A stretch of DNA of 64,000 nucleotides from the IMG/VR virus record IMGVR_UViG_3300045003_000166, positions 1 through 64,000 of that record, one strand, 5' to 3'. Positions 1 through 64,000 of this stretch are shown here, one piece after another. Under the pieces are notes generated by a model. The model did not search any database and had not been told where the DNA came from. It saw only the letters and a list, made by a program, of their open reading frames with translations. Every line of letters starts with the position of its first letter. Positions within the stretch are counted from its first letter, which is position 1. Made by a program: the position numbers and the translations under genes. The stretch is from a virus.

Positions 1-1
1 C

Positions 2-160
2 CACTTCGTCGACGACGAGGAGTACGCCGACCTGGAACGCCAGGGCCTGCTCATTCCCGGCAAGGGCGACGTCCCCCTCCCCGGCCCGACCGAGTTGCAC
101 GAAGCGCCGTCCCCGCTTCCCCCCCATCAACCTGACCCCTCAGGAGGAGGCGAACGATGA
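2..160 (+). CDS. C-terminal end of a truncated head-tail region protein
   Basis: An open frame enters from the left edge and stops at a TGA that overlaps the next start (ATGA). About 52 residues are visible, acidic at first and proline-rich at the end (PLPGP, PPHQPDP). Its place just upstream of the tail tube gene suggests a head-tail connector or tail-completion protein, but nothing visible proves this. The 5' end is outside the window. Confidence 0.55.
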   Translation, partial: HFVDDEEYADLERQGLLIPGKGDVPLPGPTELHEAPSPLPPHQPDPSGGGER

Positions 161-420
161 CGGCACCGAAGAAGAGCCCGAAGCTGACCGCGGCGAAGAC
201 GCGGTCGCTCCCGCCTAGTTCCTTCGCCCTGCCCGGCAAGGGCAAGGCGACGGTCAAGGGCGCCGCGGGCGCCTACCAGATCGACACCCCCGGGCGCGCC
301 CGCAACGCACTGGCGCGCGGTGCGCAGAACGCCAGCCCGGCCGAGCAGGCGACGATCCGCAGGAACGTCGCGAAGAAGTACCCGAAGATCAAGGTCGCCC
401 AGCCCGGAAAGAAGAAGTAG
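157..420 (+). CDS. small basic head-tail region protein (DUF6582-like)
   Basis: An 87-residue lysine/alanine-rich protein. The pattern FALPGKGKA, then YQIDTPGRARNAL and SPAEQATIRRNVAKKYP resembles a short phage/actinobacterial domain of unknown function in which ALP-x-K-xYPI is followed by a helical RHARNAL segment. The start overlaps the previous stop by four bases and an SD-like AGGAGG lies about 12 bases upstream. It sits between a partial connector gene and the tail tube. Function unknown. Confidence 0.6.
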   Translation: MTAPKKSPKLTAAKTRSLPPSSFALPGKGKATVKGAAGAYQIDTPGRARNALARGAQNASPAEQATIRRNVAKKYPKIKVAQPGKKK

Positions 421-423
421 GCC

Positions 424-1002
424 ATGTCCGTCACCGTCACCAACCTCATCCTCGGGCCGGGCACGCTCTACCAGGGCGCCTTCGGCAACACCGAGCCCTC
501 CGACGCCAACGTCAACGTCTCCCCGCCCAACTCCGGCACCTGGACCGACGTCGGCGGCACGCTCAACGGCATCACCGTGAGCATCGACCAGACCTACACC
601 GAACTGCAGGTGGACCAGCTGGTCGACTCGGTGGGCCGGCGTCTGACCAAGCGCGAGTTCCTGGTCACCACGCAGATGGCCGAGCCGACGCTCAACAACC
701 TGACCCTCGCCCTCAACGGCTCCACCTCCACCTCCGGCACGACCTCCAGCTCGGGCACCTACTCGACCGTCGAGCCGCTGTTCGCAACCTCCGCCACCCA
801 GCCCACCTACGCCGCGCTGCTCGTGGACGGCTATTCGCCCAACTCGCTGCGCCGCCGGGCGATCTTCCGCAAGTGCCTGTCCACGGCGAAGGTCGACACC
901 TCCATGGACAAGAGCAAGCAGACCGTCTTCACCGTGACCTTCAACGGCCACTACGTCTCCAGCTCCATCGCCCCCATCCACGTGGTCGATCAAACGTCGT
1001 GA
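424..1002 (+). CDS. major tail (tube) protein
   Basis: 192 residues, no transmembrane segments, rich in T, S, N and V as in beta-sandwich tube proteins. The N-terminus (VTVTNLILGPGTLYQG) followed by WTDVGGTLNGITVSID and a central DQLVDSVGRR resembles actinophage tail tube proteins. Its place immediately before a pair of frameshifted tail assembly chaperones and the tape measure gene is the conserved siphovirus order. It should polymerise into the tube of a long non-contractile tail. Confidence 0.8.
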   Translation: MSVTVTNLILGPGTLYQGAFGNTEPSDANVNVSPPNSGTWTDVGGTLNGITVSIDQTYTELQVDQLVDSVGRRLTKREFLVTTQMAEPTLNNLTLALNGSTSTSGTTSSSGTYSTVEPLFATSATQPTYAALLVDGYSPNSLRRRAIFRKCLSTAKVDTSMDKSKQTVFTVTFNGHYVSSSIAPIHVVDQTS

Positions 1003-1042
1003 CGTTTCCACCGTCCCCGCTTCGTCCCAGGAAGAACCGCCG

Positions 1043-1435
1043 ATGACCACCGCCAACGCTGCTCGCACCCGGACCGCGGCCTCTCGCAAGAAGAACGCCG
1101 CGAAGCCGCCCGTTGTCGAGGCGCCGTTCGAGCCGATCGAACTGACCACCGAGGACGACACCAACCCCGAGGTGCTCGTCCACCTGTTCAGCGTCAACGG
1201 GACCAAGTACTACGTACCGGGCCAGCAGGACATGGCCAAGGCCCTGCAGTACCTGAAAAAGGTCGAGTCGGTAGGCCCGGACCTGGCCGCGCTCTGGATG
1301 CTCGAGCAGGTCCTTTCCCCTGAGGGCTTCGCGGCACTCATGGGGATGAAGGGCCTGAAGGCGGCGTCCCTTGCCAAGCTCACCGCGGTCATCCAGAGCA
1401 TCATGCTCGGCGCGGAGGAGGTCCCAAAAGCCTGA
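1043..1435 (+). CDS. tail assembly chaperone, short form (gpG-like)
   Basis: 130 residues. An alanine/lysine-rich N-terminus is followed by a helical region (MAKALQYLKKVESVGPDLAA, shown in part). It lies directly upstream of the tape measure gene, where lambda gpG/gpT analogues sit. The last codons contain a slippery heptamer CCCAAAA at 1423-1429 just before the stop. Such chaperones coat the tape measure during tail assembly and are absent from the virion. Confidence 0.8.
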   Translation: MTTANAARTRTAASRKKNAAKPPVVEAPFEPIELTTEDDTNPEVLVHLFSVNGTKYYVPGQQDMAKALQYLKKVESVGPDLAALWMLEQVLSPEGFAALMGMKGLKAASLAKLTAVIQSIMLGAEEVPKA

Positions 1436-1752
1436 TCCCCCGCCTCGCGCAGACCGCTTGGGTTCTGCACGCGCTACCGGACATCGAATCCGACATGTCC
1501 CGGTTCCACCGGGTCGACGACATCCACGACCTGACCCCGTCCCGGTTCTTCCTGCTCGCCAACCGACTCGCCCACTATGGAGGCGCCGTGGCGCACCGCC
1601 TGCTTGCACAGGCACAGGCCGCACCTGCGGCCCCAGCCGCGTTGCCCGCACCGTCGCTACCCACCCCTGCGGGCGCCACGGTCGTGCCCTCCACCCGGGC
1701 AGCGATCTCCTTGTCCGACCTCGGGCCGTTCATCTCGTTCGGGACGGGGTGA
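1043..1752 (+). CDS. tail assembly chaperone, -1 frameshift product (gpGT-like)
   Basis: A -1 slip on C-CCA-AAA (1423-1429) moves ribosomes from the gpG frame into an open frame that runs to 1752. The new frame continues SLIPRLAQTAWVLHALPDIE and then joins MSRFHRVDDIHDLTPSRFF, typical T-domain sequence. The product would be about 236 residues: 129 shared and 107 new. The frames, the heptamer phase and the gene position all fit the conserved programmed frameshift of long-tailed phages. The T part might also start independently at ATG 1495, but no SD is obvious there. Confidence 0.75.
1423..1429 (+). other. programmed -1 ribosomal frameshift site CCCAAAA
   Basis: The heptamer is phased C CCA AAA relative to the chaperone frame, which matches X XXY YYZ. 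The zero-frame stop follows one codon later (GCC TGA). A GC-rich segment follows, but no specific stimulatory structure was established. Confidence 0.75.
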
Positions 1753-1755
1753 GTC

Positions 1756-4608
1756 GTGGCCGACGAGGGCGGATTCGAGATCGCCAAGGCGTACGTCACG
1801 ATCGAGGCGGACGACACCGGGCTGCGCGAGAAGATCGCAGCGAAGATCGGGGCGGCGGCCGAGGGGCTGTCCATCCCGGTAGGGTTCGAGGTCGATCCGG
1901 CCAAACTGCGTGAGGAGGTCTCCGCCGCGGTCAAGGTGGCCGGCGCCGGCGAGCACGTCGATGTCGGGATGCGCCTGGACGACGCCGGGCTGCCCGCGGT
2001 TCTCAGCGAACTGAACGCCTCGTTCGGGGACCTGATGACCAGGACCCAGGATCTGCAGGGCGTGTTCGACGACCTGGCGAACGGCGCCCACGACGCCCAG
2101 CAGGCTCACGAGGACTTGCGGGACTCTTCGGACCGGCTCAGCGCCTCGCTCGATGACGCGGGCCGGTCAGGCGACGACCTCGCGAAGAAACTCGACTCGG
2201 TCGGTGCCTCGAGCCGAGGCGCGGGCGCTGCCGCGGGTGACGCTGGGGGCGGTTTCTCCGGCATGTCCACGATGATGATGGTCGGCGTCGCCGCTGCGGT
2301 CGCTCTCGGCCCGGCTCTAGCTGCCCTTCCCGCCCTGTTCGGCGGTCTCGGCCTCGGCATGGGTGCCGCCCTCGGGCCGCTCAAGGACATCGTCGCCGCC
2401 CTGTCCGCGTCCGACCAGGCGGCGGCAGGGGCGGGACAGACTGCCGCGCAGGCTGCCCAGACTGCCTTCTCCAACGCCGTCGCCATCCAGAACGCCGAAC
2501 AGGCGATCGTCGACGCCAAGCGCCAGAGCGCGATCGCCGCCCAGAATTCGGCCGACTCGATCGCCGCCGCCAACCAGCAAGTGATCACCTCTGAGCAGAA
2601 CGAGGCTCAGGCCGCCCAGAACCTCGCGCAGGCGCAGGCTGACGCCCTCAACCAGATCGCCGACCTGAACAACTCGGCGGCCGACGCCAAGAACGGCGTC
2701 GCCGACGCCAACCTGGCAGTGCAGCAGGCCCAACAGAACCTGAACTCGGTGATGGCCAACTCGCTGTCCACCGACCTGCAGAAGCAGCAGGCCCAGCAAG
2801 CGTTGGTCGACGCTGAACAGCGGCTCACCGACGCTAAGCAGCATTCCACCGAGGCAACTCAGGCCGCTGACAAGGCCAACCAGGAGGGCGTGGCCAACTT
2901 CCCGCCCGTCGTGCAGGCCCAGCACGCCTACGAGCAGGCGGTGCTCGCCACGGCCAACGCCCAGCACCAGTTGCAGGTGGCGCAGCGCAACGCCAGCGAC
3001 CAGATGATCTCGTCGGCCGAGGCGGTGCAGAAGGCCGAGACGAATCTGACCGACACGATCAAGCAGCAGCAACTCGCCGCCGCGGTCGCCGCCCAGTCCG
3101 GTGCCGCGGGCGCCACTGCCTATGCCCAGGCCATGGCGAAACTGACCCCTGTGGGGCAGCAGGTGGTGCTGTTCCTGAAGAACATGAACGACGGCATGTC
3201 GGCCGCTGCACAGAACTCCTTCCTGCCCGGCGTTCTGACGTTCCTGCAGGACATCCAAGGGGTGATGCCGCAGTTCGTCTCCGCCGTCTCCCAGGCCGGC
3301 AGTGCCTTTGGCGGCATCATCGCCCAGGTGGGAGGCTTGTTCAAGAACCAGACCTTTGTCACCCAGTTTTTCACCGTGCTGCAGCAGGGCGTCGGCATGC
3401 TGACCACGATCGGCGGCGGCATCGTCCAGATGATCCAGGGGGTCACTTCCGCGGCGTCTGGCGCCGGGCCGATCGTCTCCGCCGTCGGCCAGGGGATCGC
3501 CGACCTGCTCGCGGCCATCGGGCCGCTTCTGCAGGGCCTGACTGACAACGCGTCCGGCGCAGGGCAGTCGATCGAATCGATCATCGGGTTCGTCGCCGAC
3601 CTGCTCGGGCCACTCGGCCAACTCGTCGGAGCCATCTCAGGCGCCCTCGGCCCGGCACTCGCCATCCTACGGCCCGCCCTGGACGAGATCATCCGCGCTC
3701 TACTGCCACCGCTGATCCAGTTGATCACCGCGCTCTCGCCGATTCTCGCCGCCGTCGCACAGGCCCTGGCACAAGGACTGGACGCCGCCATCACGGCCAT
3801 GCTTCCGAGTCTCGACAACCTGATCAACGCCGTGGTCCAGCTCCTGCCGGGGCTGACCCCGCTGATCCCTACCCTGGGCAACCTGCTGGCTGCCGCGATG
3901 CCGCTGATCGAGTCGCTTCTCACACTTTCGGTCGCCATCCTCGGACCTGTCATCAGCGCCTTGACTCCGCTCCTCGACTGGCTGGTCAAGATCATCGACT
4001 ACGGTGTCAACTACGTGACACCGTGGGTGCAGAAGATCAGCACCGACTTCACCAACACGACGAAGCAGATCAGCGACGCTTTCGACACGGCAATCAACTG
4101 GGTGGAGGACCACTGGAACGGCTTCGTCCGCTGGCTGGAGGGCATCCCGGGACAGATCGGCAGTGCCTTGTCAGGACTCTGGGATTCTATCCCCAACATG
4201 TTCCGGGCCGCGGTCGACACCGTGATCGGCTGGTGGGACTCGATCAGTTTCACCGTGCCGAAAATCGAGGTTGCCGGGTTCACCATCTTCGGCGGCGAGA
4301 CGTTCACCATGCCGCAGATCCCCAAACTCGCCGACGGCGGCACCGCCACGTGGGGCGGCTTCGTGAACGTCGGCGAGCGCGGCATGGAGCGCATGTGGAT
4401 GCCCGCCGGGGCGACCGTTCAACCGCTCACCCACCACAACCAGGCGATGCCCGGATCAGGCGGCATCACCGTGCAGAACCTCAACGTGACCGTCAACCAG
4501 AAGGGCTTCGCCGACTTCACCAATCCCAACGCCATGTCGGCCTCCGCCCGCGCCCAGGCGGTGCACATCCGCGACGCGCTCAACCAGCTGCAGGCGGCGT
4601 ACTCATGA
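1756..4608 (+). CDS. tail tape measure protein
   Basis: 950 residues with a GTG start four bases after the chaperone stop. Residues roughly 220-460 form a long Q/A-rich helical and coiled-coil region. Around residues 170-215 and 480-750 there are strings of hydrophobic, glycine-rich segments (GLGLGMGAALGPL, ILGPVISALTPLLDWL) typical of tape measures. The C-terminus has the usual LADGGTATWGGFVNVGERG motif. It sets tail length and enters the envelope during DNA ejection. The stop overlaps the next start (ATGA). Confidence 0.95.
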   Translation: MADEGGFEIAKAYVTIEADDTGLREKIAAKIGAAAEGLSIPVGFEVDPAKLREEVSAAVKVAGAGEHVDVGMRLDDAGLPAVLSELNASFGDLMTRTQDLQGVFDDLANGAHDAQQAHEDLRDSSDRLSASLDDAGRSGDDLAKKLDSVGASSRGAGAAAGDAGGGFSGMSTMMMVGVAAAVALGPALAALPALFGGLGLGMGAALGPLKDIVAALSASDQAAAGAGQTAAQAAQTAFSNAVAIQNAEQAIVDAKRQSAIAAQNSADSIAAANQQVITSEQNEAQAAQNLAQAQADALNQIADLNNSAADAKNGVADANLAVQQAQQNLNSVMANSLSTDLQKQQAQQALVDAEQRLTDAKQHSTEATQAADKANQEGVANFPPVVQAQHAYEQAVLATANAQHQLQVAQRNASDQMISSAEAVQKAETNLTDTIKQQQLAAAVAAQSGAAGATAYAQAMAKLTPVGQQVVLFLKNMNDGMSAAAQNSFLPGVLTFLQDIQGVMPQFVSAVSQAGSAFGGIIAQVGGLFKNQTFVTQFFTVLQQGVGMLTTIGGGIVQMIQGVTSAASGAGPIVSAVGQGIADLLAAIGPLLQGLTDNASGAGQSIESIIGFVADLLGPLGQLVGAISGALGPALAILRPALDEIIRALLPPLIQLITALSPILAAVAQALAQGLDAAITAMLPSLDNLINAVVQLLPGLTPLIPTLGNLLAAAMPLIESLLTLSVAILGPVISALTPLLDWLVKIIDYGVNYVTPWVQKISTDFTNTTKQISDAFDTAINWVEDHWNGFVRWLEGIPGQIGSALSGLWDSIPNMFRAAVDTVIGWWDSISFTVPKIEVAGFTIFGGETFTMPQIPKLADGGTATWGGFVNVGERGMERMWMPAGATVQPLTHHNQAMPGSGGITVQNLNVTVNQKGFADFTNPNAMSASARAQAVHIRDALNQLQAAYS

Positions 4609-5873
4609 CCCAGTTCGGCTTCGTCAACTTCGGGCGCCTGCTCCTGGTCGAATTCCCCACCCAGGCCGCGTCACTCGCCGCCGCGGCGCCGTCCACGACC
4701 GCTCCCACCGGCCGCACACTGGCGCTCGCCGGCCAGGAGTCCACACCCGCCGCCCCCAACGTCGCCACCACCGCGGCCCAACTGCGCGCCCGGCAGGCCG
4801 ACCTGCTCGGCTCGCAGGGCTCCTTCCTCCCGGTCACCTTCACCGACAAGGCCGAACTCAACGGCTACTACACCGTCACCGACGTCTCCGCCGACCTGCA
4901 GAACTGGGAGCAGGAGGCCGTCACCCTCACCTGGAAGACGAACCTCGAGCGTATCGGCACCGACCTGGAGGTGGACCTCGAATCGCGGTTGACCGGTGGC
5001 ATCCGTAACTCCAGCTTCGCTGCGTCCGCGAACGGCGTGCGGTGGCACGCCCCTTCGATCGGCCACTACGCGTATTTCACCGCCTCGGGCAACACCCCGT
5101 CCGTGATCGTGCGCCAGAGCGCCGAAGGCGCCATGAACATCTACACGGGGCTTCCGCTGACCGGGTCCGTCATCCCTAGGTGGGGCTGTGCCGTCGGCAA
5201 CTACCTGGGCGGCCGGGTCCGCTTCCTCGACGACCAGGGCATCGAACGGGCCGGCATCCTGTTTGCCAACGGCTCGCCCTCCTCCTGGACGATCCTCAAC
5301 GCACTGGTCCAGGTCACTCCCTTGTCGTCCGGCGGTGTGTTCAACGTCGCCTCCTGGGCGAGCGGATCGTCCGCGTACCAGTCGAAGAACTGGGACCTGC
5401 AGTACAACAGCTCGTCACTCGGCGTGCCGCTGGGCATCAGTCTGCTGCGCAACGAGCCGGAGATCCTGGTCGCGCGCCTGATCTGGTCCACCACCGGGCC
5501 GAACCGGGTGACCGCGGACCTCACCCTGCGCCGCGGTTCCCGGTTCCTCGAGTTGTACCTGCAGTCGCAGGTGGCGGGCGTGCTCAAGGTAGTGCGCTCG
5601 AGCGCAGAGGCGGGAACGTCGGGCGGCTCCGGCGCATACCTGTCCGCCACCGCAAACGACGCGGCCGGAAACCGGTACGTCATCGGCAGCGCCCTGACCA
5701 ATACCCAGGACCTGGTGAACGGCGGCATCTCGGTGTCCGCCTCCACCACGTTCGACGCCTTCGTGGGCGCGGCCGTCGGCGGTTCCTCCGCCCAGGGCGG
5801 TGATGCGGCGTCGGACCTCTGGAATCAGTACATTGCGGCGCCAGCGGAGCTGGTGCAAGGCATCAGGCGGTAA
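4605..5873 (+). CDS. minor tail protein (distal tail-like)
   Basis: 422 residues starting at ATG 4605, overlapping the tape measure stop. The first 150 residues include VTFTDKAELNGYYTV and WEQEAVTLTWKTNLER, which fit the beta-rich N-terminal ring domain of distal tail proteins. The remainder is beta-rich and may bind carbohydrate. Position after the tape measure supports Dit or first minor tail protein. The exact family is not certain. Confidence 0.7.
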   Translation: MTQFGFVNFGRLLLVEFPTQAASLAAAAPSTTAPTGRTLALAGQESTPAAPNVATTAAQLRARQADLLGSQGSFLPVTFTDKAELNGYYTVTDVSADLQNWEQEAVTLTWKTNLERIGTDLEVDLESRLTGGIRNSSFAASANGVRWHAPSIGHYAYFTASGNTPSVIVRQSAEGAMNIYTGLPLTGSVIPRWGCAVGNYLGGRVRFLDDQGIERAGILFANGSPSSWTILNALVQVTPLSSGGVFNVASWASGSSAYQSKNWDLQYNSSSLGVPLGISLLRNEPEILVARLIWSTTGPNRVTADLTLRRGSRFLELYLQSQVAGVLKVVRSSAEAGTSGGSGAYLSATANDAAGNRYVIGSALTNTQDLVNGGISVSASTTFDAFVGAAVGGSSAQGGDAASDLWNQYIAAPAELVQGIRR

Positions 5874-5878
5874 ATCAG

Positions 5879-8737
5879 ATGCCTGTAACTGAGACTTTGA
5901 TGGCCGTCGGCTCCTGGAGCCTGACACTGTCTCCGGACACCCCGCGCTCCATCATCGACTCCCTGCAGTACTTCCAGCACATCGTGATCGCCACCGGCCG
6001 CCAGGACCCCCGGGTGGCGGGCAACTCGCTCTTCTCCGCCGGACGCTACACCGGGGTCATCACCGGCCTGGACTTCCAGAGTCTGAAGGCCGGCCGCGGT
6101 CCGGTGATTTCCGGCGACGGCCTGGCGACGTGGCTCGGGACGCCGAAGGGCGTCGGGCCGGTCATCGAGAACACGACCACGTTCACCTCGGCCGCCTACT
6201 CGACCGTGGTGGGCACCCTGCGCCCGGCCGCCGTCGGGGCGGGTACCAATTACGCGATGCCGGTGTCCGCCACTTACACGGGCGCCTTCGTCTGGAAGAC
6301 CCCTCGGGACGCGCTCACCTCCTTCGCCCAGCAGGTGACCCAGGGGCCGCTGCCCACCCAGATCGCCGAGTGGCGGGTGAACGGGAACTGCACGCTCGAC
6401 TTCGGCCCCGTCGCCTCCCTCTACCGCACCAACCCCACGGTCGCGATCGTCGCCAAGAACGAGGGCGTCGACATGCAGGTGCGCGCCCTGCCCGGGGTCG
6501 CGGAGCTCATCGAAGACGTCAAGGACTACACGACCAGGACCGTGGTCCTCGCCTCCGGCACGGGAGCGGCGACCGCGGTCGGAGCGGCGAACATCGCCGA
6601 CGTCGGGGGTTCGAACCCGTACACGGACTTCTTCGGCAACGCGGTCCAGATGACCCGGATGATCTCCGCGTCGTCGGTCAGCTCCTTCAACGCCACGGCC
6701 TCCGCCCAGGCCGCCCTCATCCCATACACCGTCCCGGCCGACCAGGTGAAGCTCACCTCGTCCGAATACGACATCAAGGGCGAGTTGCAGGTCGGCGACT
6801 ACGCCTGGGTGTACGACCCGGACGCGGGCCTGGTCGACTTCAGCCAGCAGATCGTCTTCCGCGGCCAGCGGATCAACCCCACCAAGCAGCGCATCATCGA
6901 ACTGACCTGGCCGATCGTCGAGGACATGACGGTCGCCTACCGCGACCAGTCCGGCACCTGGCACGACCTGACCGACTACGTGCAGTGGGAGACCGGCGAC
7001 ACGACCGTGGTCGTCGGCGGCTACAACCGCAACCTGGTGCCCACCTCCGAGCCCGTCGGCCCGCGGCCGATCCCGGACACCACGATCCCCGGCACGCCTG
7101 CGTTCAACCTGCCGTTCACCACCACGACCTATCTGAGCAGTTCGAACGGCCACACTCGCGCGCAGATCCAGCTGTCCTGGACCACGCCGACCAACACCGA
7201 CGGCACCACCATGACGGACCTGGACCACTACGAGATCCAGTATCGGCCGGACCTCACCGTCAGCGCGGTCAACCCGACGTGGAACGCCCTGAACTCCGGC
7301 GGCTACACCTGGAACGCGCTGAACGCGGCCGGCGGCACCTGGAACCAGCTGCTCGCCCCTCCCACGTCCCAGTGGAAGGTGACATTCGTCGCGGGCGGAG
7401 TCAACACTCTGCTCGTTCAGGAGCTGACCCCGGGCGTCACCTACGATTTCCAGATCCGCGCCGTCGACACGGCGCAGCCGCCCAACGTCGGGGCCTGGTC
7501 GGCGACCACTCTTTTTCAGGCGTCGGTGGACACGATCCCGCCGCCCACGCCAGACGCTCCCACAGTGGCAGCCGGCCTCGCCTCCGTGCAGATCACCTGG
7601 GACTGCGGCTCCGCGAGCGGCGGCACCTTCAACCAGGCGGCGGACCTCAACCACATCGAGGTGCACGGCTCCCTCGACCCGCTGTTCCAGCCGAGCGCGA
7701 CGACGAAGATCGGCAACGTCATCGCGAACATCGGCAACATCCTGGGCCAGATCCCGGTGGTGGCGACCCTCACCCTGCCGCCCGGCCAGCCGCCGGCCCA
7801 GAGCCTGTTCATCAAGATCATCGCGGTGGACAACTCGGGCAACAAGTCCAGCCCGTCCGCCTCGGCCGGCGCCAGCGCGGTCCTGTGGTCGAATGCGTAC
7901 ATCACCGACCTGTCTGTCAGCAAGCTGACCGCGGGCACGATCACGGCATCGGTGATCATGGGCGGGGTGATCGGGACCGCCCTGTCCGGCCAGCGCGTCA
8001 CCATGGACTCCACCGGGTTCCATGCCTACGACGCCAACGGCAACAAGATCTTCGACGTCAGCAGCGCCAGCCCTGTCCTCACCCTGGGCCGGTCGGCGGC
8101 CAACTCCATCCTGATGGACACGTCGCAGACGTTCCCGACGATCCAGTTCAACAACGGCGCCAACTACGGCCCCACGCAGTCGTCCACGCTGGCCGGCGGG
8201 AACCTGCCCGGCGGCATTCCCGCCCTGATCGCGACCGGCAGCCAGTACACGCCCAACAACCCGATTTCGACGAACTCCACCGCGCAGCTGGTCCTGGGCT
8301 CCGATGGCGGGACCACAGGCCTGCAGATCGCGGATGTGACCAGCAAGGTAGCGTATTCCGGCCTGACCGTGGCCAGCGACCAGGTCCGCATGGTGGTTAC
8401 CGACCTGTCCGGCAACGTGGTGGGGGCGCTGCGGATCGGCGACGACGCCAATTTCTACGGCACGGGAGTTTTCCTCGACTCTTTCGCCCTGGCCGGGACG
8501 GACCTGTGGTTCGCCGGCCAGACCGGCGGAGCGAGCGGGTTCAGCGGCTTCGCCATCAGCTACGGTCTCACCTTCTCTGGGCTCGTCCTGCCGGTGGCGG
8601 CCGTGCTCGACACCACCGGCGGCACCTCCACCCAGGGCTGCTATCTCAGCGCCGCGTCCAGCACCGGTTTCACCGTCTCCTGGCACACCACGACGGTCAG
8701 TCAGGTGAACTACTGGGCGCCTCGGTATGCGAACTAG
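5879..8737 (+). CDS. large minor tail protein with fibronectin III-like region
   Basis: 952 residues. The N-terminal 370 residues resemble siphovirus baseplate hub/tail-associated proteins (domain like the gp27/Tal N-terminus). Residues about 415-560 contain fibronectin III-like sequence (IQLSWTTPTN, DHYEIQYRPDL, TYDFQIRAVD), and a second similar segment begins near 560. The C-terminal 270 residues are glycine/serine/threonine-rich beta sequence as in receptor-binding tips. Likely the central fibre or host-recognition protein. Confidence 0.75.
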   Translation: MPVTETLMAVGSWSLTLSPDTPRSIIDSLQYFQHIVIATGRQDPRVAGNSLFSAGRYTGVITGLDFQSLKAGRGPVISGDGLATWLGTPKGVGPVIENTTTFTSAAYSTVVGTLRPAAVGAGTNYAMPVSATYTGAFVWKTPRDALTSFAQQVTQGPLPTQIAEWRVNGNCTLDFGPVASLYRTNPTVAIVAKNEGVDMQVRALPGVAELIEDVKDYTTRTVVLASGTGAATAVGAANIADVGGSNPYTDFFGNAVQMTRMISASSVSSFNATASAQAALIPYTVPADQVKLTSSEYDIKGELQVGDYAWVYDPDAGLVDFSQQIVFRGQRINPTKQRIIELTWPIVEDMTVAYRDQSGTWHDLTDYVQWETGDTTVVVGGYNRNLVPTSEPVGPRPIPDTTIPGTPAFNLPFTTTTYLSSSNGHTRAQIQLSWTTPTNTDGTTMTDLDHYEIQYRPDLTVSAVNPTWNALNSGGYTWNALNAAGGTWNQLLAPPTSQWKVTFVAGGVNTLLVQELTPGVTYDFQIRAVDTAQPPNVGAWSATTLFQASVDTIPPPTPDAPTVAAGLASVQITWDCGSASGGTFNQAADLNHIEVHGSLDPLFQPSATTKIGNVIANIGNILGQIPVVATLTLPPGQPPAQSLFIKIIAVDNSGNKSSPSASAGASAVLWSNAYITDLSVSKLTAGTITASVIMGGVIGTALSGQRVTMDSTGFHAYDANGNKIFDVSSASPVLTLGRSAANSILMDTSQTFPTIQFNNGANYGPTQSSTLAGGNLPGGIPALIATGSQYTPNNPISTNSTAQLVLGSDGGTTGLQIADVTSKVAYSGLTVASDQVRMVVTDLSGNVVGALRIGDDANFYGTGVFLDSFALAGTDLWFAGQTGGASGFSGFAISYGLTFSGLVLPVAAVLDTTGGTSTQGCYLSAASSTGFTVSWHTTTVSQVNYWAPRYAN

Positions 8738-8750
8738 GAGGGAGGGCGGC

Positions 8751-9215
8751 ATGGCAGACAAGACCAGGGTCCTGATCCAGGACGTGACGTACGACCCGGG
8801 CAAGCGCTGGTGGCGCATCGCCCAGCAGGTCACTGCGCCCGACGGGACGACCCACCGGATCCTGCACGCCATCGCGGACCACGCCACCGTCAACCACGCC
8901 GCGGAGTACGGCCTCGACCCGCACGACAGCGCCACCGTCGTCGACTGGCTGCTGCACGAGCGCTTCGCCCCTCCCCCAGCCGACCCGACCGTTCTCTGCC
9001 CTTACCGCAACCCGCCGCAGCAGGCATGGGCGGCGCATCAGGAGCGGCTGGCCGAGGTGAAGACCCGGGTGGAGATCGCCGACCCGGACGGCCACCTGGG
9101 CAAGATCCACGCCGCCCACCGTCCCACCAAGGGTGACATCGCCACCGCCCGGCACCGTGTCACCTGCGACCGTGCACACGTCGCCCACCTGATGGAACGA
9201 GGAGCAACCCGATGA
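8751..9215 (+). CDS. conserved hypothetical tail-region protein
   Basis: 154 residues. The ATG at 8751 has a strong SD (GGAGGGAGG) and is preferred over the in-frame ATG at 8727, which lies inside the previous gene. The sequence is soluble (DVTYDPGKRWWRIAQQV, WLLHERFAPPPADP) with no domain I can name. It lies between two minor tail genes and overlaps the next start (ATGA), so it is probably co-expressed with the tail genes. Confidence 0.65.
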   Translation: MADKTRVLIQDVTYDPGKRWWRIAQQVTAPDGTTHRILHAIADHATVNHAAEYGLDPHDSATVVDWLLHERFAPPPADPTVLCPYRNPPQQAWAAHQERLAEVKTRVEIADPDGHLGKIHAAHRPTKGDIATARHRVTCDRAHVAHLMERGATR

Positions 9216-10333
9216 GCGACACACTCACAGCCAACATCGGCCTGCTCGTCGCCGACCCGAACGACGTCGTCACCTACACGACGCACATCGGCAACAACCT
9301 GACGAAAGTGGACACCTTCCTCGGGGCCGTCGACTGCCTGTCCACCACCCGGCCCACCACCACGTACAAGGGCCAGATCATCTTCGAGGAGGACTCCCAG
9401 CGCTACGCACAGAACACCGGAACGTCCGCCAGTCCCAACTGGCTGTACATGTCCCATCAGGCCTTGTCCGCCACCAGCTCCTCCCGGCCCACGTCGGGCC
9501 TGACGGCCGGGGAGCTGATCTACGAGTCCGACAACACCCTGGTCCGACCGCGTGGATCCGGCCTCTGGCTGCCCAACGTCGCGTCCTGTACGTCGGGAGC
9601 GCGGCCCGCCAACCCGGTGGCGGGCGACCTGCTCACCGAGTCCAACACCCACCGCCTCATCCAGTGGACCGGTTCGGCGTGGCTGCAGACCGCGTTCAGC
9701 AACTTCGTCGCCACCAGCTCCACCCACCCCGGCGCGCCATTCCAGGGCCTGGAGATCTTCGAATCGGACACCGGCCTGTCCGCGATCTACAACGGGTCCA
9801 ACTACCTATACGGGATGCAGCAGCTCGCGCCCACCCAGAAGCTGGGATCGGCGGCGAACACGGTGACGTTCACCAGCATCCCGGCTGTCAACAACCTGCT
9901 GATCACCTGGCGCACACGCACCACCAGCGGCAACAGCAACGACAACATGTTTCTGCAGTTCAACAGCGACACCGGGCTGCACTACGGCGCCGAGCTGCTG
10001 GACGCGACCGGGACGACAGCCGCCGCGTCCAGCAACGCGATCAACTCCGCCAGCGGCGTGCTCATCGGCGTGATCACGGGGGGAGCCGGAAGCGCGGGAT
10101 ACGGTTCGTGCGGTTTCGCGTTCATTCCCGGTTTCTCGCAGGCCGCCTCCGGCACCCAACTGGACTGCGTCAGCACCTGGTTCGCGGCCTGGGGAACGGG
10201 CGCCAGCAACATGTTCGCCGGAATCTCCGGAGGTGCCTACAACCCGTCTGCCGCGGTCACCAGCCTCACCCTCAACCCGGCCAACGGCCAGCTCGTGGCC
10301 GGCAGCGTATTCAGCCTCTACGGGAGCAATTAG
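9212..10333 (+). CDS. minor tail protein / tail fibre tip
   Basis: 373 residues. Repeated segments of the type STTRPTTTYKGQIIFEEDS, SSSRPTSGLTAGELIYESD and SGARPANPVAGDLLTESN recur about every 55 residues. This looks like the short repeated beta module seen in fibre proteins. The C-terminal half is a beta-rich, glycine/serine-rich domain ending in VAGSVFSLYGSN. A structural tail-tip role is likely. Receptor specificity cannot be read from sequence. Confidence 0.7.
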   Translation: MSDTLTANIGLLVADPNDVVTYTTHIGNNLTKVDTFLGAVDCLSTTRPTTTYKGQIIFEEDSQRYAQNTGTSASPNWLYMSHQALSATSSSRPTSGLTAGELIYESDNTLVRPRGSGLWLPNVASCTSGARPANPVAGDLLTESNTHRLIQWTGSAWLQTAFSNFVATSSTHPGAPFQGLEIFESDTGLSAIYNGSNYLYGMQQLAPTQKLGSAANTVTFTSIPAVNNLLITWRTRTTSGNSNDNMFLQFNSDTGLHYGAELLDATGTTAAASSNAINSASGVLIGVITGGAGSAGYGSCGFAFIPGFSQAASGTQLDCVSTWFAAWGTGASNMFAGISGGAYNPSAAVTSLTLNPANGQLVAGSVFSLYGSN

Positions 10334-10572
10334 TGGATGCCGACATCGAGCGACACGGCGACCTGGTCCACCACGTGGTGGACTGCCGGACCGGCGCACA
10401 GACGATCACTCCGTTCACCGAGGCGGAGACCGCCGCGTTCTGGGATAACGAGCGGCGCGGCGCCGAACTGGCCGCCCAGAAGGCGCAGGAAGACGAGCAG
10501 ATCAAGGCGCTTGTCGAAGCGCATTCCGACCCGCTCGTCCAGTTGCTGGCCAGGAAGGCGGGGCTGGCGTGA
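10333..10572 (+). CDS. small hypothetical protein after tail fibre
   Basis: 79 residues. The GTG start overlaps the preceding TAG (TAGTG). The visible segments are VDCRTGAQTITPFTEAE and an amphipathic helix rich in E, A and Q near residues 35-60. This is the pattern of a short protein often found after the last fibre gene in Streptomyces phages. Function unknown; a chaperone or tail attachment role would be a guess. Confidence 0.6.
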   Translation: MDADIERHGDLVHHVVDCRTGAQTITPFTEAETAAFWDNERRGAELAAQKAQEDEQIKALVEAHSDPLVQLLARKAGLA

Positions 10573-10757
10573 ACGAGCCCACCGAGTCGATCCCCGCCCC
10601 GGTGCTGATCGCGGAACTGGAGGCCGAGCTCACCCAGTCGATCGCGGACCGCGTGGTGCTCAAAGCACGTATCACCGTGCGCGACCAGCGGATCGCACAA
10701 CTCGAACAGGAACTGGCCGCCGCCCGGGGGTCAGCGGACGGCGGCCAGCTGTCCTAA
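10569..10757 (+). CDS. small coiled-coil protein
   Basis: 62 residues with a GTG start overlapping the previous stop (GTGA). Residues 10-55 form one long helix with heptad-like hydrophobics (LIAELEAELTQSIADRVVL, QRIAQLEQEL). It ends the rightward tail operon and meets the leftward gene at 10754 convergently. Function unknown. Confidence 0.55.
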   Translation: MNEPTESIPAPVLIAELEAELTQSIADRVVLKARITVRDQRIAQLEQELAAARGSADGGQLS

Positions 10758-11158
10758 TAGGCCTTCGGCAACTGGTCGCCGTCGGTCGCGGTCAGCGTCC
10801 ACTGGCACGAGGTGGTCACGGCGATCCGGTGCGCCCCGGCGACATCGTGGTAGTACATCGTGTGGTTTCCGGCTGGGCCGGTGAGGTCGTCGACGACCAG
10901 GCCGCTGTCATGGTCGCCGTACTCGACGGCGCGGAAGCGTCCCGTGGTGGGGCAGGCGAAGGTGTAGTGCAGCGACCAGTCTGAGCCGGTGGCGAAAGCC
11001 GCCGTCGTGGTGTTCCCGCTTCCCGACACCTGCAACACGACGGAGGTGTTCGCGTGCGCCGGAGACGACCCGGCCTGTGTGAGTCCGAACGTTGCGAGGC
11101 CGGCGGACGCGGCGAGCGCGCCGACAACGAGGCGGGCCCTCCCCCTGAACGGTTTCAT
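10754..11158 (-). CDS. putative secreted protein
   Basis: 134 residues starting at the ATG with a clear signal peptide: MKPFRGRAR, a hydrophobic core VVGALAASAGLATFGL, then a signal peptidase site after SSPAHA. The mature part is a small beta-rich domain with two cysteines (FACPTTG, TTSCQW). Expressed leftward, opposite to the tail genes, just downstream of a copy of the phage promoter/operator element. It may act outside the host cell or at the membrane, possibly during lysogeny. No family recognised. Confidence 0.6.
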   Translation of the reverse strand: MKPFRGRARLVVGALAASAGLATFGLTQAGSSPAHANTSVVLQVSGSGNTTTAAFATGSDWSLHYTFACPTTGRFRAVEYGDHDSGLVVDDLTGPAGNHTMYYHDVAGAHRIAVTTSCQWTLTATDGDQLPKAY

Positions 11159-11180
11159 GCGTCCAGTGAAGGGCCAAGTA

Positions 11181-11194
11181 TGACGATCTGTCAA
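11181..11194 (-). promoter_or_regulatory. variant of the phage promoter/operator element
   Basis: Reading leftward this is TTGACAGATCGTCA, one base off the common form. A possible -10 (TTCACT) lies 18 bases further. It precedes the secreted protein gene. Confidence 0.5.
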
Positions 11195-11211
11195 GTTGGC
11201 GGGAGGAAGAG

Positions 11212-11439
11212 CTAAGCCTCCGCCATGGCCTTCGTCAAGGCCTCGTTCTTTGCCCGCAGCGCGCCGAGCTCCCCGCGGGCGTTGTTCAGGGCCGTCTCCA
11301 GCATCGCGTTCTCGTAGGTGAGCTGGGCGACGAGCATCGCGAACTTGCGCTGCAGCGTCTCCACTACCTGGCTCTGGTCGACGGTGACGGGCGGTGCCTC
11401 CTCGGCCGCGCCGTTCTGGACGTCGGTTTCGACGGTCAT
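11212..11439 (-). CDS. small coiled-coil protein
   Basis: 75 residues, acidic, with one long predicted helix from about residue 20 to the end (VVETLQRKFAMLVAQLTYEN, in part). Its start overlaps the stop of the glycosyltransferase gene, so the two are translationally coupled. It could be a partner subunit of the cassette. Function unknown. Confidence 0.55.
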   Translation of the reverse strand: MTVETDVQNGAAEEAPPVTVDQSQVVETLQRKFAMLVAQLTYENAMLETALNNARGELGALRAKNEALTKAMAEA

Positions 11440-12296
11440 GTCAGCTCCCTGGAAAGCGCGCGGTACTGCTCGAGGATGTCGGTGGCCAGCACGGCGTCGC
11501 GCTGGGGGTAGAAGGTGTAGTGCGACACGAGCGCGTCGCCGACGATGACGTTGTCCTTGCCCACCAGCGGCGGCCGGTGCACCGTGATCCAGTGCTCCTC
11601 CTCCGGGTAGTCCAGGACTCCCGGCACGGGCAGCGCGCAGAAGTCCTCCCCGTCGATGACGTGGCAGGACACGGAGAACTGCTGGCGCGGCGCGAGCGGG
11701 AAGTTCTGGTAGAAGAAGACCTCCTCCGGCTTCCCCACGCGCAGGTGTTCGAGTAGCAGGCGGTGGATGCGCACCGCGAACTCACCGTCGCCCCACCCGA
11801 CCGGGTCCATGCAGAACGCGGACTGCACGATCCCGAACTCCCTCGGGATCTTGCCGAGCTTCTGCGCGTACCAGGAGACGATCGCGTTGTTCCACATCAG
11901 GGCGAAGCAGGCGAGCGTGCCAGGCAGCGCGACCTTGGCCTTCACCAGGTTCTCCACCGCGGCTTCGTGCACATACACGATGTCGTCGTCGAAGCGGAAG
12001 AAGACCGCGTCCGCGTCCGTCATGTACCGGTACGCGTAGCCGGTGTTGCGCTGCTTCGGGTAGAGGCGCGGCAGCCCGGCCGGCTTCTCGATAATCTTCA
12101 CCCAGGTGCTGTGCGCCTTCGCCAGTCGGTAGGCGTAGGCGAGGTCGGAGACCTGGTTGTCGTCCGTGTTGAGGTACAGCCAGTACTCGTCGACCAGGCC
12201 GCGCTCGTGGTCACGTCTCAGGTACTCGAACAGAATGTTAACAGTCTGCTCTCGCCCGAAGGGTGTCCACGCCACTACCTTCTTGCCGCCGATCAC
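11436..12296 (-). CDS. glycosyltransferase-like protein
   Basis: 286 residues, GTG start overlapping the upstream stop (GTGA). The N-terminus KKVVAWTPFGRE is followed by a nucleotide-sugar-type fold and an acidic cluster FFRFDDDIVYV near residue 95, the kind of DxD motif that binds the metal and sugar nucleotide in GT-A enzymes. Together with the adjacent GT and epimerase this forms a sugar-transfer cassette next to tail genes. Acceptor unknown; tail proteins are a reasonable candidate. Confidence 0.65.
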   Translation of the reverse strand: MIGGKKVVAWTPFGREQTVNILFEYLRRDHERGLVDEYWLYLNTDDNQVSDLAYAYRLAKAHSTWVKIIEKPAGLPRLYPKQRNTGYAYRYMTDADAVFFRFDDDIVYVHEAAVENLVKAKVALPGTLACFALMWNNAIVSWYAQKLGKIPREFGIVQSAFCMDPVGWGDGEFAVRIHRLLLEHLRVGKPEEVFFYQNFPLAPRQQFSVSCHVIDGEDFCALPVPGVLDYPEEEHWITVHRPPLVGKDNVIVGDALVSHYTFYPQRDAVLATDILEQYRALSRELT

Positions 12297-13282
12297 GCCT
12301 TCTCCTCCCCGAACAGCGCGCTTTCCCAGAGGGGCGCGAGGTTCTCGATCGTGTAGTCCTGGGCGCGCAGCCGGGCCGCGTCGCCCATTTGCTCGCGCAG
12401 GTCCGCGTCGTTCAGCAGCAATCCGAGGTACTCGCCCCACTCCTGGGCGGTGGAGGCGAGGAAACCGGTGACACCGTGCACCACCCAGTCCCGGTACGGG
12501 ACGATGGGCGAGGCGACGATCGGAATGCCGAGGAACGCGGCCTCCAGCGCCTTCGTCGCGCCCTTCGCCTCGTTGTAGGGGGTGGAGCGGTAGGGAGCGG
12601 CCCATACGTCGAAGTCGACCGTGTCCAGATATGCCTCGTTGGGCTGGACCCAGCCGGTGTGCCGCCATCCGGGAGCGGTCAGGCCCAGTTTGCGCAGATG
12701 CGGGTAAGGGATGCCGACCGTGTGCACGACTCCGCCGTGGTCCGGTACGGCCTTGAGTGCCTCGAACGCGATCGGCAGCTCGAACACGGTGGAGGAGGTG
12801 CCCGCCCAGCCGACCACCGGCTTCGGGTTCTCGGGGCGCGGCCGGTCCAGGTACTTCGCGGGCAGGCTGTTGGGGATCACCTGGACGTTGTCGCAGTACT
12901 GCTCCAGGATCATCGCGAGCACGTCGCTGCAGACGGTGACGGCGTCCGCGGCGTAGGCGTTCGCCATGAGGCGGGTGCGCACCGTCGGCTCGGAGAAGAA
13001 CCGGTATGCGACCTCGTTGGTCGAGTCCACGTGCCAGTAGTCGTCATCCGCGTCGAACACCGTGCGCACGCCCGGCGCGTGCACCATCCTCGCCCACTGG
13101 GTGGAGGGCTCCGGCGTGCACACCCGCTGTCCGAGGAACGCGTCGCTGTCCTCGTAGCCCTCGCCGATCCGTTGGCCGGCCTGGACGTCGTGGCCCCGTT
13201 CCCGCAGAGCCTGGGCGACGATCTTGGTCCGGTACCACGAACAGCCGGCGTCGTCCGCCGCCCAGAGCCACGCCTTACCCAC
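12293..13282 (-). CDS. glycosyltransferase, group 1 (GT-B) type
   Basis: 329 residues, GTG start inside the end of the epimerase gene. Visible features: an N-terminal GT-B-like segment (ALRERGHDVQAGQRIGEGY), VFDADDDYW, the linker SDVLAMILEQY..VQVIPNSLP typical of group 1 enzymes, and a C-terminal donor-binding region (VGWAGTSSTVFELP, LEAAFLGIPIVASPIVPYRD). It probably transfers a nucleotide-activated sugar supplied or modified through the neighbouring epimerase. Confidence 0.75.
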   Translation of the reverse strand: MGKAWLWAADDAGCSWYRTKIVAQALRERGHDVQAGQRIGEGYEDSDAFLGQRVCTPEPSTQWARMVHAPGVRTVFDADDDYWHVDSTNEVAYRFFSEPTVRTRLMANAYAADAVTVCSDVLAMILEQYCDNVQVIPNSLPAKYLDRPRPENPKPVVGWAGTSSTVFELPIAFEALKAVPDHGGVVHTVGIPYPHLRKLGLTAPGWRHTGWVQPNEAYLDTVDFDVWAAPYRSTPYNEAKGATKALEAAFLGIPIVASPIVPYRDWVVHGVTGFLASTAQEWGEYLGLLLNDADLREQMGDAARLRAQDYTIENLAPLWESALFGEEKA

Positions 13283-14246
13283 GGGAGGCCAGGTGCCCGG
13301 GCAGCCAGTGCGCGGCGAACCATTCCACCGTGTCGTGGACGCCCAGGCCGAGCGGGACGAGAGCGTCCGGTTCCAGGCCGAGCAGCCGCATCGTCTCGTT
13401 GTCCGCGACCACCCGGGCGCCCGGCGTCTCGCCCGGCCGCATCGGCAGGTGCACCAGCGAGGGCGCGGGGTCGTAGCCGATTTCCCTCGCCTCCTGGATG
13501 ACGAGGTTCGCCACATACGCGACCGTGGCGTGCTCGCTCGGCCCGATCTCGACCACCTGCTCGAGCACGTCGCCCTTCGCGGCGTACTCGAGGGCCTGGA
13601 CCAGGCCGCGCGCCACGTCGGTCACGTAGACGCAGTCGGAGATCTGCTGACCGTCCCCGTACACCTCGATCGGCGTGCCGGTCAGGGCACGGGCGATGAA
13701 CGCGGGCATGATCTTTCGGACCTTGCCCGGCCCGTACGGCGCCGCCATCACCTGCCGCGGCCCGTACGCGTTGACGACGCGCACCTGGTTGAGAGCGAGG
13801 CCGCGGTCCCGCACGAACATGTGGCCAAGGGACTCGACACAGGTCTTGCTTGCCGAATACGGGTTGCTCATCCCGTGGTTGCCGACGCAGATGTTGACGC
13901 ACGGCAGTCCGTATTGGACGCAGGCCTCGAACACGTTCAGACCGGAGGCGACGTTGGTCTGCACCGCGGGCCGCGGGTTGTGCACCGTCTCCTGGGTGCC
14001 GAGCACGGAGGCGAGGTGGATGATCCCGTCCGTGTGTGCGGCCAGCTCGGTGACGGCCACCTCGTCCCGGGTGTCGCCGAGCATCGTCGGGATGTAGGAG
14101 TCGAAATGGCCTGATCCGGGCCGCGATTCGACGGGATGACGCTTGGAGCGGTGGTCGAAGATGACGGGCTCGTGGCCGCGCTTGAGCAGTTCGTCGACGA
14201 CGTGTCCGCCGATGAATCCGGCGCCGCCGGTGACACCGATGCGCAT
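13275..14246 (-). CDS. NAD-dependent epimerase/dehydratase (extended SDR)
   Basis: 323 residues. The N-terminal VTGGAGFIGGHVVDEL is the GxxGxxG NAD-binding motif. HLASVLGTQ and a YSASKTCVE catalytic Tyr-x3-Lys follow near residue 125-150. The C-terminal region fits nucleotide-sugar binding. Closest in pattern to UDP-glucose 4-epimerase or dTDP-sugar dehydratases. An SD-like CCGGAG lies about 5 bases before ATG. It heads the leftward sugar cassette. Confidence 0.85.
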   Translation of the reverse strand: MRIGVTGGAGFIGGHVVDELLKRGHEPVIFDHRSKRHPVESRPGSGHFDSYIPTMLGDTRDEVAVTELAAHTDGIIHLASVLGTQETVHNPRPAVQTNVASGLNVFEACVQYGLPCVNICVGNHGMSNPYSASKTCVESLGHMFVRDRGLALNQVRVVNAYGPRQVMAAPYGPGKVRKIMPAFIARALTGTPIEVYGDGQQISDCVYVTDVARGLVQALEYAAKGDVLEQVVEIGPSEHATVAYVANLVIQEAREIGYDPAPSLVHLPMRPGETPGARVVADNETMRLLGLEPDALVPLGLGVHDTVEWFAAHWLPGHLASRG

Positions 14247-14360
14247 GAACGCTCCGGAAAGTGAGGGGACGGAGTATCAAGTGGAGAATACAGCGCAATG
14301 GACACGGTTCGGGTCGTTCGGGACAATGGCCAAGAAACCGGGCAGGAAGGGCGTGATCGC

Positions 14361-15158
14361 GTGAGGGTCATGTACGACGCGGCGTTCCCGCCGCCCGACC
14401 CGCACCTTGATGTCTGCGCTGGGTACATTGGCGGCGACACGCCCCATGTGTGGACCGATGCCGAATGGAACAGCCAGTCGGCCAGGTGGCGGCTGCCGAT
14501 CTTCACACGGTCGAATCCGACCGATGCGAATCAGGCCGCGAGCGACGCGGCCAGCGCGATCGCCTGGGCGAGAGCGCACGGACAGCCAGCCGGAACGGCG
14601 ATCGCCCTCGACTACGAGACGGCGAAAGACGCGGCGTACCTGACGGCATTCGACGCGGACGTGGTCGCGGCCGGCTGGACTGTGCTGGTGTACGGGTCAC
14701 TGTCCACGGTCTTCCAGAATCCGCGGCCGAGCGCGGGCTACTGGACCGCGTCCTGGACGGGCGCGGCGCACCTTGATGTGGGCGCCGCAGCCACTCAGTG
14801 GGCCAGCGACACCATGCTCGGCAAACCGTACGACCTGTCCGAGGTCACGGACTCACTCAATCTCTGGGATACACAGGAGGCCATGGTGTCGCTCACTCCG
14901 CAAGAGGACAACGAACTGCTCCAGCTGTACAACGCCATGTTCAACGGCGGTTCCTCCATGGGCATCACACCGTCCGGGGCGACGAACAACTCACTGGTCT
15001 CTAAGCTCGACTACCTGATCACCACCCTGGGACAGCTCGCTACGCCGACGGTCGACGCGACCGCCCTGGCCGCAGCACTGGCCGCGAACCCGGCGTTCGT
15101 CCAGGCGGTCGTGCACGGCCTGGCCGTCGAGTTGCACAACGCGACGCCGTCCAGCTGA
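14361..15158 (+). CDS. glycoside-hydrolase-like cell wall hydrolase (endolysin candidate)
   Basis: About 265 residues from GTG 14361; an in-frame ATG exists at 14298. GTG is preferred because AGGAAGGG lies 9 bases upstream and a possible promoter (TGGACA at 14300, GACAAT at 14322) would place transcription start after 14298. The fold signature is AGYIGGDTPHVWT, TAIALDYETA and VLVYGSLSTV, as in the DUF1906/GH25-like TIM barrels used as lysins. The C-terminus ends in a helical tail. It is followed by a holin-like gene, which supports a lysis role. Confidence 0.65.
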   Translation: MRVMYDAAFPPPDPHLDVCAGYIGGDTPHVWTDAEWNSQSARWRLPIFTRSNPTDANQAASDAASAIAWARAHGQPAGTAIALDYETAKDAAYLTAFDADVVAAGWTVLVYGSLSTVFQNPRPSAGYWTASWTGAAHLDVGAAATQWASDTMLGKPYDLSEVTDSLNLWDTQEAMVSLTPQEDNELLQLYNAMFNGGSSMGITPSGATNNSLVSKLDYLITTLGQLATPTVDATALAAALAANPAFVQAVVHGLAVELHNATPSS

Positions 15159-15187
15159 CCTCGCAACGGGTGGCATAGGAGTCCGAC

Positions 15188-15508
15188 GTGACGATGTCGA
15201 TCCCCGAGGGCAGTGTCGTCATCACGCCCATCGAGGTTTACCGCGAGGTACAGGCGACGCACCAGGCGGTGCAGCAACTGCTCGGCAAGCTCGACACGTT
15301 CGTCGGCACCCAGAGCGACCACGAGACCAGGCTGCGCAAGGTCGACGACCTGCCCCGCCAGGTTGAAGAACTGAAGACGGACAGTGAGGAGCACGACAAA
15401 CGGATCGGCCATCTGGAGACGCGGATGGCGATGTACGCGGGCGCGTCGGGTGTCCTGGGCACCGCGGCCGGGTATCTGGCGAGCTGGGCCATCTTCGGCC
15501 ACCACTGA
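15188..15508 (+). CDS. holin-like membrane protein
   Basis: 106 residues, GTG start. Residues 18-75 form a helical/coiled-coil segment (EVYREVQATHQAVQQLL, RQVEELKTDSEEHDKRIGHL). One hydrophobic segment follows (MYAGASGVLGTAAGYLASWA) and the protein ends at once. This coiled coil plus C-terminal membrane anchor, directly after a wall hydrolase, fits an actinophage holin or spanin-like protein. Confidence 0.6.
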   Translation: MTMSIPEGSVVITPIEVYREVQATHQAVQQLLGKLDTFVGTQSDHETRLRKVDDLPRQVEELKTDSEEHDKRIGHLETRMAMYAGASGVLGTAAGYLASWAIFGHH

Positions 15509-15539
15509 GCGGTGTCCGAATCGTCCGGACCTGTCCTGA

Positions 15540-15569
15540 TTGACGGATAGTCACGGGTACATCTAAGAT
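15540..15569 (+). promoter_or_regulatory. phage promoter/operator of the XRE regulator gene
   Basis: The -35 TTGACG opens the repeated element TTGACGGATAGTCAC. An 18-base spacer separates it from -10 TAAGAT (15564-15569). The start codon follows six bases after the -10, so the transcript would be leaderless. TGAC-N5-GTCA symmetry suggests a repressor site overlapping the -35. Confidence 0.75.
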
Positions 15570-15575
15570 CGCTGC

Positions 15576-15848
15576 ATGACACAGCGACGTCCCGTGACCC
15601 AAGGGCAGTTCGCCGAGGCCATCGGGTGTCACTACACCTTGGTCACCCGGTACCGCAACGGTGAGCGCCTGCCCACCGTCGAGCACCTCGCCAAGATCAT
15701 CGAGGTCTACGAGTTGGATCCCATGGAAGTGATCAGGGCGGTGAACCGGGCGAACGAGAAGAACGCCCAGGGTGAGAAGACCCACCCGATGGAGTTCGCG
15801 CACTACCTGCGCGACCACATCTTCACCCTCCCCGAGGCACCACAGTAG
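15576..15848 (+). CDS. XRE-family HTH regulator, candidate immunity repressor
   Basis: 90 residues. Residues 7-55 match an XRE/Cro helix-turn-helix (GQFAEAIGCHYTLVTRYRNG, then RLPTVEHLAKIIEVYELDP). The C-terminal 35 residues are short and polar. It stands alone between the lysis genes and a strong terminator. Its own promoter carries the dispersed operator element, as expected for an autoregulated repressor of the regulon. That role is inferred; the XRE proteins at 27509 and 27896 are alternatives. Confidence 0.7.
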   Translation: MTQRRPVTQGQFAEAIGCHYTLVTRYRNGERLPTVEHLAKIIEVYELDPMEVIRAVNRANEKNAQGEKTHPMEFAHYLRDHIFTLPEAPQ

Positions 15849-15870
15849 GGTCGAAGTCCTCATCAGCGAG

Positions 15871-15899
15871 AAGGGCCCCGGCTACACCCCGGGGCCCTT
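15871..15899. terminator. strong hairpin terminator, probably bidirectional
   Basis: AAGGGCCCCGG and CCGGGGCCCTT form an 11-bp stem around a 7-base loop. It lies between the rightward XRE gene and the leftward PAPS-reductase-like gene that ends at 15943. No long T run follows on either strand. Confidence 0.65.
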
Positions 15900-15942
15900 C
15901 CGCTTTCCGCCGTTCCGCATGGGGTCAGAACGGAGGTCTGGA

Positions 15943-16737
15943 TCAGGCAGCTGCGGCGACGATCTCGGCCATCGACAGGTCAGCCTTGAAGGTGTGACCC
16001 ACTAACCGCTCAACCGCCAGGTACTCCTGCGCCATGGCCGGGTTGAGACGCGCGGACAGAACGAGCTCCGTACGCCCGGCCAGGACACAGAACATGCACG
16101 ACAAGCGCGGCATCCCGGCGTCGTAAGCCGGGTGGTACGGAAGGCCAGAGCGGCGGATCGTGTCCCAGACCTGCTCCTCTGACCAGTCGAAGATGGGCAG
16201 CCAGCGATCCACGATCCGACGCCCGTTCGTCGCCGCGGCGTCGGGGCCGAAGGGGATCTTCTTGGCGCGCGCCGGAGACTCGGCCGCCCTGATGCCCAGG
16301 CAGTTCAGGATCCTGATCGGGCGGTCCGGGTGTGCGGCGCGGTGGTCGGCGGCCAGTTTCGTCATGATCTTGGCGACCTGGCTGGTCTTCTGATCGGAAG
16401 TGCAGTACCTGGCCTGGCTGGACGGCCATGCCGGAGTCGTGGTGTCGCCCTTCGCCCGGAGGGTGTTGTGGCGCGTCACGACCTGGTCGAGCAGGTCTTC
16501 GGAACGAGCGACGGTCTCGAACCGCAGGCCGTATACCGCGGCCTGCTTCTCGGCAAGTTCGCGCGTTCCCTCCCACTCCACCCGGCCGAGGTCGGCGTGG
16601 ACCACGACGATCCGGTCGCGGGAGACGCCCTCAGCGTCGGCGCGCTCGACTAGGTGGGTGAGCATCGCCTGAGAGTCCTTGCCTGCGCTGGAGTTGATGA
16701 GGATCACGTCGTAGGAAGCGAGGTTCACGGTGGACAT
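15943..16737 (-). CDS. PAPS reductase-like (adenine nucleotide alpha hydrolase) protein
   Basis: 264 residues. The PP-loop LINSSAGKDSQAML lies at residues 11-24. VVVHADLGRVEWEGT, RYCTSDQKTSQ and CLGIRAAESPAR follow in the order expected for the PAPS reductase/DndC superfamily. It ends in PRLSCMFCVLAG with two cysteines. In phages such proteins are common and may activate nucleotides or take part in sulphur modification; the true substrate is unknown. Upstream genes are co-oriented. Confidence 0.75.
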   Translation of the reverse strand: MSTVNLASYDVILINSSAGKDSQAMLTHLVERADAEGVSRDRIVVVHADLGRVEWEGTRELAEKQAAVYGLRFETVARSEDLLDQVVTRHNTLRAKGDTTTPAWPSSQARYCTSDQKTSQVAKIMTKLAADHRAAHPDRPIRILNCLGIRAAESPARAKKIPFGPDAAATNGRRIVDRWLPIFDWSEEQVWDTIRRSGLPYHPAYDAGMPRLSCMFCVLAGRTELVLSARLNPAMAQEYLAVERLVGHTFKADLSMAEIVAAAA

Positions 16738-16745
16738 GTCAGGCC

Positions 16746-17096
16746 TCAGACGGCGTAGTGCGCGGACCAGACGGACCACAGGATCGGCAGGTCGGCCTGG
16801 CGGTAGACGGCGACCTCGACCGCGCGCTCCTTGCCCGAACTCGGAGAGACGATCGCCTGCCACATCGTCTTCGGGGCGCGCCCCCGGGTCTCGGTGTACA
16901 GGGCCTTCACCCGCTTGCCGAAGGTGCCCCACACCGACCGCAGCACACCGCCGGACAGGCCGCGTTCCGTCAGGAACGACTCGACGGTGACCGGCTTCGC
17001 GAACACGCCGGCCAGCCGGGCGAAGGGCCGCAGCAGACGGCCGAGCCGGGCCAGGCGCAGCTCGGCGACGCGGGCGCGGATCTCGGGCTGGGTCAT
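16746..17096 (-). CDS. hypothetical protein
   Basis: 116 residues from ATG 17096, with GAGAGGAG about 7 bases upstream. Arginine-rich helical N-terminus (RARVAELRLARLGRLLRP) followed by a compact region (RVKALYTETRGRAP, VEVAVYRQADLPILW). No family recognised. It heads a two-gene leftward operon with the PAPS-reductase-like protein, behind a double operator (17115-17163). Confidence 0.6.
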   Translation of the reverse strand: MTQPEIRARVAELRLARLGRLLRPFARLAGVFAKPVTVESFLTERGLSGGVLRSVWGTFGKRVKALYTETRGRAPKTMWQAIVSPSSGKERAVEVAVYRQADLPILWSVWSAHYAV

Positions 17097-17114
17097 CGTT
17101 CGGGCTCCTCTCCT

Positions 17115-17163
17115 GTGACTATCTGTCAAAGAGGAGTCTGCCGGTCGTGTGACTATCTGTCAA
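17115..17163 (-). promoter_or_regulatory. tandem pair of phage promoter/operator elements
   Basis: Two identical leftward copies of TTGACAGATAGTCAC at 17149-17163 and 17115-17129. The upstream copy gives -35 TTGACA with a 17-base spacer to CAGACT. The downstream copy lies between that promoter and the start codon, close to the SD, and probably acts only as an operator. Confidence 0.7.
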
Positions 17164-17175
17164 TCCGCTGCGCGG

Positions 17176-17409
17176 TCAGCAGGGTACCCAGCCCGCGGGC
17201 CCGCGCCAGTAGCCGTGCGTGCCGCACTCCAGGCACTTGATCGAAGGATTGAGCGAGCCGTCCGGCTCCCACTGCCAGCCCTCCGGGCCGAGAGGGAGCT
17301 TCCCGCCGATGCGTTCGAAGTCTTTATCGTCCTTGAGCCAGGGCGACGTGCAGCGGTGGAAGAACACCGGATGGCCGTCCACCGGGTCCTTCTCCACGCG
17401 CGGGATCAC
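17176..17409 (-). CDS. small hypothetical protein with CxxC motif
   Basis: 77 residues from a GTG overlapping the upstream stop (GTGA). Contains HRCTSPWLKDDKDF in the N-terminal half and IKCLECGTHGYW near the C-terminus, so a metal-binding knuckle is possible. Ends WVPC. No family recognised. Part of the leftward operon 17176-18201. Confidence 0.55.
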   Translation of the reverse strand: MIPRVEKDPVDGHPVFFHRCTSPWLKDDKDFERIGGKLPLGPEGWQWEPDGSLNPSIKCLECGTHGYWRGPAGWVPC

Positions 17410-17537
17410 TGGTTGCCTGCCCCGCCCCACTCCGGCTCACCGGTCTGTGAACAGACGTAGAAGCCCTTCCACTCACCAGTCCCCGCGGCCCGGGCACGGC
17501 CGCAGTGAGGACAAGCAGGAGGCCAGTTGACAGGCAT
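17406..17537 (-). CDS. zinc-ribbon-like microprotein
   Basis: 43 residues starting at ATG 17537, which overlaps the preceding TGA. It has ACPHCGRARAAGTGEW followed by GFYVCSQTGEPEW: one clear CxxC plus a third cysteine. Translationally coupled on both sides. Small zinc proteins of this kind are common in actinophage accessory regions. Function unknown. Confidence 0.55.
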   Translation of the reverse strand: MPVNWPPACPHCGRARAAGTGEWKGFYVCSQTGEPEWGGAGNQ

Positions 17538-17797
17538 CAGAACTTCACCAGCTGCGTGCTCGAGTACCCCTGGCCGAAGCCGTCCCCGTCGCCCGTCCAC
17601 TCGACGATCGGGTGCTGGACGTCGCTCGAGAACGGGTCCATGTGCACACCCGTCACCACGCCCTCCTGGCCCGAGAGCCGGTGCCTCACCCCGTCACCCA
17701 CCTGGATGGGCGCCTGCGGCGCGGTCTGGGGCGGCGTGTAGGCCGGGTTGCCGGAGCGGTCCCCGGGCGGCTGGTCGGTTGCTACCTTCAGCGTCAC
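17537..17797 (-). CDS. small SH3/KOW-like barrel protein
   Basis: 86 residues. A proline/threonine/glutamine-rich N-terminus precedes VGDGVRHRLSGQEGVVTGVH and HPIVEWTGDG. The pattern G-D-x-V-x-H..G..G-V-V-x-G, then a V-x-W strand, is a small SH3/KOW-type barrel. At least five other small proteins in this genome share it (17794, 22187, 26523, 49942, 60994). It overlaps its neighbour's start. Confidence 0.55.
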   Translation of the reverse strand: MTLKVATDQPPGDRSGNPAYTPPQTAPQAPIQVGDGVRHRLSGQEGVVTGVHMDPFSSDVQHPIVEWTGDGDGFGQGYSSTQLVKF

Positions 17798-18201
17798 CGC
17801 AGCCTCCTGGGCGCGTCCGAGACGGCGTTCTGCGTGCCGGCGTAGAGGCCTTCCGGCGTGACCCCGGCCGGCCTAATCGAGTTGGGCGCGACGCCCTGGG
17901 CGAGGGAGGCGTCCTCTCCCGCGAACGCGACGCGCGGCGTGATCCGAGTGGTGTGCGGGTCGCGGTGGTGGCCGACCACCGTCCCCTCCCCCAGGGCGCG
18001 GTGCACGACCCGGGAGCCGACTGCTGGGGTCGGATCGGCGCCGTGCTGGTCCTGGTTCATCTCGGCCGCCCCGCGCGGGTGGTAGGCCTGGTTGAGGGCG
18101 AGCTCCTGGGGGATCGTCGCGCCCAGGTTCAGGCCGCCGGTGGACGGCGCGCCGTCGCCCTGGCTCTGGTACGGGCCGCCGCCCTGGAACTGGGCTCTCA
18201 T
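17794..18201 (-). CDS. SH3/KOW-like small protein, leaderless start
   Basis: 135 residues from ATG 18201. Residues 60-105 contain VGSRVVHRALGEGTVVGHHR and RVAFAGED, the same barrel pattern as the neighbour at 17537. The first 50 residues are G/Q/P-rich and probably disordered. TACACT lies 7 bases before ATG with no SD, matching the start of the paralogue at 49942 (TACACT, then 7 bases). That indicates a leaderless mRNA. First gene of the leftward operon. Confidence 0.6.
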   Translation of the reverse strand: MRAQFQGGGPYQSQGDGAPSTGGLNLGATIPQELALNQAYHPRGAAEMNQDQHGADPTPAVGSRVVHRALGEGTVVGHHRDPHTTRITPRVAFAGEDASLAQGVAPNSIRPAGVTPEGLYAGTQNAVSDAPRRLR

Positions 18202-18236
18202 GTCAACCAGTGTACGTATGAGTCCTGGAAAGGGAA

Positions 18237-18269
18237 CCGCCCCGGACGCGTTCCGTGCGTCCGGGGCGG
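18237..18269. terminator. hairpin terminator
   Basis: CCGCCCCGGACGC and GCGTCCGGGGCGG form a perfect 13-bp stem with a 7-base loop. It separates the tRNA/Ro transcription unit from the next leftward operon. Confidence 0.65.
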
Positions 18270-18401
18270 TGAGGCTTGAGCGGATCCCGTGCCCGTGTCC
18301 GCGCGACTGCTCCGGTGTCGCGTCCACCATCACAGTCGGTTATCCGGGCGCAGTTGCCGGGATTAGTCTGCAGCCGTACCCGACCAGCTTGCGCCTCCGC
18401 G

Positions 18402-18475
18402 TGGCAGGGAGCGGATTTGAACCGCCGACCTCTGGGTTATGAGCCCAGCGAGCTACCGAACTGCTCCACCCTGCT
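18402..18475 (-). tRNA. initiator-type tRNA-fMet (CAT)
   Basis: Full 74-nt cloverleaf without encoded CCA. The anticodon arm is CTGGG-CTCATAA-CCCAG, so it has the three G:C pairs of initiator tRNAs. The first acceptor pair is unpaired (A1, C72). The D stem GAGC/GCTC has A11:U24. All three are initiator hallmarks and differ from elongator tRNA-Met. T arm is GGCGG-TTCAAAT-CCGCT. It is the last RNA of the leftward Ro/tRNA unit. The call is from base pairing by eye. Confidence 0.85.
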
Positions 18476-18526
18476 CTGTGAGCCGGATTGCCGCCCCCGG
18501 CTCTACTCGCCCATACACCTCAGCAC

Positions 18527-18544
18527 AGCCCGTCTTCACGGGCT
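18527..18544. terminator. small hairpin between the small protein gene and tRNA-fMet
   Basis: AGCCCGT and ACGGGCT pair around CTTC (7-bp stem, tetraloop). It could be a processing signal or weak terminator. No T tract. Confidence 0.35.
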
Positions 18545-18583
18545 TACCTAGCGAGCCCCACTCAAGAGCTTACCTCACACGAC

Positions 18584-18787
18584 CTAAATCGAAGCGTTGA
18601 AACTGGCAACCGTCAAGAGACCGGATGCCTCCAGGTCCAGTACTCGGTCGATCGCAGCACCCGCGAACGCGGTCTCGTCACCGACCAGCTTGCTCATCGG
18701 AGTGTCCCGTAGGTCGGCGACCTGTGTCGACGCAAGCTCCTCTTCTGGGCGGGGCAGCCTGTCATCGGCCGTGGGCTCTGAGATCAC
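18584..18787 (-). CDS. small protein resembling FxSxx-COOH RiPP precursors
   Basis: 67 residues, GTG start. It contains TQVADLRDTPMSKLV followed by a helix (AGAAIDRVLDLEASG) and ends VASFNASI. The DLRDxPLxxL..RVL..F-N-S-S-I-COOH layout is that of actinobacterial FxSxx peptides, which a radical SAM enzyme cyclises at the C-terminal Phe. Here the motif is FNASI, one residue off FNSSI. No radical SAM gene is visible in the window, so a host enzyme would be needed. It could also be an unrelated small protein. Lies between the Ro gene and tRNA-fMet. Confidence 0.5.
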   Translation of the reverse strand: MISEPTADDRLPRPEEELASTQVADLRDTPMSKLVGDETAFAGAAIDRVLDLEASGLLTVASFNASI

Positions 18788-18797
18788 GTCGACGACC

Positions 18798-20453
18798 CTA
18801 CCCGCGCAGGAAGCCGGAAACGAGCTGAGGCAGGCTGGCGTCGAAACCCGCCACCTGCAGCACGCCCTCGTCCCGCGGGTCCGCGATCGTGTGCCCGGCC
18901 GCGGTCATCGACGCGACGATCAGTCGGGCGTTCGGGTTCCTCGCCGACCGGTACGAGCGCAGTGCCTGGGAGGGGTGCATCTTGCCCGCCCAGGTCTCGT
19001 TGTCGGTCAGGACCAGGAAGCCGTCCGCCACGACGCCCGCTCGCTGCGCCCATGAGAAGGGGAGCGAGAGGTCGGTGCCGCCCCCGGACGGACGCCACGA
19101 CTGGATCTCGCGCAGACTGGTGCGCGCCGTGAGCCGGGAGGCGTGGACACTGGTGTCGACGTCGATGACCTGGACGTTGCCCTTCTCGATCCGGGCCGTG
19201 GTCAGCGCCATGCCGTTCGCGACCTCGTACACGCTGCCCAGCGGCGAACCGCCGAGCGTCATGTGGCTGCTCATCGAGCCGGACGAGTCGACCGCGATCA
19301 CCAGCTTCCTTCCCGACGGCTCGACGTGGCCGAAGGAGAGCTCGAACGCCTCCTCCAGCGCGTCGGAGACGGCGGTGATCGGCGACCAGGTGCGCAGCTT
19401 CGCCTTCGGGTTGGGCTGCGCGGACCCTGAGTTGTAGACCTTCAGGGCGAGGTAGAGGTCCAGCGGGTGGACGCGCGCCTTCGCCAGGGCGCCCGAGTCC
19501 GTCAGCCGCTTCGCCACGTCGCTGACCGAGGATCCCAGCGGGGTGAGGGCGCCGATCCTCGTCATCCGGGCCAGGTTGCGGATCAGGGCCGTCAGGCCCA
19601 CTGTGTGCGCCAGCTCCGCCCAGACCTCCGGCGAGTCCAGCACGCCGTCGTCCAGGAACTCCCACGGCACGCGCAGCGTACGTACGGCTGTCACGGCCTC
19701 GGCCGGACGGGTCACCGACTTGGCGATCCGGTACTTCTCGACGCTCGGCAGCAGCGCGCCCGCCTCCGCCTCGGTGACGGTGCCGGCGAGCCAGCCGAAC
19801 AGCGCCCGGTACGCGGGATCTTCGACGTGCGGCTTCGCGAGCCGGAGCATGTCCTTGAGGGCGAACGGCTCGCCGGAGCCGGTCTTGCGCGCCTTCGCCT
19901 TACACGCCCGGAACGCGACCCGGTCCGCCTCGTCGGACAGGAACCAGTCAGTCAGGGCGGTGCGCATCAGCCGGTTCATCACCGGCTTCGTCCCGCGCCC
20001 CGACGGCTTGCCGCGCAGGTTCTTGTAGTAGCCCCAGAAGTGCGCCAGGTGGTCCGTGGTCCTCGCCACCCGGGGAAGCGCGGCGCGCGCCGCCCGGCGC
20101 GTGTCCAGGTCGCCGGTCGCGACCGCGGCGGCGAGCACGAACAGGGCCGGGAAGTTCTTCGGCGCGCGGGCCGGCTGCGCGGCACTGATCTGGGTGGCCA
20201 GGGCGACCGCGCGCACACCGTCGGCGGTGATCGCGTCGAACACGACCTTCGCGCCCGCGTAGGTGTGCTCCTTCTCCCCCACGTAGTAGGTGCCGCCCGT
20301 GGTGCCGAGGATGACGAAGTCCTCGAGCTTCGTCCACACGTCCTTGGCGAAGGTGAATCCGCCTGCCGAGTTGCGGACCATGTCAGCCTCGCGGCCCAGG
20401 ATCGGCTCGCTCTGCGGCGTACGCACGGTACTGATCGCGGACAGTGCGTCCAT
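18798..20453 (-). CDS. rsr: Ro60/TROVE-domain RNA-binding protein
   Basis: 551 residues, about the length of bacterial Ro (Rsr). Residues 1-370 are the helical TROVE repeats (NSAGGFTFAKDVWTKLEDF, RTTDHLAHFWGYYKNLRG, in part). The C-terminal third is a von Willebrand A domain with a full MIDAS: AVDSSGSMS near residue 385, GGGTDLS, and LTDNETWAG. Bacterial Ro proteins bind Y RNAs and misfolded RNAs and steer exonucleases. Four structured RNAs, three with tRNA-like parts, lie directly upstream on the same strand, as expected for Y RNA genes. Transcribed from the promoter at 21141-21170. Confidence 0.9.
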   Translation of the reverse strand: MDALSAISTVRTPQSEPILGREADMVRNSAGGFTFAKDVWTKLEDFVILGTTGGTYYVGEKEHTYAGAKVVFDAITADGVRAVALATQISAAQPARAPKNFPALFVLAAAVATGDLDTRRAARAALPRVARTTDHLAHFWGYYKNLRGKPSGRGTKPVMNRLMRTALTDWFLSDEADRVAFRACKAKARKTGSGEPFALKDMLRLAKPHVEDPAYRALFGWLAGTVTEAEAGALLPSVEKYRIAKSVTRPAEAVTAVRTLRVPWEFLDDGVLDSPEVWAELAHTVGLTALIRNLARMTRIGALTPLGSSVSDVAKRLTDSGALAKARVHPLDLYLALKVYNSGSAQPNPKAKLRTWSPITAVSDALEEAFELSFGHVEPSGRKLVIAVDSSGSMSSHMTLGGSPLGSVYEVANGMALTTARIEKGNVQVIDVDTSVHASRLTARTSLREIQSWRPSGGGTDLSLPFSWAQRAGVVADGFLVLTDNETWAGKMHPSQALRSYRSARNPNARLIVASMTAAGHTIADPRDEGVLQVAGFDASLPQLVSGFLRG

Positions 20454-20534
20454 GTACGTTCCCTTCTACTCAACCCGGCGAGGTGCCGGATGTGTTGCGT
20501 CCCGCACGCCGTGGTGGATGCGTACGGGCCGAGG

Positions 20535-20668
20535 AGGCGGATGTGGGAGTGAAGACCGGGTTTAAGCGTCTTAGGCCGCTGGACCACCGGACCGGGGAAA
20601 GGCCCGGGCAGGATTCGAACCTGCATCTCTCCTTTGGAAGAGGTAACCGATCTGCGTTCAACCCGCCC
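20535..20668 (-). ncRNA. permuted tRNA-Gly(TCC)-containing Y RNA-like unit
   Basis: Closing helix GGGCGG/CCGCCT, then GTTGAAC, then a second helix AGATCGG/CCGGTCT. Inside, the 3' part of a tRNA (anticodon CTTCCAA, V loop, T arm GCAGG-TTCGAAT-CCTGC, acceptor CCGGGCC, T73; 20600-20643) comes first. A 6-base loop follows, then the 5' part (acceptor GGTCCGG, D arm; 20565-20593). Rejoined, they give a tRNA with a perfect acceptor and a perfect anticodon stem CTCCT/AGGAG. U73 fits tRNA-Gly. Ends are inferred from pairing. Confidence 0.65.
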
Positions 20669-20722
20669 GAATTCGTGCTGGTGCCGACCCGTTCGCCTTC
20701 ACCGTGCGCGCGGGGCGGCGGA

Positions 20723-20856
20723 CCGGACGGATGTGGATTTTGGAACCGGGGGAAGTGCTGCCGCTACACCACAGAACCCGTTTCCGGATCCCGGCGGGAT
20801 TCGAACCCGCGCCTTATCTTTACGAGAGATAACCGATCCCTGTTCAACCCGTCCGG
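20723..20856 (-). ncRNA. permuted tRNA-Thr(CGT)-containing Y RNA-like unit
   Basis: Closing helix CCGGACGG/CCGTCCGG, GTTGAAC, second helix GGGATCGG/CCGGTTCC. Inside, in order: anticodon arm TATCT-CTCGTAA-AGATA, T arm GCGGG-TTCGAAT-CCCGC, acceptor 3' strand CGGGATC (20786-20831), a 7-base loop, then acceptor 5' strand GGTTCTG and a D arm GTGT/GCAC (from 20778 downward). The acceptor has three G-U pairs and C73 is not the usual Thr discriminator. The 3'-half-before-5'-half order is clear. Confidence 0.65.
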
Positions 20857-20914
20857 GTTGCCGTGCTGGTGGTGCTCAAAACCCGGACCCTGAGGGAACC
20901 GGGTGGTGCAAGGT

Positions 20915-21050
20915 GTCCGGATGTGGAGTCGACCACCGGTGTTAAGCGCTCTGCCAATTGAGCTACCGACCTGTTTTACCAGCTCGGGCGGGACTTGAAC
21001 CCGCAACCACTCTCTTAACAGGAGATAACCGACGGTCTTTCAACCCGGAC
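20915..21050 (-). ncRNA. permuted tRNA-Asn(GTT)-containing Y RNA-like unit
   Basis: Closing helix GTCCGG/CCGGAC, GTTGAAA, then a 10-bp helix GACCGTCGGT/ACCGGTGGTC. The enclosed 3' part has anticodon loop CTGTTAA, V loop TGGTT, T arm GCGGG-TTCAAGT-CCCGC, acceptor CCGAGCT and G73 (20980-21025). A linker GTAAAAC follows, then the 5' part with acceptor AGGTCGG and D arm GCTC/GAGC (20945-20972). Rejoined, it is a 73-base tRNA-Asn with the G73 expected for Asn and one G-G mismatch in the acceptor. Confidence 0.7.
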
Positions 21051-21064
21051 GAAGTCTGTGCGGC

Positions 21065-21133
21065 GGAACGGATGTGGAGTGCTGCTACCGGATCAATCGC
21101 CAAAAGATAACCGGCGGCGTTTCAACCCGTTCC
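21065..21133 (-). ncRNA. short Y RNA-like unit without a tRNA insert
   Basis: 69 bases. Closing helix GGAACGG/CCGTTCC, then GTTGAAAC, a second helix GCCGCCGG/CCGGTAGC with one mismatch, and the same 3' motif CTCCACAT. The inside is only a short loop where the other units carry tRNA halves. It starts at the predicted transcription start of the promoter at 21141-21170, so it is the 5' end of the array transcript. Confidence 0.6.
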
Positions 21134-21140
21134 GTGGAAC

Positions 21141-21170
21141 ACGCTACAGGGCGGCGTGACTATCCGTCAA
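21141..21170 (-). promoter_or_regulatory. phage promoter/operator driving the RNA array and Ro gene
   Basis: Leftward TTGACGGATAGTCAC at 21156-21170 with -35 TTGACG, an 18-base spacer and -10 TAGCGT (21141-21146). Predicted start about 21134, where the first structured RNA begins. It overlaps the 3' end of the upstream gene, where it encodes LTDSH. Confidence 0.75.
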
Positions 21171-21518
21171 CTCAATTTTGTCGGCATCAGTCAGTCCGCC
21201 CGCAATCATGGCGCGCGTCTTGCGTGACACCGACACCAACAGGTCGCCCTCGTACTTCACGCGGACCACCGCGACCAGCACGGCGTCGCCGTACACGGGT
21301 GACAGGGTCAGCGCCTCGGCTCGGCGGTTGAACGGGACGACGGCATCGAGCGGGTGGGAGTGCAGGTCCAGGAACGCGCCGCGGTCCGTGCCCACCTGCA
21401 CATGCGGACCGGGCGCCAGCCGGCGCACGACACGCCGCGCCCAACCCTGGAAGGGAGGAAGCCAGACAGAACGCACCGGCTTGCCGTCGTCGGCCGGGAT
21501 GAGGAGGGCGCGCATCAT
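21144..21518 (-). CDS. hypothetical protein
   Basis: 124 residues, ATG overlapping the upstream stop (ATGA). Mostly beta-type sequence (HVQVGTDRGAFLDLHSHP, AVLVAVVRVKYEGDLLVSV). No family recognised. Its last codons coincide with the promoter/operator element at 21156-21170, so that operator is part of a reading frame. Confidence 0.6.
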   Translation of the reverse strand: MMRALLIPADDGKPVRSVWLPPFQGWARRVVRRLAPGPHVQVGTDRGAFLDLHSHPLDAVVPFNRRAEALTLSPVYGDAVLVAVVRVKYEGDLLVSVSRKTRAMIAGGLTDADKIELTDSHAAL

Positions 21519-21688
21519 CTCTTCCTTCGCTGCTTGGACTTGTAAGGGCTCTTGATGACGGGCGCCTGGGACAGGTCATGGACCTTGTCCACGTCGTACA
21601 CCCACGGCTGCCACGCGGCCCGCGTGTGGGCGGCGAACACCGCCGGGTCGCCGAGTTCGGCGACCAGCTGGTCGTAGATGGGTGTCAC
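21515..21688 (-). CDS. small hypothetical protein (57 aa)
   Basis: GTG start overlapping the upstream TGA (GTGA) and ATGA overlap downstream. Sequence begins VTPIYDQLVAELGDPAVF and ends with a basic tail KSKQRRKR. It fills an otherwise empty gap in the operon exactly, which supports it being real. Function unknown. Confidence 0.6.
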   Translation of the reverse strand: MTPIYDQLVAELGDPAVFAAHTRAAWQPWVYDVDKVHDLSQAPVIKSPYKSKQRRKR

Positions 21689-21939
21689 GGTGCCTCCTTC
21701 AGGCGATAACGTCCCTTGATCCGGTCGGAGATCTCGTCCACCCGGTCCCAGTACTGGCGCGGCACGGCGCAGGCGTCCGCGCAGAAGTCGACGAGCGCGG
21801 CGATGAGGATCGCCGGGTCGGTGCGCAGCGCCGTGTAGTGGGTGGCGATGCTGTCCGGCAGGTGGGCCTCGTCCACCTTCTTGTAGCGCTTCGCCAGGTA
21901 GGCGACCTGGCGATTCAGGTCGTCGAGAGCGGCGGTCAT
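21685..21939 (-). CDS. small helical hypothetical protein
   Basis: 84 residues, ATG at 21939 overlapping the upstream stop. Almost all helical (LNRQVAYLAKRYKKVDEA, ILIAALVDFCADAC). No known domain recognised. Coupled on both sides within the leftward operon. Confidence 0.6.
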   Translation of the reverse strand: MTAALDDLNRQVAYLAKRYKKVDEAHLPDSIATHYTALRTDPAILIAALVDFCADACAVPRQYWDRVDEISDRIKGRYRLKEAP

Positions 21940-22190
21940 GCGGCGTGCGGCTCGTAGATCGCGGCCAGCAGCCGGTAGTGGTGCTCGATCTTGTCCTTCA
22001 CAGCGTTGCCCTCGCCGTAGCCGTCTTTCAGCCACCGACGCCGCAACTCGTACAGGTCCTTGACCTGCTTCCATGCGAACTCGTGATGCCGTTTCTCGGC
22101 GGTCGAGAACCCCGGCGGCTCGTTGACCAGCGCCGCCAGGGACTCCTGCAGAACCCTCATCGTGTCTCTTCGCACGTCGGGAACGCTCAT
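21936..22190 (-). CDS. small helical hypothetical protein
   Basis: 84 residues from ATG 22190. Helical and charged (KRHHEFAWKQVKDLYELRRR), ending YEPHAA. Starts and stops overlap both neighbours by four bases. Function unknown. Confidence 0.6.
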   Translation of the reverse strand: MSVPDVRRDTMRVLQESLAALVNEPPGFSTAEKRHHEFAWKQVKDLYELRRRWLKDGYGEGNAVKDKIEHHYRLLAAIYEPHAA

Positions 22191-22519
22191 CCCACCTCCA
22201 CCCACTTCCTCAGCTCGTTGGTGACCAGCTGCACCTGGGTGCGCAGCCCCTCGTTCTCCTGCGCCAGGCGGACGTTTTCGGCCAGCACCTCGGCGCACTG
22301 GGCGCAGGCCTGCGCATCCGGTTCGGCTTTCAGCAGGCGCAGCTGATCGGCGCGGTACGCCCTCTCGAACTTGTCGCCGTCCACCAGGACGTAGAACAGC
22401 CGCGCCTTCGCCTCCCCCGGTACCTGGGCGGAGCTGACCACGGTGCCCGGTTTCCAGCCGGCCATCCGCCGCACCTCCACCCGGTCGCCCTTGGCATAGA
22501 GGTTCCGTTCGTCAGCCAC
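22187..22519 (-). CDS. SH3/KOW-like barrel plus coiled coil protein
   Basis: 110 residues. N-terminal barrel pattern: KGDRVEVRRMAGWKPGTVV, then LFYVLVDGD and RADQLRLL. A CAQC pair near residue 75 follows, then a coiled-coil C-terminus (VLAENVRLAQENEGLRTQVQ). Same small-barrel class as several other proteins here. Function unknown. Confidence 0.55.
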   Translation of the reverse strand: MADERNLYAKGDRVEVRRMAGWKPGTVVSSAQVPGEAKARLFYVLVDGDKFERAYRADQLRLLKAEPDAQACAQCAEVLAENVRLAQENEGLRTQVQLVTNELRKWVEVG

Positions 22520-22814
22520 GTCCGGCTCTCCCGGTCAGCCGCCGCTCGCGCTTCTGCTCGTCCAGCGTCAGCACGAAGCCCCGGTTCTGCAGCGGGAACC
22601 AGCCCATCCGGAAGCAGATCCCGATCAAGTGATCGGCGCCGGTCGCGCCCAAGCGCCTGCTCATCCGGCCCAGGTGCGATTTCACGCTAAAGGCGCTGAT
22701 GTGCACCCGCTTGGCCACGCCCTTCTGCCCCAGGCCGTGGGCGATGAACCAGAGGATCTCCAGTTCCCGCTCGGTGGGCGCGGTCCCGAGAGCGGGATAG
22801 TTGCGGCCGGCCAT
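22512..22814 (-). CDS. LuxR/GerE-type HTH protein
   Basis: 100 residues from ATG 22814. Residues 10-60 fit a GerE helix-turn-helix: PTERELEILWFIAHGLGQKG, then AKRVHISAFSVKSHLGRMSR. There is no receiver domain, so it is a stand-alone DNA-binding module. It may act on phage or host promoters. Neighbours include a GntR-type HTH protein and an ECF-like sigma factor. Confidence 0.75.
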   Translation of the reverse strand: MAGRNYPALGTAPTERELEILWFIAHGLGQKGVAKRVHISAFSVKSHLGRMSRRLGATGADHLIGICFRMGWFPLQNRGFVLTLDEQKRERRLTGRAGRG

Positions 22815-23044
22815 CACGTGCTCCAGTGGTCGCGAATGTGGATGAGCTTGCCGATCAGTGCCTCGAGCCGAGCAAAGTAGGCCGGGCTGACCACCTCCAA
22901 ACCACCCACGCCGTCCGGGACGGCGGTGACGGAGGCCAGCCGGGCGGCGGTCAGGCCGCACAGTAGGTCGACATCCGCCTTGTCGATCTCCTGCGCGCGC
23001 CGCTCGGCCAGCCGCCGTAGCGCGCGCTCCTGACGGCGGCTCAC
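22814..23044 (-). CDS. small hypothetical protein
   Basis: 76 residues from GTG 23044, overlapping the GntR gene stop (GTGA). Basic helical start (RRQERALRRLAERRAQE) and a helical C-terminus (ALIGKLIHIRDHW). No recognised family. Probably co-translated with the two flanking regulators. Confidence 0.55.
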   Translation of the reverse strand: MSRRQERALRRLAERRAQEIDKADVDLLCGLTAARLASVTAVPDGVGGLEVVSPAYFARLEALIGKLIHIRDHWST

Positions 23045-23430
23045 ACCTGCTCCCCGACCGCGTGCAGGCGCCTGACCACCGTCTGCGCGATCCGGCCGGG
23101 AACGCCAGTGAGGGCGAAGAGCACCGCTTTCGCCTCCCGGGCCAGGGACTCGTCGTGTACGGCGAGCCAGCGCAGCACGTCCGGGTCCAGCAGGTCCCAC
23201 TTCTCCGGAGGCGCGGCCACGGTTCCGGTGTTCTGGCGGATGGCGATCAGGCCCTTGTCGATCAGGCACGCCACCGCCTCCCGAACGACCGTGCGCGACA
23301 CGCCGTACTGCTCGCACAGCTCGTGCGCGTTGGTGGCCTCCAGGTCGCCCGCGACGATGCGCGCGCCGAGGATCTCGACGAGCCGCTGGGTGAGGCTGGG
23401 GTTGGAGATGTGGTCCAGGGCGGCTGTCAT
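23041..23430 (-). CDS. GntR-family (FadR-type) HTH protein, short
   Basis: 129 residues. The N-terminal 70 residues are a winged helix of the GntR family (LTQRLVEILGARIVAGDL, CEQYGVSRTVVREAVACL, GLIAIRQNTGTVA). The C-terminal helical part is only about 55 residues, much shorter than a full FCD effector domain. It may be a constitutive DNA-binding protein. Overlaps both neighbours by four bases. Confidence 0.75.
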   Translation of the reverse strand: MTAALDHISNPSLTQRLVEILGARIVAGDLEATNAHELCEQYGVSRTVVREAVACLIDKGLIAIRQNTGTVAAPPEKWDLLDPDVLRWLAVHDESLAREAKAVLFALTGVPGRIAQTVVRRLHAVGEQV

Positions 23431-23939
23431 GGCCGCGCTCCTTCCAGGTGGCGCCGCGCACTGCACGTCGCACGGTATTGAAGAGCTCTTAGAGCGCTGT
23501 CTTTGATCCCCATCACCCGCGCCGCCTCGCACACGTCGAGGTCGAGCAGGAAGCGCAGCGTCAGGCACTTCGCCTGGGGAGCGGACAGACGGGGCAGTAC
23601 ATCGACGACAGCGTGGCGTTCCGCGAGCGTCGCCGGGTTGTCGGGCTCCCGGCCCCACACCATCGGCTCGTCCGCATAGAACTCGGCGCACAGGCCTTCG
23701 CGTTCGAAGCGGGCCGACTTGCGGAAGTCGAGGAATACGCGGGTGGTGATCGTCTGCAGCCACGGGCCGTAACCGCGCCCGTCGTCCGTGAAGCCGTCCA
23801 GATTGCGCAGGGCTTTGACGAACACGTCGTGGGTGAGGTCTTCCGCGTCACTCGCATTGCGCACGCGCAGGTAGAAGAACCGGAACACCCACGGGCGGTT
23901 GTCCGCGTAGAGCTGCGAGACCGCGTCAGTCCCGTCCAC
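23427..23939 (-). CDS. ECF-like sigma-70 family factor
   Basis: 170 residues. Region 2: QLYADNRPWVFRFFYLRV, then SDAEDLTHDVFVKAL, then PWLQTITTRVFLDFRKSA. Region 4 near residues 110-160: VDVLPRLSAPQAKCLTLRFL, followed by EAARVMGIKDSALRALQYRA. Likely redirects host RNA polymerase to phage promoters, but its target sequence is unknown. The main promoter class here looks like the host housekeeping type, so this factor may serve late or special genes. GTG start. Confidence 0.8.
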   Translation of the reverse strand: MDGTDAVSQLYADNRPWVFRFFYLRVRNASDAEDLTHDVFVKALRNLDGFTDDGRGYGPWLQTITTRVFLDFRKSARFEREGLCAEFYADEPMVWGREPDNPATLAERHAVVDVLPRLSAPQAKCLTLRFLLDLDVCEAARVMGIKDSALRALQYRATCSARRHLEGARP

Positions 23940-24180
23940 ACAGGCTCCTGACGACGCGCACCAGCCGGGGAGTGGCCGCGATCGCGGTCGCGGCGGTGGC
24001 CAGCAGGACGTACACGGAGCTCACCCAGATCGCGGCATGCCAGGACTGTGCCCAGTCGCCGGTCAGGATGTGGCAGAGCCAAGCGGAGGCGAAGAACGTC
24101 CCCGTCGCGGCGGCCAAGATGACAGCCCCGGCCAGTGCGGTGTCGCGGACGGTTCGGGAATGCAGAACGCGGAACAGCAC
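23926..24180 (-). CDS. two-TM small membrane protein
   Basis: 84 residues from GTG 24180, chosen because GGGGGA lies about 5 bases upstream and the promoter at 24217-24246 starts transcription near 24210. Two hydrophobic segments (LAGAVILAAATGTFFAS, WVSSVYVLLATAATAIA). First gene of the sigma-factor operon. Function unknown. Confidence 0.6.
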   Translation of the reverse strand: MLFRVLHSRTVRDTALAGAVILAAATGTFFASAWLCHILTGDWAQSWHAAIWVSSVYVLLATAATAIAATPRLVRVVRSLCGRD

Positions 24181-24216
24181 GAAGTCCCCCAGACAGGTGT
24201 AAAACGTGACGTTCCG

Positions 24217-24246
24217 ATGGTACGACGATACGTGACTATCCGTCAA
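24217..24246 (-). promoter_or_regulatory. phage promoter/operator of the sigma-factor operon
   Basis: Leftward TTGACGGATAGTCAC at 24232-24246. Spacer 18 bases, -10 TACCAT at 24217-24222. Confidence 0.75.
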
Positions 24247-24258
24247 GACAAGGGACGC

Positions 24259-24402
24259 TTATTCGACCTCGTCTTTGAGGAGCACGCCGAAGCAGTAGCA
24301 CTGGTCGCGGGTGCACTCGTCGCAGACGAGGCAACAACCGCACTCCTCGCAGAAGGCCTCACCGCATACCGGCTCGTCGTCCTCGGCCGGCGCCTCGTCC
24401 AT
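24259..24402 (-). CDS. cysteine-rich metal-binding microprotein
   Basis: 47 residues from ATG 24402; an in-frame GTG at 24462 is possible. Nine cysteines lie within 25 residues (CGEAFCEECGCCLVCDEC, then CYC), flanked by acidic ends. This is the density seen in zinc-binding or metallothionein-like peptides. It ends just before the promoter at 24246. Function unknown. Confidence 0.5.
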   Translation of the reverse strand: MDEAPAEDDEPVCGEAFCEECGCCLVCDECTRDQCYCFGVLLKDEVE

Positions 24403-24508
24403 GCCACTCACCACGCACGCGGTCCCTTCCAGTACTGCTTGGAGTACCAGCGCGTCGCACACCGCCCCGACCGGGCGGCCAGATGGAGCGACCGGCTCGC
24501 GCCGCGCC

Positions 24509-24880
24509 TCACACCGGTTTCGGCCAGCAGGCCGCGTACTCGTCGTAGAGACCGGCCTCTTTCAACAGCCCGACGACGAGGCGGCCGGCCTCCGTGATCC
24601 GCCAGAAGTCGCTGAACGGCCGCTCGTTGGTCGGTCCTTCGCCCTTGGCCGGCTGCCACAGGTGCTCGACCAGGCCGCGGCGTTCCAGCCCCGGCGCGCC
24701 GGTGGCGAACAAGGACGGTGACCTCACCCAGAACGACGGGTCGATCCGGTGCTTGCCGGCCGCCTCCAGCTCGAGCACCCAGTCGATGTAGACCAGCGTC
24801 TCGATATGCGTCTTGCGCAGGTCCAGGACGAAGGCCCGGCTGGTGGTGTAAGCGCGCAGCGCCTCATTCCGAATGGACAC
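24509..24880 (-). CDS. hypothetical protein (winged-helix-like)
   Basis: 123 residues from GTG 24880 with GAGGAGAT upstream. The region LVEHLWQPAKG to FWRITEAGRLVVGLLKEAG resembles the wing and last helix of a winged-helix protein (FWRITxAGRxV is common in phage and plasmid wHTH proteins). The first half is helical. DNA binding is plausible but not certain. Confidence 0.5.
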   Translation of the reverse strand: MSIRNEALRAYTTSRAFVLDLRKTHIETLVYIDWVLELEAAGKHRIDPSFWVRSPSLFATGAPGLERRGLVEHLWQPAKGEGPTNERPFSDFWRITEAGRLVVGLLKEAGLYDEYAACWPKPV

Positions 24881-25202
24881 AGAGATCTCCTCGGCAGTCC
24901 GCGTGCCGTTCAAGGGCCTTGACGACGACGCACGGCCACGTATCGCAGCTGCGGTCGCGGTAGGGACAGCCGCCACACTCCAACCACGCCTCGCGCCAGT
25001 GCAGGACGGGGAAATGGCGGTCAACCAGGTCGGTGGACAGGCAGTCGTCGCGTCGAAGGATCTTCAGCCGCAGATCGCTGTGGTGTGCCTGCGCCGCGGC
25101 CATGCGGTCAGCCCGTGCAGCGGCGAGCTCGGCCGCTTCCCTCTCCCGGTCCGCCTTGCGCCGCTGCCTGGCCGCGTACCGCTCGGCTGCTGTCATCCTC
25201 AC
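24864..25202 (-). CDS. cysteine-rich hypothetical protein
   Basis: 112 residues from GTG 25202 (overlapping the upstream stop); ATG 25196 is an alternative. A highly charged alanine/arginine helix of about 40 residues precedes a compact domain with LECGGCPYRDRSCDTWPC and HADCRGDLC. Seven cysteines suggest metal binding. No family recognised. Confidence 0.5.
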   Translation of the reverse strand: MRMTAAERYAARQRRKADREREAAELAAARADRMAAAQAHHSDLRLKILRRDDCLSTDLVDRHFPVLHWREAWLECGGCPYRDRSCDTWPCVVVKALERHADCRGDLCVHSE

Positions 25203-25684
25203 CGGAACATCGGTCCCGACCGCTCGTGCTCCATCCACCGCAGGTACACCGGGTAGCCGAGGCCGAGCGACGGCGGAACTTGGTGCGTGTAGCGCGCCCA
25301 CGGATAGGCGGTCATGTGGTGCCAGGTCGCGGTCACCGTCCCGGTGGCGGTCCGGGTCAGCATCTTCGGCGGCCGGCGCCGGGCGAGAGCGCGCATCCAC
25401 CAGCGCTCGCAGTACTGGTGCTTGAAGTGCTGCCACCAGGTCTCCGGGTAGTCGACACTGACCGAGCCGGTCTGCGTCACCGTGTTGTCCGGCAGTTTCT
25501 CGCCCAGGACGTACGCGGACAACTGCATCAGCAGGCCCTCGTAGGCCATCTCCCGGGTCTCGAGCCGGGCGGTCTCCATCAGCTCGCGCGACAACATGGT
25601 GCGCACCTGTACCCGCTGCCAGGTCAGCATGATGCTGGTGTCCGACGTGTCGCCGGACAGTCTGTTGCGGTGCCAGTCGCTCAC
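25199..25684 (-). CDS. hypothetical protein
   Basis: 161 residues, GTG start. Helical middle (ELMETARLETREMAYEGLLM), then a tryptophan-rich region (WWQHFKHQYCERWWMRAL) and a beta segment TRTATGTVTATWHHMTAYPW. Not recognised. Overlaps both neighbours, so it belongs to the same leftward operon. Confidence 0.55.
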   Translation of the reverse strand: MSDWHRNRLSGDTSDTSIMLTWQRVQVRTMLSRELMETARLETREMAYEGLLMQLSAYVLGEKLPDNTVTQTGSVSVDYPETWWQHFKHQYCERWWMRALARRRPPKMLTRTATGTVTATWHHMTAYPWARYTHQVPPSLGLGYPVYLRWMEHERSGPMFR

Positions 25685-25878
25685 GCCACGACCTTGCGCG
25701 TCACCGTGGTCACGACCTCCACCACCCGCATCTTCGCGCCGCGGTACGCCTTCTCCGACACGCGCACGTCGCGATAGTCCACCGCGCGCTGCTTGTCGGT
25801 GAAGCCGCCGAAGTCGTGCTCCCAGGCGTCGCCGTACTCGTACTGGACCTCGTACTCGGTCTCAGTCTCCGGATCCAT
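25681..25878 (-). CDS. small hypothetical protein
   Basis: 65 residues from ATG 25878. Very acidic first half (ETETEYEVQYEYGDAWE), basic second half (KMRVVEVVTTVTRKVVA), probably a small beta fold. Coupled to the following gene by overlap. Function unknown. Confidence 0.5.
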   Translation of the reverse strand: MDPETETEYEVQYEYGDAWEHDFGGFTDKQRAVDYRDVRVSEKAYRGAKMRVVEVVTTVTRKVVA

Positions 25879-26056
25879 CGTCCTCGTCCTCTCCCCAGAT
25901 CAGCGCGTACAGAGCCTCGGCCAGGTGCGCGGTCTCCTCGTCGGCTGCCAGTTGGAAGTCCGCGACCGGCCGTTCCTGCCCCATCCACCCGCACACGCAC
26001 TCGGGCCGCACCGTTGCAGCCGACGGGAAGAGGAGGACGCGCGTGACGCAGCTCAT
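25862..26056 (-). CDS. small hypothetical protein preceded by a GT repeat
   Basis: 64 residues from ATG 26056. It has a cysteine pair (ECVCGWMGQERPVADF) and an acidic C-terminus (WGEDEDDGSGD). Where an SD should be there is instead a run of AC dinucleotides (26061-26080), four bases before the start. Repeat length could alter expression. Function unknown. Confidence 0.45.
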   Translation of the reverse strand: MSCVTRVLLFPSAATVRPECVCGWMGQERPVADFQLAADEETAHLAEALYALIWGEDEDDGSGD

Positions 26057-26060
26057 CGCG

Positions 26061-26080
26061 GTGTGTGTGTGTGTGTGTGT
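26061..26080. repeat. dinucleotide repeat (GT)10
   Basis: Uninterrupted GT x10 on the + strand in the gap between leftward genes starting at 26056 and ending at 26104. It occupies the ribosome-binding position of the 26056 gene. Simple repeats of this length are prone to slippage. Confidence 0.9.
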
Positions 26081-26103
26081 CCGGTTTCACCGCTCGGTGC
26101 GCC

Positions 26104-26337
26104 TCAGTCGGCCGGGGCGAAGCAGTCCGGCAGCACCGGCGCCCCGCCCACGGCAGCGCGGTGGGCGTTTTTCGCGGCCGTCGCCGCGGTCCTGGCGTCC
26201 GCGGTGTCATCGACCGTCAAACTGAACCGGCCGCACTCGCACCGCACGCTCAGAAGGCCGTCCGGCTGCGACTCCGTGTAGATCGTGTGCCCGGTCGCCG
26301 TCCGGGGCGCGTCACTCGGCGTCGTCGGTTCGGACAT
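26104..26337 (-). CDS. small hypothetical protein with CxC motif
   Basis: 77 residues. A polar N-terminus, then LLSVRCECGRFSLTVDDTAD and a helix AATAAKNAHRAAVGG. The C-E-C-G element with following beta strand and helix resembles small dsRBD- or zinc-like mini-domains common in Streptomyces phages, but the family is not certain. Start lies within the end of the tiny membrane protein gene. Confidence 0.55.
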   Translation of the reverse strand: MSEPTTPSDAPRTATGHTIYTESQPDGLLSVRCECGRFSLTVDDTADARTAATAAKNAHRAAVGGAPVLPDCFAPAD

Positions 26338-26443
26338 CGTCCGACCCTCCGCGCTTCGCCCACGCGTCCTGCCAGTTGATCAGGACGAGCATGGTGCCGA
26401 TGATCCCGACCACGATCGCGCAGAATTGTTCGAACCCTGTCAT
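26312..26443 (-). CDS. single-TM microprotein (43 aa)
   Basis: ATG 26443 overlaps the upstream stop (ATGA). One membrane helix (IVVGIIGTMLVLI), then a polar tail (WAKRGGSDDVRTDDAE). Frame and overlaps on both sides fit the operon. Function unknown. Confidence 0.5.
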   Translation of the reverse strand: MTGFEQFCAIVVGIIGTMLVLINWQDAWAKRGGSDDVRTDDAE

Positions 26444-26526
26444 CTGGCGACCTTGAAGACGATGTAGACAACGGCGATCAGCAAACCGTCGTTGATCAGG
26501 TCGTCCACGACATGTGCCCAGTTCAC
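26440..26526 (-). CDS. single-TM microprotein (28 aa)
   Basis: GTG 26526 overlaps the stop of the SH3-like gene (GTGA) and the stop overlaps the next ATG. The sequence is almost entirely one membrane helix (DGLLIAVVYIVFKV). Coupled position and clean frame support it despite the small size. Confidence 0.45.
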   Translation of the reverse strand: MNWAHVVDDLINDGLLIAVVYIVFKVAR

Positions 26527-26711
26527 GGGAGCTTCTCCAGTTCGTCGATGTAGAAGTTGGTGCCGTCCTCGTCCCCGTCGAGCTGCACGTGGTAGACCCG
26601 GCTGCCCTCGCGGTGCTCGACCACCACGCCGGCCTCGCCCATCAGGGAGGACAGGCGGTTGATGACCATCACCCGGTCGCCGGTCTGCAGCCGGGTGCGC
26701 AGGCCTCTCAC
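26523..26711 (-). CDS. SH3/KOW-like small barrel protein
   Basis: 62 residues from GTG 26711. TGDRVMVINRLSSLMGEAGV is followed by VVEHREGSRVYHVQLDGD and DELEKLP. Apart from a short N-terminal arm it is the whole barrel and little else. Similar to the domains at 22187 and 17537. Function unknown, nucleic acid or protein docking possible. Confidence 0.6.
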   Translation of the reverse strand: MRGLRTRLQTGDRVMVINRLSSLMGEAGVVVEHREGSRVYHVQLDGDEDGTNFYIDELEKLP

Positions 26712-27316
26712 CCGAGGATCGCTTTCAGGGAGGCCAGGAAGCCGGAAAACTCGGGGTCCGTGTACTCCAGCAGCGCGACGTCGACCGCCGCCTGTGCGGT
26801 CTTCAGCTTCAGCTCCAGGTCCTCGGCCGCCACCTGCTCGGCGTCCCGGTCCGCGCAGTGCGCACTGCACCGGTCCCGGAATTCCTCGAACTCCTGGCGC
26901 AGGGCGAGCAGCTCGTCCGTCTTGTCGGCGGCGAGCCGGGCGCGGCGGTTCAGCTCCTCGAGCAGCTCGGTCGCGTACTGCGCCGAGTCCCGCATCCAGC
27001 GCGCCACCGGGTTGTCGATGTCGCGGAACGTCTTGGTGTCGTAGTCGGAACGCGGGACCATGCACTCCTTGGCGTCTTTGAGGATCGCCAGACCCTGGCC
27101 GACGTCGACCGGGAACACCGGCTGCGCGCCCTGCATGCCGATGCGCCGGAAGTGCATCACGCTCTTCCACCCGCCGCGGACGGTGCACAGGAACGGGCCG
27201 CCGTTCGTGTCGCCCCGCCAGTGCCACGGCGGAGCGGGGACTGCGCGCAAGGCCGCGAGGATCTCATCCAGCCGGGCGGCCGTCATCCCCTCCCCGGAGC
27301 CGTACCGGGTGGTCAC
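26708..27316 (-). CDS. hypothetical protein with coiled-coil C-terminus
   Basis: 202 residues if started at GTG 27316 (overlapping the upstream stop); ATG 27286 is an alternative with GGGGAGG close by. The first half is a compact domain (VPAPPWHWRGDTNGGPFLC, DVGQGLAILKDAKECMV) that resembles ead/Ea22-like phage accessory proteins. The second half is a long coiled coil (ELLEELNRRARLAADK, in part). Function unknown. Confidence 0.55.
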   Translation of the reverse strand: MTTRYGSGEGMTAARLDEILAALRAVPAPPWHWRGDTNGGPFLCTVRGGWKSVMHFRRIGMQGAQPVFPVDVGQGLAILKDAKECMVPRSDYDTKTFRDIDNPVARWMRDSAQYATELLEELNRRARLAADKTDELLALRQEFEEFRDRCSAHCADRDAEQVAAEDLELKLKTAQAAVDVALLEYTDPEFSGFLASLKAILG

Positions 27317-27516
27317 GAACCCACCGTGGGAACGCGGCCGACCACACCCCGGCCGTCCACCTCGAGGATGTCGCCCACCCGGGCGAAAGACACCGCGCTG
27401 TCGTCGGACAGGGCGTACACAACACCGCGGCCCTGCACGGGCGCGGCGCGGTATCCCAGCGCCTGCAGCCACCTGGCCGCATCCTGCGCGCCCTCGATCA
27501 GGTAGTCCTCACTCAC
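27313..27516 (-). CDS. small hypothetical protein
   Basis: 67 residues, GTG overlapping the XRE gene's end. Helix-strand pattern (AQDAARWLQALGYRAAPVQG) ending in a beta region DILEVDGRGVVGRV. No family recognised. Second gene of the operon headed by the XRE repressor. Confidence 0.55.
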   Translation of the reverse strand: MSEDYLIEGAQDAARWLQALGYRAAPVQGRGVVYALSDDSAVSFARVGDILEVDGRGVVGRVPTVGS

Positions 27517-27769
27517 CGTCGTCCCCCTTCTCCTGGCTGTCGTAGTCGAGCAGTTCGTCGACGGCGATCCCGAGCGCGTCGGCGAGGGCTTTGAGCACGG
27601 GCGCGGACGGCTTGCGGTCGCCGCACTCCAGGTGCGTGATCGTGGTGCGCGACACCACACGCTCCGTGTCAGTGGTCCGGTCGGCCAGGCCGCCCTGGGT
27701 GAGACCGGCGCGCTCTCGTGCCTTGACCAGGCGCTCGGGACTGAAGGGGAGTGAGAGGGTGCGTGCCAC
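27509..27769 (-). CDS. XRE-family HTH regulator
   Basis: 86 residues from GTG 27769. The HTH spans residues 12-65 (RLVKARERAGLTQGGLADRT, ITHLECGDRKPSAPVLKALA). TATTTT ends six bases before the GTG, so the mRNA is likely leaderless. Tandem 10-bp repeats lie in the promoter spacer, as expected for an autoregulated repressor. Divergent from a second XRE gene at 27896. It heads a long leftward operon of small genes. Confidence 0.75.
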   Translation of the reverse strand: MARTLSLPFSPERLVKARERAGLTQGGLADRTTDTERVVSRTTITHLECGDRKPSAPVLKALADALGIAVDELLDYDSQEKGDDGE

Positions 27770-27895
27770 TCCGGAAAAATACCGCACATCACCGCACATC
27801 ACAAGCGACGAGCGGTGTTCAACCAACAGTCCTCGACCTAAGTCTCTATGTGCGCTAAGGTGCGCCTAAGTGCGCTTATCCCGAGGAGCACACTC
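27770..27895. promoter_or_regulatory. divergent control region with two sets of 10-bp tandem repeats
   Basis: Two copies of ACCGCACATC stand in tandem at 27781-27800. Reading leftward they fill the spacer between a -35-like TTGTGA and -10 TATTTT of the XRE gene at 27769. Three units GTGCGCTAAG, GTGCGCCTAA, GTGCGCTTAT stand in tandem at 27850-27879, before the rightward XRE gene. One-turn spacing suggests cooperative repressor binding. A related copy (CATCACCGCACATC) occurs at 39206. Confidence 0.65.
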
Positions 27896-28294
27896 ATGGA
27901 AAACCCCATCAAGCACATCGCGGACGCAGTGGAGGATCGCCGTCTGGAGATCGGCCTCAAGAAGCAGGACGTGGCCACCCGCGCAGGAGTCACCCCCTCC
28001 TACCTGCGCAGAGTTCTCAACGGCGACCATCCGATGAGTGCAGACGTGAAAGCAGGCCTCGAACGGGCGCTCCAGTGGCCCTTCGGCTACATCGACCGCA
28101 TCCCCGGACCGCGCAAACCGCCTGCCGCTCCGCCCCCGGGCAGCAGGTATACCCAGGCCGAATGGGACGCACTCGATCCGTCAGACCGGCTGCTCATCGC
28201 GGACATCCAGCACAAACTGGACGAACGCAAAGCCAATGCAACTGCACACAAGGGCGACCACCCAACTGAGCGACGACGCGCACGCGGTGCGTGA
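27896..28294 (+). CDS. XRE-family HTH regulator
   Basis: 132 residues from ATG 27896 with GAGGAG seven bases upstream. HTH at residues 8-60 (IADAVEDRRLEIGLKKQDVA, TRAGVTPSYLRRVLNGD). The C-terminal half is proline-rich then charged. A Cro/cI-like pair with the divergent gene is plausible. Operator repeats precede it. Confidence 0.75.
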   Translation: MENPIKHIADAVEDRRLEIGLKKQDVATRAGVTPSYLRRVLNGDHPMSADVKAGLERALQWPFGYIDRIPGPRKPPAAPPPGSRYTQAEWDALDPSDRLLIADIQHKLDERKANATAHKGDHPTERRRARGA

Positions 28295-28308
28295 GTAAAC
28301 TAGATTGA

Positions 28309-29028
28309 ATGATTGTCGGTCTTTTCATAGCTCTAGGAGCTACTTTCATCGCATCGCTGCTCGGCATCGGACTTCTGTTGCGTGAAATGCGCCGAAACCG
28401 ACGGATACTGTCCGCCCGGCTCGACGCCCACGCCGAGGCGCTGCGGATGCTGGCCGAGCTCGTGAAAGCGGAACTGCCCCAGGAGCCGAAACCGCCACAA
28501 CGGCCCGAGTTCACCGTGTACAAGGGTGGCAAGACCCTTCTTTCCCTGGCCGCGCTGGCGGGCACCACCGCGGCCGGGTGGGGCGGTCGGCATCTGCGGG
28601 TCGTAGCCGGCACGAGCGTCGCCACGGCGCTCGCAGCGGCCGTTGCCGGAATACTCGTCGTCGGCTCGGGGCACGGGTCGCGGCAAGCCGGCCGAGTGCC
28701 CGTCACGCCGCCTACGGCTTCTTCGACACCGTCCACGCCACCGTCCGCTATCCCTCCGTCGAACTCTTCCACCGCCGTCCCCGGGACCAGACCGGCGCCA
28801 GGCTCGAGCAGCATCCCCATGGTCCCGATCGGTATGCGCCGCCGTCCGCCGCGTCCGTCCCCAAGCGCGAGCGGGCCCGGACGCAGTTCCGTGCCCGGGC
28901 CGTCGCCCTCGGTATCGGTGCCTGTGACGGCTGGGGGTCCGCCGTCATCTCCGTCGCCGAGTCCCACCTGCGCACTCAAACTGGTGCTCGACCCAGTTCG
29001 GCTGGTGTACGTGCAGGTGTGCGTCTAG
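28309..29028 (+). CDS. membrane protein with proline-rich tail
   Basis: 239 residues. The first TM helix is residues 2-24 (GLFIALGATFIASLLGIGLL), then a charged helix, a second TM near 103-125 (TSVATALAAAVAGILVVGS), and a P/S/T/G-rich tail of about 110 residues that would lie outside the membrane. TAAACT lies seven bases before ATG with no SD, a leaderless start. Could be an exclusion or lysogenic surface protein; unproven. Confidence 0.6.
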   Translation: MIVGLFIALGATFIASLLGIGLLLREMRRNRRILSARLDAHAEALRMLAELVKAELPQEPKPPQRPEFTVYKGGKTLLSLAALAGTTAAGWGGRHLRVVAGTSVATALAAAVAGILVVGSGHGSRQAGRVPVTPPTASSTPSTPPSAIPPSNSSTAVPGTRPAPGSSSIPMVPIGMRRRPPRPSPSASGPGRSSVPGPSPSVSVPVTAGGPPSSPSPSPTCALKLVLDPVRLVYVQVCV

Positions 29029-29163
29029 CCGTCGGTTTCGACCAGCTGGCGCCGGCACCTTCGGGCAGTACCGCGTCCGCTGGAACACTCTCCGTCCCGC
29101 GTGCGACCAGGACGACCACTCGCCGGGGACGTGTCCGATGAGGAAGCAGAGCAGCTTCCTCAC
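29025..29163 (-). pseudogene. small zinc protein (DUF1660-like) with apparent one-base frameshift
   Basis: From GTG 29163 (overlapping the upstream TGA) the frame reads VRKLLCFLIGHVPGEW and later RTRYCPK. Removing one G gives CRRQLVETDG and a stop at 29025, which restores the CxxC zinc knuckle expected for a C..GH.W..CxxC protein and ends just at the convergent gene. As written, the frame runs on to 28945 with a poor arginine-rich tail under the convergent gene. Sequencing error or true decay. Confidence 0.5.
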
Positions 29164-29237
29164 TTCTGAAGCTGGGGGACGTTCGCGTAGGTGGGGATGG
29201 GGGCGTTGGAGACCAGGGACGGCATGTCGGTCTCCAC
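29160..29237 (-). CDS. possible short peptide, frame perhaps broken
   Basis: 25 codons from GTG 29237, reading VETDMPSLVSNAP and ending TYANVPQLQK. A second frame upstream begins MGVFFRTVGG at 29274. Joining the two would need a one-base shift in a GGGGCCCC run. It couples to the next gene (GTGA). Low confidence that it is intact. Confidence 0.3.
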   Translation of the reverse strand: METDMPSLVSNAPIPTYANVPQLQK

Positions 29238-29308
29238 CAGGGGCCCCGCCGACCGTCCTGAAGAACACGCCCATCGAACCGCCCTCGTCTGACCCGTAGG
29301 AGCCGTCG

Positions 29309-29425
29309 TCACGAACGTCGCCGCAGGTTGGCCTTCACGATCAGCAATACCGTCATCAGAAGGCTGCTGACCTTGCACGCCTGCGCGACGATGATCGTCT
29401 GGCTGCCGCCTCTCTTCTGCAGCAT
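29309..29425 (-). CDS. small membrane-anchored peptide (38 aa)
   Basis: ATG 29425 with AAAGGAAG seven bases upstream. A basic start (MLQKRGGSQ), a hydrophobic segment (SSLLMTVLLIV) and a basic end (NLRRRS). First frame after the promoter at 29469-29498. Function unknown. Confidence 0.45.
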   Translation of the reverse strand: MLQKRGGSQTIIVAQACKVSSLLMTVLLIVKANLRRRS

Positions 29426-29468
29426 CGTTCTTCCTTTCAAGTGCCGTGCCCGTTATAGGCACTTTGCG

Positions 29469-29498
29469 ATACTAGGGAAGGGTGTGACTATCTGTCAA
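29469..29498 (-). promoter_or_regulatory. phage promoter/operator
   Basis: Leftward TTGACAGATAGTCAC at 29484-29498, 18-base spacer, -10 TAGTAT at 29469-29474. It overlaps the 3' end of the endonuclease gene, whose C-terminal LTDSH is encoded by the element. Confidence 0.75.
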
Positions 29499-29894
29499 CA
29501 CGAGCCGGGCGGGCGGATTGATCAGGTACAGGCCGAGCCGGAAGAAGGCTTCCGCGTCGTCGCGCAGATGGCCGATGGCCCGGTTACATCCGGAACACAG
29601 CAGTCCTCGAACTTCCCCCGTAGTGTGGTCGTGGTCGACGGCGAGTTTCTTCGTGCGCCCGGTGGCACGGCGGCACCCCGCGCACCGGCCATTTTGTGCG
29701 GCGTACAGCCGCTCGTAGTCCCCGGGACCGAGGCCGTAGACCGCTCGGACCTTGCGGTCGTGTTCCGCGGCCCGGCGCAGAGCGGTGACCTTGCGGTGAT
29801 GTGTCACGCACCTAGGTCCGGGGTGAGGCGCCGGCCGCTTGGTCGTGATGCCCTCAGCCGCACAGTCCTTGCAGGGCTTCGGCTGTGTGGTCAC
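29472..29894 (-). CDS. HNH endonuclease VII-like nuclease
   Basis: 140 residues from GTG 29894 overlapping the polymerase stop. The core is CAGCRRATGRTKKLAVDHDH, then TGEVRGLLCSGCNRAIGHL: two zinc CxxC pairs around the VDHDH catalytic motif of the endonuclease VII family. In T4 this enzyme resolves branched DNA. Here it directly follows the replication protein, consistent with processing of replication intermediates. An N-terminal CKDC adds cysteines. Confidence 0.85.
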   Translation of the reverse strand: MTTQPKPCKDCAAEGITTKRPAPHPGPRCVTHHRKVTALRRAAEHDRKVRAVYGLGPGDYERLYAAQNGRCAGCRRATGRTKKLAVDHDHTTGEVRGLLCSGCNRAIGHLRDDAEAFFRLGLYLINPPARLVLTDSHTLP

Positions 29895-32800
29895 ACCGCG
29901 GCCTTCGCCGCCGCGTTCTTCTCCGCCTGCTTGGACGTCATCCACCGGCTTACCCCGTGTTCGTCAATCAGGGGGACAGCGGACGCGCTGATCGGCACGC
30001 CGAGGAAGTCGAACCGCATCGCGGTCTCGATGGCGGCGGTCATCTCCTCCACCCGTTCCTCGGGAACCTCGAGGACGAGTTCGTCGTGCACCGGGTACCA
30101 CACCGCGTCCGCGTAGCCGAGCTCGGCCGCGAAGTAGAACCAGGCGTCCACCAGGAGGTCTCGGCTGGAGGACTGCACTTCGTAATTGATATTGGCGTAG
30201 GAGGCCAGGTCGCCGCTCGCCCAGCGCTTGACCGGGATGCGGCGTCGGCTGACCGTACGGATGCTGTCACGGAACTGGGCTAGTTCACGGGTCAGATCGG
30301 CGATAGCCGGATACCGTTCCCGGTAGCCGGAGACGATCTGCTGAGCGGCCTCGAGTGGGATGTTCGCCTGTTGGGAGAGCGCCTTCCCACCCCCGCCGTA
30401 CACGACTAAGAATCCTGTCATCTTCCCGACATCACGAGTGATCTCGATGTCCATGGCGGCCAACTCGTCCACGGTGAGCTGGTGCAGGTCGCCTCCGGCC
30501 AGGATGACCTCGATCATCTTCTGCTCGCCAGCCAGCGCGGCTACGACGCGCAATTCGATCTGGTCGAAGTCGGCGGTCAGCAGGATGTTGCCGTCGTCCG
30601 GGATGAGGCACCCGCGCATCCGCGGGTCCTTCTTGCTGAAGTTCTGGAAGTTGGGACCGGCCGACGACATGCGCCCGGTCACCGCACCGATCGTGTTCAG
30701 GACCGGGTGCACCCGTCCGTCGGGGGTGAGGTGCTCCCAGACGCCCTTGGTCTTGTTGAGCATGTCCTGGTGGCCCTTGAACCGGATCAGCTGCTCGGCC
30801 GCGGTCCGGCCGTCGGCGTCGAGCGGGTAGTCGAGCAGGAGCCTGACGTTCTCCTTAGCCAGGGAGGGCGCACCTCCCTCCGTCATTGCGCCGGGCCACG
30901 CGTTCCAGTCCACGCCGTGCTCGGCCAGGTATCCCTGGATCCTCGGGGAGCGGGCCGGGGTGCCGCCGGTCAGCTCCTTGATGACCGCCTCCGCCTCCCC
31001 CGTCTCCCGCGCGGCCTCGTCGGTCAGCTCCTGCAGCATCTCCCGGTCCACGCGCATGCCGCGGGCGCGGATCCGGGCGGCCTGCCCGGTCAGCCAGGAC
31101 TCGGTGCGCAGCAGGGTGGCCGGCGCCTGGGTGGCGGGGACGAGCAGGTCGGCCAGTCGCCGGGCAGCCACCGTGTCAAGGCCCGCGTAGACCAGGTAGG
31201 CCGGGTCGTCGATCGGGATGTTCGCCCAGCCGAAGGCCTCGACGTCGGCCTTCTTGGCGTTCTTCCGCCCGGTCCAGATCTCACGGAACCGCTCGTGAAG
31301 GACCTTTTCCCCCGCCTCCACCTGCGGCATCCCCCAGGAGGTGGCCAGGGTCTTGAGGTCTTTGCCGCCCAGTTTGTCGTCGGGCGCGGCCATGGAGGCG
31401 AGCGTCTTCGTGTCGACGAACCGCTGCGTGATGTCCACGCCGAGGAAAGTCAGCGCGCCCATCGGGTCGATGTCGGTGTGGGAGCAGAAGGACACGGTCT
31501 CGTCGGACAGCAGCTCGACGACGGCGGCGCGCTGCTCGTCGTCGTCCATCCGCAGGACCCAGGCGTAGCCGGTGGTGGCGACCTGGACCAGGCGCAGGCG
31601 GTAGTCCGGATCCCACGGCCCGAGGTCGGTCAGGGCGGTGGACTCGACGTCGAGGCCGTAGAGGGCGCCCCCCGGGAAGCAGGCGCGGAACACCGCCGGG
31701 TCGAACTCCCCGGGCCGCGGCGCGTGGATCACCGCCTCGCCCTGTCCGAGCGGGACGGTGAAGGTCCTCATGCCCGCGTCGTGCGCAGCAGGGTCAGCGG
31801 ATGGCAGGTGGGGCAGCGGTAGATCAGCTCGGCCGGCGGCACCGGGGTCAGGGTCGTTCCGCACGTCTCGCAGTCGATCGGGGGAAGGGTCGCCGCCAGG
31901 GGGAGCAGCCGGTCGATCGGCAGCCGCGGCCGTGTGCTCGGTTCGCTCATCGTCGCGTCCTGTACTAGCTACTAGTTTGGGAGCAACTGGTAGATCACTA
32001 GCAGGTGAGCTACCAGACGGTGCCGCGGCCGGCTTAGGTGAAGCCAGCACCGACGGCGCGGGTTCAGCGGGGGTCAGCTCGCTATGAGCAGGCGAAGTGC
32101 CAACTGAAACGGCGGTTTGGTTGGAACCGCTCGGTTCAGGGCCAACTGAACTTGGTGCTGTGGGTTCAGGGTTCGGGCCGCTTCCCTGACTGCCGAACAG
32201 GTCGTCTTGCTCACCCGAGTCGGGCCCGACGATCGCCCACTTGGTGACCCGGCCGTGGCCGGTGCCGTCGGTCTTCAGCAGCACGAAGCCGTCGATGTTG
32301 CGGTCCCGCGTCCGCGCGTAGGCGTAGCCGAGCTGGCGCGGGTAGGACTTGCCGGAGGTGTCCTCCAGGCCCGGCGGGTGCTCGGCCACCGGGTCTCGGT
32401 CCAGAGCCCTGATCACCTGGGCGGAGGTGAAGCGGTCGTCGCCGAAGGTCCTGCGCAGCCAGGCCAGGTGCTCGCCCCAGTGCGCGCGCTCGAAGTCGGA
32501 TTCGGAGCGCTTCACCTTCACGTTGTCCAGGAACCCGGGCACTCCGATATGGGCGAGGACACCGGCCAGCAGCTGCTGCCACTTCTCGAACGAGCCGAAC
32601 GAGTCGGTGCGCACCCAGGGCTTCCCGGCCGCGAACCAGGAGCGCACCAGGGTGAGGCACGCGGCCACCAGCGCGGCGCGGTTCTCGTGCGCCCAGTCGC
32701 GCAGGTCCGGATGCTTGAAGTCGGACGACGGCCGGTTCTCCGGGCTCGCGCCCGGGTATGACAGGGTGATGAAATAGCAGCGGCGCCCCATGTCGCCCGC

Positions 32801-34492
32801 AACCTCCACCCGGTTGCCGAGCGACATCCAGGTGATGCGGTTGGGGAAGTCCACCAGGTTGGACACTCCCAGGACGCGGTCCTGGTAGGTGACGGAGGTC
32901 AGCGCCCGGGCGAACGACGGGCCGTCGAGCTTGTGCGCCTCGTCGAAGACGAACAGCTCCGCGCCGGACCGGAACGCCGAGGTGATCACCTTGCGCTGTT
33001 CGGCGTCGTCGGTCGTGTACGGCAGCGGCTGACAGGCCTGCCCGGTGGCGACGATGGACACGGCGTCCGCGAACAGGTTCTTGCCGGAGCCGGCCTCCTT
33101 GCCGTCCACCACGGCGAGCGGCGCGAGCGGCACTAGTCCGCGGATGAACGGGGTGAGCAACAGCGCGAGCGCGCCGGCCCGCGACGCGTCGTCGGGGAAG
33201 GGGAAGCCCTCCAGCAAGTCATCGAAGATCAGGGACTTGGCCGCGGCCACGTCCTGCGCCGTGGGCTCGTCCGGCACCTTCACGTCCGCCAGATCGTCGG
33301 ACAGCATCAGGTAGGTGCACGTGGCCTCGTCGTAGCCGGGCTCCTGCACGAGCGACCCGTCGGCGCGCAGGTACGGCACGCGGCTGATCCGCTCCAACCT
33401 CGCGAACTCGCCGGGCTCGGACATGACGGCGCCGAGTGTCCGGTCGTCCGGCCACGCGTCCACGTCCACCGCCTCCTCCCCCGCGCCGGACCGGGCGACG
33501 GTGCGCGCCGTCTCCGCGATCAGCCGGGCGAAGGCGTCCTTGTGCAGGGGGATCGTCGTGGCGCCGCGGCGCACTGTGGGGATGCCGCCGAAGTCGAAGA
33601 GCCTGGTGCCGCTCCACCGCTCCCTCAGGGCGTCGGTCAGCTCCCTGATGACGCGCAGCTTGTCGCCGTTGACGACCAGCGTCGGGCGCCCGTCGTCCTC
33701 CACCTCCTGCGCCCCCGCGCGCTTCTTCGCGGAGGCCTTCGGCTTCGTGTCCGCGGGCCGCGCGCCCTTCACCCCCGACGCCGCGGCCTTTTCGATCATG
33801 TTGGCGAGCATCGGGCCGCGCCGGTCGTGCGGCTGGCCACCCAGGACGTCGTCGAGGCCGGCCTTCTTGCCCGCCCCCATCCGCACGAACCGCACGCTGC
33901 GCGCGCCCTGGTCGGTCAGCGCCTCGGCCAGAGCGCAGCCGGCGTTGTAGACCTCCAGGTTGGTGGCGGCGTCGGCGTCGAGGATCACGATCACGTCGCG
34001 CCCCTCGGCCACCGCCAGGTGCGGGGTGGGTACGCCGTCCTGCGACCACATCCGGCAGCCGCCGATGCCGTAGACCGCGGTGCCCTCGGGAGCGTAGGAC
34101 GCGGCAGCCAGGGTCTGCTTGGTTCCTTCGACGATGAGCATGCGCCCCGCGCCGTCCTGCGGGCGCGCCGCCCAGAGCTTCGCCGCGGCGTCCCTGCCCC
34201 ACAGGTACTTGGCCGGCTTGCCGTGCGCGTCCTTGATCCTGCCGTCCGGGACGCGCAACTGGCGGCGCACCGCGCCGTCCGGCTCGGTCCAGGGGTACAG
34301 CAGGGCGGGAACCGCCTGGTCGCCGTGGTGGGCGAACTCCTCGGGCAGCTGGTCGGCTGTCATCACCGACCGCACGCCGTGCGCGGCGGCGACGTGGGGC
34401 AGGATGCCGTGCCCGGCGAGGTACACCGCGTGTGTCGGATCGATGGGCAGGCCGTCCCAGCCCGGTTCGATCTCGTCAGACACCGCGGTCAC
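29891..34492 (-). CDS. fused primase - ATPase/helicase - family A DNA polymerase
   Basis: 1533 residues in one uninterrupted frame. Residues 1-235: TOPRIM-type primase region (LIVEGTKQTLAAAS, DVIVILDADAATN). Residues 360-730: P-loop ATPase (DGKEAGSGKNLFADA, LFVFDEAHKLDGP) like primase-helicases. Residues 760-910: proline/serine-rich linker. Then a 3'-5' exonuclease (GLDVESTALTD, YAGLDTVAARR) and a Pol I core: motif A TADFDQIELRVV, motif B GGGGKALSQQ, motif C HDELVLEV. The polymerase part could also start separately at ATG 31771. Since no in-frame stop exists, the fusion is what the DNA encodes. Confidence 0.8.
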   Translation of the reverse strand: MTAVSDEIEPGWDGLPIDPTHAVYLAGHGILPHVAAAHGVRSVMTADQLPEEFAHHGDQAVPALLYPWTEPDGAVRRQLRVPDGRIKDAHGKPAKYLWGRDAAAKLWAARPQDGAGRMLIVEGTKQTLAAASYAPEGTAVYGIGGCRMWSQDGVPTPHLAVAEGRDVIVILDADAATNLEVYNAGCALAEALTDQGARSVRFVRMGAGKKAGLDDVLGGQPHDRRGPMLANMIEKAAASGVKGARPADTKPKASAKKRAGAQEVEDDGRPTLVVNGDKLRVIRELTDALRERWSGTRLFDFGGIPTVRRGATTIPLHKDAFARLIAETARTVARSGAGEEAVDVDAWPDDRTLGAVMSEPGEFARLERISRVPYLRADGSLVQEPGYDEATCTYLMLSDDLADVKVPDEPTAQDVAAAKSLIFDDLLEGFPFPDDASRAGALALLLTPFIRGLVPLAPLAVVDGKEAGSGKNLFADAVSIVATGQACQPLPYTTDDAEQRKVITSAFRSGAELFVFDEAHKLDGPSFARALTSVTYQDRVLGVSNLVDFPNRITWMSLGNRVEVAGDMGRRCYFITLSYPGASPENRPSSDFKHPDLRDWAHENRAALVAACLTLVRSWFAAGKPWVRTDSFGSFEKWQQLLAGVLAHIGVPGFLDNVKVKRSESDFERAHWGEHLAWLRRTFGDDRFTSAQVIRALDRDPVAEHPPGLEDTSGKSYPRQLGYAYARTRDRNIDGFVLLKTDGTGHGRVTKWAIVGPDSGEQDDLFGSQGSGPNPEPTAPSSVGPEPSGSNQTAVSVGTSPAHSELTPAEPAPSVLASPKPAAAPSGSSPASDLPVAPKLVASTGRDDERTEHTAAAADRPAAPPGGDPSPDRLRDVRNDPDPGAAGRADLPLPHLPSADPAAHDAGMRTFTVPLGQGEAVIHAPRPGEFDPAVFRACFPGGALYGLDVESTALTDLGPWDPDYRLRLVQVATTGYAWVLRMDDDEQRAAVVELLSDETVSFCSHTDIDPMGALTFLGVDITQRFVDTKTLASMAAPDDKLGGKDLKTLATSWGMPQVEAGEKVLHERFREIWTGRKNAKKADVEAFGWANIPIDDPAYLVYAGLDTVAARRLADLLVPATQAPATLLRTESWLTGQAARIRARGMRVDREMLQELTDEAARETGEAEAVIKELTGGTPARSPRIQGYLAEHGVDWNAWPGAMTEGGAPSLAKENVRLLLDYPLDADGRTAAEQLIRFKGHQDMLNKTKGVWEHLTPDGRVHPVLNTIGAVTGRMSSAGPNFQNFSKKDPRMRGCLIPDDGNILLTADFDQIELRVVAALAGEQKMIEVILAGGDLHQLTVDELAAMDIEITRDVGKMTGFLVVYGGGGKALSQQANIPLEAAQQIVSGYRERYPAIADLTRELAQFRDSIRTVSRRRIPVKRWASGDLASYANINYEVQSSSRDLLVDAWFYFAAELGYADAVWYPVHDELVLEVPEERVEEMTAAIETAMRFDFLGVPISASAVPLIDEHGVSRWMTSKQAEKNAAAKAAV
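31768..31950 (-). CDS. zinc-ribbon protein nested in the primase-polymerase linker
   Basis: 60 residues in another frame of the same strand. ATG 31950 has AGGA about 5 bases upstream. It carries DCETCGTTLTPVP and YRCPTCHPL, a four-cysteine zinc ribbon. Its TGA overlaps an ATG (31771) that is in frame with the polymerase, as if the original order was primase, zinc ribbon, polymerase. The same 183 bases are also read as the low-complexity linker of the fusion. Confidence 0.5.
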   Translation of the reverse strand: MSEPSTRPRLPIDRLLPLAATLPPIDCETCGTTLTPVPPAELIYRCPTCHPLTLLRTTRA

Positions 34493-34555
34493 CTCGCCTC
34501 ACACGGGCCCGGACGCTTGCACACCGGGCGGGGACGGTCTTGGATCTGAGGCGGC

Positions 34556-34584
34556 GCCCCCGCCTACTTGACCTAGGCGGGGGC
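34556..34584. terminator. hairpin terminator
   Basis: GCCCCCGCCTA and TAGGCGGGGGC form an 11-bp stem with a 7-base loop, between the gene ending at 34606 and the primase-polymerase start at 34492. Possibly an attenuator reducing read-through into the large gene. Confidence 0.65.
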
Positions 34585-34605
34585 GTCTCGTACTGCGGGT
34601 GGTGC

Positions 34606-35007
34606 CTACGCGAACGGGTCCTTCGGCGCGGTCAGGCTCGCGAGGTAGTCGCGGGCGACCTGCTTGTCCTCGTCGGTCGGCGTCTGCGGCACCCAGACCG
34701 GCTTGCCGTTCTCGTCCTTCTTGTTCGGGACGGTGACGATCCGGGCCAGCAGCATGTTGCGCTCCTGGCCGATCCGGCGGCTGAGCTCTCCGACGAAGAT
34801 CTTCTGGAAGATCCGGACGCTGTCCTCGCGGACCGGGGCGCCCGGCCCGTCCAGCACGACGATGTCGGTGAGGACCGCGTCGCTCTTGCCGTACTTGGTC
34901 TCGACGTCCTTCAGGTGCTCCTGGGGCGTGAACAGCACCAGGCGGTCCTTGAAGTCGGCCAGCTTCGTTCCGCCCGACGGGGCGGCGAAGGGGTCGGTGA
35001 CGGTCAT
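34606..35007 (-). CDS. probable ssDNA-binding or replication accessory protein
   Basis: 133 residues from ATG 35007 with AGGAGAA upstream. Sequence: KLADFKDRLVLFTPQEHLKD, VLTDIVVLDG, EDSVRIFQKIFVGELSRRIG and a conserved end PTDEDKQVARDYLASL. This layout is common in actinophage replication loci and resembles an OB-fold-type protein, but I cannot show ssDNA binding. Lies between the RecB-like nuclease and the polymerase fusion. Confidence 0.5.
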   Translation of the reverse strand: MTVTDPFAAPSGGTKLADFKDRLVLFTPQEHLKDVETKYGKSDAVLTDIVVLDGPGAPVREDSVRIFQKIFVGELSRRIGQERNMLLARIVTVPNKKDENGKPVWVPQTPTDEDKQVARDYLASLTAPKDPFA

Positions 35008-35082
35008 CGGTTCTCCTGTTCCTTGTCCTGTGTTGTGTATCAATGTCTTACTACAGGCGGTTCACAACGATACCGCCCGGTT

Positions 35083-36153
35083 TCACACCAGCGCCAGTTC
35101 CGCCTGTCGCTGCTTGCCGAGCTGCTCGAGCTCGGAAGTCCACTCGCCCGCGGCCGTGGCCTTCTTCCACACCGCGGACAGGTCCGCCTTGCTGCGCGCC
35201 GCGCCGATCAGGTCCTTGTACGTCGGCTCCGCGACGGGCGCCGCAGGCTGCTCGGGGCTGGCGCCGCCGATGAACACCGACCCGGCCAGCGCCCTGCGCT
35301 TGCGCCAGGCACGCACCTGCTCGCACAAGGTCGCCGCCTCCCAGCCGGCCTCGATGTCGACGGCGTACAGCGTCGCCTTCGCCTGCCCCACCGGGAGGTG
35401 CACGACCAGGCCGATGCGCTGGTCGACCGGAGGCATCGGCTCCCAGCGCTGCTCGCCGCCGTTCCAGATGCCCTCCGCGTGGGCGTAGAGGGCGAGCTGG
35501 ATCGCGATCTCGTTCCAGCCGTAACTCAGGTCCCTGCCGGTCTTCGTGTCGTCCACCACCCAGGTCCCCGCGGGCAGGTGGATCGGCTCACGGCCCGGCC
35601 GCTCCGCCGTCAGATCCTTGGCCAGGCACGCGATCCGGTCGAAGGTGCCGGCCACTTCGAACTGCGGAACGACGACGACGCGTTCGATGTGCTCGGGCAG
35701 GAAGGTGAGTCCCGCCTCCTGGACGAGCTGCTGGTAGGCGAGCACGTCCTGGTCCCAGGGCTGCGGGACGTCCGGTGTCTCGCCCCGGTCCACCGCCTCG
35801 GTGAAGGCGTGCAGCGCGGTGCCCAGGTTCGCCGCGCCCTTCGCGTTGGCTGCGGTCTTCGCGTCCTCCGCGATCTGGTTGAGCTTGTCCTTGTCGTCCA
35901 GCGGCGTGGCGGCCGTCAGGGCGAACAGGTCCGGGCGCAGCGCCAGGCCCTTGATCGCCATGCGTTCTCCCCACTTGCCCAGGGCGAAGGTGTCGCTGAT
36001 CGACTTGGCGAAGGTGGTGGCGCGCGTGTAGGCGGTCTCCTTCCCCTTGGCGTCGGTCAGGGGCGGCAGAAGGTAGCGACCCCAGCGGTCCCTCTTCGGC
36101 TCGTACGGATCGGTCTTCTTCACCCCGTCGGCGGCGGTGAACGGGTCGTTCAT
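35083..36153 (-). CDS. RecB/Cas4-type PD-(D/E)XK exonuclease
   Basis: 356 residues from ATG 36153. The nuclease core is FEVAGTFDRIA around residue 165, followed by TWVVDDTKTGRDLSYGWNEI and AIQLALYAHAEG: the D, D-x-K and Q-x3-Y motifs of RecB-family nucleases. Likely used in phage recombination or end processing together with the SF2 helicase upstream and the accessory protein downstream. Confidence 0.8.
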   Translation of the reverse strand: MNDPFTAADGVKKTDPYEPKRDRWGRYLLPPLTDAKGKETAYTRATTFAKSISDTFALGKWGERMAIKGLALRPDLFALTAATPLDDKDKLNQIAEDAKTAANAKGAANLGTALHAFTEAVDRGETPDVPQPWDQDVLAYQQLVQEAGLTFLPEHIERVVVVPQFEVAGTFDRIACLAKDLTAERPGREPIHLPAGTWVVDDTKTGRDLSYGWNEIAIQLALYAHAEGIWNGGEQRWEPMPPVDQRIGLVVHLPVGQAKATLYAVDIEAGWEAATLCEQVRAWRKRRALAGSVFIGGASPEQPAAPVAEPTYKDLIGAARSKADLSAVWKKATAAGEWTSELEQLGKQRQAELALV

Positions 36154-36428
36154 CAAGGCGTGCTCTCCTTCAACTGGATCGACAGGTTCTGGTACAGCTC
36201 GGCTCGACCGTCACCACTGCATGCAGCCAGGGCGTCGAGGGCGTCGATGCACAACTGGGCGTGGTAGTTGGACAGGTGCACGCCGCGTCCGATCGCGCAG
36301 TCGTTACCACGCAACTGGTTCCAGCGACGACGCAGCGCCGTCTGCTCGTCCTGGGTGAATGCGGACCCGTTGACATGGGCCAGCACGCCCTCGGCGAGGA
36401 TGCAGTCCAGATCGCGATCCGTGATCAC
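36153..36428 (-). CDS. hypothetical protein between helicase and nuclease
   Basis: 91 residues from GTG 36428 overlapping the helicase stop. Contains DLDCILAEGVLAHVN and a helical end (CIDALDALAACSGDG). It is coupled to both recombination genes. No domain recognised. Confidence 0.55.
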   Translation of the reverse strand: MITDRDLDCILAEGVLAHVNGSAFTQDEQTALRRRWNQLRGNDCAIGRGVHLSNYHAQLCIDALDALAACSGDGRAELYQNLSIQLKESTP

Positions 36429-38026
36429 GACACCGCCCGGTCGAGGATCTTGCTGGCGTGGTGGATCGAGATGGCGTTCGACAGCTCGTTCTTGCTGAGG
36501 TTCTTGACGTTGATGCCGAGCCGGACGGCGTGACCCACCTGCGCTTCGCTGGGCCGCGCCTTCTTCTTGCGCCAGGACGCGTCCCGGGAGGCGACCATCG
36601 GGTCTTCTTCCTCCGCGTACTGCTCGGCCCAGCTCATCGCGAGGTCGAGGGAGAGGCCGCCCATCAGCCACTCGCCACCACGGGCGGAGTAGACCCCGCA
36701 CTTGCCGATCTTGAACGTGCCGTCGTCGCCGTCCGGCCACAGGAAGTAGGTGTGCTCGCGGGTGGGGATGAACCACACGCCCTTTGCCGTCTGCAGCCAC
36801 GCCGCGTGGGAGGAGGTGAACAGGTCCAGTTCGCGCGCCGAGACGTCGAGCTGCAACCGGACCGACGCGTCGCGAGCGGCGCCTTCCGTCTCCTCTCGCT
36901 CCAGTGCCTCGAGCAGCAGCTCGCCCGGCTGCGGCCGGATGCCGGTCTCGGTCAGGTCGACGATGGAGCGCAGCGACTTGCCCTCGGACGCGCCCACGAC
37001 GTCGAGCAGGAGCGCGTCCCTCTTGCCCGGGTGGGGGCGCAGCACGCGGCCGGCCATCTGGACGTAGAGCCCGTGCGACTGGGTGGGCCGGGCGAGCACC
37101 GCGCAGGAGAGCTGCGGCATGTCGAAACCCTCGGTGAGCACACCCACGGAGGAGAGCACCTGCGTGTCGCCGTGCCGGGTGCGCTTGTAGATGAGCTGGC
37201 GTTCCTCGGTCGGCGTCTCCCCCGTCACGGTCTCGGTGGGAATCCCGGCCGCGTTCAGCGCGTCGGCGAATGTCTGCGCCGCGGCGACGGTGGGGGCGAA
37301 CAGGGCGCCCTGCCGGTCGGCCGCGTGCTCGCGGTACGCCTCGGCCACCACGGATCCGGCGTCCGCTTCGATGAGGGCGTCGCCGAGCGCGCCGTCCTGG
37401 TAGTCGCCCCGGGACTTCTTCACCTTCCCCAGGTCCAGGTCCGGGATGGCGACGGACGTGCCGCGCACGTCCACCAGGAAGCCCTCGCGGATGCCGAAGA
37501 GGATGTCGCGCTTGAACACGACGTCCTGCCACACGTCGCCCAGGCCCCGGTCGTCGGCGCGGTTCATGGTGGCGGTCACGCCCAGCGCGAGGACGTCGCG
37601 GAAGCAGCCGTAGTGCTCCAGGATCTCCATGTAGGTGCGGGCCGCAGCGTGATGCGCCTCGTCGACGATCACCAGGCCGACATCGCGCAACTGCTCGCGT
37701 CGGGAGAGCCGGGCGAGGGTCTGCACGGAGCCGACGACGACCTGCGCGTCCACCTCGTTCTCGGCCGCCTTCACCACGCCGACGCGAAGGGAGCGGTCGA
37801 AGGCGCGGATCTTGTCCACGGCCTGGCGCGCCAACTCGTCGCGGTGCACGAGGACCAGAGGCTTACGGCCCGCGGTCGCCGCCCGGTGGCAAAGTGCCGC
37901 GATGACCGCCGTCTTGCCCAAACCGGTAGCCATGACCACGGCGGGGCGCAGTATGCCGTCCGACCACGCCTTCTCGACAGCGGCACAGGCGGCGTCCTGA
38001 TAGTTCCTCAGGCGCAGGGATTCCAT
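36425..38026 (-). CDS. SF2 DEAD/DEAH-box helicase
   Basis: 533 residues from ATG 38026 (AAGGA six bases upstream). Motif I ATGLGKTAVIAAL, motif II VIVDEAHHAA, motif III VTATMNR, motif V/VI VLTEGFDMP and QMAGRVLRP. This is a UvsW/RadD-like helicase architecture. The C-terminal 150 residues are unique and end in a helical domain. Acts in replication or recombination with the RecB-like nuclease. First protein gene after the promoter at 38190-38219. Confidence 0.85.
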   Translation of the reverse strand: MESLRLRNYQDAACAAVEKAWSDGILRPAVVMATGLGKTAVIAALCHRAATAGRKPLVLVHRDELARQAVDKIRAFDRSLRVGVVKAAENEVDAQVVVGSVQTLARLSRREQLRDVGLVIVDEAHHAAARTYMEILEHYGCFRDVLALGVTATMNRADDRGLGDVWQDVVFKRDILFGIREGFLVDVRGTSVAIPDLDLGKVKKSRGDYQDGALGDALIEADAGSVVAEAYREHAADRQGALFAPTVAAAQTFADALNAAGIPTETVTGETPTEERQLIYKRTRHGDTQVLSSVGVLTEGFDMPQLSCAVLARPTQSHGLYVQMAGRVLRPHPGKRDALLLDVVGASEGKSLRSIVDLTETGIRPQPGELLLEALEREETEGAARDASVRLQLDVSARELDLFTSSHAAWLQTAKGVWFIPTREHTYFLWPDGDDGTFKIGKCGVYSARGGEWLMGGLSLDLAMSWAEQYAEEEDPMVASRDASWRKKKARPSEAQVGHAVRLGINVKNLSKNELSNAISIHHASKILDRAVS

Positions 38027-38054
38027 CACGTGTCCTTTGTCAGTTGTCTTAGAG

Positions 38055-38154
38055 CGGCCACAGCGGGAGTCGAACCCGCTTTACGACGTCCAAAGAGATC
38101 GGTCGAAAACGCCTGTGTCGCACTCCCAGCGCCAGGAGTGTCCGGACCATGGCC
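38055..38154 (-). ncRNA. tRNA-like structured leader, anticodon not assigned
   Basis: A perfect T arm GCGGG-TTCGACT-CCCGC is followed by TGTGGCC, which pairs with GGCCATG 100 bases away (two G-U pairs). A hairpin CACTCC/GGAGTG and an arm CGAC/GTCG lie in between. No standard D arm or anticodon loop could be placed. It is the first RNA downstream of the promoter at 38190-38219. It may be a degenerate or long-arm tRNA, a Y RNA-like RNA, or an att-related tRNA fragment. Confidence 0.45.
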
Positions 38155-38189
38155 TCCAACGGAAAGGTCAGCATTTTCCGCTGTGGACA

Positions 38190-38219
38190 AGGATACCGAG
38201 CCAGGTGACTATCTGTCAA
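38190..38219 (-). promoter_or_regulatory. phage promoter/operator of the recombination/replication block
   Basis: Leftward TTGACAGATAGTCAC at 38205-38219, 18-base spacer, -10 TATCCT at 38190-38195. A small hairpin CGGAAA/TTTCCG (38160-38180) lies at the start of the transcript. Confidence 0.8.
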
Positions 38220-38420
38220 TACAGAAGGTTGATGACCTTGCACCGGTTGCAGTCCGGCAGGCAGTGCAGTTCGTCGTCCAGTTGGTGGGGAAGGGCGCGG
38301 TCGAGTGCGCGGACGTCGCCGCGACTGAGCACCTTGTAGCCGGCCGACTCCAGGAACCGTCACCGCCAGGTTGATCGACACCTGGCCCGGCGTCTGCGGC
38401 TCGGCGAACGGCTTCGTCAT
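38217..38420 (-). pseudogene. small cysteine protein with apparent one-base frameshift
   Basis: ATG 38420 overlaps the upstream stop and reads MTKPFAEPQTPGQVSINLAV. One base further the adjoining frame reads RFLESAGYKVLSRGDVRALD and ends HCLPDCNRCKVINLLY with a stop inside the promoter -35. As written, the first frame continues into low-quality arginine/proline sequence. Removing one base near 38360 would give an intact protein of about 67 residues. Error or decay. Confidence 0.5.
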
Positions 38421-39154
38421 CAGTGCACCGCGGCGAGGACCGACACGGCCAGGCACAGGAACGTGGCCCAGGCCAACTGTCCGAACGTGCCGCGGCGCGC
38501 GGGTCGGCCCCGGCGGCGCAACGGCGTCACGGCCTCCTCCCGCACCGGCTCGAGGAGTTGGGTGGACGGGCCGCCGTCGGTCATCGATGCGCTAGAGCGC
38601 TGGGGCAGGCGGCTGGTAGGCAGTGGCTCGAGCATCTGGGTCACGGCCTCGTCGTCCAACGGGTGCGGGCGCACCAGCAGCCGACTGGCGGGCGCCTTAC
38701 CGTCGCCCCGTGGCGGGATCGCCGGCCGCACGGTGGTGGGGCGCACGGCCATGCCGTCGAAGGTGCCCTGCTCGCCGTCGCGGATCCGCGCCTCCTGGTC
38801 GAACGGGTGCCCCAGCGCGGCGTGTACGTCAGGAGTGTGCGGAACGCCTCGCGGGACTCCGGTGACGTCGGCGAAGCGCTCCTCCTGCGCCTCGATCAGC
38901 TCGCCGTGGTCCCTGTACTTCCCCGGCATGGCCGGCGGTTCCATGACCTCGTCGCCCTGCTCGCCCGTGTGCCGGTAGAACAGCCAGCGGCCCTCGTTGA
39001 ACTCGGCGATCGGGTGGCGCTTGGGTTCACGGCGCGTGGACCAGCGCAGGATCCGCAGTGTGCCGTGGCTGTTGACCGCGTAGGCGTCCTCGAAGATCTG
39101 GGGGACGGACGGGTCCACGAAGACGTGGACGTCATGGCGCTTCTCGAGCTCCAT
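38420..39154 (-). CDS. hypothetical protein with C-terminal membrane anchor
   Basis: 244 residues from ATG 39154 (AAAGG upstream). Residues 1-85 form a compact beta domain (HVFVDPSVPQIFEDAYAVNS, WLFYRHTGEQ). A long proline/arginine-rich linker follows, and the protein ends in one hydrophobic helix (LAWATFLCLAVSVLAAV). Function unknown. It is the first gene left of the 39.2-39.5 kb intergenic region. Confidence 0.55.
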   Translation of the reverse strand: MELEKRHDVHVFVDPSVPQIFEDAYAVNSHGTLRILRWSTRREPKRHPIAEFNEGRWLFYRHTGEQGDEVMEPPAMPGKYRDHGELIEAQEERFADVTGVPRGVPHTPDVHAALGHPFDQEARIRDGEQGTFDGMAVRPTTVRPAIPPRGDGKAPASRLLVRPHPLDDEAVTQMLEPLPTSRLPQRSSASMTDGGPSTQLLEPVREEAVTPLRRRGRPARRGTFGQLAWATFLCLAVSVLAAVH

Positions 39155-39467
39155 ATCAATACCTTTTCTCACAATGGCTCTCACGAAGCAGAAGAGCCGC
39201 GACGGACATCACCGCACATCCCTGGAAATGAGCGGTACTTGAAAGTGACACAAACACGACATGGAACACTTGCGCTTGGCAGACTGGTAACCTTCAACCG
39301 GGCAGTCTCGGTTTTCCACTCCGGCCTTCGGGGAGAGAAACCCCAGGTCCGGCCTCCGTTCAGTTGTCAATCGCTCGGGCGAGAGGCCGAATTGTGGATC
39401 TTCCCCTCACGATCTCTCACAAAGAGTTATCGATCTTGGTTATCTCTCACGGCTTCCCACCCCCGCA
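39155..39467. other. intergenic region with operator-like repeats, possible attP
   Basis: No gene visible over about 310 bases. Contains CATCACCGCACATC near 39206, similar to the tandem operator at 27781, and AGCGGTACTT matching AGCGGTGTTC beside that operator. A hairpin pairing GGTTT with AAACC lies around 39309-39345. The stretch is less GC-rich than its surroundings and borders the integrase locus, so attP may be here. No core site could be identified without the host sequence. Confidence 0.4.
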
Positions 39468-39746
39468 TCACGCCTCCCGGATCTTCGCGGCGTGGCAGGT
39501 CCGGCACACCGGGACCGGCTTGCCGAACAGCGTCTTACTCGGCACCTCGCGCACGACGCCGTCCGCGCGCCAGCCCTCGCACAGGTGAGGCTCGTAGACC
39601 GGGCAGAGGCAACAACATGCGGCGTCGGCCGGGATCCTCGTCAGCGCCAGTTGGGCGGTGACCGCAGCCATGCGCTTCAGCGCACCGGCCGCCGCGTCCA
39701 CGCTCTCCCGGAACGCCTCCGGGTCGAAGGGCTTGTCAGTCGTCAC
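39468..39746 (-). CDS. small zinc-binding hypothetical protein
   Basis: 92 residues. Helical first half, then CCCLCPVYEPHLCEGW and VPVCRTCHAAKI: several cysteines suitable for zinc. Ends in a basic helix. Last gene of the integrase operon. Function unknown. Confidence 0.55.
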   Translation of the reverse strand: MTTDKPFDPEAFRESVDAAAGALKRMAAVTAQLALTRIPADAACCCLCPVYEPHLCEGWRADGVVREVPSKTLFGKPVPVCRTCHAAKIREA

Positions 39747-39939
39747 CGCGCTGCATCTCCCTGAACGCCTCCACCAGCTCCTCCACCGCGCTGATCGTGG
39801 CGGAGAGAGCGGCGGCCAGCAACCCTTCCTCGTGGCCCGCGCACCGGCCGTTCAACTGGTGCCACCCGTCCAGCTCCGCCAGGCTGTCCTTCGCCTTTTC
39901 CAACTGCTCGGTCGGCATCATCGTGTCGTAGTGCGCCAC
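39736..39939 (-). CDS. small helical hypothetical protein
   Basis: 67 residues from GTG 39939 with GGAGG six bases upstream. Reads VAHYDTMMPTEQLEKAKDSL and ends VEELVEAFREMQRGDD. It overlaps, in a different frame, the last 200 bases of the integrase reading frame, which has no stop there. The strong SD argues that this frame is the real one in the shared region. Confidence 0.55.
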   Translation of the reverse strand: MAHYDTMMPTEQLEKAKDSLAELDGWHQLNGRCAGHEEGLLAAALSATISAVEELVEAFREMQRGDD

Positions 39940-41134
39940 CAGTCTCCTCCCTCCTGACACGCGCCAGCGCGTCCCGGCCCGCGGCCAGGTCCTCGGGCCG
40001 CGCGTGCACGTAGTTGTCGTAGGTGAAACTCGCCTTCGTGTGCCCCATCCACGCCGCGATCACATGGCCCTGCACACCGGCCCGGGCCATCCGGGAGCCG
40101 GCCGCGTGGCGCATCGCCTCGTACGGCGTCACCTTGCGCACCCCGGCCTGGTCCATCAGCCGGTACATGTAGCGGCGCAGCCGCTGCGTGTCGAACGGGG
40201 CGCCCAGTTGATCGGCCAGCACGTAGCCGCCCTGCGGGTCCAGGAACCAGGCGTCGCCCGCGTTCTCCCGCTCCGCCTCCTGGACGCGTCGCCACTCGCG
40301 CAGCGCGTCGGTGAGTGCTTCGTCCAGGGGGAGGATGCGGATTCCGGCCGGGGTCTTCGCCTCCTTCTCCACCGGCTTGCCCTTCACCATGGTGCGCACG
40401 ATCATCCCCACCGCCACATTGCGGGCGATCAGGTGCACGTGCGGCCAGCGCAGCCCGCACAACTCCTCCGGGCGAAGGGCGCGGGCGAACAGCTCCACCA
40501 GCGCGGCCAGCCGGTCCTGCGCGGCGCACGCGAAGAAGCGCTCCTCCTCGGCGTCGCTCCACAGGTCGTGCACCGGCTTGCTCCGCTTCGGCCGCTGCAC
40601 GAGCCGGACCGGGTTGTAACCGATGCGCCGCTCGGCCACTGCCACATCCAGGGCCGTCTGTAGCTGCGCCAGCGTCTTGGAGATCGACGTGGGCCCGTGT
40701 CCGCGCCCGTACTTCTTCGACACGCTGCGGGCGCGTCCCTGCGTCTCCATCCACACGACCAGCTTGTCGAACTCGGCCTTGTCCAGTTCCTGCAGCGGGC
40801 GCGTGCCCATGAACCGGCGCACCGGGGCGAGGAGGTTCCGGTAGGTGTTGAGAGTCGCCGCTTCCTTCCCCCGCAGTCCCGCCTCCCAGGCGTCCAGCTC
40901 CTCGTTGAGCGTCCGCTTGGAGGGAAGGACGATCATGCCGGTGTTGATCTCGTGCCGGATGCGGGCGAGCTCGGCGCGCGCCTCCTTCAGCGTGTCCCAG
41001 GTGGAGGTGTCCTGGTTGCGCTTGCCCGGCTGCGCCGGGTCCGGGGGCAGGTCGACGACGAGCCGGTACCGGACGGTCTTGCCGTCCGCCAGCTTGATCC
41101 TGCGGATCGGCTCCTTGCCCGCCTTCGCCACCAC
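39743..41134 (-). CDS. int: tyrosine recombinase integrase
   Basis: 463 residues as open. Arm-type/core N-terminal domains to residue 175 (TLNEELDAWEAGLRGKEA), catalytic domain with ALRPEELCGLRW (Arg I), a Lys-containing beta region, TPYEAMRHAAGSRMARAG (H-x-x-R), AAWMGHTK and SFTYDNYVHA (Tyr). After LARVRREE the last 65 residues are arginine/glycine-rich and overlap another gene, so the functional protein probably ends near residue 395. Integrates the phage; divergent from the excisionase. Confidence 0.9.
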   Translation of the reverse strand: MVAKAGKEPIRRIKLADGKTVRYRLVVDLPPDPAQPGKRNQDTSTWDTLKEARAELARIRHEINTGMIVLPSKRTLNEELDAWEAGLRGKEAATLNTYRNLLAPVRRFMGTRPLQELDKAEFDKLVVWMETQGRARSVSKKYGRGHGPTSISKTLAQLQTALDVAVAERRIGYNPVRLVQRPKRSKPVHDLWSDAEEERFFACAAQDRLAALVELFARALRPEELCGLRWPHVHLIARNVAVGMIVRTMVKGKPVEKEAKTPAGIRILPLDEALTDALREWRRVQEAERENAGDAWFLDPQGGYVLADQLGAPFDTQRLRRYMYRLMDQAGVRKVTPYEAMRHAAGSRMARAGVQGHVIAAWMGHTKASFTYDNYVHARPEDLAAGRDALARVRREETGGALRHDDADRAVGKGEGQPGGAGRVAPVERPVRGPRGRVAGRRSLRHDQRGGGAGGGVQGDAAR

Positions 41135-41155
41135 GGCCTCCTTCCGCCGTCAACC

Positions 41156-41185
41156 TTGACAGATAGTCACGCCGCTGTCCACACT
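41156..41185 (+). promoter_or_regulatory. phage promoter/operator of the excisionase gene
   Basis: TTGACAGATAGTCAC at 41156-41170, 18-base spacer, weak -10 CACACT at 41180-41185. Located between divergent int and xis, so a repressor here would keep excision off during lysogeny. Confidence 0.65.
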
Positions 41186-41216
41186 CGAGCGAACACCCTG
41201 TGGACAAGGACCCCGC

Positions 41217-41411
41217 ATGAAACCCACCCTGGACGAGATCCGCGCCTGGCCTGCCACCGTCGGCGTGAGACAGGCCGCGGCGGCGTTCGGCATCAGCGCC
41301 AGCCACGCCTACGCCCTGATCCGGGCCGGTCAGTTCCCGGCCCGGACGCTCCCGCTCGGCGACCGGGTGAGGGTGGTCACCTCGTCGATCGTCGAGGCGC
41401 TCGGCGGCTAG
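41217..41411 (+). CDS. xis: excisionase / MerR-like HTH protein
   Basis: 64 residues from ATG 41217. One winged-HTH: ATVGVRQAAAAFGISASHAY, ALIRAGQFPARTLPLGDRVR. This fits recombination directionality factors and DNA-binding excisionases. Position beside and divergent from the integrase supports excisionase. A simple repressor of int is the alternative. Confidence 0.7.
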   Translation: MKPTLDEIRAWPATVGVRQAAAAFGISASHAYALIRAGQFPARTLPLGDRVRVVTSSIVEALGG

Positions 41412-41596
41412 AGCACCAAAACCCCGTCGCCCACGATCTCCCAGCCGTCGGCGTTGTGCTTCTCGGACAGTTCGTCCGCGCGGTCCTCGGCCAGTTCGAA
41501 GGAGTCGGCGCGGATCGTGAGGTCCTTGTGTATGCCCCGGTCGATGCCCAGTCCGGGGCACTCGTCCCAGAACAGACGCACGGTGAACTTGTACAT
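41408..41596 (-). CDS. small hypothetical protein
   Basis: 62 residues from ATG 41596. Beta-rich start (YKFTVRLFWDECPG), then IHKDLTIRADSFELAEDRAD and EIVGDGVLVL. Convergent with the excisionase gene (four-base overlap of stops). Controlled by the double operator at 41618-41661. Confidence 0.55.
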   Translation of the reverse strand: MYKFTVRLFWDECPGLGIDRGIHKDLTIRADSFELAEDRADELSEKHNADGWEIVGDGVLVL

Positions 41597-41617
41597 GGGA
41601 TCCGACCTCCCGAATTC

Positions 41618-41661
41618 TTGACTGATAGTCACATCATCTCCCATGCGTGACTATCTGTCAA
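41618..41661 (-). promoter_or_regulatory. paired phage operators, second copy inverted
   Basis: Leftward TTGACAGATAGTCAC at 41647-41661 with -10 GATGAT at 41633-41638. A second, inverted copy TTGACTGATAGTCAC lies at 41618-41632 on the + strand, immediately after that -10. Arrangement parallels the pair at 17115-17163. Confidence 0.65.
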
Positions 41662-41912
41662 CCTCCGGGCCGAGGTCGGAGGTTGTCGTTCGCATCCGCC
41701 TCGAGCTCGTCGAACGAACTCGGCAGCACACGGACGGTGCCGATCACGATCCCCGTCATCCGGTCACGCAGCGGGTAGGAGAAGCCCTCGACCAGATCGC
41801 CCTGCAGTCCCGACTTCTCGTCGAGGGACCGCTCCAGGAAGCGCGTCTCCGCCTCCGACCGGGTGGCGTAGTACGTCTTCCCGTCCCCGACGACGCGGTA
41901 GAGTTCAGGCAC
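41658..41912 (-). CDS. small hypothetical protein
   Basis: 84 residues from GTG 41912 overlapping the upstream stop. VPELYRVVGDGKTYYATRSE, then FLERSLDEKSGLQGDLVEGF and a beta region GIVIGTVRVLP. Its 3' end overlaps the operator at 41647-41661. Family unknown. Confidence 0.55.
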   Translation of the reverse strand: MPELYRVVGDGKTYYATRSEAETRFLERSLDEKSGLQGDLVEGFSYPLRDRMTGIVIGTVRVLPSSFDELEADANDNLRPRPGG

Positions 41913-42147
41913 GGCGCACCGGATACACGGCGTAAGCCCAGCCGAAACCACGGTCCGCGGTCACCCGGTTCGGGTCGTTCACGTCGATCGGGCAGGAAGC
42001 GCCGACCGACGTCTCCGGCTCCCCCACCTCCCAGAACCGGCGCGCCGGATGCCACTCCACCTCGCGCAGCGCGTGCTCCAGCTCCTCCTGCGTCGCGCCC
42101 CACGCGAGCACCCGCACACCGGTGCGCTCCGAGTTGAGGGTATCCAT
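41905..42147 (-). CDS. small hypothetical protein
   Basis: 80 residues from ATG 42147. RVLAWGATQEELEHALREVE is followed by WHPARRFWEVGEPET and a compact end. Divergent from the GntR regulator, sharing the control region that holds the CTAGTTT operators. Family unknown. Confidence 0.55.
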   Translation of the reverse strand: MDTLNSERTGVRVLAWGATQEELEHALREVEWHPARRFWEVGEPETSVGASCPIDVNDPNRVTADRGFGWAYAVYPVRRA

Positions 42148-42177
42148 GCACGTCCCCTACGCTTGTCACTGGGCAAT

Positions 42178-42207
42178 CTAGTTTGAGATTAGGGGAAACT
42201 AGTTTCC
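42178..42207. promoter_or_regulatory. CTAGTTT operator repeats upstream of the GntR regulator
   Basis: CTAGTTT at 42178-42184 and again at 42199-42205, 21 bases apart. The second is inside a perfect 14-base palindrome GGAAACTAGTTTCC (42194-42207). It lies just before ATG 42220 and is a likely autoregulatory site for the GntR/UTRA protein. Confidence 0.65.
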
Positions 42208-42219
42208 TCTGGCAAGGGG

Positions 42220-42975
42220 ATGGCTATGCCGCGTCAGGCCAAGTTTCCTGGGATTGCGGACAAATACCGCGAGCTGATCCTGGAGGGAAGACTCAAGCCC
42301 AACACCCAGCTGCCCACCGTCGAAGAACTCGCCGGGCGGGAAGGTGTGGCCTCCGCGACCGCCGCGAAGGTCTACGCCGCGCTGCAGGTGGAGGGACTGG
42401 TGCGGATCTCGCACCGCGGCGTCTTCGTCAGCGACGAACACGGCGTCACCCTCGTGGGCCTGGACCGGCTCTCGCGCATCCGGCGCGGACTGCCCTACCT
42501 GGTGGAGGGCGAGAGCGCGTACGTCAACTCGGCCGAGGTGGTCACCCCGCCCGCGTACGTGGCGGACCTGTTCGACCTGGACCCGTCGCTCGCCCGGGTG
42601 CTGCGCCGCGAATACGTGATCGGGCGCAGCACGCACAGGCTCATGCTCGTCGTCGACTGGATGCCGGCGGAGGCCGCCGTGCTCGCCCCGAGCCTGCTCA
42701 AGACCAACCCGAGCGGCGTCAACCAGGCCGTGGCGCTGTACCTGAAGGTCTCCGGCCGGGTCATCACCTCCGCCCGCGACGACATGCACGCGCGCCGGGC
42801 TAGCGGCCGGGAGGCGGCGCAGCTGCTCGTGGCCACCGGCTCCCCGGTGCTCGGCCACGTGTCACGGTGGTGGGACGACGACGGCGTCATCGTCTACTCG
42901 GAGGCGGTGCTGCCCGAGCGCGAGGTGATCGGCTACCAGACGATGCCGCCGGACCAGCTCGAGCTGGTGGACTAG
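42220..42975 (+). CDS. GntR-family regulator with UTRA domain
   Basis: 251 residues. Winged HTH at residues 8-75 (ADKYRELILEGRLKPNTQLP, REGVASATAAKVYAALQVEG). The C-terminal part fits a UTRA ligand domain (VLRREYVIGRSTHRLMLVVD, SRWWDDDGVIVYSEAVLP). GntR/UTRA proteins often control integrative elements and respond to small molecules. Here it probably represses its own promoter through the CTAGTTT palindrome. Confidence 0.8.
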   Translation: MAMPRQAKFPGIADKYRELILEGRLKPNTQLPTVEELAGREGVASATAAKVYAALQVEGLVRISHRGVFVSDEHGVTLVGLDRLSRIRRGLPYLVEGESAYVNSAEVVTPPAYVADLFDLDPSLARVLRREYVIGRSTHRLMLVVDWMPAEAAVLAPSLLKTNPSGVNQAVALYLKVSGRVITSARDDMHARRASGREAAQLLVATGSPVLGHVSRWWDDDGVIVYSEAVLPEREVIGYQTMPPDQLELVD

Positions 42976-43223
42976 CGCCTGCGGGCGCGGGAGATCGCCA
43001 GGGGGATCCAGACGAACAGTCCCCACGCTCCTCCCGTCCAGAACGTCAGCCAGAAGTGCAGGCGGTTGTTGAGCCCGCGGCGGCGGACATACACCGGGCC
43101 TGCCTGCTGGACCACGTTGACGACGACCTGGGGCGGAGGATAGCCGTACGGAGGCTCCTGGTATGGGCCTCGATACGGCTGGGGCGGACGGCCAGGCACG
43201 GAGTCTTCAGGCTGGTAGGACAC
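42972..43223 (-). CDS. small membrane protein with proline-rich N-terminus
   Basis: 83 residues from GTG 43223. The first 35 residues are P/Y/G-rich (PYRGPYQEPPYGYPPP). A hydrophobic tail follows (FWLTFWTGGAWGLFVWIPLA). This layout matches small actinobacterial membrane proteins with cytoplasmic proline-rich arms. Function unknown. Confidence 0.55.
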   Translation of the reverse strand: MSYQPEDSVPGRPPQPYRGPYQEPPYGYPPPQVVVNVVQQAGPVYVRRRGLNNRLHFWLTFWTGGAWGLFVWIPLAISRARRR

Positions 43224-43294
43224 GGCGAAACCCCCACGGGACGGTTGACCGCAGCGTACCGCTCCGCAGGGGTCTGCGTCGGAGGTTTCCTCTT

Positions 43295-43756
43295 TCAGCC
43301 CCAGTACGAGACCAGCCACCAGCCCGGCTGGTTGTCGCCGTCCGGCGCCCCGATGCCCTGCGAGGAGAGGAACGCGGCCAGCTTCTCCCTCCACGCCGGA
43401 TCGACGTCCAGGCTCGTCACCGGTTCGCGGTCGCCGCGGTGCGCGGTCTTCTCCGACCCGACGGCGTACAGGTAGGGGATCGGGTAGTCGCCTGAGCAGT
43501 GCGTGTCCCAGTCGACGCCCAGCTCCTGCTTGACCTGCTTCGCCGCGTCGTACCAGGCCGAGACCTCCTCGCGGCCCTCGCCGTCCGCCCACCGACGGTA
43601 CGCCTGGTAGTCGCCGTTGTAATGCTCGTCCCACGGATCGGTGCGTCCGCGCGACTTCAGGATCGCCTTCACCACCAGATCCATGTCGGTGTCGAACTCC
43701 TGCTGGTCCTCCCAGCAGTAGCCGTAGAACAGCACGCCGTTGGTGCTCTGGCCCAT
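43295..43756 (-). CDS. hypothetical protein
   Basis: 153 residues. Begins MGQSTNGVLFYGYCWEDQ and carries acidic, tryptophan/tyrosine-rich segments (DEHYNGDYQAYRRWADGEG, DTHCSGDYPIPYLYAVG). This starts like a conserved Streptomyces phage protein of unknown function. Follows the gene at 43760 with three bases between them. Confidence 0.6.
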   Translation of the reverse strand: MGQSTNGVLFYGYCWEDQQEFDTDMDLVVKAILKSRGRTDPWDEHYNGDYQAYRRWADGEGREEVSAWYDAAKQVKQELGVDWDTHCSGDYPIPYLYAVGSEKTAHRGDREPVTSLDVDPAWREKLAAFLSSQGIGAPDGDNQPGWWLVSYWG

Positions 43757-43759
43757 GTG

Positions 43760-44671
43760 TCAGTCCTCACTGGCGGCGGCGCGCACGCGCTCGTCGCGGT
43801 CGGGGGCGAACAGGTCGAAGATGTTCACCCCGAAGTGGAAGGTGTAGTGGGTGAGATCCGGGTACAGCCGGATCCACGGACGCTTCGCGCGCAGGCCCCG
43901 CAGGGACCGCTCCCAGCTCTCCGCCTCCGGCAGGTCGTCCCAGAGATCGCTGACGTGCTCGTCCCAGTAACTCCGCCGCACGTCGTCGGAATATTCCGCA
44001 GCGTCCCACTCGGCGCGGCCCTGCTCACTGCGCGCCCACTCAGGCATCCAGTCCTCGGGCATCTGCGGCGCCGCCCAGTCGGCGACACTGCGACTCGGGA
44101 AGGAGTCCGCGACCGTGTACCAGGCGACCACCGGCTCGTCGTCGCGGCACCGCAGGAACTCCTGCACCGCCGGCCAACCCAGGTCGTAGCCGTTGAGGGC
44201 GCGGCGGTAGATGCCGGTGCGCAGTCCCTCCTCGATCACCCCGGCCATCCAGGCGCGGTCCGGTCCCTCGACGAACGGGAAGCGGTCCGCCCAGTGCGCG
44301 AGCTTTGCGGCGAGGCGCACCGGGTCGCTGCCGAAGGCCAGCGCGGTGTTCAGCTCACAGTTGCCGGTGCGCAGCTCCACGCCCGCGATCACCATCCGGA
44401 AGTTGCCCACCTTCAGCGACGTGCGCAGCGAGTCGAGGAAGTCGCGCCACAGGTGGGAGCCGCCGGGCGCCTTCGCCTTCTCGAACGCGTCGAACAGGTG
44501 GCCGTTGTCGCGGTCCCGCTGCAGCAGGGCCATGATCTCCTCGGCCCGGTTCCAGCCGCCCACGTCCCAGGCCACCTCGCCGGGCATGCCGGCGATCCTG
44601 AGCAGGTGGTGGTACTCGGCGCCGGCCAGCTCCACGCTGCCGGACGGGGAGGTGAAGACGAGTTTGCTCAT
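43760..44671 (-). CDS. hypothetical protein (303 aa)
   Basis: 303 residues from ATG 44671. N-terminal beta region SKLVFTSPSGSVELAGAEYH, a middle helical region (RDRDNGHLFDAFEKAKAPGG) and a tryptophan-rich C-terminus (RRSYWDEHVSDLWDDL). No catalytic motif recognised. Coupled to the upstream zinc-ribbon gene by a four-base overlap. Confidence 0.55.
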   Translation of the reverse strand: MSKLVFTSPSGSVELAGAEYHHLLRIAGMPGEVAWDVGGWNRAEEIMALLQRDRDNGHLFDAFEKAKAPGGSHLWRDFLDSLRTSLKVGNFRMVIAGVELRTGNCELNTALAFGSDPVRLAAKLAHWADRFPFVEGPDRAWMAGVIEEGLRTGIYRRALNGYDLGWPAVQEFLRCRDDEPVVAWYTVADSFPSRSVADWAAPQMPEDWMPEWARSEQGRAEWDAAEYSDDVRRSYWDEHVSDLWDDLPEAESWERSLRGLRAKRPWIRLYPDLTHYTFHFGVNIFDLFAPDRDERVRAAASED

Positions 44672-44958
44672 CGCGGCTGCCCGTCCGATCCGCGCCAATC
44701 GTCCCAACCCCTGCGGTGCACGGCCGGTTCGTGATTCTCGGCCAGCAGGCATCGGTCGCCGAACCGGGAGACTGACGGGCACTGCGACACGCTCGGGTTC
44801 TGCCAGGTGCCCGGGTCGGTGAACGCGTAGGCGGTCTTCCACCTGGCTCCGCACGGCTTGCAGACGAACTTGTCGTCCTCGAGCTCGACGGTCCGCCCGC
44901 ACACCGAGCAGTTCGGCATCGCCATCTCCAGCTCGGGAGGATCCTCGCGTTCCTCCAT
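44668..44958 (-). CDS. zinc-ribbon protein
   Basis: 96 residues. PNCSVCGRTVELEDDKFVC and KPCGARW form a clear four-cysteine ribbon in the first half. The second half (SQCPSVSRFGDRCLLAENHE) has two more cysteines and a histidine. Possible nucleic acid binding or structural role. Start touches the stop of the upstream HTH gene. Confidence 0.6.
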   Translation of the reverse strand: MEEREDPPELEMAMPNCSVCGRTVELEDDKFVCKPCGARWKTAYAFTDPGTWQNPSVSQCPSVSRFGDRCLLAENHEPAVHRRGWDDWRGSDGQPR

Positions 44959-45296
44959 CAGCTCCTCTTCCTGTTGATCAGGCGCTCGTCTTCGAGCAGG
45001 TGCGCGCGCAGCGACGCGCCCAGCTCCTCCAGCGCCAGGCGCAGACGGGCGGCGTCCGCCTCGGCCGCCGCCACCCGGGTGAGAAGGTCGGAGGCGTCCA
45101 CGCCGCGGGTGACCCGCGAGCCGGCCAGTGCGAGGCGCACCTCCTCCAGGTTGTAACGGCGGTGCCCGGACGGCGTCACGTCACAGGGGATCTTGCCGGT
45201 CTTCGCGTAGCGGCTCACGGTGGCCACGTCGATTTTCAGCATCCGGGCCACCTCGCCCGGCCGAGCGGTGCGCGCGGGCGCGATGTCCTCCATCAC
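44958..45296 (-). CDS. BldC/MerR-like HTH protein (paralogue 1)
   Basis: 112 residues, GTG start. Residues 10-60: ARPGEVARMLKIDVATVSRY, AKTGKIPCDVTPSGHRRYNL, the single-wing HTH of BldC. A coiled-coil tail of about 50 residues follows. A second protein of the same design lies at 46064. BldC proteins bind direct repeats cooperatively and control Streptomyces development genes, so a role in host gene control is possible. Confidence 0.75.
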   Translation of the reverse strand: MMEDIAPARTARPGEVARMLKIDVATVSRYAKTGKIPCDVTPSGHRRYNLEEVRLALAGSRVTRGVDASDLLTRVAAAEADAARLRLALEELGASLRAHLLEDERLINRKRS

Positions 45297-45505
45297 GCCT
45301 CCCAGCTGATGTCGATGTTCGCCTTCGCGATCAGGTCGTCGATCTCGCGCAGCGCTTGGTCCCGGTCCTGTTCGCTGAGGTTCTTCAGCGACTCCTCGTC
45401 CTCGCTCATCTCGGAGATGGACAGGAACTCCACGTCGCGGGCGTGGTCGAGCATGATCTCCGCGGCGATGCGCCGCAGCTCCTCCTGGGACGGGTACGCG
45501 CTCAT
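45293..45505 (-). CDS. small acidic hypothetical protein
   Basis: 70 residues, helical and acidic (EEESL-type segments, ISEMSEDEESLKNLSEQDRD). Overlaps the BldC-like gene start and the next gene by four bases. Could be a binding partner of the HTH protein; unproven. Confidence 0.5.
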   Translation of the reverse strand: MSAYPSQEELRRIAAEIMLDHARDVEFLSISEMSEDEESLKNLSEQDRDQALREIDDLIAKANIDISWEA

Positions 45506-45849
45506 GGTCGCCCGCCCAGCAGCAGGTACGCGCGCATGATCGTGCCCGCGCCCTGGTCCTGGACGTGCAGGTCGAGCCAGTTGCGTAGCAACCTAACGGC
45601 CTCGGCCCGGTCGTCGGCCTCCATCCTCAACTGGGTGAGGTAGACCGTCAGGTCGACGGCTTCCTCCCAGGCGTCCTGCAACGCGTCGCGGCCGTTGTGC
45701 GTCATCAAGGGCTGGCCGTAGCGCTCGACCCCCAGGTTCCTGCGCTCGCGGATCGCCTCGATCAGCCGGTCCTGGACGCACTCCCGGCCACCGCTCGGCA
45801 GCGGCTGGTCGCCCGGTCTCTGCTTGTGGGAAGAGGAATCCTCCGTCAC
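45502..45849 (-). CDS. MazG-like / nucleotide pyrophosphohydrolase-type helical protein
   Basis: 115 residues. LIEAIRERRNLGVERYGQPL, THNGRDALQDAWEEAVDLTV and YLTQLRMEAD resemble the short phage all-alpha NTP-PPase-like proteins (DxxxEEAxD segment). The full set of metal ligands is not obvious, so activity is uncertain. Part of the leftward accessory operon. Confidence 0.55.
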   Translation of the reverse strand: MTEDSSSHKQRPGDQPLPSGGRECVQDRLIEAIRERRNLGVERYGQPLMTHNGRDALQDAWEEAVDLTVYLTQLRMEADDRAEAVRLLRNWLDLHVQDQGAGTIMRAYLLLGGRP

Positions 45850-46064
45850 GACGCCACCTTTTCCCAGCCCGAGCCCTCACGCTCCGTCGCGTCGACCCAA
45901 TACGGTGAGTCGTGCGTCAGGGCGGTCGCGGCGGCCAGGGCCAGTGTCGCGTGCACCTGTGCCGCACGAAGGTGATAGGACTCCTGATCACTGCCGTATT
46001 TCTCGCTCTTGGCCAACTTCAGGAACTCTTCGGCTTCCTTGTAGTGCTCCGGTCCGGTCGCCAT
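45846..46064 (-). CDS. small helical hypothetical protein
   Basis: 72 residues from ATG 46064. GPEHYKEAEEFLKLAKSEKY and RAAQVHATLALAAATAL form two helices, resembling a common small Streptomyces phage protein family of unknown function. Coupled to the second BldC-like gene. Confidence 0.6.
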   Translation of the reverse strand: MATGPEHYKEAEEFLKLAKSEKYGSDQESYHLRAAQVHATLALAAATALTHDSPYWVDATEREGSGWEKVAS

Positions 46065-46360
46065 CAGGCCTCTTTCTTTCTCAGTTGTTCGGCGAAGGCC
46101 TCGACGCGCAGCGTCAGCAGGACCACCGACTTGGTCAGTTCGTGCACGTCCGCCAGCAACGTGTCTGGGTCGAGTGACGGGCCCGGCGTCGCGGCCAGGG
46201 CGGTGCGCGCCTCCGCCAGGTTGAACCGGAAGTGGCCGCCGGGTGTCGTGTCGTGCGGCAGCCGGCCCAGGCGCACGTAGCGGCTGATCGTCGCGGAACT
46301 CAGATGCAGGATGTCGCCGAGCTGGCCGGAGGTCAGCGTCCGGGAAGGCGGAGTGCTCAC
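46064..46360 (-). CDS. BldC/MerR-like HTH protein (paralogue 2)
   Basis: 98 residues from GTG 46360. SGQLGDILHLSSATISRYVR, LGRLPHDTTPGGHFRFNLAE matches paralogue 1 in HTH and wing. The tail is shorter and helical (ELTKSVVLLTLRVEAFAEQL). Two such genes in one operon suggest a duplicated regulator with different targets. Confidence 0.75.
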   Translation of the reverse strand: MSTPPSRTLTSGQLGDILHLSSATISRYVRLGRLPHDTTPGGHFRFNLAEARTALAATPGPSLDPDTLLADVHELTKSVVLLTLRVEAFAEQLRKKEA

Positions 46361-47085
46361 GCCGCCTCCCTCCGCACACCTCTCGGCCTGGCCTTCGGGT
46401 CGTCGATCGTCTCGTCGTCCCATGCCTGGGGCGGAGCCCAGCCCCGCGACGCGGCGAGGTTGCGGGCCCTGGTCGCCGCCTGCGCCGTCATGCCGTACTC
46501 CAGCGGGTCCTTGTTCCACAGCTCCTCGTAGACTTCGCGGGCCCGGCGGTCCGTGAGGACCGTGACCCGGTCGGTGGGGCGCAGGAAGTTGGCCAGGGTG
46601 CGGCCGAACCGCCGGGCGAGGAAGGCGTGCGAGAAACCGACCGCCACCAGGGCTCTGGTCCTGCGGTGGAAGCCGGTCGCGTCCACCAGCTGGTGGTCGG
46701 CGAGCGCGGCGGACTCCGGCTCCAGGGCGAGCAGCGCCGCCGCGGTGCGCAGCCGGACCCTGGCCGAAGGCTCCCGGCCCGGCTTACCGTACAGGAGCGT
46801 GTTCAGCACCGAGGGCGACACCCCGGCCAGTCTCGCGATCCGGCGCCGGCCCAGTCCCGCCGCCCTCAGGCTGCGCACGTGTGCCCGCACGGGCTCGGCG
46901 TCGGTGAACGGCTTCCACTGCCCGTACGCGATCAGGCGGTTGCGGCGGTCGTCGTAGTCGGACCGCGCCGCGGCGCACGGGTAGCAGCGGCAACCGTGGA
47001 TCCGGTATCCGGCGTAGGTACCGTGTCGGAAGGTGGAGGATTCCCCCTCCCCCGAAGTCGGAACCGGCTCTCGGTTCTGCGTCAT
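46357..47085 (-). CDS. HTH DNA-binding protein
   Basis: 242 residues. N-terminal HGTYAGYRIHGCRCYPCAAA gives a small cysteine cluster, typical of phage proteins that also carry an HTH. Residues 72-105 are a helix-turn-helix (AGLGRRRIARLAGVSPSVLN). The rest is helical. The first residues (NREPVPTSGEGESS) are encoded by a copy of the GGAACCGG repeat at 47060-47077. Probably a transcription regulator. Confidence 0.65.
   Translation of the reverse strand: MTQNREPVPTSGEGESSTFRHGTYAGYRIHGCRCYPCAAARSDYDDRRNRLIAYGQWKPFTDAEPVRAHVRSLRAAGLGRRRIARLAGVSPSVLNTLLYGKPGREPSARVRLRTAAALLALEPESAALADHQLVDATGFHRRTRALVAVGFSHAFLARRFGRTLANFLRPTDRVTVLTDRRAREVYEELWNKDPLEYGMTAQAATRARNLAASRGWAPPQAWDDETIDDPKARPRGVRREAA
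47060..47077. repeat. dispersed repeat copy (GGAACCGGCTCTCGGTTC)
   Basis: Core shared with 47603-47620 (inverted orientation, diverged), 48205-48224 (diverged) and the large inverted repeat at 49193-49244. Here it is inside the 5' end of a coding region. Confidence 0.55.
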
Positions 47086-47225
47086 CGCAGGCCACCCGTC
47101 AGTTTCGCCAGCGGGCGGCGCAACAGGAACGCGGTCAGTACGAGCAGGCCGGCGGCGGATGTGGCGACCGCGACCAGCAGGGCGCGCTCTTCCGGGTCCG
47201 GCCGGTCCAGAACCGGCGTCCTCAT
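47082..47225 (-). CDS. single-TM microprotein (47 aa)
   Basis: ATG 47225 overlaps the ATPase stop. Charged start (VLDRPDPEER), one membrane helix (ALLVAVATSAAGLLVLTAFL), basic end. Coupled to the RsbW-like ATPase upstream and the HTH protein downstream. Function unknown. Confidence 0.5.
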   Translation of the reverse strand: MRTPVLDRPDPEERALLVAVATSAAGLLVLTAFLLRRPLAKLTGGLR

Positions 47226-47581
47226 CGCGCGTCCCAGGCGGCCCACACCGCGTGGTGGCCGGTGGGGGTGTTCCACTCGCCGGTGCGGTCCGACAGCTCG
47301 TCGACCAGGTTCAGGCCCCAGCCCCGCTGGTCGTCCGGACGCTCCGGGTCCAGCACCTCGAACGGGTTGGGGCCCGGGTCGACGACGATGACGCGCGCCC
47401 CGTACCGGTCCTGCTGCGCGATCACGCGCACGTCGCCGGGCAGGGCGTACTGGATGGCGTTGGTCGTCAGCTCCGAGAGCACCAACGCGGCGTTGTCCGC
47501 GATCTCGGCCGGGAAGCGGGAGGACACGGTCCGGCGCGCGTCGGACAGTGTGGTCGGCTCGCCGTTGAGCAGAAGCGTCAC
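47222..47581 (-). CDS. RsbW/SpoIIAB-like ATP-binding (HATPase_c) protein
   Basis: 119 residues from GTG 47581. The Bergerat fold is complete: N box VLSELTTNAIQYA, G1 VIVVDPGPNP, G2 QRGWGLNLVDELSDRTG, and a C-terminal GHHAVWAAWD. Streptomyces has many such stand-alone kinases or anti-sigma proteins. In a phage it could bind a host sigma factor or the phage ECF-like factor at 23427. No anti-anti-sigma partner is visible nearby. Confidence 0.75.
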   Translation of the reverse strand: MTLLLNGEPTTLSDARRTVSSRFPAEIADNAALVLSELTTNAIQYALPGDVRVIAQQDRYGARVIVVDPGPNPFEVLDPERPDDQRGWGLNLVDELSDRTGEWNTPTGHHAVWAAWDAR

Positions 47582-48174
47582 TGAACTGCACCTTCCTCGA
47601 AACGAGAACCGGTTCCGGCCGGGGCGGAGGATGAGGGATCGCTTCCGCCCAGTGCCTCTTCCAGGAGTTCGGCAACGCGCTTGTGGGCTTCGAGCCAGCC
47701 GCCCATGAACTCGACGTCGTCCTTGTCCGACGTCGGAGCCTTCCTCAGCTCGGCGAGGACGTCCTCCACCCGGCGCAGCGCGAGCAGCGGATCCGGGCAC
47801 GGGATCTGCGCGCCCTCGGGGAGGGAGAAGCCGAACGCCGCGTCCACCAGGTCGATCGCGTGCTGGACGCCGACCGCGGTCTGGCCGTTGGCGATCTGCT
47901 CGGAGCGCTCCAGCTCCTGCTTCGTCTGGCGCAGCCGGAGGATCAGGATCTCCGCCCGTTCGCGGTGGCTGACCAGCGGCCACCAGCCGATCGGGCGCTG
48001 CTCTCGCGGCAGCTGGTCGATTGACATGGCCAGGTTCCGGGCGGCGCACGCCACCAGGTCCCGTGCGGGTTGCAACGCGTAGATCGTCTCGTCGCCGAGC
48101 CGGGCGAGCTGGAGGCGGGCGACAGCGCGCAGAAGGTCGGCCTCGCTCCGGCTGACGGAGGTGGACTCGTCCAT
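47578..48174 (-). CDS. helical hypothetical protein
   Basis: 198 residues. Mainly helical (SEADLLRAVARLQLARLGDE, EILILRLRQTKQELERSEQI). C-terminal tail APAGTGSRFEEGAVQ resembles the tail SAGTTLSFEETAG of the next gene upstream and is encoded by the GGAACCGG repeat. Family unknown. Confidence 0.55.
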   Translation of the reverse strand: MDESTSVSRSEADLLRAVARLQLARLGDETIYALQPARDLVACAARNLAMSIDQLPREQRPIGWWPLVSHRERAEILILRLRQTKQELERSEQIANGQTAVGVQHAIDLVDAAFGFSLPEGAQIPCPDPLLALRRVEDVLAELRKAPTSDKDDVEFMGGWLEAHKRVAELLEEALGGSDPSSSAPAGTGSRFEEGAVQ

Positions 48175-48578
48175 CAGATGTCACCTGCGGTTTCTTCGAA
48201 ACTTAAGGTGGTTCCGGCACTGGGGGAGGAAAAGGAACCGCCGTCCTCCCCGTGGTCGGCGGTGTCGCGCTCATATTGCTCGAGCAGCCTGCGCAGTTCG
48301 GCGTCGCGATCCGCGTCCAACGCCTTGATCTGGTCCATGACCCGCGTCGTGTAACGGTCCAGGTCCGCCTTGCGGCCGGAGATCTGTGCCGCATACCTGT
48401 CGTTGACCGCCTTGCGGTCGGCGAGCAGGCGCCGGAAGCGGTCCACTTGCCACACGTCCTCGGGCTCGAGCGGGCCGTCGGCCAGGACGCAGGTCGCGCC
48501 CGCCAGCGGGGAGGAAGAGGGATTCACCGTCTCGCGGACGGCCTGACGCACCGCGGGATCGTTCCAGGCGCCGTCCAT
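48174..48578 (-). CDS. helical hypothetical protein
   Basis: 134 residues from ATG 48578. A central coiled coil (FRRLLADRKAVNDRYAAQIS, DQIKALDADRDAELRRLLEQ) and a polar tail similar to that of the 47578 protein. The two tails look like a repeated cassette. Function unknown. Confidence 0.55.
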   Translation of the reverse strand: MDGAWNDPAVRQAVRETVNPSSSPLAGATCVLADGPLEPEDVWQVDRFRRLLADRKAVNDRYAAQISGRKADLDRYTTRVMDQIKALDADRDAELRRLLEQYERDTADHGEDGGSFSSPSAGTTLSFEETAGDI

Positions 48579-48805
48579 CAGTCCGCGTCCGGGTCGCCGA
48601 TGAACGACAGAACCGTCAGGGCGTTCTGGCCCTCGTCGGTCAGCTGCAGGCACAGTGCGCCGTCGGTGGCGCGGACCGCCTCCAGCTGACCGGCCTGCAG
48701 CAGGTCGATGACGGCCAGGTCGAAGGCCGGGTCGTTGACGCCGCCCTCCGCGTGGTCGCCGGTGACGATTGCGTGCACGGCCTCGTCGACGGGCATCGGG
48801 GACAC
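48578..48805 (-). CDS. small hypothetical protein
   Basis: 75 residues, GTG start at 48805. VIDLLQAGQLEAVRATDGAL and LQLTDEGQNALTVLSF suggest a small winged-helix-like fold (LTDEGxxAL). First gene of the leftward 43-48.8 kb accessory operon. Confidence 0.55.
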   Translation of the reverse strand: MSPMPVDEAVHAIVTGDHAEGGVNDPAFDLAVIDLLQAGQLEAVRATDGALCLQLTDEGQNALTVLSFIGDPDAD

Positions 48806-48844
48806 GACACACCTCCATGGGCGTGAAATCAGGTTTGTGTCCCC

Positions 48845-48873
48845 AGTATCGGGCTTACGTGACTATCCGTCAA
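48845..48873 (-). promoter_or_regulatory. phage promoter/operator of the accessory operon
   Basis: Leftward TTGACGGATAGTCAC at 48859-48873, 17-base spacer, -10 GATACT at 48845-48850. Drives the operon that begins at 48805. Confidence 0.75.
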
Positions 48874-49293
48874 GACATATTGTCACATGATTCAAGATTC
48901 AACTACTTTAGTTCACGATTCAACCACTTCGGGCGCCCCTTACAGATCCTGAGCGTGGCTAACGGTTTATACCGGCCAGTAATACAACCAAGGTCCGGTT
49001 CCGGCAACTGAGAGCCGGTTTGGGATGAGGAAGAGGTTTCCTCAGCAGCTCCACTGTCAGTCAGCAGAATTTTTTATACGTCTACGTGTGTTGACCCTTT
49101 AGGGTGAACGTGCACGTTTAATGCGTTTTTGGTGGCTGGCGGAGCAGTGGCGGGCGCAACATCTTCCCCCACCCAAACCCTGTGCCGAATCACCGGAACC
49201 GGCTCTCGGTTCCGGTCGCCGGTCAAACCGAGAGCCGGTTCCGGCTTTCAGGCAATTAGGACATACGTGGACGTAGACGTGTAAGCTGAACCT
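48874..49293. promoter_or_regulatory. divergent control region with several repeat classes
   Basis: No gene over about 420 bases. AT-rich start with GATTCAACTACTT and GATTCAACCACTT as direct repeats. A rightward promoter-like pair TTGTCA and TACTTT lies near 48880-48910. ACGTCTACGT at 49078 and its inverse ACGTAGACGT at 49271 lie around palindrome AACGTGCACGTT (49107-49118); these suit a ribbon-helix-helix repressor. A 19-bp inverted repeat lies at 49193-49244. The gene at 49294 starts 6 bases after TAAGCT. Confidence 0.6.
49193..49244. repeat. 19-bp perfect inverted repeat
   Basis: CCGGAACCGGCTCTCGGTT (49193-49211) and AACCGAGAGCCGGTTCCGG (49226-49244) with a 14-base loop. The arm matches the repeat copies at 47060 and 47603. 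Could be a terminator hairpin, a protein site or a mobile repeat. Confidence 0.7.
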
Positions 49294-49518
49294 ATGCCTA
49301 GTAAGACCTTCTATGTGAAGCCCGTCCACGCCCAGCTCTTCGAAGAGGCCGAGGAGTACGGGCGCCGCACCGGCCGCTCCCTGTCCGACCTGATCGCCGA
49401 AGGCCTGCGCCTCGCCCTCGTCGAGCACGGCGTGCACGGTCCTGCGAAACCTGTGCCTAGCTACGTCCCCGCACCGCCGCGCGCTCCCGTCCCCAACCCG
49501 TTCGCCGCTACGGAGTGA
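49294..49518 (+). CDS. ribbon-helix-helix (CopG-like) regulator
   Basis: 74 residues from ATG 49294. KTFYVKPVHAQLFEEAEEYG, RRTGRSLSDLIAEGLRLALV is a strand-helix-helix of RHH proteins, followed by a proline-rich tail. Likely a leaderless transcript (TAAGCT six bases before ATG) and autoregulated by the ACGTAGACGT sites just upstream. First gene of the rightward 49.3-57.6 kb operon. Confidence 0.7.
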   Translation: MPSKTFYVKPVHAQLFEEAEEYGRRTGRSLSDLIAEGLRLALVEHGVHGPAKPVPSYVPAPPRAPVPNPFAATE

Positions 49519-49522
49519 CCGC

Positions 49523-49897
49523 GTGGACGTCCCTCCTCCCGAACTCCATCGCCAGGACGTCCTGGAAACTGTGGCCGGCCTGAGCGGTTACTACTCCGGT
49601 ACCGATCTCTACGCGCGATACCGCACCCGCTGCGAGGTCAACGGTCGGCAGCCAGGAACTCACCAGCGCTTTTACCGGGAACTCGGTCGCCTCGGTTACT
49701 GCAAGCACGTGGTGTTCAACATCTCCTGCTATGTCATTGATTCGTCTGCCGAGCGGCACCCGGGTTCGATCGATCCGGTTCGTGCGATGACGGAGACGAT
49801 GGCCGCGGCCAGGGAGCGGCGTAGGACGACCGCGCCCCGGCGCAAAGTGCCGAAGCCGGAGACGAAGCGAAGGTTCCGCGTCCCCTACTCGGACTGA
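49523..49897 (+). CDS. winged-helix-like hypothetical protein
   Basis: 124 residues, GTG start. TDLYARYRTRCEVNGRQPGT, HQRFYRELGRLGY resembles the winged-helix domain found at the C-terminus of phage/plasmid primases. A basic tail follows (RRTTAPRRKVPKPETKRR). A DNA-binding accessory role is plausible. Weak family assignment. Confidence 0.5.
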   Translation: MDVPPPELHRQDVLETVAGLSGYYSGTDLYARYRTRCEVNGRQPGTHQRFYRELGRLGYCKHVVFNISCYVIDSSAERHPGSIDPVRAMTETMAAARERRRTTAPRRKVPKPETKRRFRVPYSD

Positions 49898-49941
49898 CGC
49901 ACCGTCGACCCGCGGCGGTGTCCGTGTCTACACTGCTTGAC

Positions 49942-50232
49942 ATGGACACCGCCCAGTCCCGGATGTATGACGCCGACCAGGGCAGCATGAACTCCGGCTC
50001 CTGGTACACACCGCCGAACGACACCCCGGCCGACCAGCCGTTGCCCGTCGGCTCCCAGGTGACGCACGCCAAGTCGGGCGAGAGCGGCACCGTCACCGGA
50101 TACCTGGACCACCCGCACTCCGGCGAGCGCCTGCCCACCGTGCGGTGGGAGGGACAGCCGGCCCTCGGCGCCGCGCCCGACCAGGGCTACTCCCTCACCT
50201 CGCTGACCGGGCCGACCGGAAACAACGGATGA
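49942..50232 (+). CDS. SH3/KOW-like small protein, leaderless start
   Basis: 96 residues from ATG 49942. VGSQVTHAKSGESGTVTGYL and LPTVRWEGQP match the barrels at 17537 and 17794. The region before ATG (TACACT, then GCTTGAC) is nearly identical to that of the 17794 gene (TACACT, GGTTGAC). This suggests duplication of promoter and gene together. Confidence 0.6.
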   Translation: MDTAQSRMYDADQGSMNSGSWYTPPNDTPADQPLPVGSQVTHAKSGESGTVTGYLDHPHSGERLPTVRWEGQPALGAAPDQGYSLTSLTGPTGNNG

Positions 50233-50501
50233 CGACCGAGCAGCAGGAGGCGGCCGAGAACCTCCGGCGCGTTGTCGGCGAGTATCTCGAGGTGCACAGC
50301 CTGGGCCGCGGCGTCCTGACCGACATCGGCGTGGTCTGCGCCCAGCAGTACTTCGACAAGGGAACGCCGCACACCACCGTCGTCTCGCTGTATCCCGACG
50401 CTCCTCCCCACTACCGGCGCCTCGGCTTGCTCGAGTACGAGTGCACGCGGCTGCGCGCGGTCATCCGCGGCGCCGACGAGTTGACGGAGGATGAGGAGTG
50501 A
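50229..50501 (+). CDS. small hypothetical protein
   Basis: 90 residues from ATG 50229 overlapping the previous stop. Helical start (QEAAENLRRVVGEYLEVH), beta middle (TTVVSLYPDAPP), acidic end. Coupled on both sides. Family unknown. Confidence 0.55.
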   Translation: MTTEQQEAAENLRRVVGEYLEVHSLGRGVLTDIGVVCAQQYFDKGTPHTTVVSLYPDAPPHYRRLGLLEYECTRLRAVIRGADELTEDEE

Positions 50502-50752
50502 ACGAGGTCCGGCTCGTCGACCACTTCGCTCTGCGCAAGGAGGAGCTGGACAACCTCCGCGAGATCTGCGCGCCCGCCCTCGAGTACGGCGCCTCCCTCG
50601 CCCAGATCACCGGCTACCCGGTCCTCGTCGACCAGGAGGTTCCGGCCGGGATGCTCCGCGTGGTCGGTTCCGGCAGCCACGCCGACTACCCGCTGAACTG
50701 GATGACGCTGGACGCGTTACTGCGCCCGTGGAACCAGGGCGCGAAATCGTGA
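50498..50752 (+). CDS. small hypothetical protein
   Basis: 84 residues, GTG start. EVRLVDHFALRKEELDNLRE, then QITGYPVLVDQEVPAGMLRV and LNWMTLDALLRPW. It resembles a short phage protein in which a beta element VPxGxxRVVG recurs, but the family is not certain. Overlaps its neighbours. Confidence 0.5.
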   Translation: MNEVRLVDHFALRKEELDNLREICAPALEYGASLAQITGYPVLVDQEVPAGMLRVVGSGSHADYPLNWMTLDALLRPWNQGAKS

Positions 50753-51186
50753 GGCGTGCCTGGACCGGGCCCGCGGTGTTCGGCGCCTTCGACGGAGCGG
50801 TCACGGTGCTCGGCGGGATGTTCACGCTGCTGCACTCTCCCAGGACGCTGGTGGAGACCGCCGCCGGCCTTGCGATCGCCGGCTTTTTCTCCATGGCCGC
50901 CGGGCAGTGGCTGGGGGATTCGGAGCACGGCCTGGGCGCGTCGCTCGCCATCGGTGCAGGGACCGCGGCCGGCACCTTCCTTCCCGCCGTCCCGTACCTG
51001 TTCGCGCATGGAGGATTCGCCTTCTTCCTGTCCCTCTTGCTGTACCTGGCCCTGGGTGGCGGCATCAGCGCCGCCCGCTCTCGCGACCGCGGCGCGGTGC
51101 GCGCCTCGCTGGAGACCGTGGGCCTGCTCGTCGTGTCGGGCGTGGCCGTGTGGTTGTGCTCCCTCGTCTTCGGAAGCAGTGGATGA
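50749..51186 (+). CDS. VIT/CCC1-like multi-TM membrane protein
   Basis: 145 residues from GTG 50749 overlapping the previous stop. TGPAVFGAFDGAVTVLGGMF and GFFSMAAGQWLGDSEHGLGA echo the VIT-family motifs (VFGxxDGxVTxLG and SMAAGEY). Four or five hydrophobic segments follow, ending LLVVSGVAVWLCSLVFG. VIT proteins move iron or manganese; the metal-binding glutamates are not conserved here, so transport is doubtful. Confidence 0.5.
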   Translation: MRRAWTGPAVFGAFDGAVTVLGGMFTLLHSPRTLVETAAGLAIAGFFSMAAGQWLGDSEHGLGASLAIGAGTAAGTFLPAVPYLFAHGGFAFFLSLLLYLALGGGISAARSRDRGAVRASLETVGLLVVSGVAVWLCSLVFGSSG

Positions 51187-51533
51187 ACATGGAAACCTCC
51201 CTCAAGCCGTCAGTGGGACGGATTGTGCACTACCAGTCGCACGGCTCGGCGGACGGCACGTACCCGTCGGTGTGCCGGGCCGCGATCGTGACCGAGGTGC
51301 CCGAGACCTGGGACGCCCAGAGCGAGCGGGACATGCCGGTCGGCCTGTGCGTGCTCAACCCGACCGGGATCTTCCTGAACACAGGGATCCTCCACCACGT
51401 GCCGACCGAGGTGCAGGGCGATCCGGACTGCCCAGCCAAGGCGTCGCATGGTGATCCGTTCCGCTACTGCCAGTGCGGCTGGATCGAGGCGTCGCCGAAG
51501 GGCGGCACGTGGCACTGGCCCGAGCGCGTCTGA
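51183..51533 (+). CDS. hypothetical protein
   Basis: 116 residues from ATG 51183 overlapping the previous stop. GRIVHYQSHGSADGTYPSVC, VCRAAIVTEV and SERDMPVGLCVLNPTGIFL; ends QCGWIEASPKGGTWHWPERV. It starts like a widespread small actinophage/prophage protein (VxYxSHGTPVREDGSQVYPS, CRAAxVTEV, NPTGxFF) annotated only as hypothetical. Function unknown. Confidence 0.65.
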   Translation: MNMETSLKPSVGRIVHYQSHGSADGTYPSVCRAAIVTEVPETWDAQSERDMPVGLCVLNPTGIFLNTGILHHVPTEVQGDPDCPAKASHGDPFRYCQCGWIEASPKGGTWHWPERV

Positions 51534-51535
51534 CC

Positions 51536-51823
51536 ATGCGACTCGCGAAGGAGATCCGCGTCGACCGGGACGAGCGCGGCGCGCCACAAATCACGATCGA
51601 CGGCGAGACACTGCCGTGGTTCACCGCAGGGATCGTGACACCGGCGCCGAGCCTGGACGAGGTGCCCACGGTGACGATCACGATTCCGGCCGAGAAGGTC
51701 GTGGTCGAGAACCGGGCCACGCCGTCGGCCTCGTATCTGCGAAGGGTGTCGGGAGCCGCGTACCGGTGCGGCCACCCGGCCTGTCTCGGTGTTCACATCA
51801 CGGACAACGAGCAGTGTTGCTGA
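51536..51823 (+). CDS. hypothetical protein
   Basis: 95 residues from ATG 51536. ITIDGETLPWFTAGIVTPAP and VPTVTITIPAEKVVVEN are beta-rich, as in small phage virion-like or chaperone domains. A cysteine pair (RCGHPACLG) and CC end follow. Family unknown. Confidence 0.5.
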   Translation: MRLAKEIRVDRDERGAPQITIDGETLPWFTAGIVTPAPSLDEVPTVTITIPAEKVVVENRATPSASYLRRVSGAAYRCGHPACLGVHITDNEQCC

Positions 51824-51855
51824 CCAATTAGAACACTAGTTCTATCCTGGCGGAT

Positions 51856-52158
51856 GTGACCGGGAAACCTCCGCCCCTGACCAGGATCGCGCGCGGCGAG
51901 GCCGAGCGCTTTCCCAAGGAGCGGATCCGCAGCGTGGACCGGCCCGCGGTCTACTGGGACGGCGAGGCCTTCGTCCCTGCCCGGATCACCGGCTGGATCC
52001 GCTACTACGGCGAGCTGTTCGTGCGCCTGCGCACTCGCAGGGACGTGTGGCGCGACCGCGAGGACTGGTACGTCTGGGCGCCCGGCCACCTCATCGTCGT
52101 ACGCCCCGATCCCATGGACCGCAAGGACTGGCTGCCGCCCCGGCCGTTCACAGGTTGA
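51856..52158 (+). CDS. hypothetical protein, leaderless start
   Basis: 100 residues from GTG 51856. WDGEAFVPARITGWIRYYGE, LFVRLRTRRDVWRDREDWYV is a compact beta fold. TATCCT ends seven bases before GTG and no SD is present. An inverted repeat AGAACACTAGTTCT (51830-51843) overlaps the promoter. Function unknown. Confidence 0.55.
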   Translation: MTGKPPPLTRIARGEAERFPKERIRSVDRPAVYWDGEAFVPARITGWIRYYGELFVRLRTRRDVWRDREDWYVWAPGHLIVVRPDPMDRKDWLPPRPFTG

Positions 52159-52184
52159 CGAAAAGTCAACACCTTGAGGACAAT
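52155..52184 (+). promoter_or_regulatory. variant promoter/operator (GTTGAC-N5-GTCAAC)
   Basis: TTGACG at 52155-52160 and GACAAT at 52179-52184 with an 18-base spacer. GTTGACGAAAAGTCAAC is an inverted repeat with the same TGAC-N5-GTCA spacing as the main element but a different centre. Confidence 0.6.
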
Positions 52185-52193
52185 GGCCATGCC

Positions 52194-52541
52194 ATGGAAT
52201 ACCGCTGGGGCGAACTGTTCGACGGCCGGCCGCACGTCTACCGAGCCGGCCGCGACTTCGACATGCCGCCGGCCGACTTCGCCCGCCTGGTGGAGCAGAA
52301 GGCGGAGGAGAACGGCCTGGGTGTCGCCGTGCGCATCGACGGGCAGTTCGTCGCCATCCACGCGCTGCCGATCGCGGAGCGCAACCTCGCCCCCAGCGAG
52401 GCGATGGAGGCCCGCATCGACGAGGCGATGGCGTTGCGCGCCCAGGGCTGGACGTATCGGGCGATCGGCGAGCACTTCGGCGTGGACATCCAGGTAGCCC
52501 GGCGCCTGATTCTGCGCGAGCAGGGACGGCGGGAGCGATGA
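52194..52541 (+). CDS. HTH protein upstream of terminase candidate
   Basis: 115 residues from ATG 52194. C-terminal HTH ARIDEAMALRAQGWTYRAIG, EHFGVDIQVARRLILREQG. The N-terminal half is a compact domain (YRAGRDFDMPPADFARLVEQ). Very short leader after the variant promoter. The HTH resembles that of the next gene, so the pair could form small-terminase-like DNA recognition. Confidence 0.6.
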   Translation: MEYRWGELFDGRPHVYRAGRDFDMPPADFARLVEQKAEENGLGVAVRIDGQFVAIHALPIAERNLAPSEAMEARIDEAMALRAQGWTYRAIGEHFGVDIQVARRLILREQGRRER

Positions 52542-53050
52542 CCACCACCGACATCCAGCCCGCGTTCACCGTCGAGGGCGCCGACGACATCCGGGCCCGG
52601 CAGCGGCGGGCGATGGAACTGCGCGCCCGCGCCTGGAGCCCACGCGAAATCGCGCAGGAGCTCGGGGTCACCACGCATGTGGTGTCCGCCTGGATTGCCG
52701 CGGCGGTGCGCGAGCACATCCCCACCGAGGTGCGCGAGCAGGTGCGCGCCCTGCAGCTGGACCGCTACGAGGTCCTGCTCAAGGCCTACTTCGAGATCCT
52801 CGCCACGTGCACCACCGTGGAGCAGCTGGAGAAGATCGGCCGGCTGTGCGTGCAGACGATGACCCGCATCGACGTCCTGGCCGGCACCGAGCGGCCGAAG
52901 GAGGTGCGCCTGGACGGCCAGATCGTGCCCATCGGCCAGCTGGACTTGGAGCTCGCGGAGATGATCCGGGAGGCGAAGGCGCGCGCCGCCGCCGAGGAGG
53001 CCGAGATCCGGGACGAGGACGACGAAGACGAGGACGTGTTCGATGGCTGA
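52538..53050 (+). CDS. candidate terminase small subunit
   Basis: 170 residues. HTH near residues 20-55 (RQRRAMELRARAWSPREIAQ, ELGVTTHVVSAWIAAAVREH), a central helical region (VRALQLDRYEVLLKAYFEIL) and a very acidic end (EEAEIRDEDDEDEDVFDG). Layout and position upstream of the large terminase subunit fit TerS. The intervening 2.8 kb of small genes makes this a candidate only. Confidence 0.55.
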   Translation: MTTTDIQPAFTVEGADDIRARQRRAMELRARAWSPREIAQELGVTTHVVSAWIAAAVREHIPTEVREQVRALQLDRYEVLLKAYFEILATCTTVEQLEKIGRLCVQTMTRIDVLAGTERPKEVRLDGQIVPIGQLDLELAEMIREAKARAAAEEAEIRDEDDEDEDVFDG

Positions 53051-53321
53051 CACCGCGTACTGGTTCCAGCAGCTGGTCGCCGAGCGCGACGCCGAGTCGC
53101 CGGTCTACCGCCGCGGCCTGATCGCGTTCCTGGAGAACTTCGCCGCGGCCAATGGCAACGAACTGACCGACGCCGAGGTGGTGCGCTGGGACCACGACCC
53201 GGACCTGAACAAGCTGGTGCCGGCCGGGTTCGTCCTGTTGCGCGTGCAGGGCTGGGTGAGGGAGTTCGACGTGGACCTGGCGGACGACGATGCCGCGCCC
53301 GTGACGGAGGGACTGGGATGA
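53043..53321 (+). CDS. small hypothetical protein
   Basis: 92 residues. AYWFQQLVAERDAESPVYRR, ELTDAEVVRWDHDPDLNKLV, then RVQGWVREFDVDLADDD. Overlaps the previous gene by 8 bases and the next by 4. Family unknown. Confidence 0.55.
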   Translation: MADTAYWFQQLVAERDAESPVYRRGLIAFLENFAAANGNELTDAEVVRWDHDPDLNKLVPAGFVLLRVQGWVREFDVDLADDDAAPVTEGLG

Positions 53322-53554
53322 CCATGCAACCGGTCGGCCGGGCGATGGCCACCACCGCGCCCGCCGCCCACACGGTGGAGCTGGTGCGGGCCGAGGACGG
53401 CGCGCTCGAGCTGCGGCACGTGGAGTGCCGCGGGTCGTGGGTGGTCCCGATCGACGTGCTGGCCGGCCCGGTGACGATGCTCGACGTCATCCACACCGTG
53501 ATCGACCACAAGTGCGGCGAGTCCCAGGCCGCCGCACTTCCCCGAGCGGCCTGA
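53318..53554 (+). CDS. small hypothetical protein
   Basis: 78 residues. ELVRAEDGALELRHVECRGS and VPIDVLAGPVTMLDVIHTVI form a short beta-helix unit. One cysteine pair is possible (HVEC, HKC). Family unknown. Confidence 0.5.
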   Translation: MTMQPVGRAMATTAPAAHTVELVRAEDGALELRHVECRGSWVVPIDVLAGPVTMLDVIHTVIDHKCGESQAAALPRAA

Positions 53555-53555
53555 C

Positions 53556-53831
53556 GTGGCCGAGCCGAGGCGTGTGCGCCGCATCGCAGTCCCTTGTGAA
53601 GCTGTGCAGTGGGACGGCCGGAACATCGCCGAGCTCGAGCTGTTCGCGGGCGAGAAGTTCACCCATGCCACCGACGTGGATCTGGGCGACGACGGCGCCG
53701 CGATCCTGGGCGGCCGGTACCACTCCTGGGTGCCGCTCTATCCTGGGGACTGGGTCCTCAAGGCGTCGGACGGTTCGCTGTCCAAGGTCGACGACGAGGA
53801 GCTCCAGTCTGGATTCGAGGCGGCTCCGTGA
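53556..53831 (+). CDS. PGDYG-like hypothetical protein
   Basis: 91 residues, GTG start. VPCEAVQWDGRNIAELELFA near the N-terminus and VPLYPGDWVLKASDGSLSKV near residue 65 match the phage PGDYG pattern (VPxGDWIIKGxxGE), with a terminal E-x-F. These small beta proteins are frequent in phages of all hosts. Function unknown. Confidence 0.65.
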   Translation: MAEPRRVRRIAVPCEAVQWDGRNIAELELFAGEKFTHATDVDLGDDGAAILGGRYHSWVPLYPGDWVLKASDGSLSKVDDEELQSGFEAAP

Positions 53832-54199
53832 GCTTCGACAACCAGACACCCAGGCCCAACGGCTGGCCCATGGACACCGGCGCGCCCGACGGCACCGGCA
53901 GCGCGCGCAACTACGTGAACCAGCCCAGCTCGCTGCGCTTCGACGTGCACCAGACCAACTCCCCCGGCCAGTTCCACGTTCGGTTGGGGGACAACACGGT
54001 GGGCTACGTCAACGAGTACCCGGACCCGCAACATGGCCGGCTGTACTCCGCCACCTTCCATCCGAAGGTGCTCGCGATGGCGACGCACCTGTCCCCTACC
54101 CGCAAGGGCTTCGTGTCGAAGGTCGACGCGGCCAACCACATCGCGGACAACTGCCGGGACATCGCCCAGATCGAGAACATCGGCGGTTGGAGGGCGTAG
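53828..54199 (+). CDS. hypothetical protein
   Basis: 123 residues from GTG 53828 overlapping the previous stop. VNQPSSLRFDVHQTNSPGQF and VGYVNEYPDPQHGRLYSATF, then AANHIADNCRDIAQIENIGG. No family recognised. Coupled to the exonuclease gene by a TAGTG overlap. Confidence 0.5.
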   Translation: MSFDNQTPRPNGWPMDTGAPDGTGSARNYVNQPSSLRFDVHQTNSPGQFHVRLGDNTVGYVNEYPDPQHGRLYSATFHPKVLAMATHLSPTRKGFVSKVDAANHIADNCRDIAQIENIGGWRA

Positions 54200-54849
54200 T
54201 GACAGACATCTACTACGACTGCGAGTTCGTCGAGGACGGCCGCACCATCGACCTCGTCTCGATCGGCATGGTGACCGACGACGAGCGCGAGTACTACGCC
54301 GTGTCGAGTGAGTTCGACATGAAGAGGTTCGCCGCAAACGACTGGCTGGTGGAGAACGTCTGGCCGTTGCTGCCGAAGATCCACGGCGACGCGCGCAACC
54401 ACATCCGGGCGCGCGGCTGGTTCGGCCGCCCGCGAGCGCGGCACAAGATCCTTAGTGATCTGTTCAACCCGTTCGCCGACGAGGTCAAGTACCGGGACAC
54501 GATCCGTGCCGAGGTCGGAGCGTTCATCGCGACCACGGACGACCCGCAGCTCTGGTCCTGGTATGGCGCCTATGACCACGTGGTGCTCTGCCAGCTCTTC
54601 GGCCGGATGATCCAGCTTCCCGACCGAGTCCCGATGTGGACCAACGACCTGCGCCAGGAGCAGGTCCGTCTCGGGGTTCCGGATGAGCAGATGCCGAAGC
54701 AGGCCGCGGGGCGTCACAACGCCCTGGCTGACGCGAAGTACCACCGCGAGATGGGCCGGTTCCTGCGCGAATACCGCAGGGACCTGACGTACGGCGGATT
54801 GATGCAGGCCGGTTACAGTGCCGCCGACGTCGAGGAACGGCCCAGATGA
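54199..54849 (+). CDS. RNase AS-like DEDD 3'-5' exonuclease
   Basis: 216 residues from GTG 54199. YYDCEFVEDGRTIDLVSIGM supplies DE, LWSWYGAYDHVVLCQLFGRM supplies the middle D, and RHNALADAKYHREMG supplies H and D: a DEDDh exonuclease. The opening D-C-E-F and D-L-V-S-I-G match actinobacterial RNase AS, which trims adenylate tails. A role in RNA turnover or small-RNA processing is inferred. Possibly relevant to the Ro/Y RNA locus. Confidence 0.75.
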   Translation: MTDIYYDCEFVEDGRTIDLVSIGMVTDDEREYYAVSSEFDMKRFAANDWLVENVWPLLPKIHGDARNHIRARGWFGRPRARHKILSDLFNPFADEVKYRDTIRAEVGAFIATTDDPQLWSWYGAYDHVVLCQLFGRMIQLPDRVPMWTNDLRQEQVRLGVPDEQMPKQAAGRHNALADAKYHREMGRFLREYRRDLTYGGLMQAGYSAADVEERPR

Positions 54850-55208
54850 CCGGTGCCTGGTGCGCACGGTTGCGCTGGTCGCCGGATGCGCTGCGGTCCG
54901 TGCTCGATGCTCTTCCCCCGGCACGGTGCCAGGCCAGGATGCTGGCGTGGCTGACCGAGGGCGGCAGCTCGGTGCCGTACCCGAGCGACCTCTACGCGTC
55001 GCGGCAGGGCGGCACGCTCACGGCCGAGATGCTGGATGCGCTGCTGGCGAAGGTCTACGAGAACGGCCGGCTGGGACCGAGCCAAGCGGAGCTCGACTAC
55101 TGGGTCGAGGAAGGGATGCGGCTGAGGGACAGGTACCTCGCCGCTGTTGAGCGGGAGCGACGGGTGCGGGAAGAGGAGGCAATCATCCATGGCCCAGTCC
55201 GGAAGTAA
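54846..55208 (+). CDS. hypothetical protein
   Basis: 120 residues. RLRWSPDALRSVLDALPPAR, WLTEGGSSVPYPSDLYASRQ, then a long charged helix (DYWVEEGMRLRDRYLAAVER). No family recognised. Overlaps both neighbours. Confidence 0.5.
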   Translation: MTGAWCARLRWSPDALRSVLDALPPARCQARMLAWLTEGGSSVPYPSDLYASRQGGTLTAEMLDALLAKVYENGRLGPSQAELDYWVEEGMRLRDRYLAAVERERRVREEEAIIHGPVRK

Positions 55209-55383
55209 GTCAGGGTCCGGTCACCGTGAGTCGCCCGGCCCGGATCACAGCAAGGCCCAGTGGCGATTCCTGTTCGCCACCCACAAACCGTTCGCGCGCA
55301 AGTGGGCGGAACAGGTAGTGGCCGAGCGCGGCAAGAAGACCGGTTACCGCTCGTTGCCGGAGCGGAAGGGCGTGCACAAGTGA
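55189..55383 (+). CDS. small basic hypothetical protein
   Basis: 64 residues from ATG 55189. After a G/S-rich start: QWRFLFATHKPFARKWAEQV, VAERGKKTGYRSLPERKG. The WRFLFATHKPFARKWA pattern is seen in small phage proteins sometimes linked to head or maturation functions. Uncertain. Overlaps the upstream gene by 20 bases. Confidence 0.5.
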   Translation: MAQSGSKSGSGHRESPGPDHSKAQWRFLFATHKPFARKWAEQVVAERGKKTGYRSLPERKGVHK

Positions 55384-55625
55384 CGCAGCTGGTCCAGCAC
55401 ACCGCGCCCAACCTGATGACCTGGTACTGGATCTTCTGGTTCACGATCGGGTTCGGCGTGCCCGAGGGGATCGCGCTCGCGACCAGGCACACCGAGTGGA
55501 CGCTGTCCTACCAGGTGTGGACATTGGAGGGCGCGTCCGGTTCGATCATGCAGTTCATCGTGGCGGCCTTTCTCGTCTGGCTGTTCCGCCACTTGGTGTT
55601 CCGGGACTGGAGGACGCTGCGGTGA
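55380..55625 (+). CDS. two-TM small membrane protein
   Basis: 81 residues from GTG 55380. Two hydrophobic stretches: LMTWYWIFWFTIGFGVPEGI and SIMQFIVAAFLVWLFRHLVF. Located before the terminase; could be an accessory lysis or exclusion protein. No specific family. Confidence 0.5.
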   Translation: MTQLVQHTAPNLMTWYWIFWFTIGFGVPEGIALATRHTEWTLSYQVWTLEGASGSIMQFIVAAFLVWLFRHLVFRDWRTLR

Positions 55626-55855
55626 GTGACGATATCCGGCCTCCGTTCCTTGCCGAGTCTGTGCACTTCGTCCACCGCGACGGCACGTGCCGAGCCGCGC
55701 TCGTGGCCAAGGTCTTCGGCACTGCGCATCGGCGTGCCTCAGTGTTCGTCCTCAATCCGGACTTCTACCACACAGAGTTCCAGGAGGCGGTCTTCAACCA
55801 GGACGGTATGGCCGGCACCTGGCACCACGTGGACACTGCGGTGCCGCAGCACTGA
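55622..55855 (+). CDS. small hypothetical protein
   Basis: 77 residues from GTG 55622 overlapping the previous stop. ESVHFVHRDGTCRAALVAKV, ASVFVLNPDFYHTEFQEAVF and TWHHVDTAVPQH. It resembles the 51183 protein in layout (H-x-x-x-C-RAA, V, LNP), so both may share a fold. Function unknown. Confidence 0.55.
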   Translation: MSDDIRPPFLAESVHFVHRDGTCRAALVAKVFGTAHRRASVFVLNPDFYHTEFQEAVFNQDGMAGTWHHVDTAVPQH

Positions 55856-55865
55856 TTATCAACGT

Positions 55866-57587
55866 GTGAGTACGAAGACCGTCCCCCGGCCCGGGTACCT
55901 GGATGGTGCCACCGCCGAGAACTTCAGCCTCGACGCGTACCTGTCCCGGTTCGACCCGCGCCTGCTCGCCTCCCCCGAAGGCCGGCGCGCCCTCACGCGC
56001 CTGGACCCGCTGCTGTGGGCGGTGGTCTACTTCCGCCACCACCTGGTGGGTGACGCCACCGGCGGCTACGTCGAACACCAGGAACCCGAGCTCGACTTCG
56101 ATCCGGACCCGGTGGTCCCGCCCTCGGCCGAGGTGGCGAAGCACGCCGCCAAGCAGTGGCTGGACAAGGTCACCTTCGCCGACCCGCACCTGGACTGGTG
56201 CCGCCAGGCCCGGCGCTGGATCAAGCGCTCCACCCGCCCCCGGCAGTACCGCGACGCCTACATCGCGCCCCGCGAGCTCGGCAAGAGCACCTGGTTCTTC
56301 CTCATCCTGCCGATGTGGGCGGCGGCCCACGGCCACAAGAAGTTCATCGCCGCCTTCTCCGACTCGTCCGGCCAGGCCGAGACCCACCTGCAGACCTTCA
56401 AGCACGAGCTCGAGACCAACGCCCTGCTGCGGCACGACTTCGAGGACCTGTGCACCGCGGCCGTCCGTAACCGCGGCGTGTCCATGCAGGACACCAAGGG
56501 CATGTACATCGCCAAGTCCGGCTTCGTCTTCTCCGCCAAGGGCATCGACACCAGCTCGCTGGGCCTGAAAGTCGGGAACCTGCGCCCGGACCTCCTGCTG
56601 CTCGACGACGTCGAGCCGGGTGAGGACAAGTACTCGGACTACCAGGCCGAAGGCCGGCTGAAGACGATCCAGGACGTCATCTTCCCGCTGTCCGAGTACG
56701 CCCGCGTGGTGATCGTCGGCACGGTGACGATGCCCGGCTCAATCATCCACCAGCTGGTCAAGAGCGTGACCGAGTCCGGCGAGGAGCCGGAGGCGTGGAT
56801 CGCCGAGCAGAACCTGCGCGTCCACTACTACCCGCCGATCATCACCCGGCCCGACGGCACCGAGCGCTCGATCTGGCCGGCCAAGTGGTCGCTCGCGTTC
56901 CTGAACGCCATCCGGCACACGCGCTCGTACCTGAAGAACTTCGCCAACTCCCCGCTGGGCGCCGACGGCGACTACTGGACGCTCGACGACTTCGAATACG
57001 GCGCCCTGCCCGGCTGTACGCGCGTTCTGCTGTCCGTCGACCCGGCGGTGACCACGGCGAAGAAGTCGGACTACACCGGGATCGCGGTGGTCGCCTGGCA
57101 GCCTCCCCCGCTGCGGGGCGAGTCCGTGCCGCAGGACGACGTCGAGGCGGTGCGCCGGCAGATCGTCGGGCGCCTGGGCCTGTGCGAGGTCAGGCACGCC
57201 GAGCAGGTAAAGCTCACCGGCTCGGCGCTGCGGGCCAAGATCCTGAAGCTGCTCGAGCAGTACCCGGAGATCGGCCTGGTGATCGTCGAAGACAACCAGG
57301 GTAAGGACCTGTGGCTCGACATCCTGCACCACCTGCCGGTCAAACTGCAGTGCTTCGAGCAGAGCGTGAAGAAGGAGGTGCGCGCGGCCGAGCTGCTCGC
57401 CCACTACCAACGCGGCCGGGTCAAGCACATCAGGAGGCTCGGCGCGCTGGAGGAGCAGATGGTGGCGTTCCCGAAGGGGAGCCACGACGACATGGTCGAC
57501 GCCGTCGGCTCGGCGGTCTGCCGGTTCCTGAAAAGGCAAGACCCTGCGACGCGCAAGCCGCAGGGCCGGTCTGTCGTCTATGCCTGA
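55866..57587 (+). CDS. terL: terminase large subunit
   Basis: 573 residues from GTG 55866. ATPase: IAPRELGKSTWFF (Walker A variant), LLLLDDVEPGED (Walker B), then VGTVTMPGS. Nuclease: LLSVDPAVTTAKKSDYTG with the first catalytic Asp, VIVEDNQGKD, and SHDDMVDAVG with the last acidic pair. Packages DNA into the prohead through the portal at 59318. Its 3' end overlaps the convergent gene by ten bases. Confidence 0.93.
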   Translation: MSTKTVPRPGYLDGATAENFSLDAYLSRFDPRLLASPEGRRALTRLDPLLWAVVYFRHHLVGDATGGYVEHQEPELDFDPDPVVPPSAEVAKHAAKQWLDKVTFADPHLDWCRQARRWIKRSTRPRQYRDAYIAPRELGKSTWFFLILPMWAAAHGHKKFIAAFSDSSGQAETHLQTFKHELETNALLRHDFEDLCTAAVRNRGVSMQDTKGMYIAKSGFVFSAKGIDTSSLGLKVGNLRPDLLLLDDVEPGEDKYSDYQAEGRLKTIQDVIFPLSEYARVVIVGTVTMPGSIIHQLVKSVTESGEEPEAWIAEQNLRVHYYPPIITRPDGTERSIWPAKWSLAFLNAIRHTRSYLKNFANSPLGADGDYWTLDDFEYGALPGCTRVLLSVDPAVTTAKKSDYTGIAVVAWQPPPLRGESVPQDDVEAVRRQIVGRLGLCEVRHAEQVKLTGSALRAKILKLLEQYPEIGLVIVEDNQGKDLWLDILHHLPVKLQCFEQSVKKEVRAAELLAHYQRGRVKHIRRLGALEEQMVAFPKGSHDDMVDAVGSAVCRFLKRQDPATRKPQGRSVVYA

Positions 57588-57850
57588 TGCGGGATGAATG
57601 GAATGACGGGAGCGGGCAACGTGGCCGGGTCGACGTGCTCGGTCGGTTCGTCTGGCGGGGTGAGGATCTTCGTTCCCGGCTCGTGCAGCGGCATTGGACC
57701 GTCGTCGGGGTTCGGTGCCTTTTCGCACTCGGTGCTCGTGGTTCCGGCGATGCCGTAGTTGGTCCATACGTCCTCGGCCGTGTTCCGGCGCAGGATCCGT
57801 TTGCAGTGCTTGCATGTGGTCAGTTGCGGGAACTTCTCCGGCTCGGTCAT
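57578..57850 (-). CDS. zinc-ribbon hypothetical protein
   Basis: 90 residues from ATG 57850. FPQLTTCKHCKRILRRNTAE, STECEKAPNPDD, then a proline-rich end. One CxxC and a later cysteine. Last gene of the short leftward operon inserted between terminase and portal. Confidence 0.55.
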   Translation of the reverse strand: MTEPEKFPQLTTCKHCKRILRRNTAEDVWTNYGIAGTTSTECEKAPNPDDGPMPLHEPGTKILTPPDEPTEHVDPATLPAPVIPFIPHQA

Positions 57851-58227
57851 CGTGCCTCCTTGCGTCGGACGATCTTGATAACTGGCGGGGTCCACAGCGG
57901 AGCGTGCTTGCACTTCTCCCGGCCCTTGTCGCACTCCGTCAGGTGGTCCTCGCGCAGCACCTCCACCCAGGTGTGGAACGCGGCCCAGGCCGTCTTGTGC
58001 GTGCCGAAGACCTGCCAGGTGTCCTCGGAGTCGTAGTCGTTCGCGACGATGACGAACGGATGCTCGTGCTCGCCCATCGGGATCAGGCGGTGGAGCTCGA
58101 CGAATCGGGCGTACTCATCCGGGATCGCGTACTCGGCCTCGATCCGGTGCGTCGCCTCGCTGGCGAGCAGGCTGGCGACGCCCGGATCGACTGGTGCTTC
58201 GGTTTCGGGGTACTCGGCGACGATCAT
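57847..58227 (-). CDS. hypothetical protein
   Basis: 126 residues from ATG 58227. EATHRIEAEYAIPDEYARFV, HPFVIVANDYDSEDTWQVFG, HTWVEVLREDHLTECDKGRE. Mixed fold, no family recognised. Coupled to the genes on both sides. Confidence 0.5.
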   Translation of the reverse strand: MIVAEYPETEAPVDPGVASLLASEATHRIEAEYAIPDEYARFVELHRLIPMGEHEHPFVIVANDYDSEDTWQVFGTHKTAWAAFHTWVEVLREDHLTECDKGREKCKHAPLWTPPVIKIVRRKEAR

Positions 58228-58535
58228 GAGGCGACCCATTCCGACGTGCAGATGCTGCACAAGGACGTGTAGTTCGGGTTGTCGGCGAGTTTGGCGGGAG
58301 GCAGTCCGCAATGGCGGTCGTGGACCATGTCGAGTGTCCATGCCAGGCAGTCGTGCCGGTAAAGATCACCGCTCACCCACGACCACACGCGTCCGAAGCG
58401 ATCGACGACGTCGGGGTGTTCAGCGCGCTCCACTTCAGCCAGGGCAGCGCGTGCAGTCTGCCACTCGCGCACGAGCAGACTTGCAGGTCCGTCTTGCGTG
58501 GTTTTTGTCTCGATCTCAGTGAAAGCGGCAATCAT
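58224..58535 (-). CDS. hypothetical protein
   Basis: 103 residues from ATG 58535. ARAALAEVERAEHPDVVDRF, GRVWSWVSGDLYRHDCLAWT, and SLCSICTSEW near the end (CxxC). The W-x-W..DxxxHDxLAW segment resembles small Streptomyces phage proteins of unknown function. Coupled to both neighbours. Confidence 0.5.
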   Translation of the reverse strand: MIAAFTEIETKTTQDGPASLLVREWQTARAALAEVERAEHPDVVDRFGRVWSWVSGDLYRHDCLAWTLDMVHDRHCGLPPAKLADNPNYTSLCSICTSEWVAS

Positions 58536-58855
58536 GCGGCGACCTCTTCCGGGATGAACTCGTGCGCGAACCCGTCGGTGTCCTTGTGCCGCTTCAACAG
58601 CCACGCGATGTCACGGTCCGGCTCGCGCCGCCAGGGCCGCGTCTGCTCACGCATCCAGTCGTGCCAGTGCACCTTCGGCGCCTTCGGGGCACGACTGCCG
58701 GTGGCCTTGTACATGGGCAGAATCGTGACCGTGTGGAGCGGCTCGAGCTGCCAGTCCTTGCCCCAGCCGCGGCCGGGCAGGCGGAACTGGTCGACGATCT
58801 CCTTCGGCAGTTCTTCCTGTCCGCGGATCTGACCGCTCCAGTCCAGCGTTGCCAT
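58532..58855 (-). CDS. hypothetical protein
   Basis: 107 residues from ATG 58855 with GGGGAGAG upstream. EIVDQFRLPGRGWGKDWQLE, LHTVTILPMYKATGSRAPKA, WMREQTRPWRREPDRD. First gene after the promoter at 58892-58921. Family unknown. Confidence 0.5.
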   Translation of the reverse strand: MATLDWSGQIRGQEELPKEIVDQFRLPGRGWGKDWQLEPLHTVTILPMYKATGSRAPKAPKVHWHDWMREQTRPWRREPDRDIAWLLKRHKDTDGFAHEFIPEEVAA

Positions 58856-58891
58856 CGTCTCTCCCCTGTCCGGTTCCCTGCCGACACCTCC

Positions 58892-58921
58892 ATTGTCCTG
58901 CGCGATGTGACTATATGTCAA
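58892..58921 (-). promoter_or_regulatory. phage promoter/operator
   Basis: Leftward TTGACATATAGTCAC at 58907-58921 (one base from the common form), 18-base spacer, -10 GACAAT at 58892-58897. Confidence 0.75.
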
Positions 58922-58940
58922 GACAGAACCCGTAAATAAA

Positions 58941-58978
58941 GGCCGCCCGCGGACTGGGGGGATAGTCCACGGGCGGCC
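58941..58978 (-). terminator. rho-independent terminator after tRNA-Ile
   Basis: GGCCGCCCGCGGACT and AGTCCACGGGCGGCC pair over 15 bases with one C-A mismatch and an 8-base loop. Reading leftward, TTTATTTACGG follows the stem, giving a T-rich tail. It should stop the leftward tRNA transcript before the next operon's promoter. Confidence 0.75.
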
Positions 58979-59082
58979 CGGCTCGGCACCCGACAGGCGC
59001 TCGGGGGTTCGCCTGTGCAACAACGGGCGCCGGTTACGCGCTCGACGCCGCAGCGTTGCCAAATACCGACGGCGGAGCGCGG

Positions 59083-59156
59083 TCCCGGGAACAGGATTTG
59101 AACCTGTGACCAGGGCTTGATAAGAGCCCCGCTCTACCTGGCTGAGCTACCCCGGG
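59083..59156 (-). tRNA. tRNA-Ile (anticodon TAT)
   Basis: Complete 74-nt cloverleaf: acceptor CCCGGGG/TCCCGGG, D stem GCTC/GAGC, anticodon arm GGGCT-CTTATCA-AGCCC, T arm ACAGG-TTCAAAT-CCTGT, A73. The anticodon reads TAT, which would decode ATA, a rare codon in a GC-rich host. C at position 37 is unusual. CCA is not encoded. Driven by the promoter at 59202-59231. Confidence 0.8.
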
Positions 59157-59201
59157 TGGGAGAGGCCGGGCCGTCCTAGTCCCGGTCCGGCCTCTGCGTC
59201 C

Positions 59202-59231
59202 ATGATGCGCAGACACGTGACTATCTGTCAA
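59202..59231 (-). promoter_or_regulatory. phage promoter/operator of tRNA-Ile
   Basis: Leftward TTGACAGATAGTCAC at 59217-59231, 18-base spacer, -10 CATCAT at 59202-59207. Confidence 0.7.
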
Positions 59232-59317
59232 CCCGTCCGCGAAACCGGTCCTTATCGCCAGAAGGCGTAGGGGTCGCTACCCTTGGACAAGTAGTTGATA
59301 TTCAAGGGAGGACGTGC

Positions 59318-60994
59318 GTGGCCAAGGGGCAGCAGCGAGCCGCCAACCCCGACCTGATGGTGGGGTTGCAGCAGCTCGCCAACGGGCTGCCCGACTACCA
59401 CCGCGCAGAGATGTACTACGAGTGCACCATGCCGGAGTTTTTCGCCAGCATCCGGCTGCGGCGCGCGCTCGAGCGCACCGGTGTCTCCTTCCGCTTCAAC
59501 CTCGCCTCCACCCCGGTCGATGTCATGGCGGACCGGCTGGAGATCGCCTCCCTCACCTGCCCCCAGGATGAGCAGGCCGACAACGCGCTGCAGGCGATCT
59601 GGCAGCACAACCTCATGGACCTGACGGCCGCGTCGATGCACCTGCGGGCCGGCGAATTCGGCGACGCCTACGCGATCGTCTGGCCGTCCGCCCCCGAGCC
59701 GGACGAGGACGACGAAGGCGACGACGCCGGGAACGGGGCCAACGACGCCGCGATCGAGCAGTCCCGCCGCGCGCTCTCCCAGCGCGGCAGCTCGGCGTTC
59801 GCCACACGCGGCGTGCACCAGGTGCCGGACGACGTGGACACCGACGTCGACATCTTCTACAACTCAGCGAAGACGACCCGGATCATCTACGACGCCGACA
59901 ACCCGCGGGTGAAGCGGTTCGCGATCAAGAAGTGGACCGAGCCCGCCCCCCTGGGTTCGAAGGCGAAGCCGCAGACCCGGGTCAACCTCTACTACCGCGG
60001 CCGGATCGAGAAGTACATCTCGGCGCCCAACTCGAAGGGCAACCAGCTCAAGGACTGGCTGCGCTACGAGGACCCGGAGGACGGCGGCTGGCCGATCGAG
60101 AACCCGTTCGGCGAAATCCCGGTATTCCACTTCCGCACCGAGATGCCGTACGGGTCGCCCGAGCACCGCGGCGCGTACGGGCCGCAGGACGCCATCAACA
60201 AGCTGATGATCACGCAGATGGCGACCATCGACTACCACGGCTTCCCGCAGCGCTACGTGATCGCCGACCCGGGCAACATGAGCGACGAGCTCGCCGACTT
60301 CGACACCGACGACGACATCAACCGCTTCGAGGACACCGGCCACGACTCCACCCTGCGCTCCGGCCCGGGTGAAGTCTGGTGGCTCAACGGCGTGCGCCAG
60401 GCCGGCCAGTTCAACCCGCCCAACCCCGAGGTGTTCCTGCAGCCGCTGGACACCTACACCCGGATGATGGCGCAGATCACTCGCACGCCGCTGCACTACT
60501 TCGATCCCCAGGTCTACAGCCGGTACGCGCCGTCCGGCGAGTCGATCCGGGCGAGCGAGGTGCCGCTGCTGAAGAAGGTGCGCAAGCGCCAGATCGCGTA
60601 CGGATCGGCGTGGCTGGAAATCTTCCGCTTCGCCCTGAAGGTGGCCGGCATCACCACCGACCCGGCGCTGGATCTGCGCTGGGTACCGGCGGCCACGATC
60701 GACGACCAGGTCGGCTGGGCGATGATCATGCAGAAGCAGCAGGCCGGCGTCCCCGTCCGGCAGACGCTGCTGGAAGCCGGCTACGACCCGGACATGGTGG
60801 ACTCCTGGCTGGTGAACGGCGAAGGCCTCGAGCAGCGGGTGAACCTCCTGTCCAAGATCGCCACCGCCGCCCAGGCGCTGGGTACCGCGACCGGGTTCGG
60901 CGTGCTCGAGCCGACCGACGTCAACAAGGTGATCATGAGCGTGCTCGAGCTTGACGACAAGACACAACCCGAACTCACCGTGGGGACGGCGTGA
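59318..60994 (+). CDS. portal protein
   Basis: 558 residues, GTG start with GGGAGGA upstream. Pattern of SPP1-type portals: N-terminal VGLQQLANGLPDYHRAEMYY, a stem region PVFHFRTEMPYGSPEHRGAY followed by DAINKLMITQMATIDYHGFP, then TRMMAQITRTPLHYFDP and SGESIRASEVPLLKKVRKRQ. The dodecameric portal is the DNA channel and terminase docking site. Its stop overlaps the next start. Confidence 0.93.
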   Translation: MAKGQQRAANPDLMVGLQQLANGLPDYHRAEMYYECTMPEFFASIRLRRALERTGVSFRFNLASTPVDVMADRLEIASLTCPQDEQADNALQAIWQHNLMDLTAASMHLRAGEFGDAYAIVWPSAPEPDEDDEGDDAGNGANDAAIEQSRRALSQRGSSAFATRGVHQVPDDVDTDVDIFYNSAKTTRIIYDADNPRVKRFAIKKWTEPAPLGSKAKPQTRVNLYYRGRIEKYISAPNSKGNQLKDWLRYEDPEDGGWPIENPFGEIPVFHFRTEMPYGSPEHRGAYGPQDAINKLMITQMATIDYHGFPQRYVIADPGNMSDELADFDTDDDINRFEDTGHDSTLRSGPGEVWWLNGVRQAGQFNPPNPEVFLQPLDTYTRMMAQITRTPLHYFDPQVYSRYAPSGESIRASEVPLLKKVRKRQIAYGSAWLEIFRFALKVAGITTDPALDLRWVPAATIDDQVGWAMIMQKQQAGVPVRQTLLEAGYDPDMVDSWLVNGEGLEQRVNLLSKIATAAQALGTATGFGVLEPTDVNKVIMSVLELDDKTQPELTVGTA

Positions 60995-61206
60995 TGGCAG
61001 GCAAGAAGGCCGCGGCGAAGAAGGTGCCCGCGAAGAAGACCGCCGTCCCGGCGAACATCGCCAAGGGCGCTCGGGTGAAAGACCCGAAGGGCAAGACCGG
61101 TGTCGTCACCTCGGTCACCGGCCAGATCGCGAAGGTGAAGCACGACGACGGCACCACCGACACCCACCCGCTCGGCGCTCTGTCCCCCGCCACCCGCGAC
61201 AAGTAA
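60994..61206 (+). CDS. small basic KOW/SH3-like protein
   Basis: 70 residues from ATG 60994 overlapping the portal stop. Lysine/alanine-rich arm (GKKAAAKKVPAKKTAVPA) and a barrel IAKGARVKDPKGKTGVVTSV, TGQIAKVKHDDG. Similar barrels occur at 17537 and 49942. Position suggests a head-associated or DNA-binding role. Confidence 0.6.
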   Translation: MAGKKAAAKKVPAKKTAVPANIAKGARVKDPKGKTGVVTSVTGQIAKVKHDDGTTDTHPLGALSPATRDK

Positions 61207-61216
61207 GGACACGGAC

Positions 61217-61435
61217 ATGACGATGAGCAAGCCCGCCCGGGCGACGGTGAAGCCGACCGCGCACGGGTACCCGGCCGTGAAGAAGGCACGCGCCGTACCC
61301 GCCATGCGCACCGACGCGCTCGGCCGGGCGAAGGCGAAGGCCCCGATGGGTGGTTCGCCCGCCGACCACGTGGTCGCCCCGCCGATCGCCGCGCGCACCG
61401 TGGACAGCAAGACCATGGGCAAGCGCCTGAAGTGA
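61217..61435 (+). CDS. small basic hypothetical protein
   Basis: 72 residues, basic and alanine/proline-rich, probably disordered (KPTAHGYPAVKKARAVPAMR). Overlaps the MuF gene by four bases. No family recognised. Confidence 0.5.
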   Translation: MTMSKPARATVKPTAHGYPAVKKARAVPAMRTDALGRAKAKAPMGGSPADHVVAPPIAARTVDSKTMGKRLK

Positions 61436-63342
61436 GCACGGACCCGGGCCAGGGATCGGGCGCGCCCGATTCCTTCGGCCCGGTCACCGACGCCGTCTTC
61501 GCAGCCACCGCCGCCTACACCGCCGACCTGGCCGCGCTGGAGGACCAGGCCGCGGCGGTTGCCGCGGGCCCTCTGCGCAACGGAGTCGCCGAGTTGTTGC
61601 GGCGCCTGACAGCCCTGTACGCGCGCTTGGCCGGATCACTTGACGCCCCGCTGCCCGTGTCCGCCGTCCCGCAGCTGCAGCAGGAGACCGCCGCGGCGCT
61701 GAACGCATTGCGCGCCCTCGACCCGACGCAGGCGATCGCCGACTCCGCCTCACAGGCCTACCACCGCGCCGCGGCGTTCGGGCAAGAGCAGGTGGGCGCG
61801 GTCGCCGTCGACCAGCTGCCCGGCGCGCAGGCGGACGGCGCGCTCATCCAGGCCCTCGACGACATCGCCGGCACATTCTCCTCCCGGATCGACGAGGCCC
61901 AGCAGATCGCGCAGACGGTCGCAACCCTCGACTACCAATCCGCTGTCCTGGACACCGCGGCGAAGGCGGGCCAGGCGGCCGGCCGGGCGGAGGCCGCGGC
62001 CCGCTGGTCGGTGAACCGCGGCGGCAACGCCGGGATGCGCGACGTCGCCCGGCAGCGCGGCAGCTTCCTGCTCTGGGTGGGCGAGCCGACCGCGTGCCTG
62101 GCGTGTGTCGCGTACGTCGGCCACTTCGTCGTCCCCGGCCAGTCGTTCCCGATCGGGCTGACGTGGGGCGACAAGCCTCTGACGCCGTGGCCGGACCCGG
62201 ATGTGCTCGACGGTCCGCCGCTGCACGCGAACTGCCTACCTGGAGACGCCCTCGTAACGTCCCGTAGTCGAATTACGGGTGCGACCTCTCGGGTATACAA
62301 CGGTGAGCTCGTCGAAATCAGAACTCTGGCAAACAAAGTCTTCACCGCTACCCCCAACCATCCGGTATTGACGGACCGCGGTTGGGTCGCGCTCGGCTGC
62401 CTCGATAAGGGAAGCCACGTGGTCGGCACCCTCGGCAGTGAAGGGGTAGTGCTTCGAGACCAGAATGATCACCACGTGCCAACCCGCATCAAGCAGGTAG
62501 CGGAAGCGTTTTTGGGCTCGGGCCACGTGGTCTCCCGAGAAGTGCCAGTGGCCGCCGAAGACTTCCACGGCGACGGTACCGGTAGCGAGGTCGCAGTTGT
62601 AGGGACCAATCGCCTTTTGCGGCGTGGTCTCGATCCCTCGCTCCGAAAGCACCCTGCGGAGATGGTGCTCGAGCGGGCTGGAGTGCGATTGCCGTCGTTC
62701 TCTCGTCCTCGCGCTGCGGAGCAGTTCACCCTCAGTCCTCTTTCGTCCGCGGACTGCAGCATGGGCCGCTTCCGCCAGACGAGCACGCTCGAGAGCGGGA
62801 GTCTGAGCCATGCGTACGTACATGGCTTCACTACGCCCTCGGGGTTCGACTCCTTGTTCCAGCAGGAAGCGATGGATTGTCCGTCGGCTGACTCCGCTGA
62901 CTTCGGCCAGTGCCTTCTCGCTGGTTCCAGTGGCGTAGAGCTCGATCAGGTCATCAGCGTTCGCCGGTACCCATTTTCGGGACATGTCTACAACCTTGAG
63001 ACGGAGGCAGGATGGTACATCAGCAATGGAATTGTAACCCATAACTGCCGGTGTGAGCTGATCACCTGGCTGGGGCCGGCCGCCCTGCACCCGGTGGACA
63101 CCGCGATCTACCACCGGCCCGAGCTGCAGGGGAACGTCGACCTGGCCGCGGCGATGCGCCGGGAGGCGAAGCGCGCCGTCCTGCGCGGCTGGTCGCTGCC
63201 CAGCGAGTCGGAGGCGGTGCGGCTGCGCGGAGCCGAGCGGCTGCTGCGCGCCGGGTCCGGACTGCCGAAGACGGTGGAGGCGCGGGCCCGCAAGGCGGTC
63301 AAGGACAGGCACTTCCCCGATCGCCGTCATGTCAATATCTGA
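61432..63342 (+). CDS. MuF-like head morphogenesis protein interrupted by an intein
   Basis: 636 codons, GTG start. Exteins: residues 1-267 and 539-636. The N-extein is helical, then ARWSVNRGGNAGMRDVARQR, LLWVGEPTACLACVAYVGHF and PPLHAN. The C-extein begins CRCELITW. Splicing would restore the H-x-NCRC motif of MuF-type minor head proteins. The spliced protein has 365 residues. Expected in the prohead close to the portal, before the scaffold gene. If splicing fails the conserved motif stays broken. Confidence 0.85.
   Translation: MSTDPGQGSGAPDSFGPVTDAVFAATAAYTADLAALEDQAAAVAAGPLRNGVAELLRRLTALYARLAGSLDAPLPVSAVPQLQQETAAALNALRALDPTQAIADSASQAYHRAAAFGQEQVGAVAVDQLPGAQADGALIQALDDIAGTFSSRIDEAQQIAQTVATLDYQSAVLDTAAKAGQAAGRAEAAARWSVNRGGNAGMRDVARQRGSFLLWVGEPTACLACVAYVGHFVVPGQSFPIGLTWGDKPLTPWPDPDVLDGPPLHANCLPGDALVTSRSRITGATSRVYNGELVEIRTLANKVFTATPNHPVLTDRGWVALGCLDKGSHVVGTLGSEGVVLRDQNDHHVPTRIKQVAEAFLGSGHVVSREVPVAAEDFHGDGTGSEVAVVGTNRLLRRGLDPSLRKHPAEMVLERAGVRLPSFSRPRAAEQFTLSPLSSADCSMGRFRQTSTLESGSLSHAYVHGFTTPSGFDSLFQQEAMDCPSADSADFGQCLLAGSSGVELDQVISVRRYPFSGHVYNLETEAGWYISNGIVTHNCRCELITWLGPAALHPVDTAIYHRPELQGNVDLAAAMRREAKRAVLRGWSLPSESEAVRLRGAERLLRAGSGLPKTVEARARKAVKDRHFPDRRHVNI
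62233..63045 (+). mobile_element. intein with antisense endonuclease gene
   Basis: 271 residues. Block A: CLPGDALVTS, Cys1 at 62233. Block B: VFTATPNHPVLTDRGWV with the TxxH of Hint domains. Block F: YPFSGHVYNLETEAGWYISN. Block G: GIVTHN, followed by Cys+1 at 63046. No LAGLIDADG or HNH motif is in the sense frame. The middle is antisense to a Vsr/EDxHD-like endonuclease gene. The segment is visibly less GC-rich than the flanking exteins, consistent with recent arrival. Confidence 0.88.
62236..62985 (-). CDS. Vsr-like (EDxHD/DUF559-type) homing endonuclease, antisense in intein
   Basis: 249 residues from ATG 62985 with AAGG eight bases upstream. Residues 10-48 are a HTH (LIELYATGTSEKALAEVSGV). 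Residues 104-180 fit the Vsr/PD-(D/E)XK fold: SPLEHHLRRVL (Glu106), IGPYNCDLATGTVAVEVFGG (Asp132, Glu141), HWHFSGDH. The stop TAG abuts the intein's first codon, so 750 of 813 intein bases are read on both strands with codons in register. Probably spreads the intein. Confidence 0.8.
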   Translation of the reverse strand: MSRKWVPANADDLIELYATGTSEKALAEVSGVSRRTIHRFLLEQGVEPRGRSEAMYVRMAQTPALERARLAEAAHAAVRGRKRTEGELLRSARTRERRQSHSSPLEHHLRRVLSERGIETTPQKAIGPYNCDLATGTVAVEVFGGHWHFSGDHVARAQKRFRYLLDAGWHVVIILVSKHYPFTAEGADHVASLIEAAERDPTAVRQYRMVGGSGEDFVCQSSDFDELTVVYPRGRTRNSTTGRYEGVSR

Positions 63343-63397
63343 GCATCAAGTCCTATAGTTGACGCAACGTCCCCGGACTCCGCGATGGAGGCTGTAC

Positions 63398-64000
63398 ATG
63401 CTGATCGAGAATCCCTTCGCCCCGCTCGGCTTCCTGGGCGACGGCACCGCGGTCTACCCCTTGGCCGGCGCCGAGCCGCAGGAGGGCGAACTCGAGATCG
63501 AACCCGAAGACGAGGGCGTCGAGACCGGCGACGAGCCGGAGGACGGCGCCGACGCAGAGCCGGGTGGCGACGACGAGAAGGAGAAGCTGCGCGAGGCGCT
63601 GCGCAAGGCGAACGGCGAGGCCCGCAAGTACCGGCTGCAGGTGCGCGAGATGCAGGCGAAAGCAGCCGAGGCCGCGGTCGAGGAGGTCGAGGAGGAGGCG
63701 GCGCAGACCGGCGCTGAGGTCACTCCCGCCCAACTCAAGCGCGCGGTGGACAAGGCTAAGGCCGACGCCACGAAGGCGGCCGAGATCAAGTACCGCAAGG
63801 TCGCCGTCAACGCCGCCGCCCAGTCCGAGTTCGTCAAGGCGGGCGCGAAGGCCGCGAACGTGGCCAAGCTGGTGCGCCTTCTCGACGTGGACGACGTGGA
63901 CATCGACGCCGAGACCGGCGAGGTGACCGGCGGCCTGGCCGAGCAGATCGACGCCCTCAAGGACGAGTTCCCGGAGCTGTTCACCCCGGCGGAGGCTGCG
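63398..64000 (+). CDS. scaffolding protein, N-terminal part
   Basis: Runs off the right edge. ATG 63398. A short start (MLIENPFAPLGFLGDG), a very acidic region (EPEDEGVETGDEPEDG), then a long coiled coil (EKLREALRKANGEARKYRLQ). The end shown reads LDVDDVDIDAETGEVTGGLA. This is the usual actinophage scaffolding protein encoded before the capsid gene, which should lie just beyond the window. Confidence 0.8.
   Translation, partial: MLIENPFAPLGFLGDGTAVYPLAGAEPQEGELEIEPEDEGVETGDEPEDGADAEPGGDDEKEKLREALRKANGEARKYRLQVREMQAKAAEAAVEEVEEEAAQTGAEVTPAQLKRAVDKAKADATKAAEIKYRKVAVNAAAQSEFVKAGAKAANVAKLVRLLDVDDVDIDAETGEVTGGLAEQIDALKDEFPELFTPAEAA

Follow-up and report, generated by a model that had tools for sequence, protein, structure and literature searches.

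The window analysed here is a stretch of 64,000 nucleotides (positions 1 to 64,000) of the 72,563-base virus record IMGVR_UViG_3300045003_000166. Near its end, the plus strand carries a MuF-like head morphogenesis (minor capsid) gene (61,432–63,342, 636 codons, GTG start) that hosts a contiguous intein of 271 residues (62,233–63,045, C1 to N271), inserted at HAN|CRC and followed by a +1 Cys. The joined MuF exteins matched MuF-like minor capsid proteins of Streptomyces and Microbacterium phages, unbroken across the junction. The criteria for an intein are present: block A (CLPGDALV) with a nucleophilic residue 1, block B with its TxxH (TPNH, 62,350–62,361, plus strand), block F (HVYNLET, in the context GHVYNLE; 62,983–63,003, plus strand), block G (NGIVTHN, 63,025–63,045, plus strand), the C-terminal Asn and the +1 Cys. 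Profile scores were 18.4 for the C-terminal region against TIGR01443 (above the cut-off of 15.6), 24.3 against TIGR01445 (marginally below its cut-off of 24.5) and 29.6 bits against PF14890 (cut-off 35.8). Five PDB entries matched the intein at E ≤ 0.001, all of them inteins. In an AlphaFold2 (AF2) model, both Hint ends had high pLDDT, and residues 123–232 fell below pLDDT 50. By computation, the sense strand encodes a Hint splicing domain whose middle is disordered and only weakly constrained; splicing itself is inferred. A folded nuclease in this middle was ruled out by the low pLDDT and by naive sense dN/dS values of about 1 or more. A fractured gene with a split intein was also rejected, since MuF and intein form one ORF. 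Between the portal-side ORF and MuF lie two short Lys/Arg-rich ORFs (60,991–61,206 and 61,217–61,435, plus strand) that we could not identify.

The minus strand of the intein encodes a 249-residue protein with an HTH and a Vsr/I-Bth0305I-like endonuclease domain (62,236–62,985). Its ATG at 62,985 is the complement of the CAT codon of the block F residue H251, and an SD-like AAGG lies 8 nt before it (62,994–62,997, minus strand), within the complement of the block F N-L codons. The frame ends with TAG in intein codon 2 (62,238–62,236), is in codon register with the sense frame and covers 92% (0.92) of the intein. The protein was modelled with AF2 from an alignment of 25 sequences (mean pLDDT 89.4, pTM 0.69). 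Residues of about 1–53 (62,827–62,985, minus strand) form an HTH domain with a fold like the DNA-binding domains of Hin, gamma-delta resolvase and Mos1 (Z about 6). The nuclease domain spans residues of about 102–220 (62,326–62,682, minus strand); in the model, residues ~100–220 matched Vsr (1cw0) with Z 12.0 over 113 residues and the homing endonuclease I-Bth0305I (3r3p) with Z 10.3 over 93 residues, and the sequence profile matched 3r3p as well (E 3.1e-5). Pfam scores were under the gathering cut-offs for both strands; for the antisense protein, hits comprised an HTH and PF18741 (MTES_1575 REase, residues 106–180, E 2.8e-5), where 24.5 bits missed the gathering score of 38.2 bits. The predicted model shows a Vsr-type nuclease fold; nuclease activity is inferred.

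Among 18 divergent family members sharing 24–45% identity (alignment A1), Y129, D132, E141 and R160 are invariant and E106 nearly so, and the copy in the window retains the invariant residues. With respect to the E-D-x-H-D motif, E106, D132 and E141 are conserved, and the H and the last D could not be placed; in the alignment to 3r3p, E106 and E141 stand opposite Glu and D132 opposite Ala. A sense motif conserved in the family, FHGDG (62,563–62,580 in the window), mirrors the nuclease strand TVAVE, which holds E141.

An earlier note, made from the sequence alone, had proposed most of this arrangement. Its claims of a full Hint domain (blocks A, B, F and G) in the HxNCRC motif of MuF, of an antisense ATG and SD, of a stop codon touching intein codon 2 and of in-register reading in both directions over 92% of the intein all held. 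Its 249-residue HTH plus Vsr/EDxHD-type endonuclease held as to HTH and Vsr fold; two residues of the EDxHD motif could not be placed. The endonuclease does share DNA with blocks A and B as claimed, but the antisense tail across these blocks is poorly conserved throughout the family.

Using tblastn, the antisense protein detected homologues in 128 phage records (64 from Salmonella, 15 each from Gordonia and Pseudomonas, 8 from Klebsiella, the rest from others) and the intein, as sense query, in 125. Beyond phage records we found one Chloroflexota plasmid, and more loci in viral contigs and genome contigs. Clustering of 65 nuclease sequences at 80% identity gave 45 clusters, in a set that contains repeated contigs and counts a few fragments separately. 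The antisense homologues lie nearly always opposite a MuF-type head gene, and wherever the sense frame was inspected the host gene resembled one. Several insertion sites are used. Insertion before the C of HxNC-like motifs is commonest, and others were found before CTIDGKTRPSH in Sejanus (L009) and before CRARDG in KMB36 and BEU35 (L014, L052). In the IMG/VR contig L038, a single MuF gene is interrupted twice: the first intein follows ARTE, the second sits at an N|C site further on, and both have an antisense nuclease frame of their own. The IMG/VR entries L039 and L110 (the latter from the L038 contig) were grouped with it as two-intein MuF genes, the frames having been inspected in L038.

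Only one of the 23 annotated records (L003–L020, L050, L051, L053, L054 and L109) has the nuclease annotated as a gene, and this is the free-standing copy of Acinetobacter phage P1068. ORF43 of phage vB_StyS-sam, annotated opposite MuF, was considered as a further case and ruled out, its start being one base out of frame. Structural variants occur. In Rhodococcus phage REQ3 (L018), the intein seemingly starts with Ala (HPN|AVLEGS) instead of Cys, block F is divergent and the antisense nuclease has no HTH. Two IMG/VR contigs (L027, L028) have an N-terminal intein part about 40 residues longer before block B. The longest member, from Micromonospora sp. ATA32 (L045), has an intein of 393 residues by the parser and an antisense protein with apparent repeated HTH-type segments. 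Codon and start tests were performed on hand-picked representatives (42, 41 or 43 loci, depending on the test). Eight loci outside the motif parser were inspected by eye (L015, L029, L033, L037, L038, L039, L048, L055); parsed intein lengths are a few residues short for L031 and L032, and L018 received no first Cys call.

Two frames in register permit a direct comparison of which strand is selected, sense codon position 1 being antisense codon position 3 (wobble). In the exteins and Hint blocks, position 3 changed fastest, the pattern of a normal gene, whereas in the intein centre the fastest-changing position flipped from sense position 3 to position 1. The central ratio of position 1 to position 3 changes was 1.67 in Gordonia Vividuovirus, 2.07 in Guernseyvirinae, 1.60 in Pseudomonas, 2.12 in APunk/Keitabear and 1.39 in Klebsiella/Edwardsiella; the exteins of the first four sets gave 0.23–0.63. 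Over all 37 pairs, which are not mutually independent, the ratio was 1.45 in the centre versus 0.61 in the exteins. In six comparison sets, naive central dN/dS was 0.09–0.21 for the antisense and 0.96–2.29 for the sense frame. The window copy's closest relatives are saturated (central ratio 1.08 versus extein ratio 0.95) and provide little information, and the site-2 Kagunavirus pair KMB36/BEU35 differs by one central change, too few for the test. Protein-level constraint on the antisense frame is thus shown in relatives, those nearest to the window being too diverged. At codons 15–30, position 1 exceeded position 3 in the Guernsey and Pseudomonas sets but not in the Gordonia Vividuovirus set; selection on the antisense tail over blocks A and B is uneven.

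The sense strand left a different mark. Antisense Leu/Ser codons TTA, CTA and TCA were counted, since they would stop the sense frame: none occurred among 1,533 such codons in 42 representatives (207.5 expected from extein usage), versus 12 of 39 Leu/Ser codons in the free-standing P1068 nuclease gene. The loci of this count had been parsed for an open sense frame. A later set of 17 loci was selected by nuclease homology alone and not preselected in this way (16 from one nuclease query, plus L110, which is on the same contig as L038; three Aaphi23 copies are included). Both frames were open across the nuclease match in 17 of 17 loci, down to 38% GC, with 0 of 661 antisense Leu/Ser codons being TTA, CTA or TCA. 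Very distantly related phages thus keep both frames open, and most likely the sense frame in the intein centre only needs to stay open.

The start region of the nuclease coincides with block F. Its start codon sits opposite the block F His, and this His is encoded by CAT in 34 of the 39 representatives having His at this position (extein usage predicts 14.1); the remaining five use CAC, i.e. antisense GTG. The block F Leu is CTC in 30 of 41 representatives (11.4 expected from extein usage), which places an antisense GAGG or GGAGG about 7 nt upstream of the nuclease start. Because the representatives are related, these figures are not strict probabilities. Ordinary inteins were parsed as a control, but only 4 of 30 loci yielded a parse, none of the four with His at this position, and this is too few. 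Where the block F His is substituted (L023, L026), a Met is found two codons downstream. Within the Guernsey set, the fraction of codons with a third-position difference is 0.08 at intein codons 245–264 (block F towards G), compared with 0.45 in the last eight intein codons and 0.63 just outside the intein. Such a low rate fits a regulatory load on this segment. As a lead only, a possible -10-like TACAAT (63,031–63,036, minus strand) is the complement of the block G Ile-Val codons ATT GTA, and a hexamer opposite the block G I-I/V codons matches at at least 5 of 6 positions in 15 of 43 loci, the window among them. An antisense promoter in the complement of block G is conceivable but not established, and antisense transcription is inferred.

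Intein DNA was much more similar than its surroundings in some pairs: 95.2% identity between Snoke and BPS11Q3 (exteins 69.6/83.3%), 99.7% between KMB36 and BEU35 (exteins 89.6/90.2%) and 98.8% between KpTDp1 and RCIP0061 (N extein 85.3%, short C extein 98.2%). Double coding slows change, and the contrast is therefore inflated; even so, central differences at the antisense wobble position were few (1 in 201 codons for KMB36/BEU35, 5 in 228 for KpTDp1/RCIP0061). A Vividuovirus trio revealed no such contrast (intein 86–90%, exteins 90–97%). Some copies look recently moved from host to host, though double coding can explain part of the signal. Empty sites are common: 39 of 60 listed MuF records aligned in one piece along the full length of an 80-residue junction query. 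A given site is thus found both occupied and empty among relatives, as expected for homing.

In Acinetobacter phage P1068 (L015; 2,333–3,226, plus strand), a free-standing nuclease relative lies beside an intact MuF gene, convergent with it and overlapping its final bases. The earlier note had named relatives with the same intein and a broken antisense frame as what would refute it. We found one real case, in a Thiotrichales MAG (L046), where the intein is open yet only 194 residues long, and where the nuclease frame is broken and without its start; this probably represents the decay stage expected in a homing cycle. Two UNVERIFIED records (L055, L056) have frameshifts in both strands and in the exteins.

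We conclude that the locus is likely a mobile MuF intein with a nested antisense homing endonuclease gene (probability roughly 0.86), where splicing, cutting and antisense transcription are all inferred. This reading rests on the antisense constraint, the Vsr/I-Bth0305I fold, the SD and start codon, the free-standing relative and the signs of transfer. The earlier note's claim of a contiguous intein with its homing endonuclease on the opposite strand is thereby supported; nuclease activity and the claimed separate transcription of splicing and homing are inferred. In the mechanism we propose, the homing endonuclease would be a separate antisense gene between blocks B and F, the usual place of a sense-strand endonuclease domain, and would have transcription and translation of its own, separate from those of the late head operon. 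In co-infecting phages whose MuF gene lacks the intein, the nuclease would cut that gene close to the conserved HxNC codons, and break repair would copy intein and nuclease together. The intein would then splice out and restore MuF, so that insertion would cost the phage little.

A bolder reading takes several claims jointly, and we lean towards it only slightly. It holds that these loci form a large, old class of MuF inteins with splicing and homing on opposite strands in register; that RBS and start of the nuclease are the complement of block F, its His codon doubling as ATG; that some members may also have an antisense promoter in the complement of block G; that homing follows a timing separate from that of the late head operon; and that the intein middle is kept as protein only because stop codons are barred.

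Among the alternatives, two survive best, though both are unlikely. First, the antisense protein may be made but act in something other than homing, for instance in the exclusion of competing phages or in MuF regulation. There are no cleavage data, the HTH could regulate, and homing nucleases of the free-standing kind are also able to keep out other phages. Against this, the patchy presence, the empty sites, the signs of transfer and the use of several sites within MuF are consistent with homing. Second, most copies, including that in the window, may be inactive relics of past homing, as the decayed Thiotrichales locus and the REQ3 nuclease without HTH might suggest. However, a frame without selection would not stay intact for long, whereas here dN/dS is low and only one of the well-sequenced intein copies inspected has a broken frame; the window copy has the invariant residues. 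Third, and very unlikely, the antisense transcript might mainly silence MuF or intein expression with the protein being secondary; the overlap and the -10-like sites of some members would suit this, but the antisense frame is selected at the protein level. Finally, a passive mirror, in which the antisense frame is open merely because the sense codons are GC-rich and persists along with the conserved intein, is all but excluded: the window and many members are GC-rich and long antisense ORFs also occur opposite other genes nearby, but codon-position pattern and dN/dS mark the antisense protein as the conserved one, members at 38–50% GC stay open in this frame, and neither the nuclease fold nor the free-standing relative is accounted for.

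If the homing reading is true, splicing and spreading are split into two independently expressed genes on one stretch of DNA. The locus would be a natural full-length in-register antisense gene pair in which selection on either frame can be tested clearly, region by region. It would explain odd inteins without a recognisable nuclease whose middle resembles random peptide, and would supply unannotated homing nucleases. It is also a warning that conserved sense motifs such as FHGDG, the mirror of TVAVE, can reflect the opposite strand.

The earlier note had considered the arrangement undescribed. We did not find an antisense nuclease inside an intein in the literature searched, which excluded Dassa 2009, Gorbalenya 1998 and Gosselin 2025. 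The preprint of Gosselin, Arsenault and Gogarten (2025, doi 10.1101/2025.01.02.630785) on non-canonical actinophage inteins may overlap with our findings. The ShiLan paper (PMC11855218) cites it and Gorbalenya 1998 for overlapping reading frames in actinophages, and a partial prior description is therefore quite possible.

Among known systems, inteins whose LAGLIDADG or HNH homing endonuclease domain is in frame share the Hint blocks, a nuclease between blocks B and F and insertion at a conserved host codon; the present nuclease, however, is on the other strand, has its own start and RBS and lies outside the spliced-out peptide. Fractured genes reportedly pair split inteins with nucleases of the EDxHD (I-Bth0305I) family (Dassa 2009) and likewise associate a Vsr-like nuclease with a phage intein, whereas here host gene and intein are contiguous and the nuclease is nested and antisense. 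In the Didymium iridis group I introns S956-1 and S956-2, the HEGs are oppositely oriented, one being expressed antisense (PMC13182076). There too, a nuclease gene is antisense to a self-splicing element, but that element is an RNA intron, and the host strand therefore needs no open protein frame across the nuclease. The hidden ShiLan-type HNH nucleases of phage methylases, reported on the same strand and without a detectable RBS (PMC11855218), share a homing nuclease in a different frame with the host frame kept open. Theirs is a same-strand HNH without a splicing domain, whereas ours is antisense and Vsr-like, lies within a true intein and has a clear SD.
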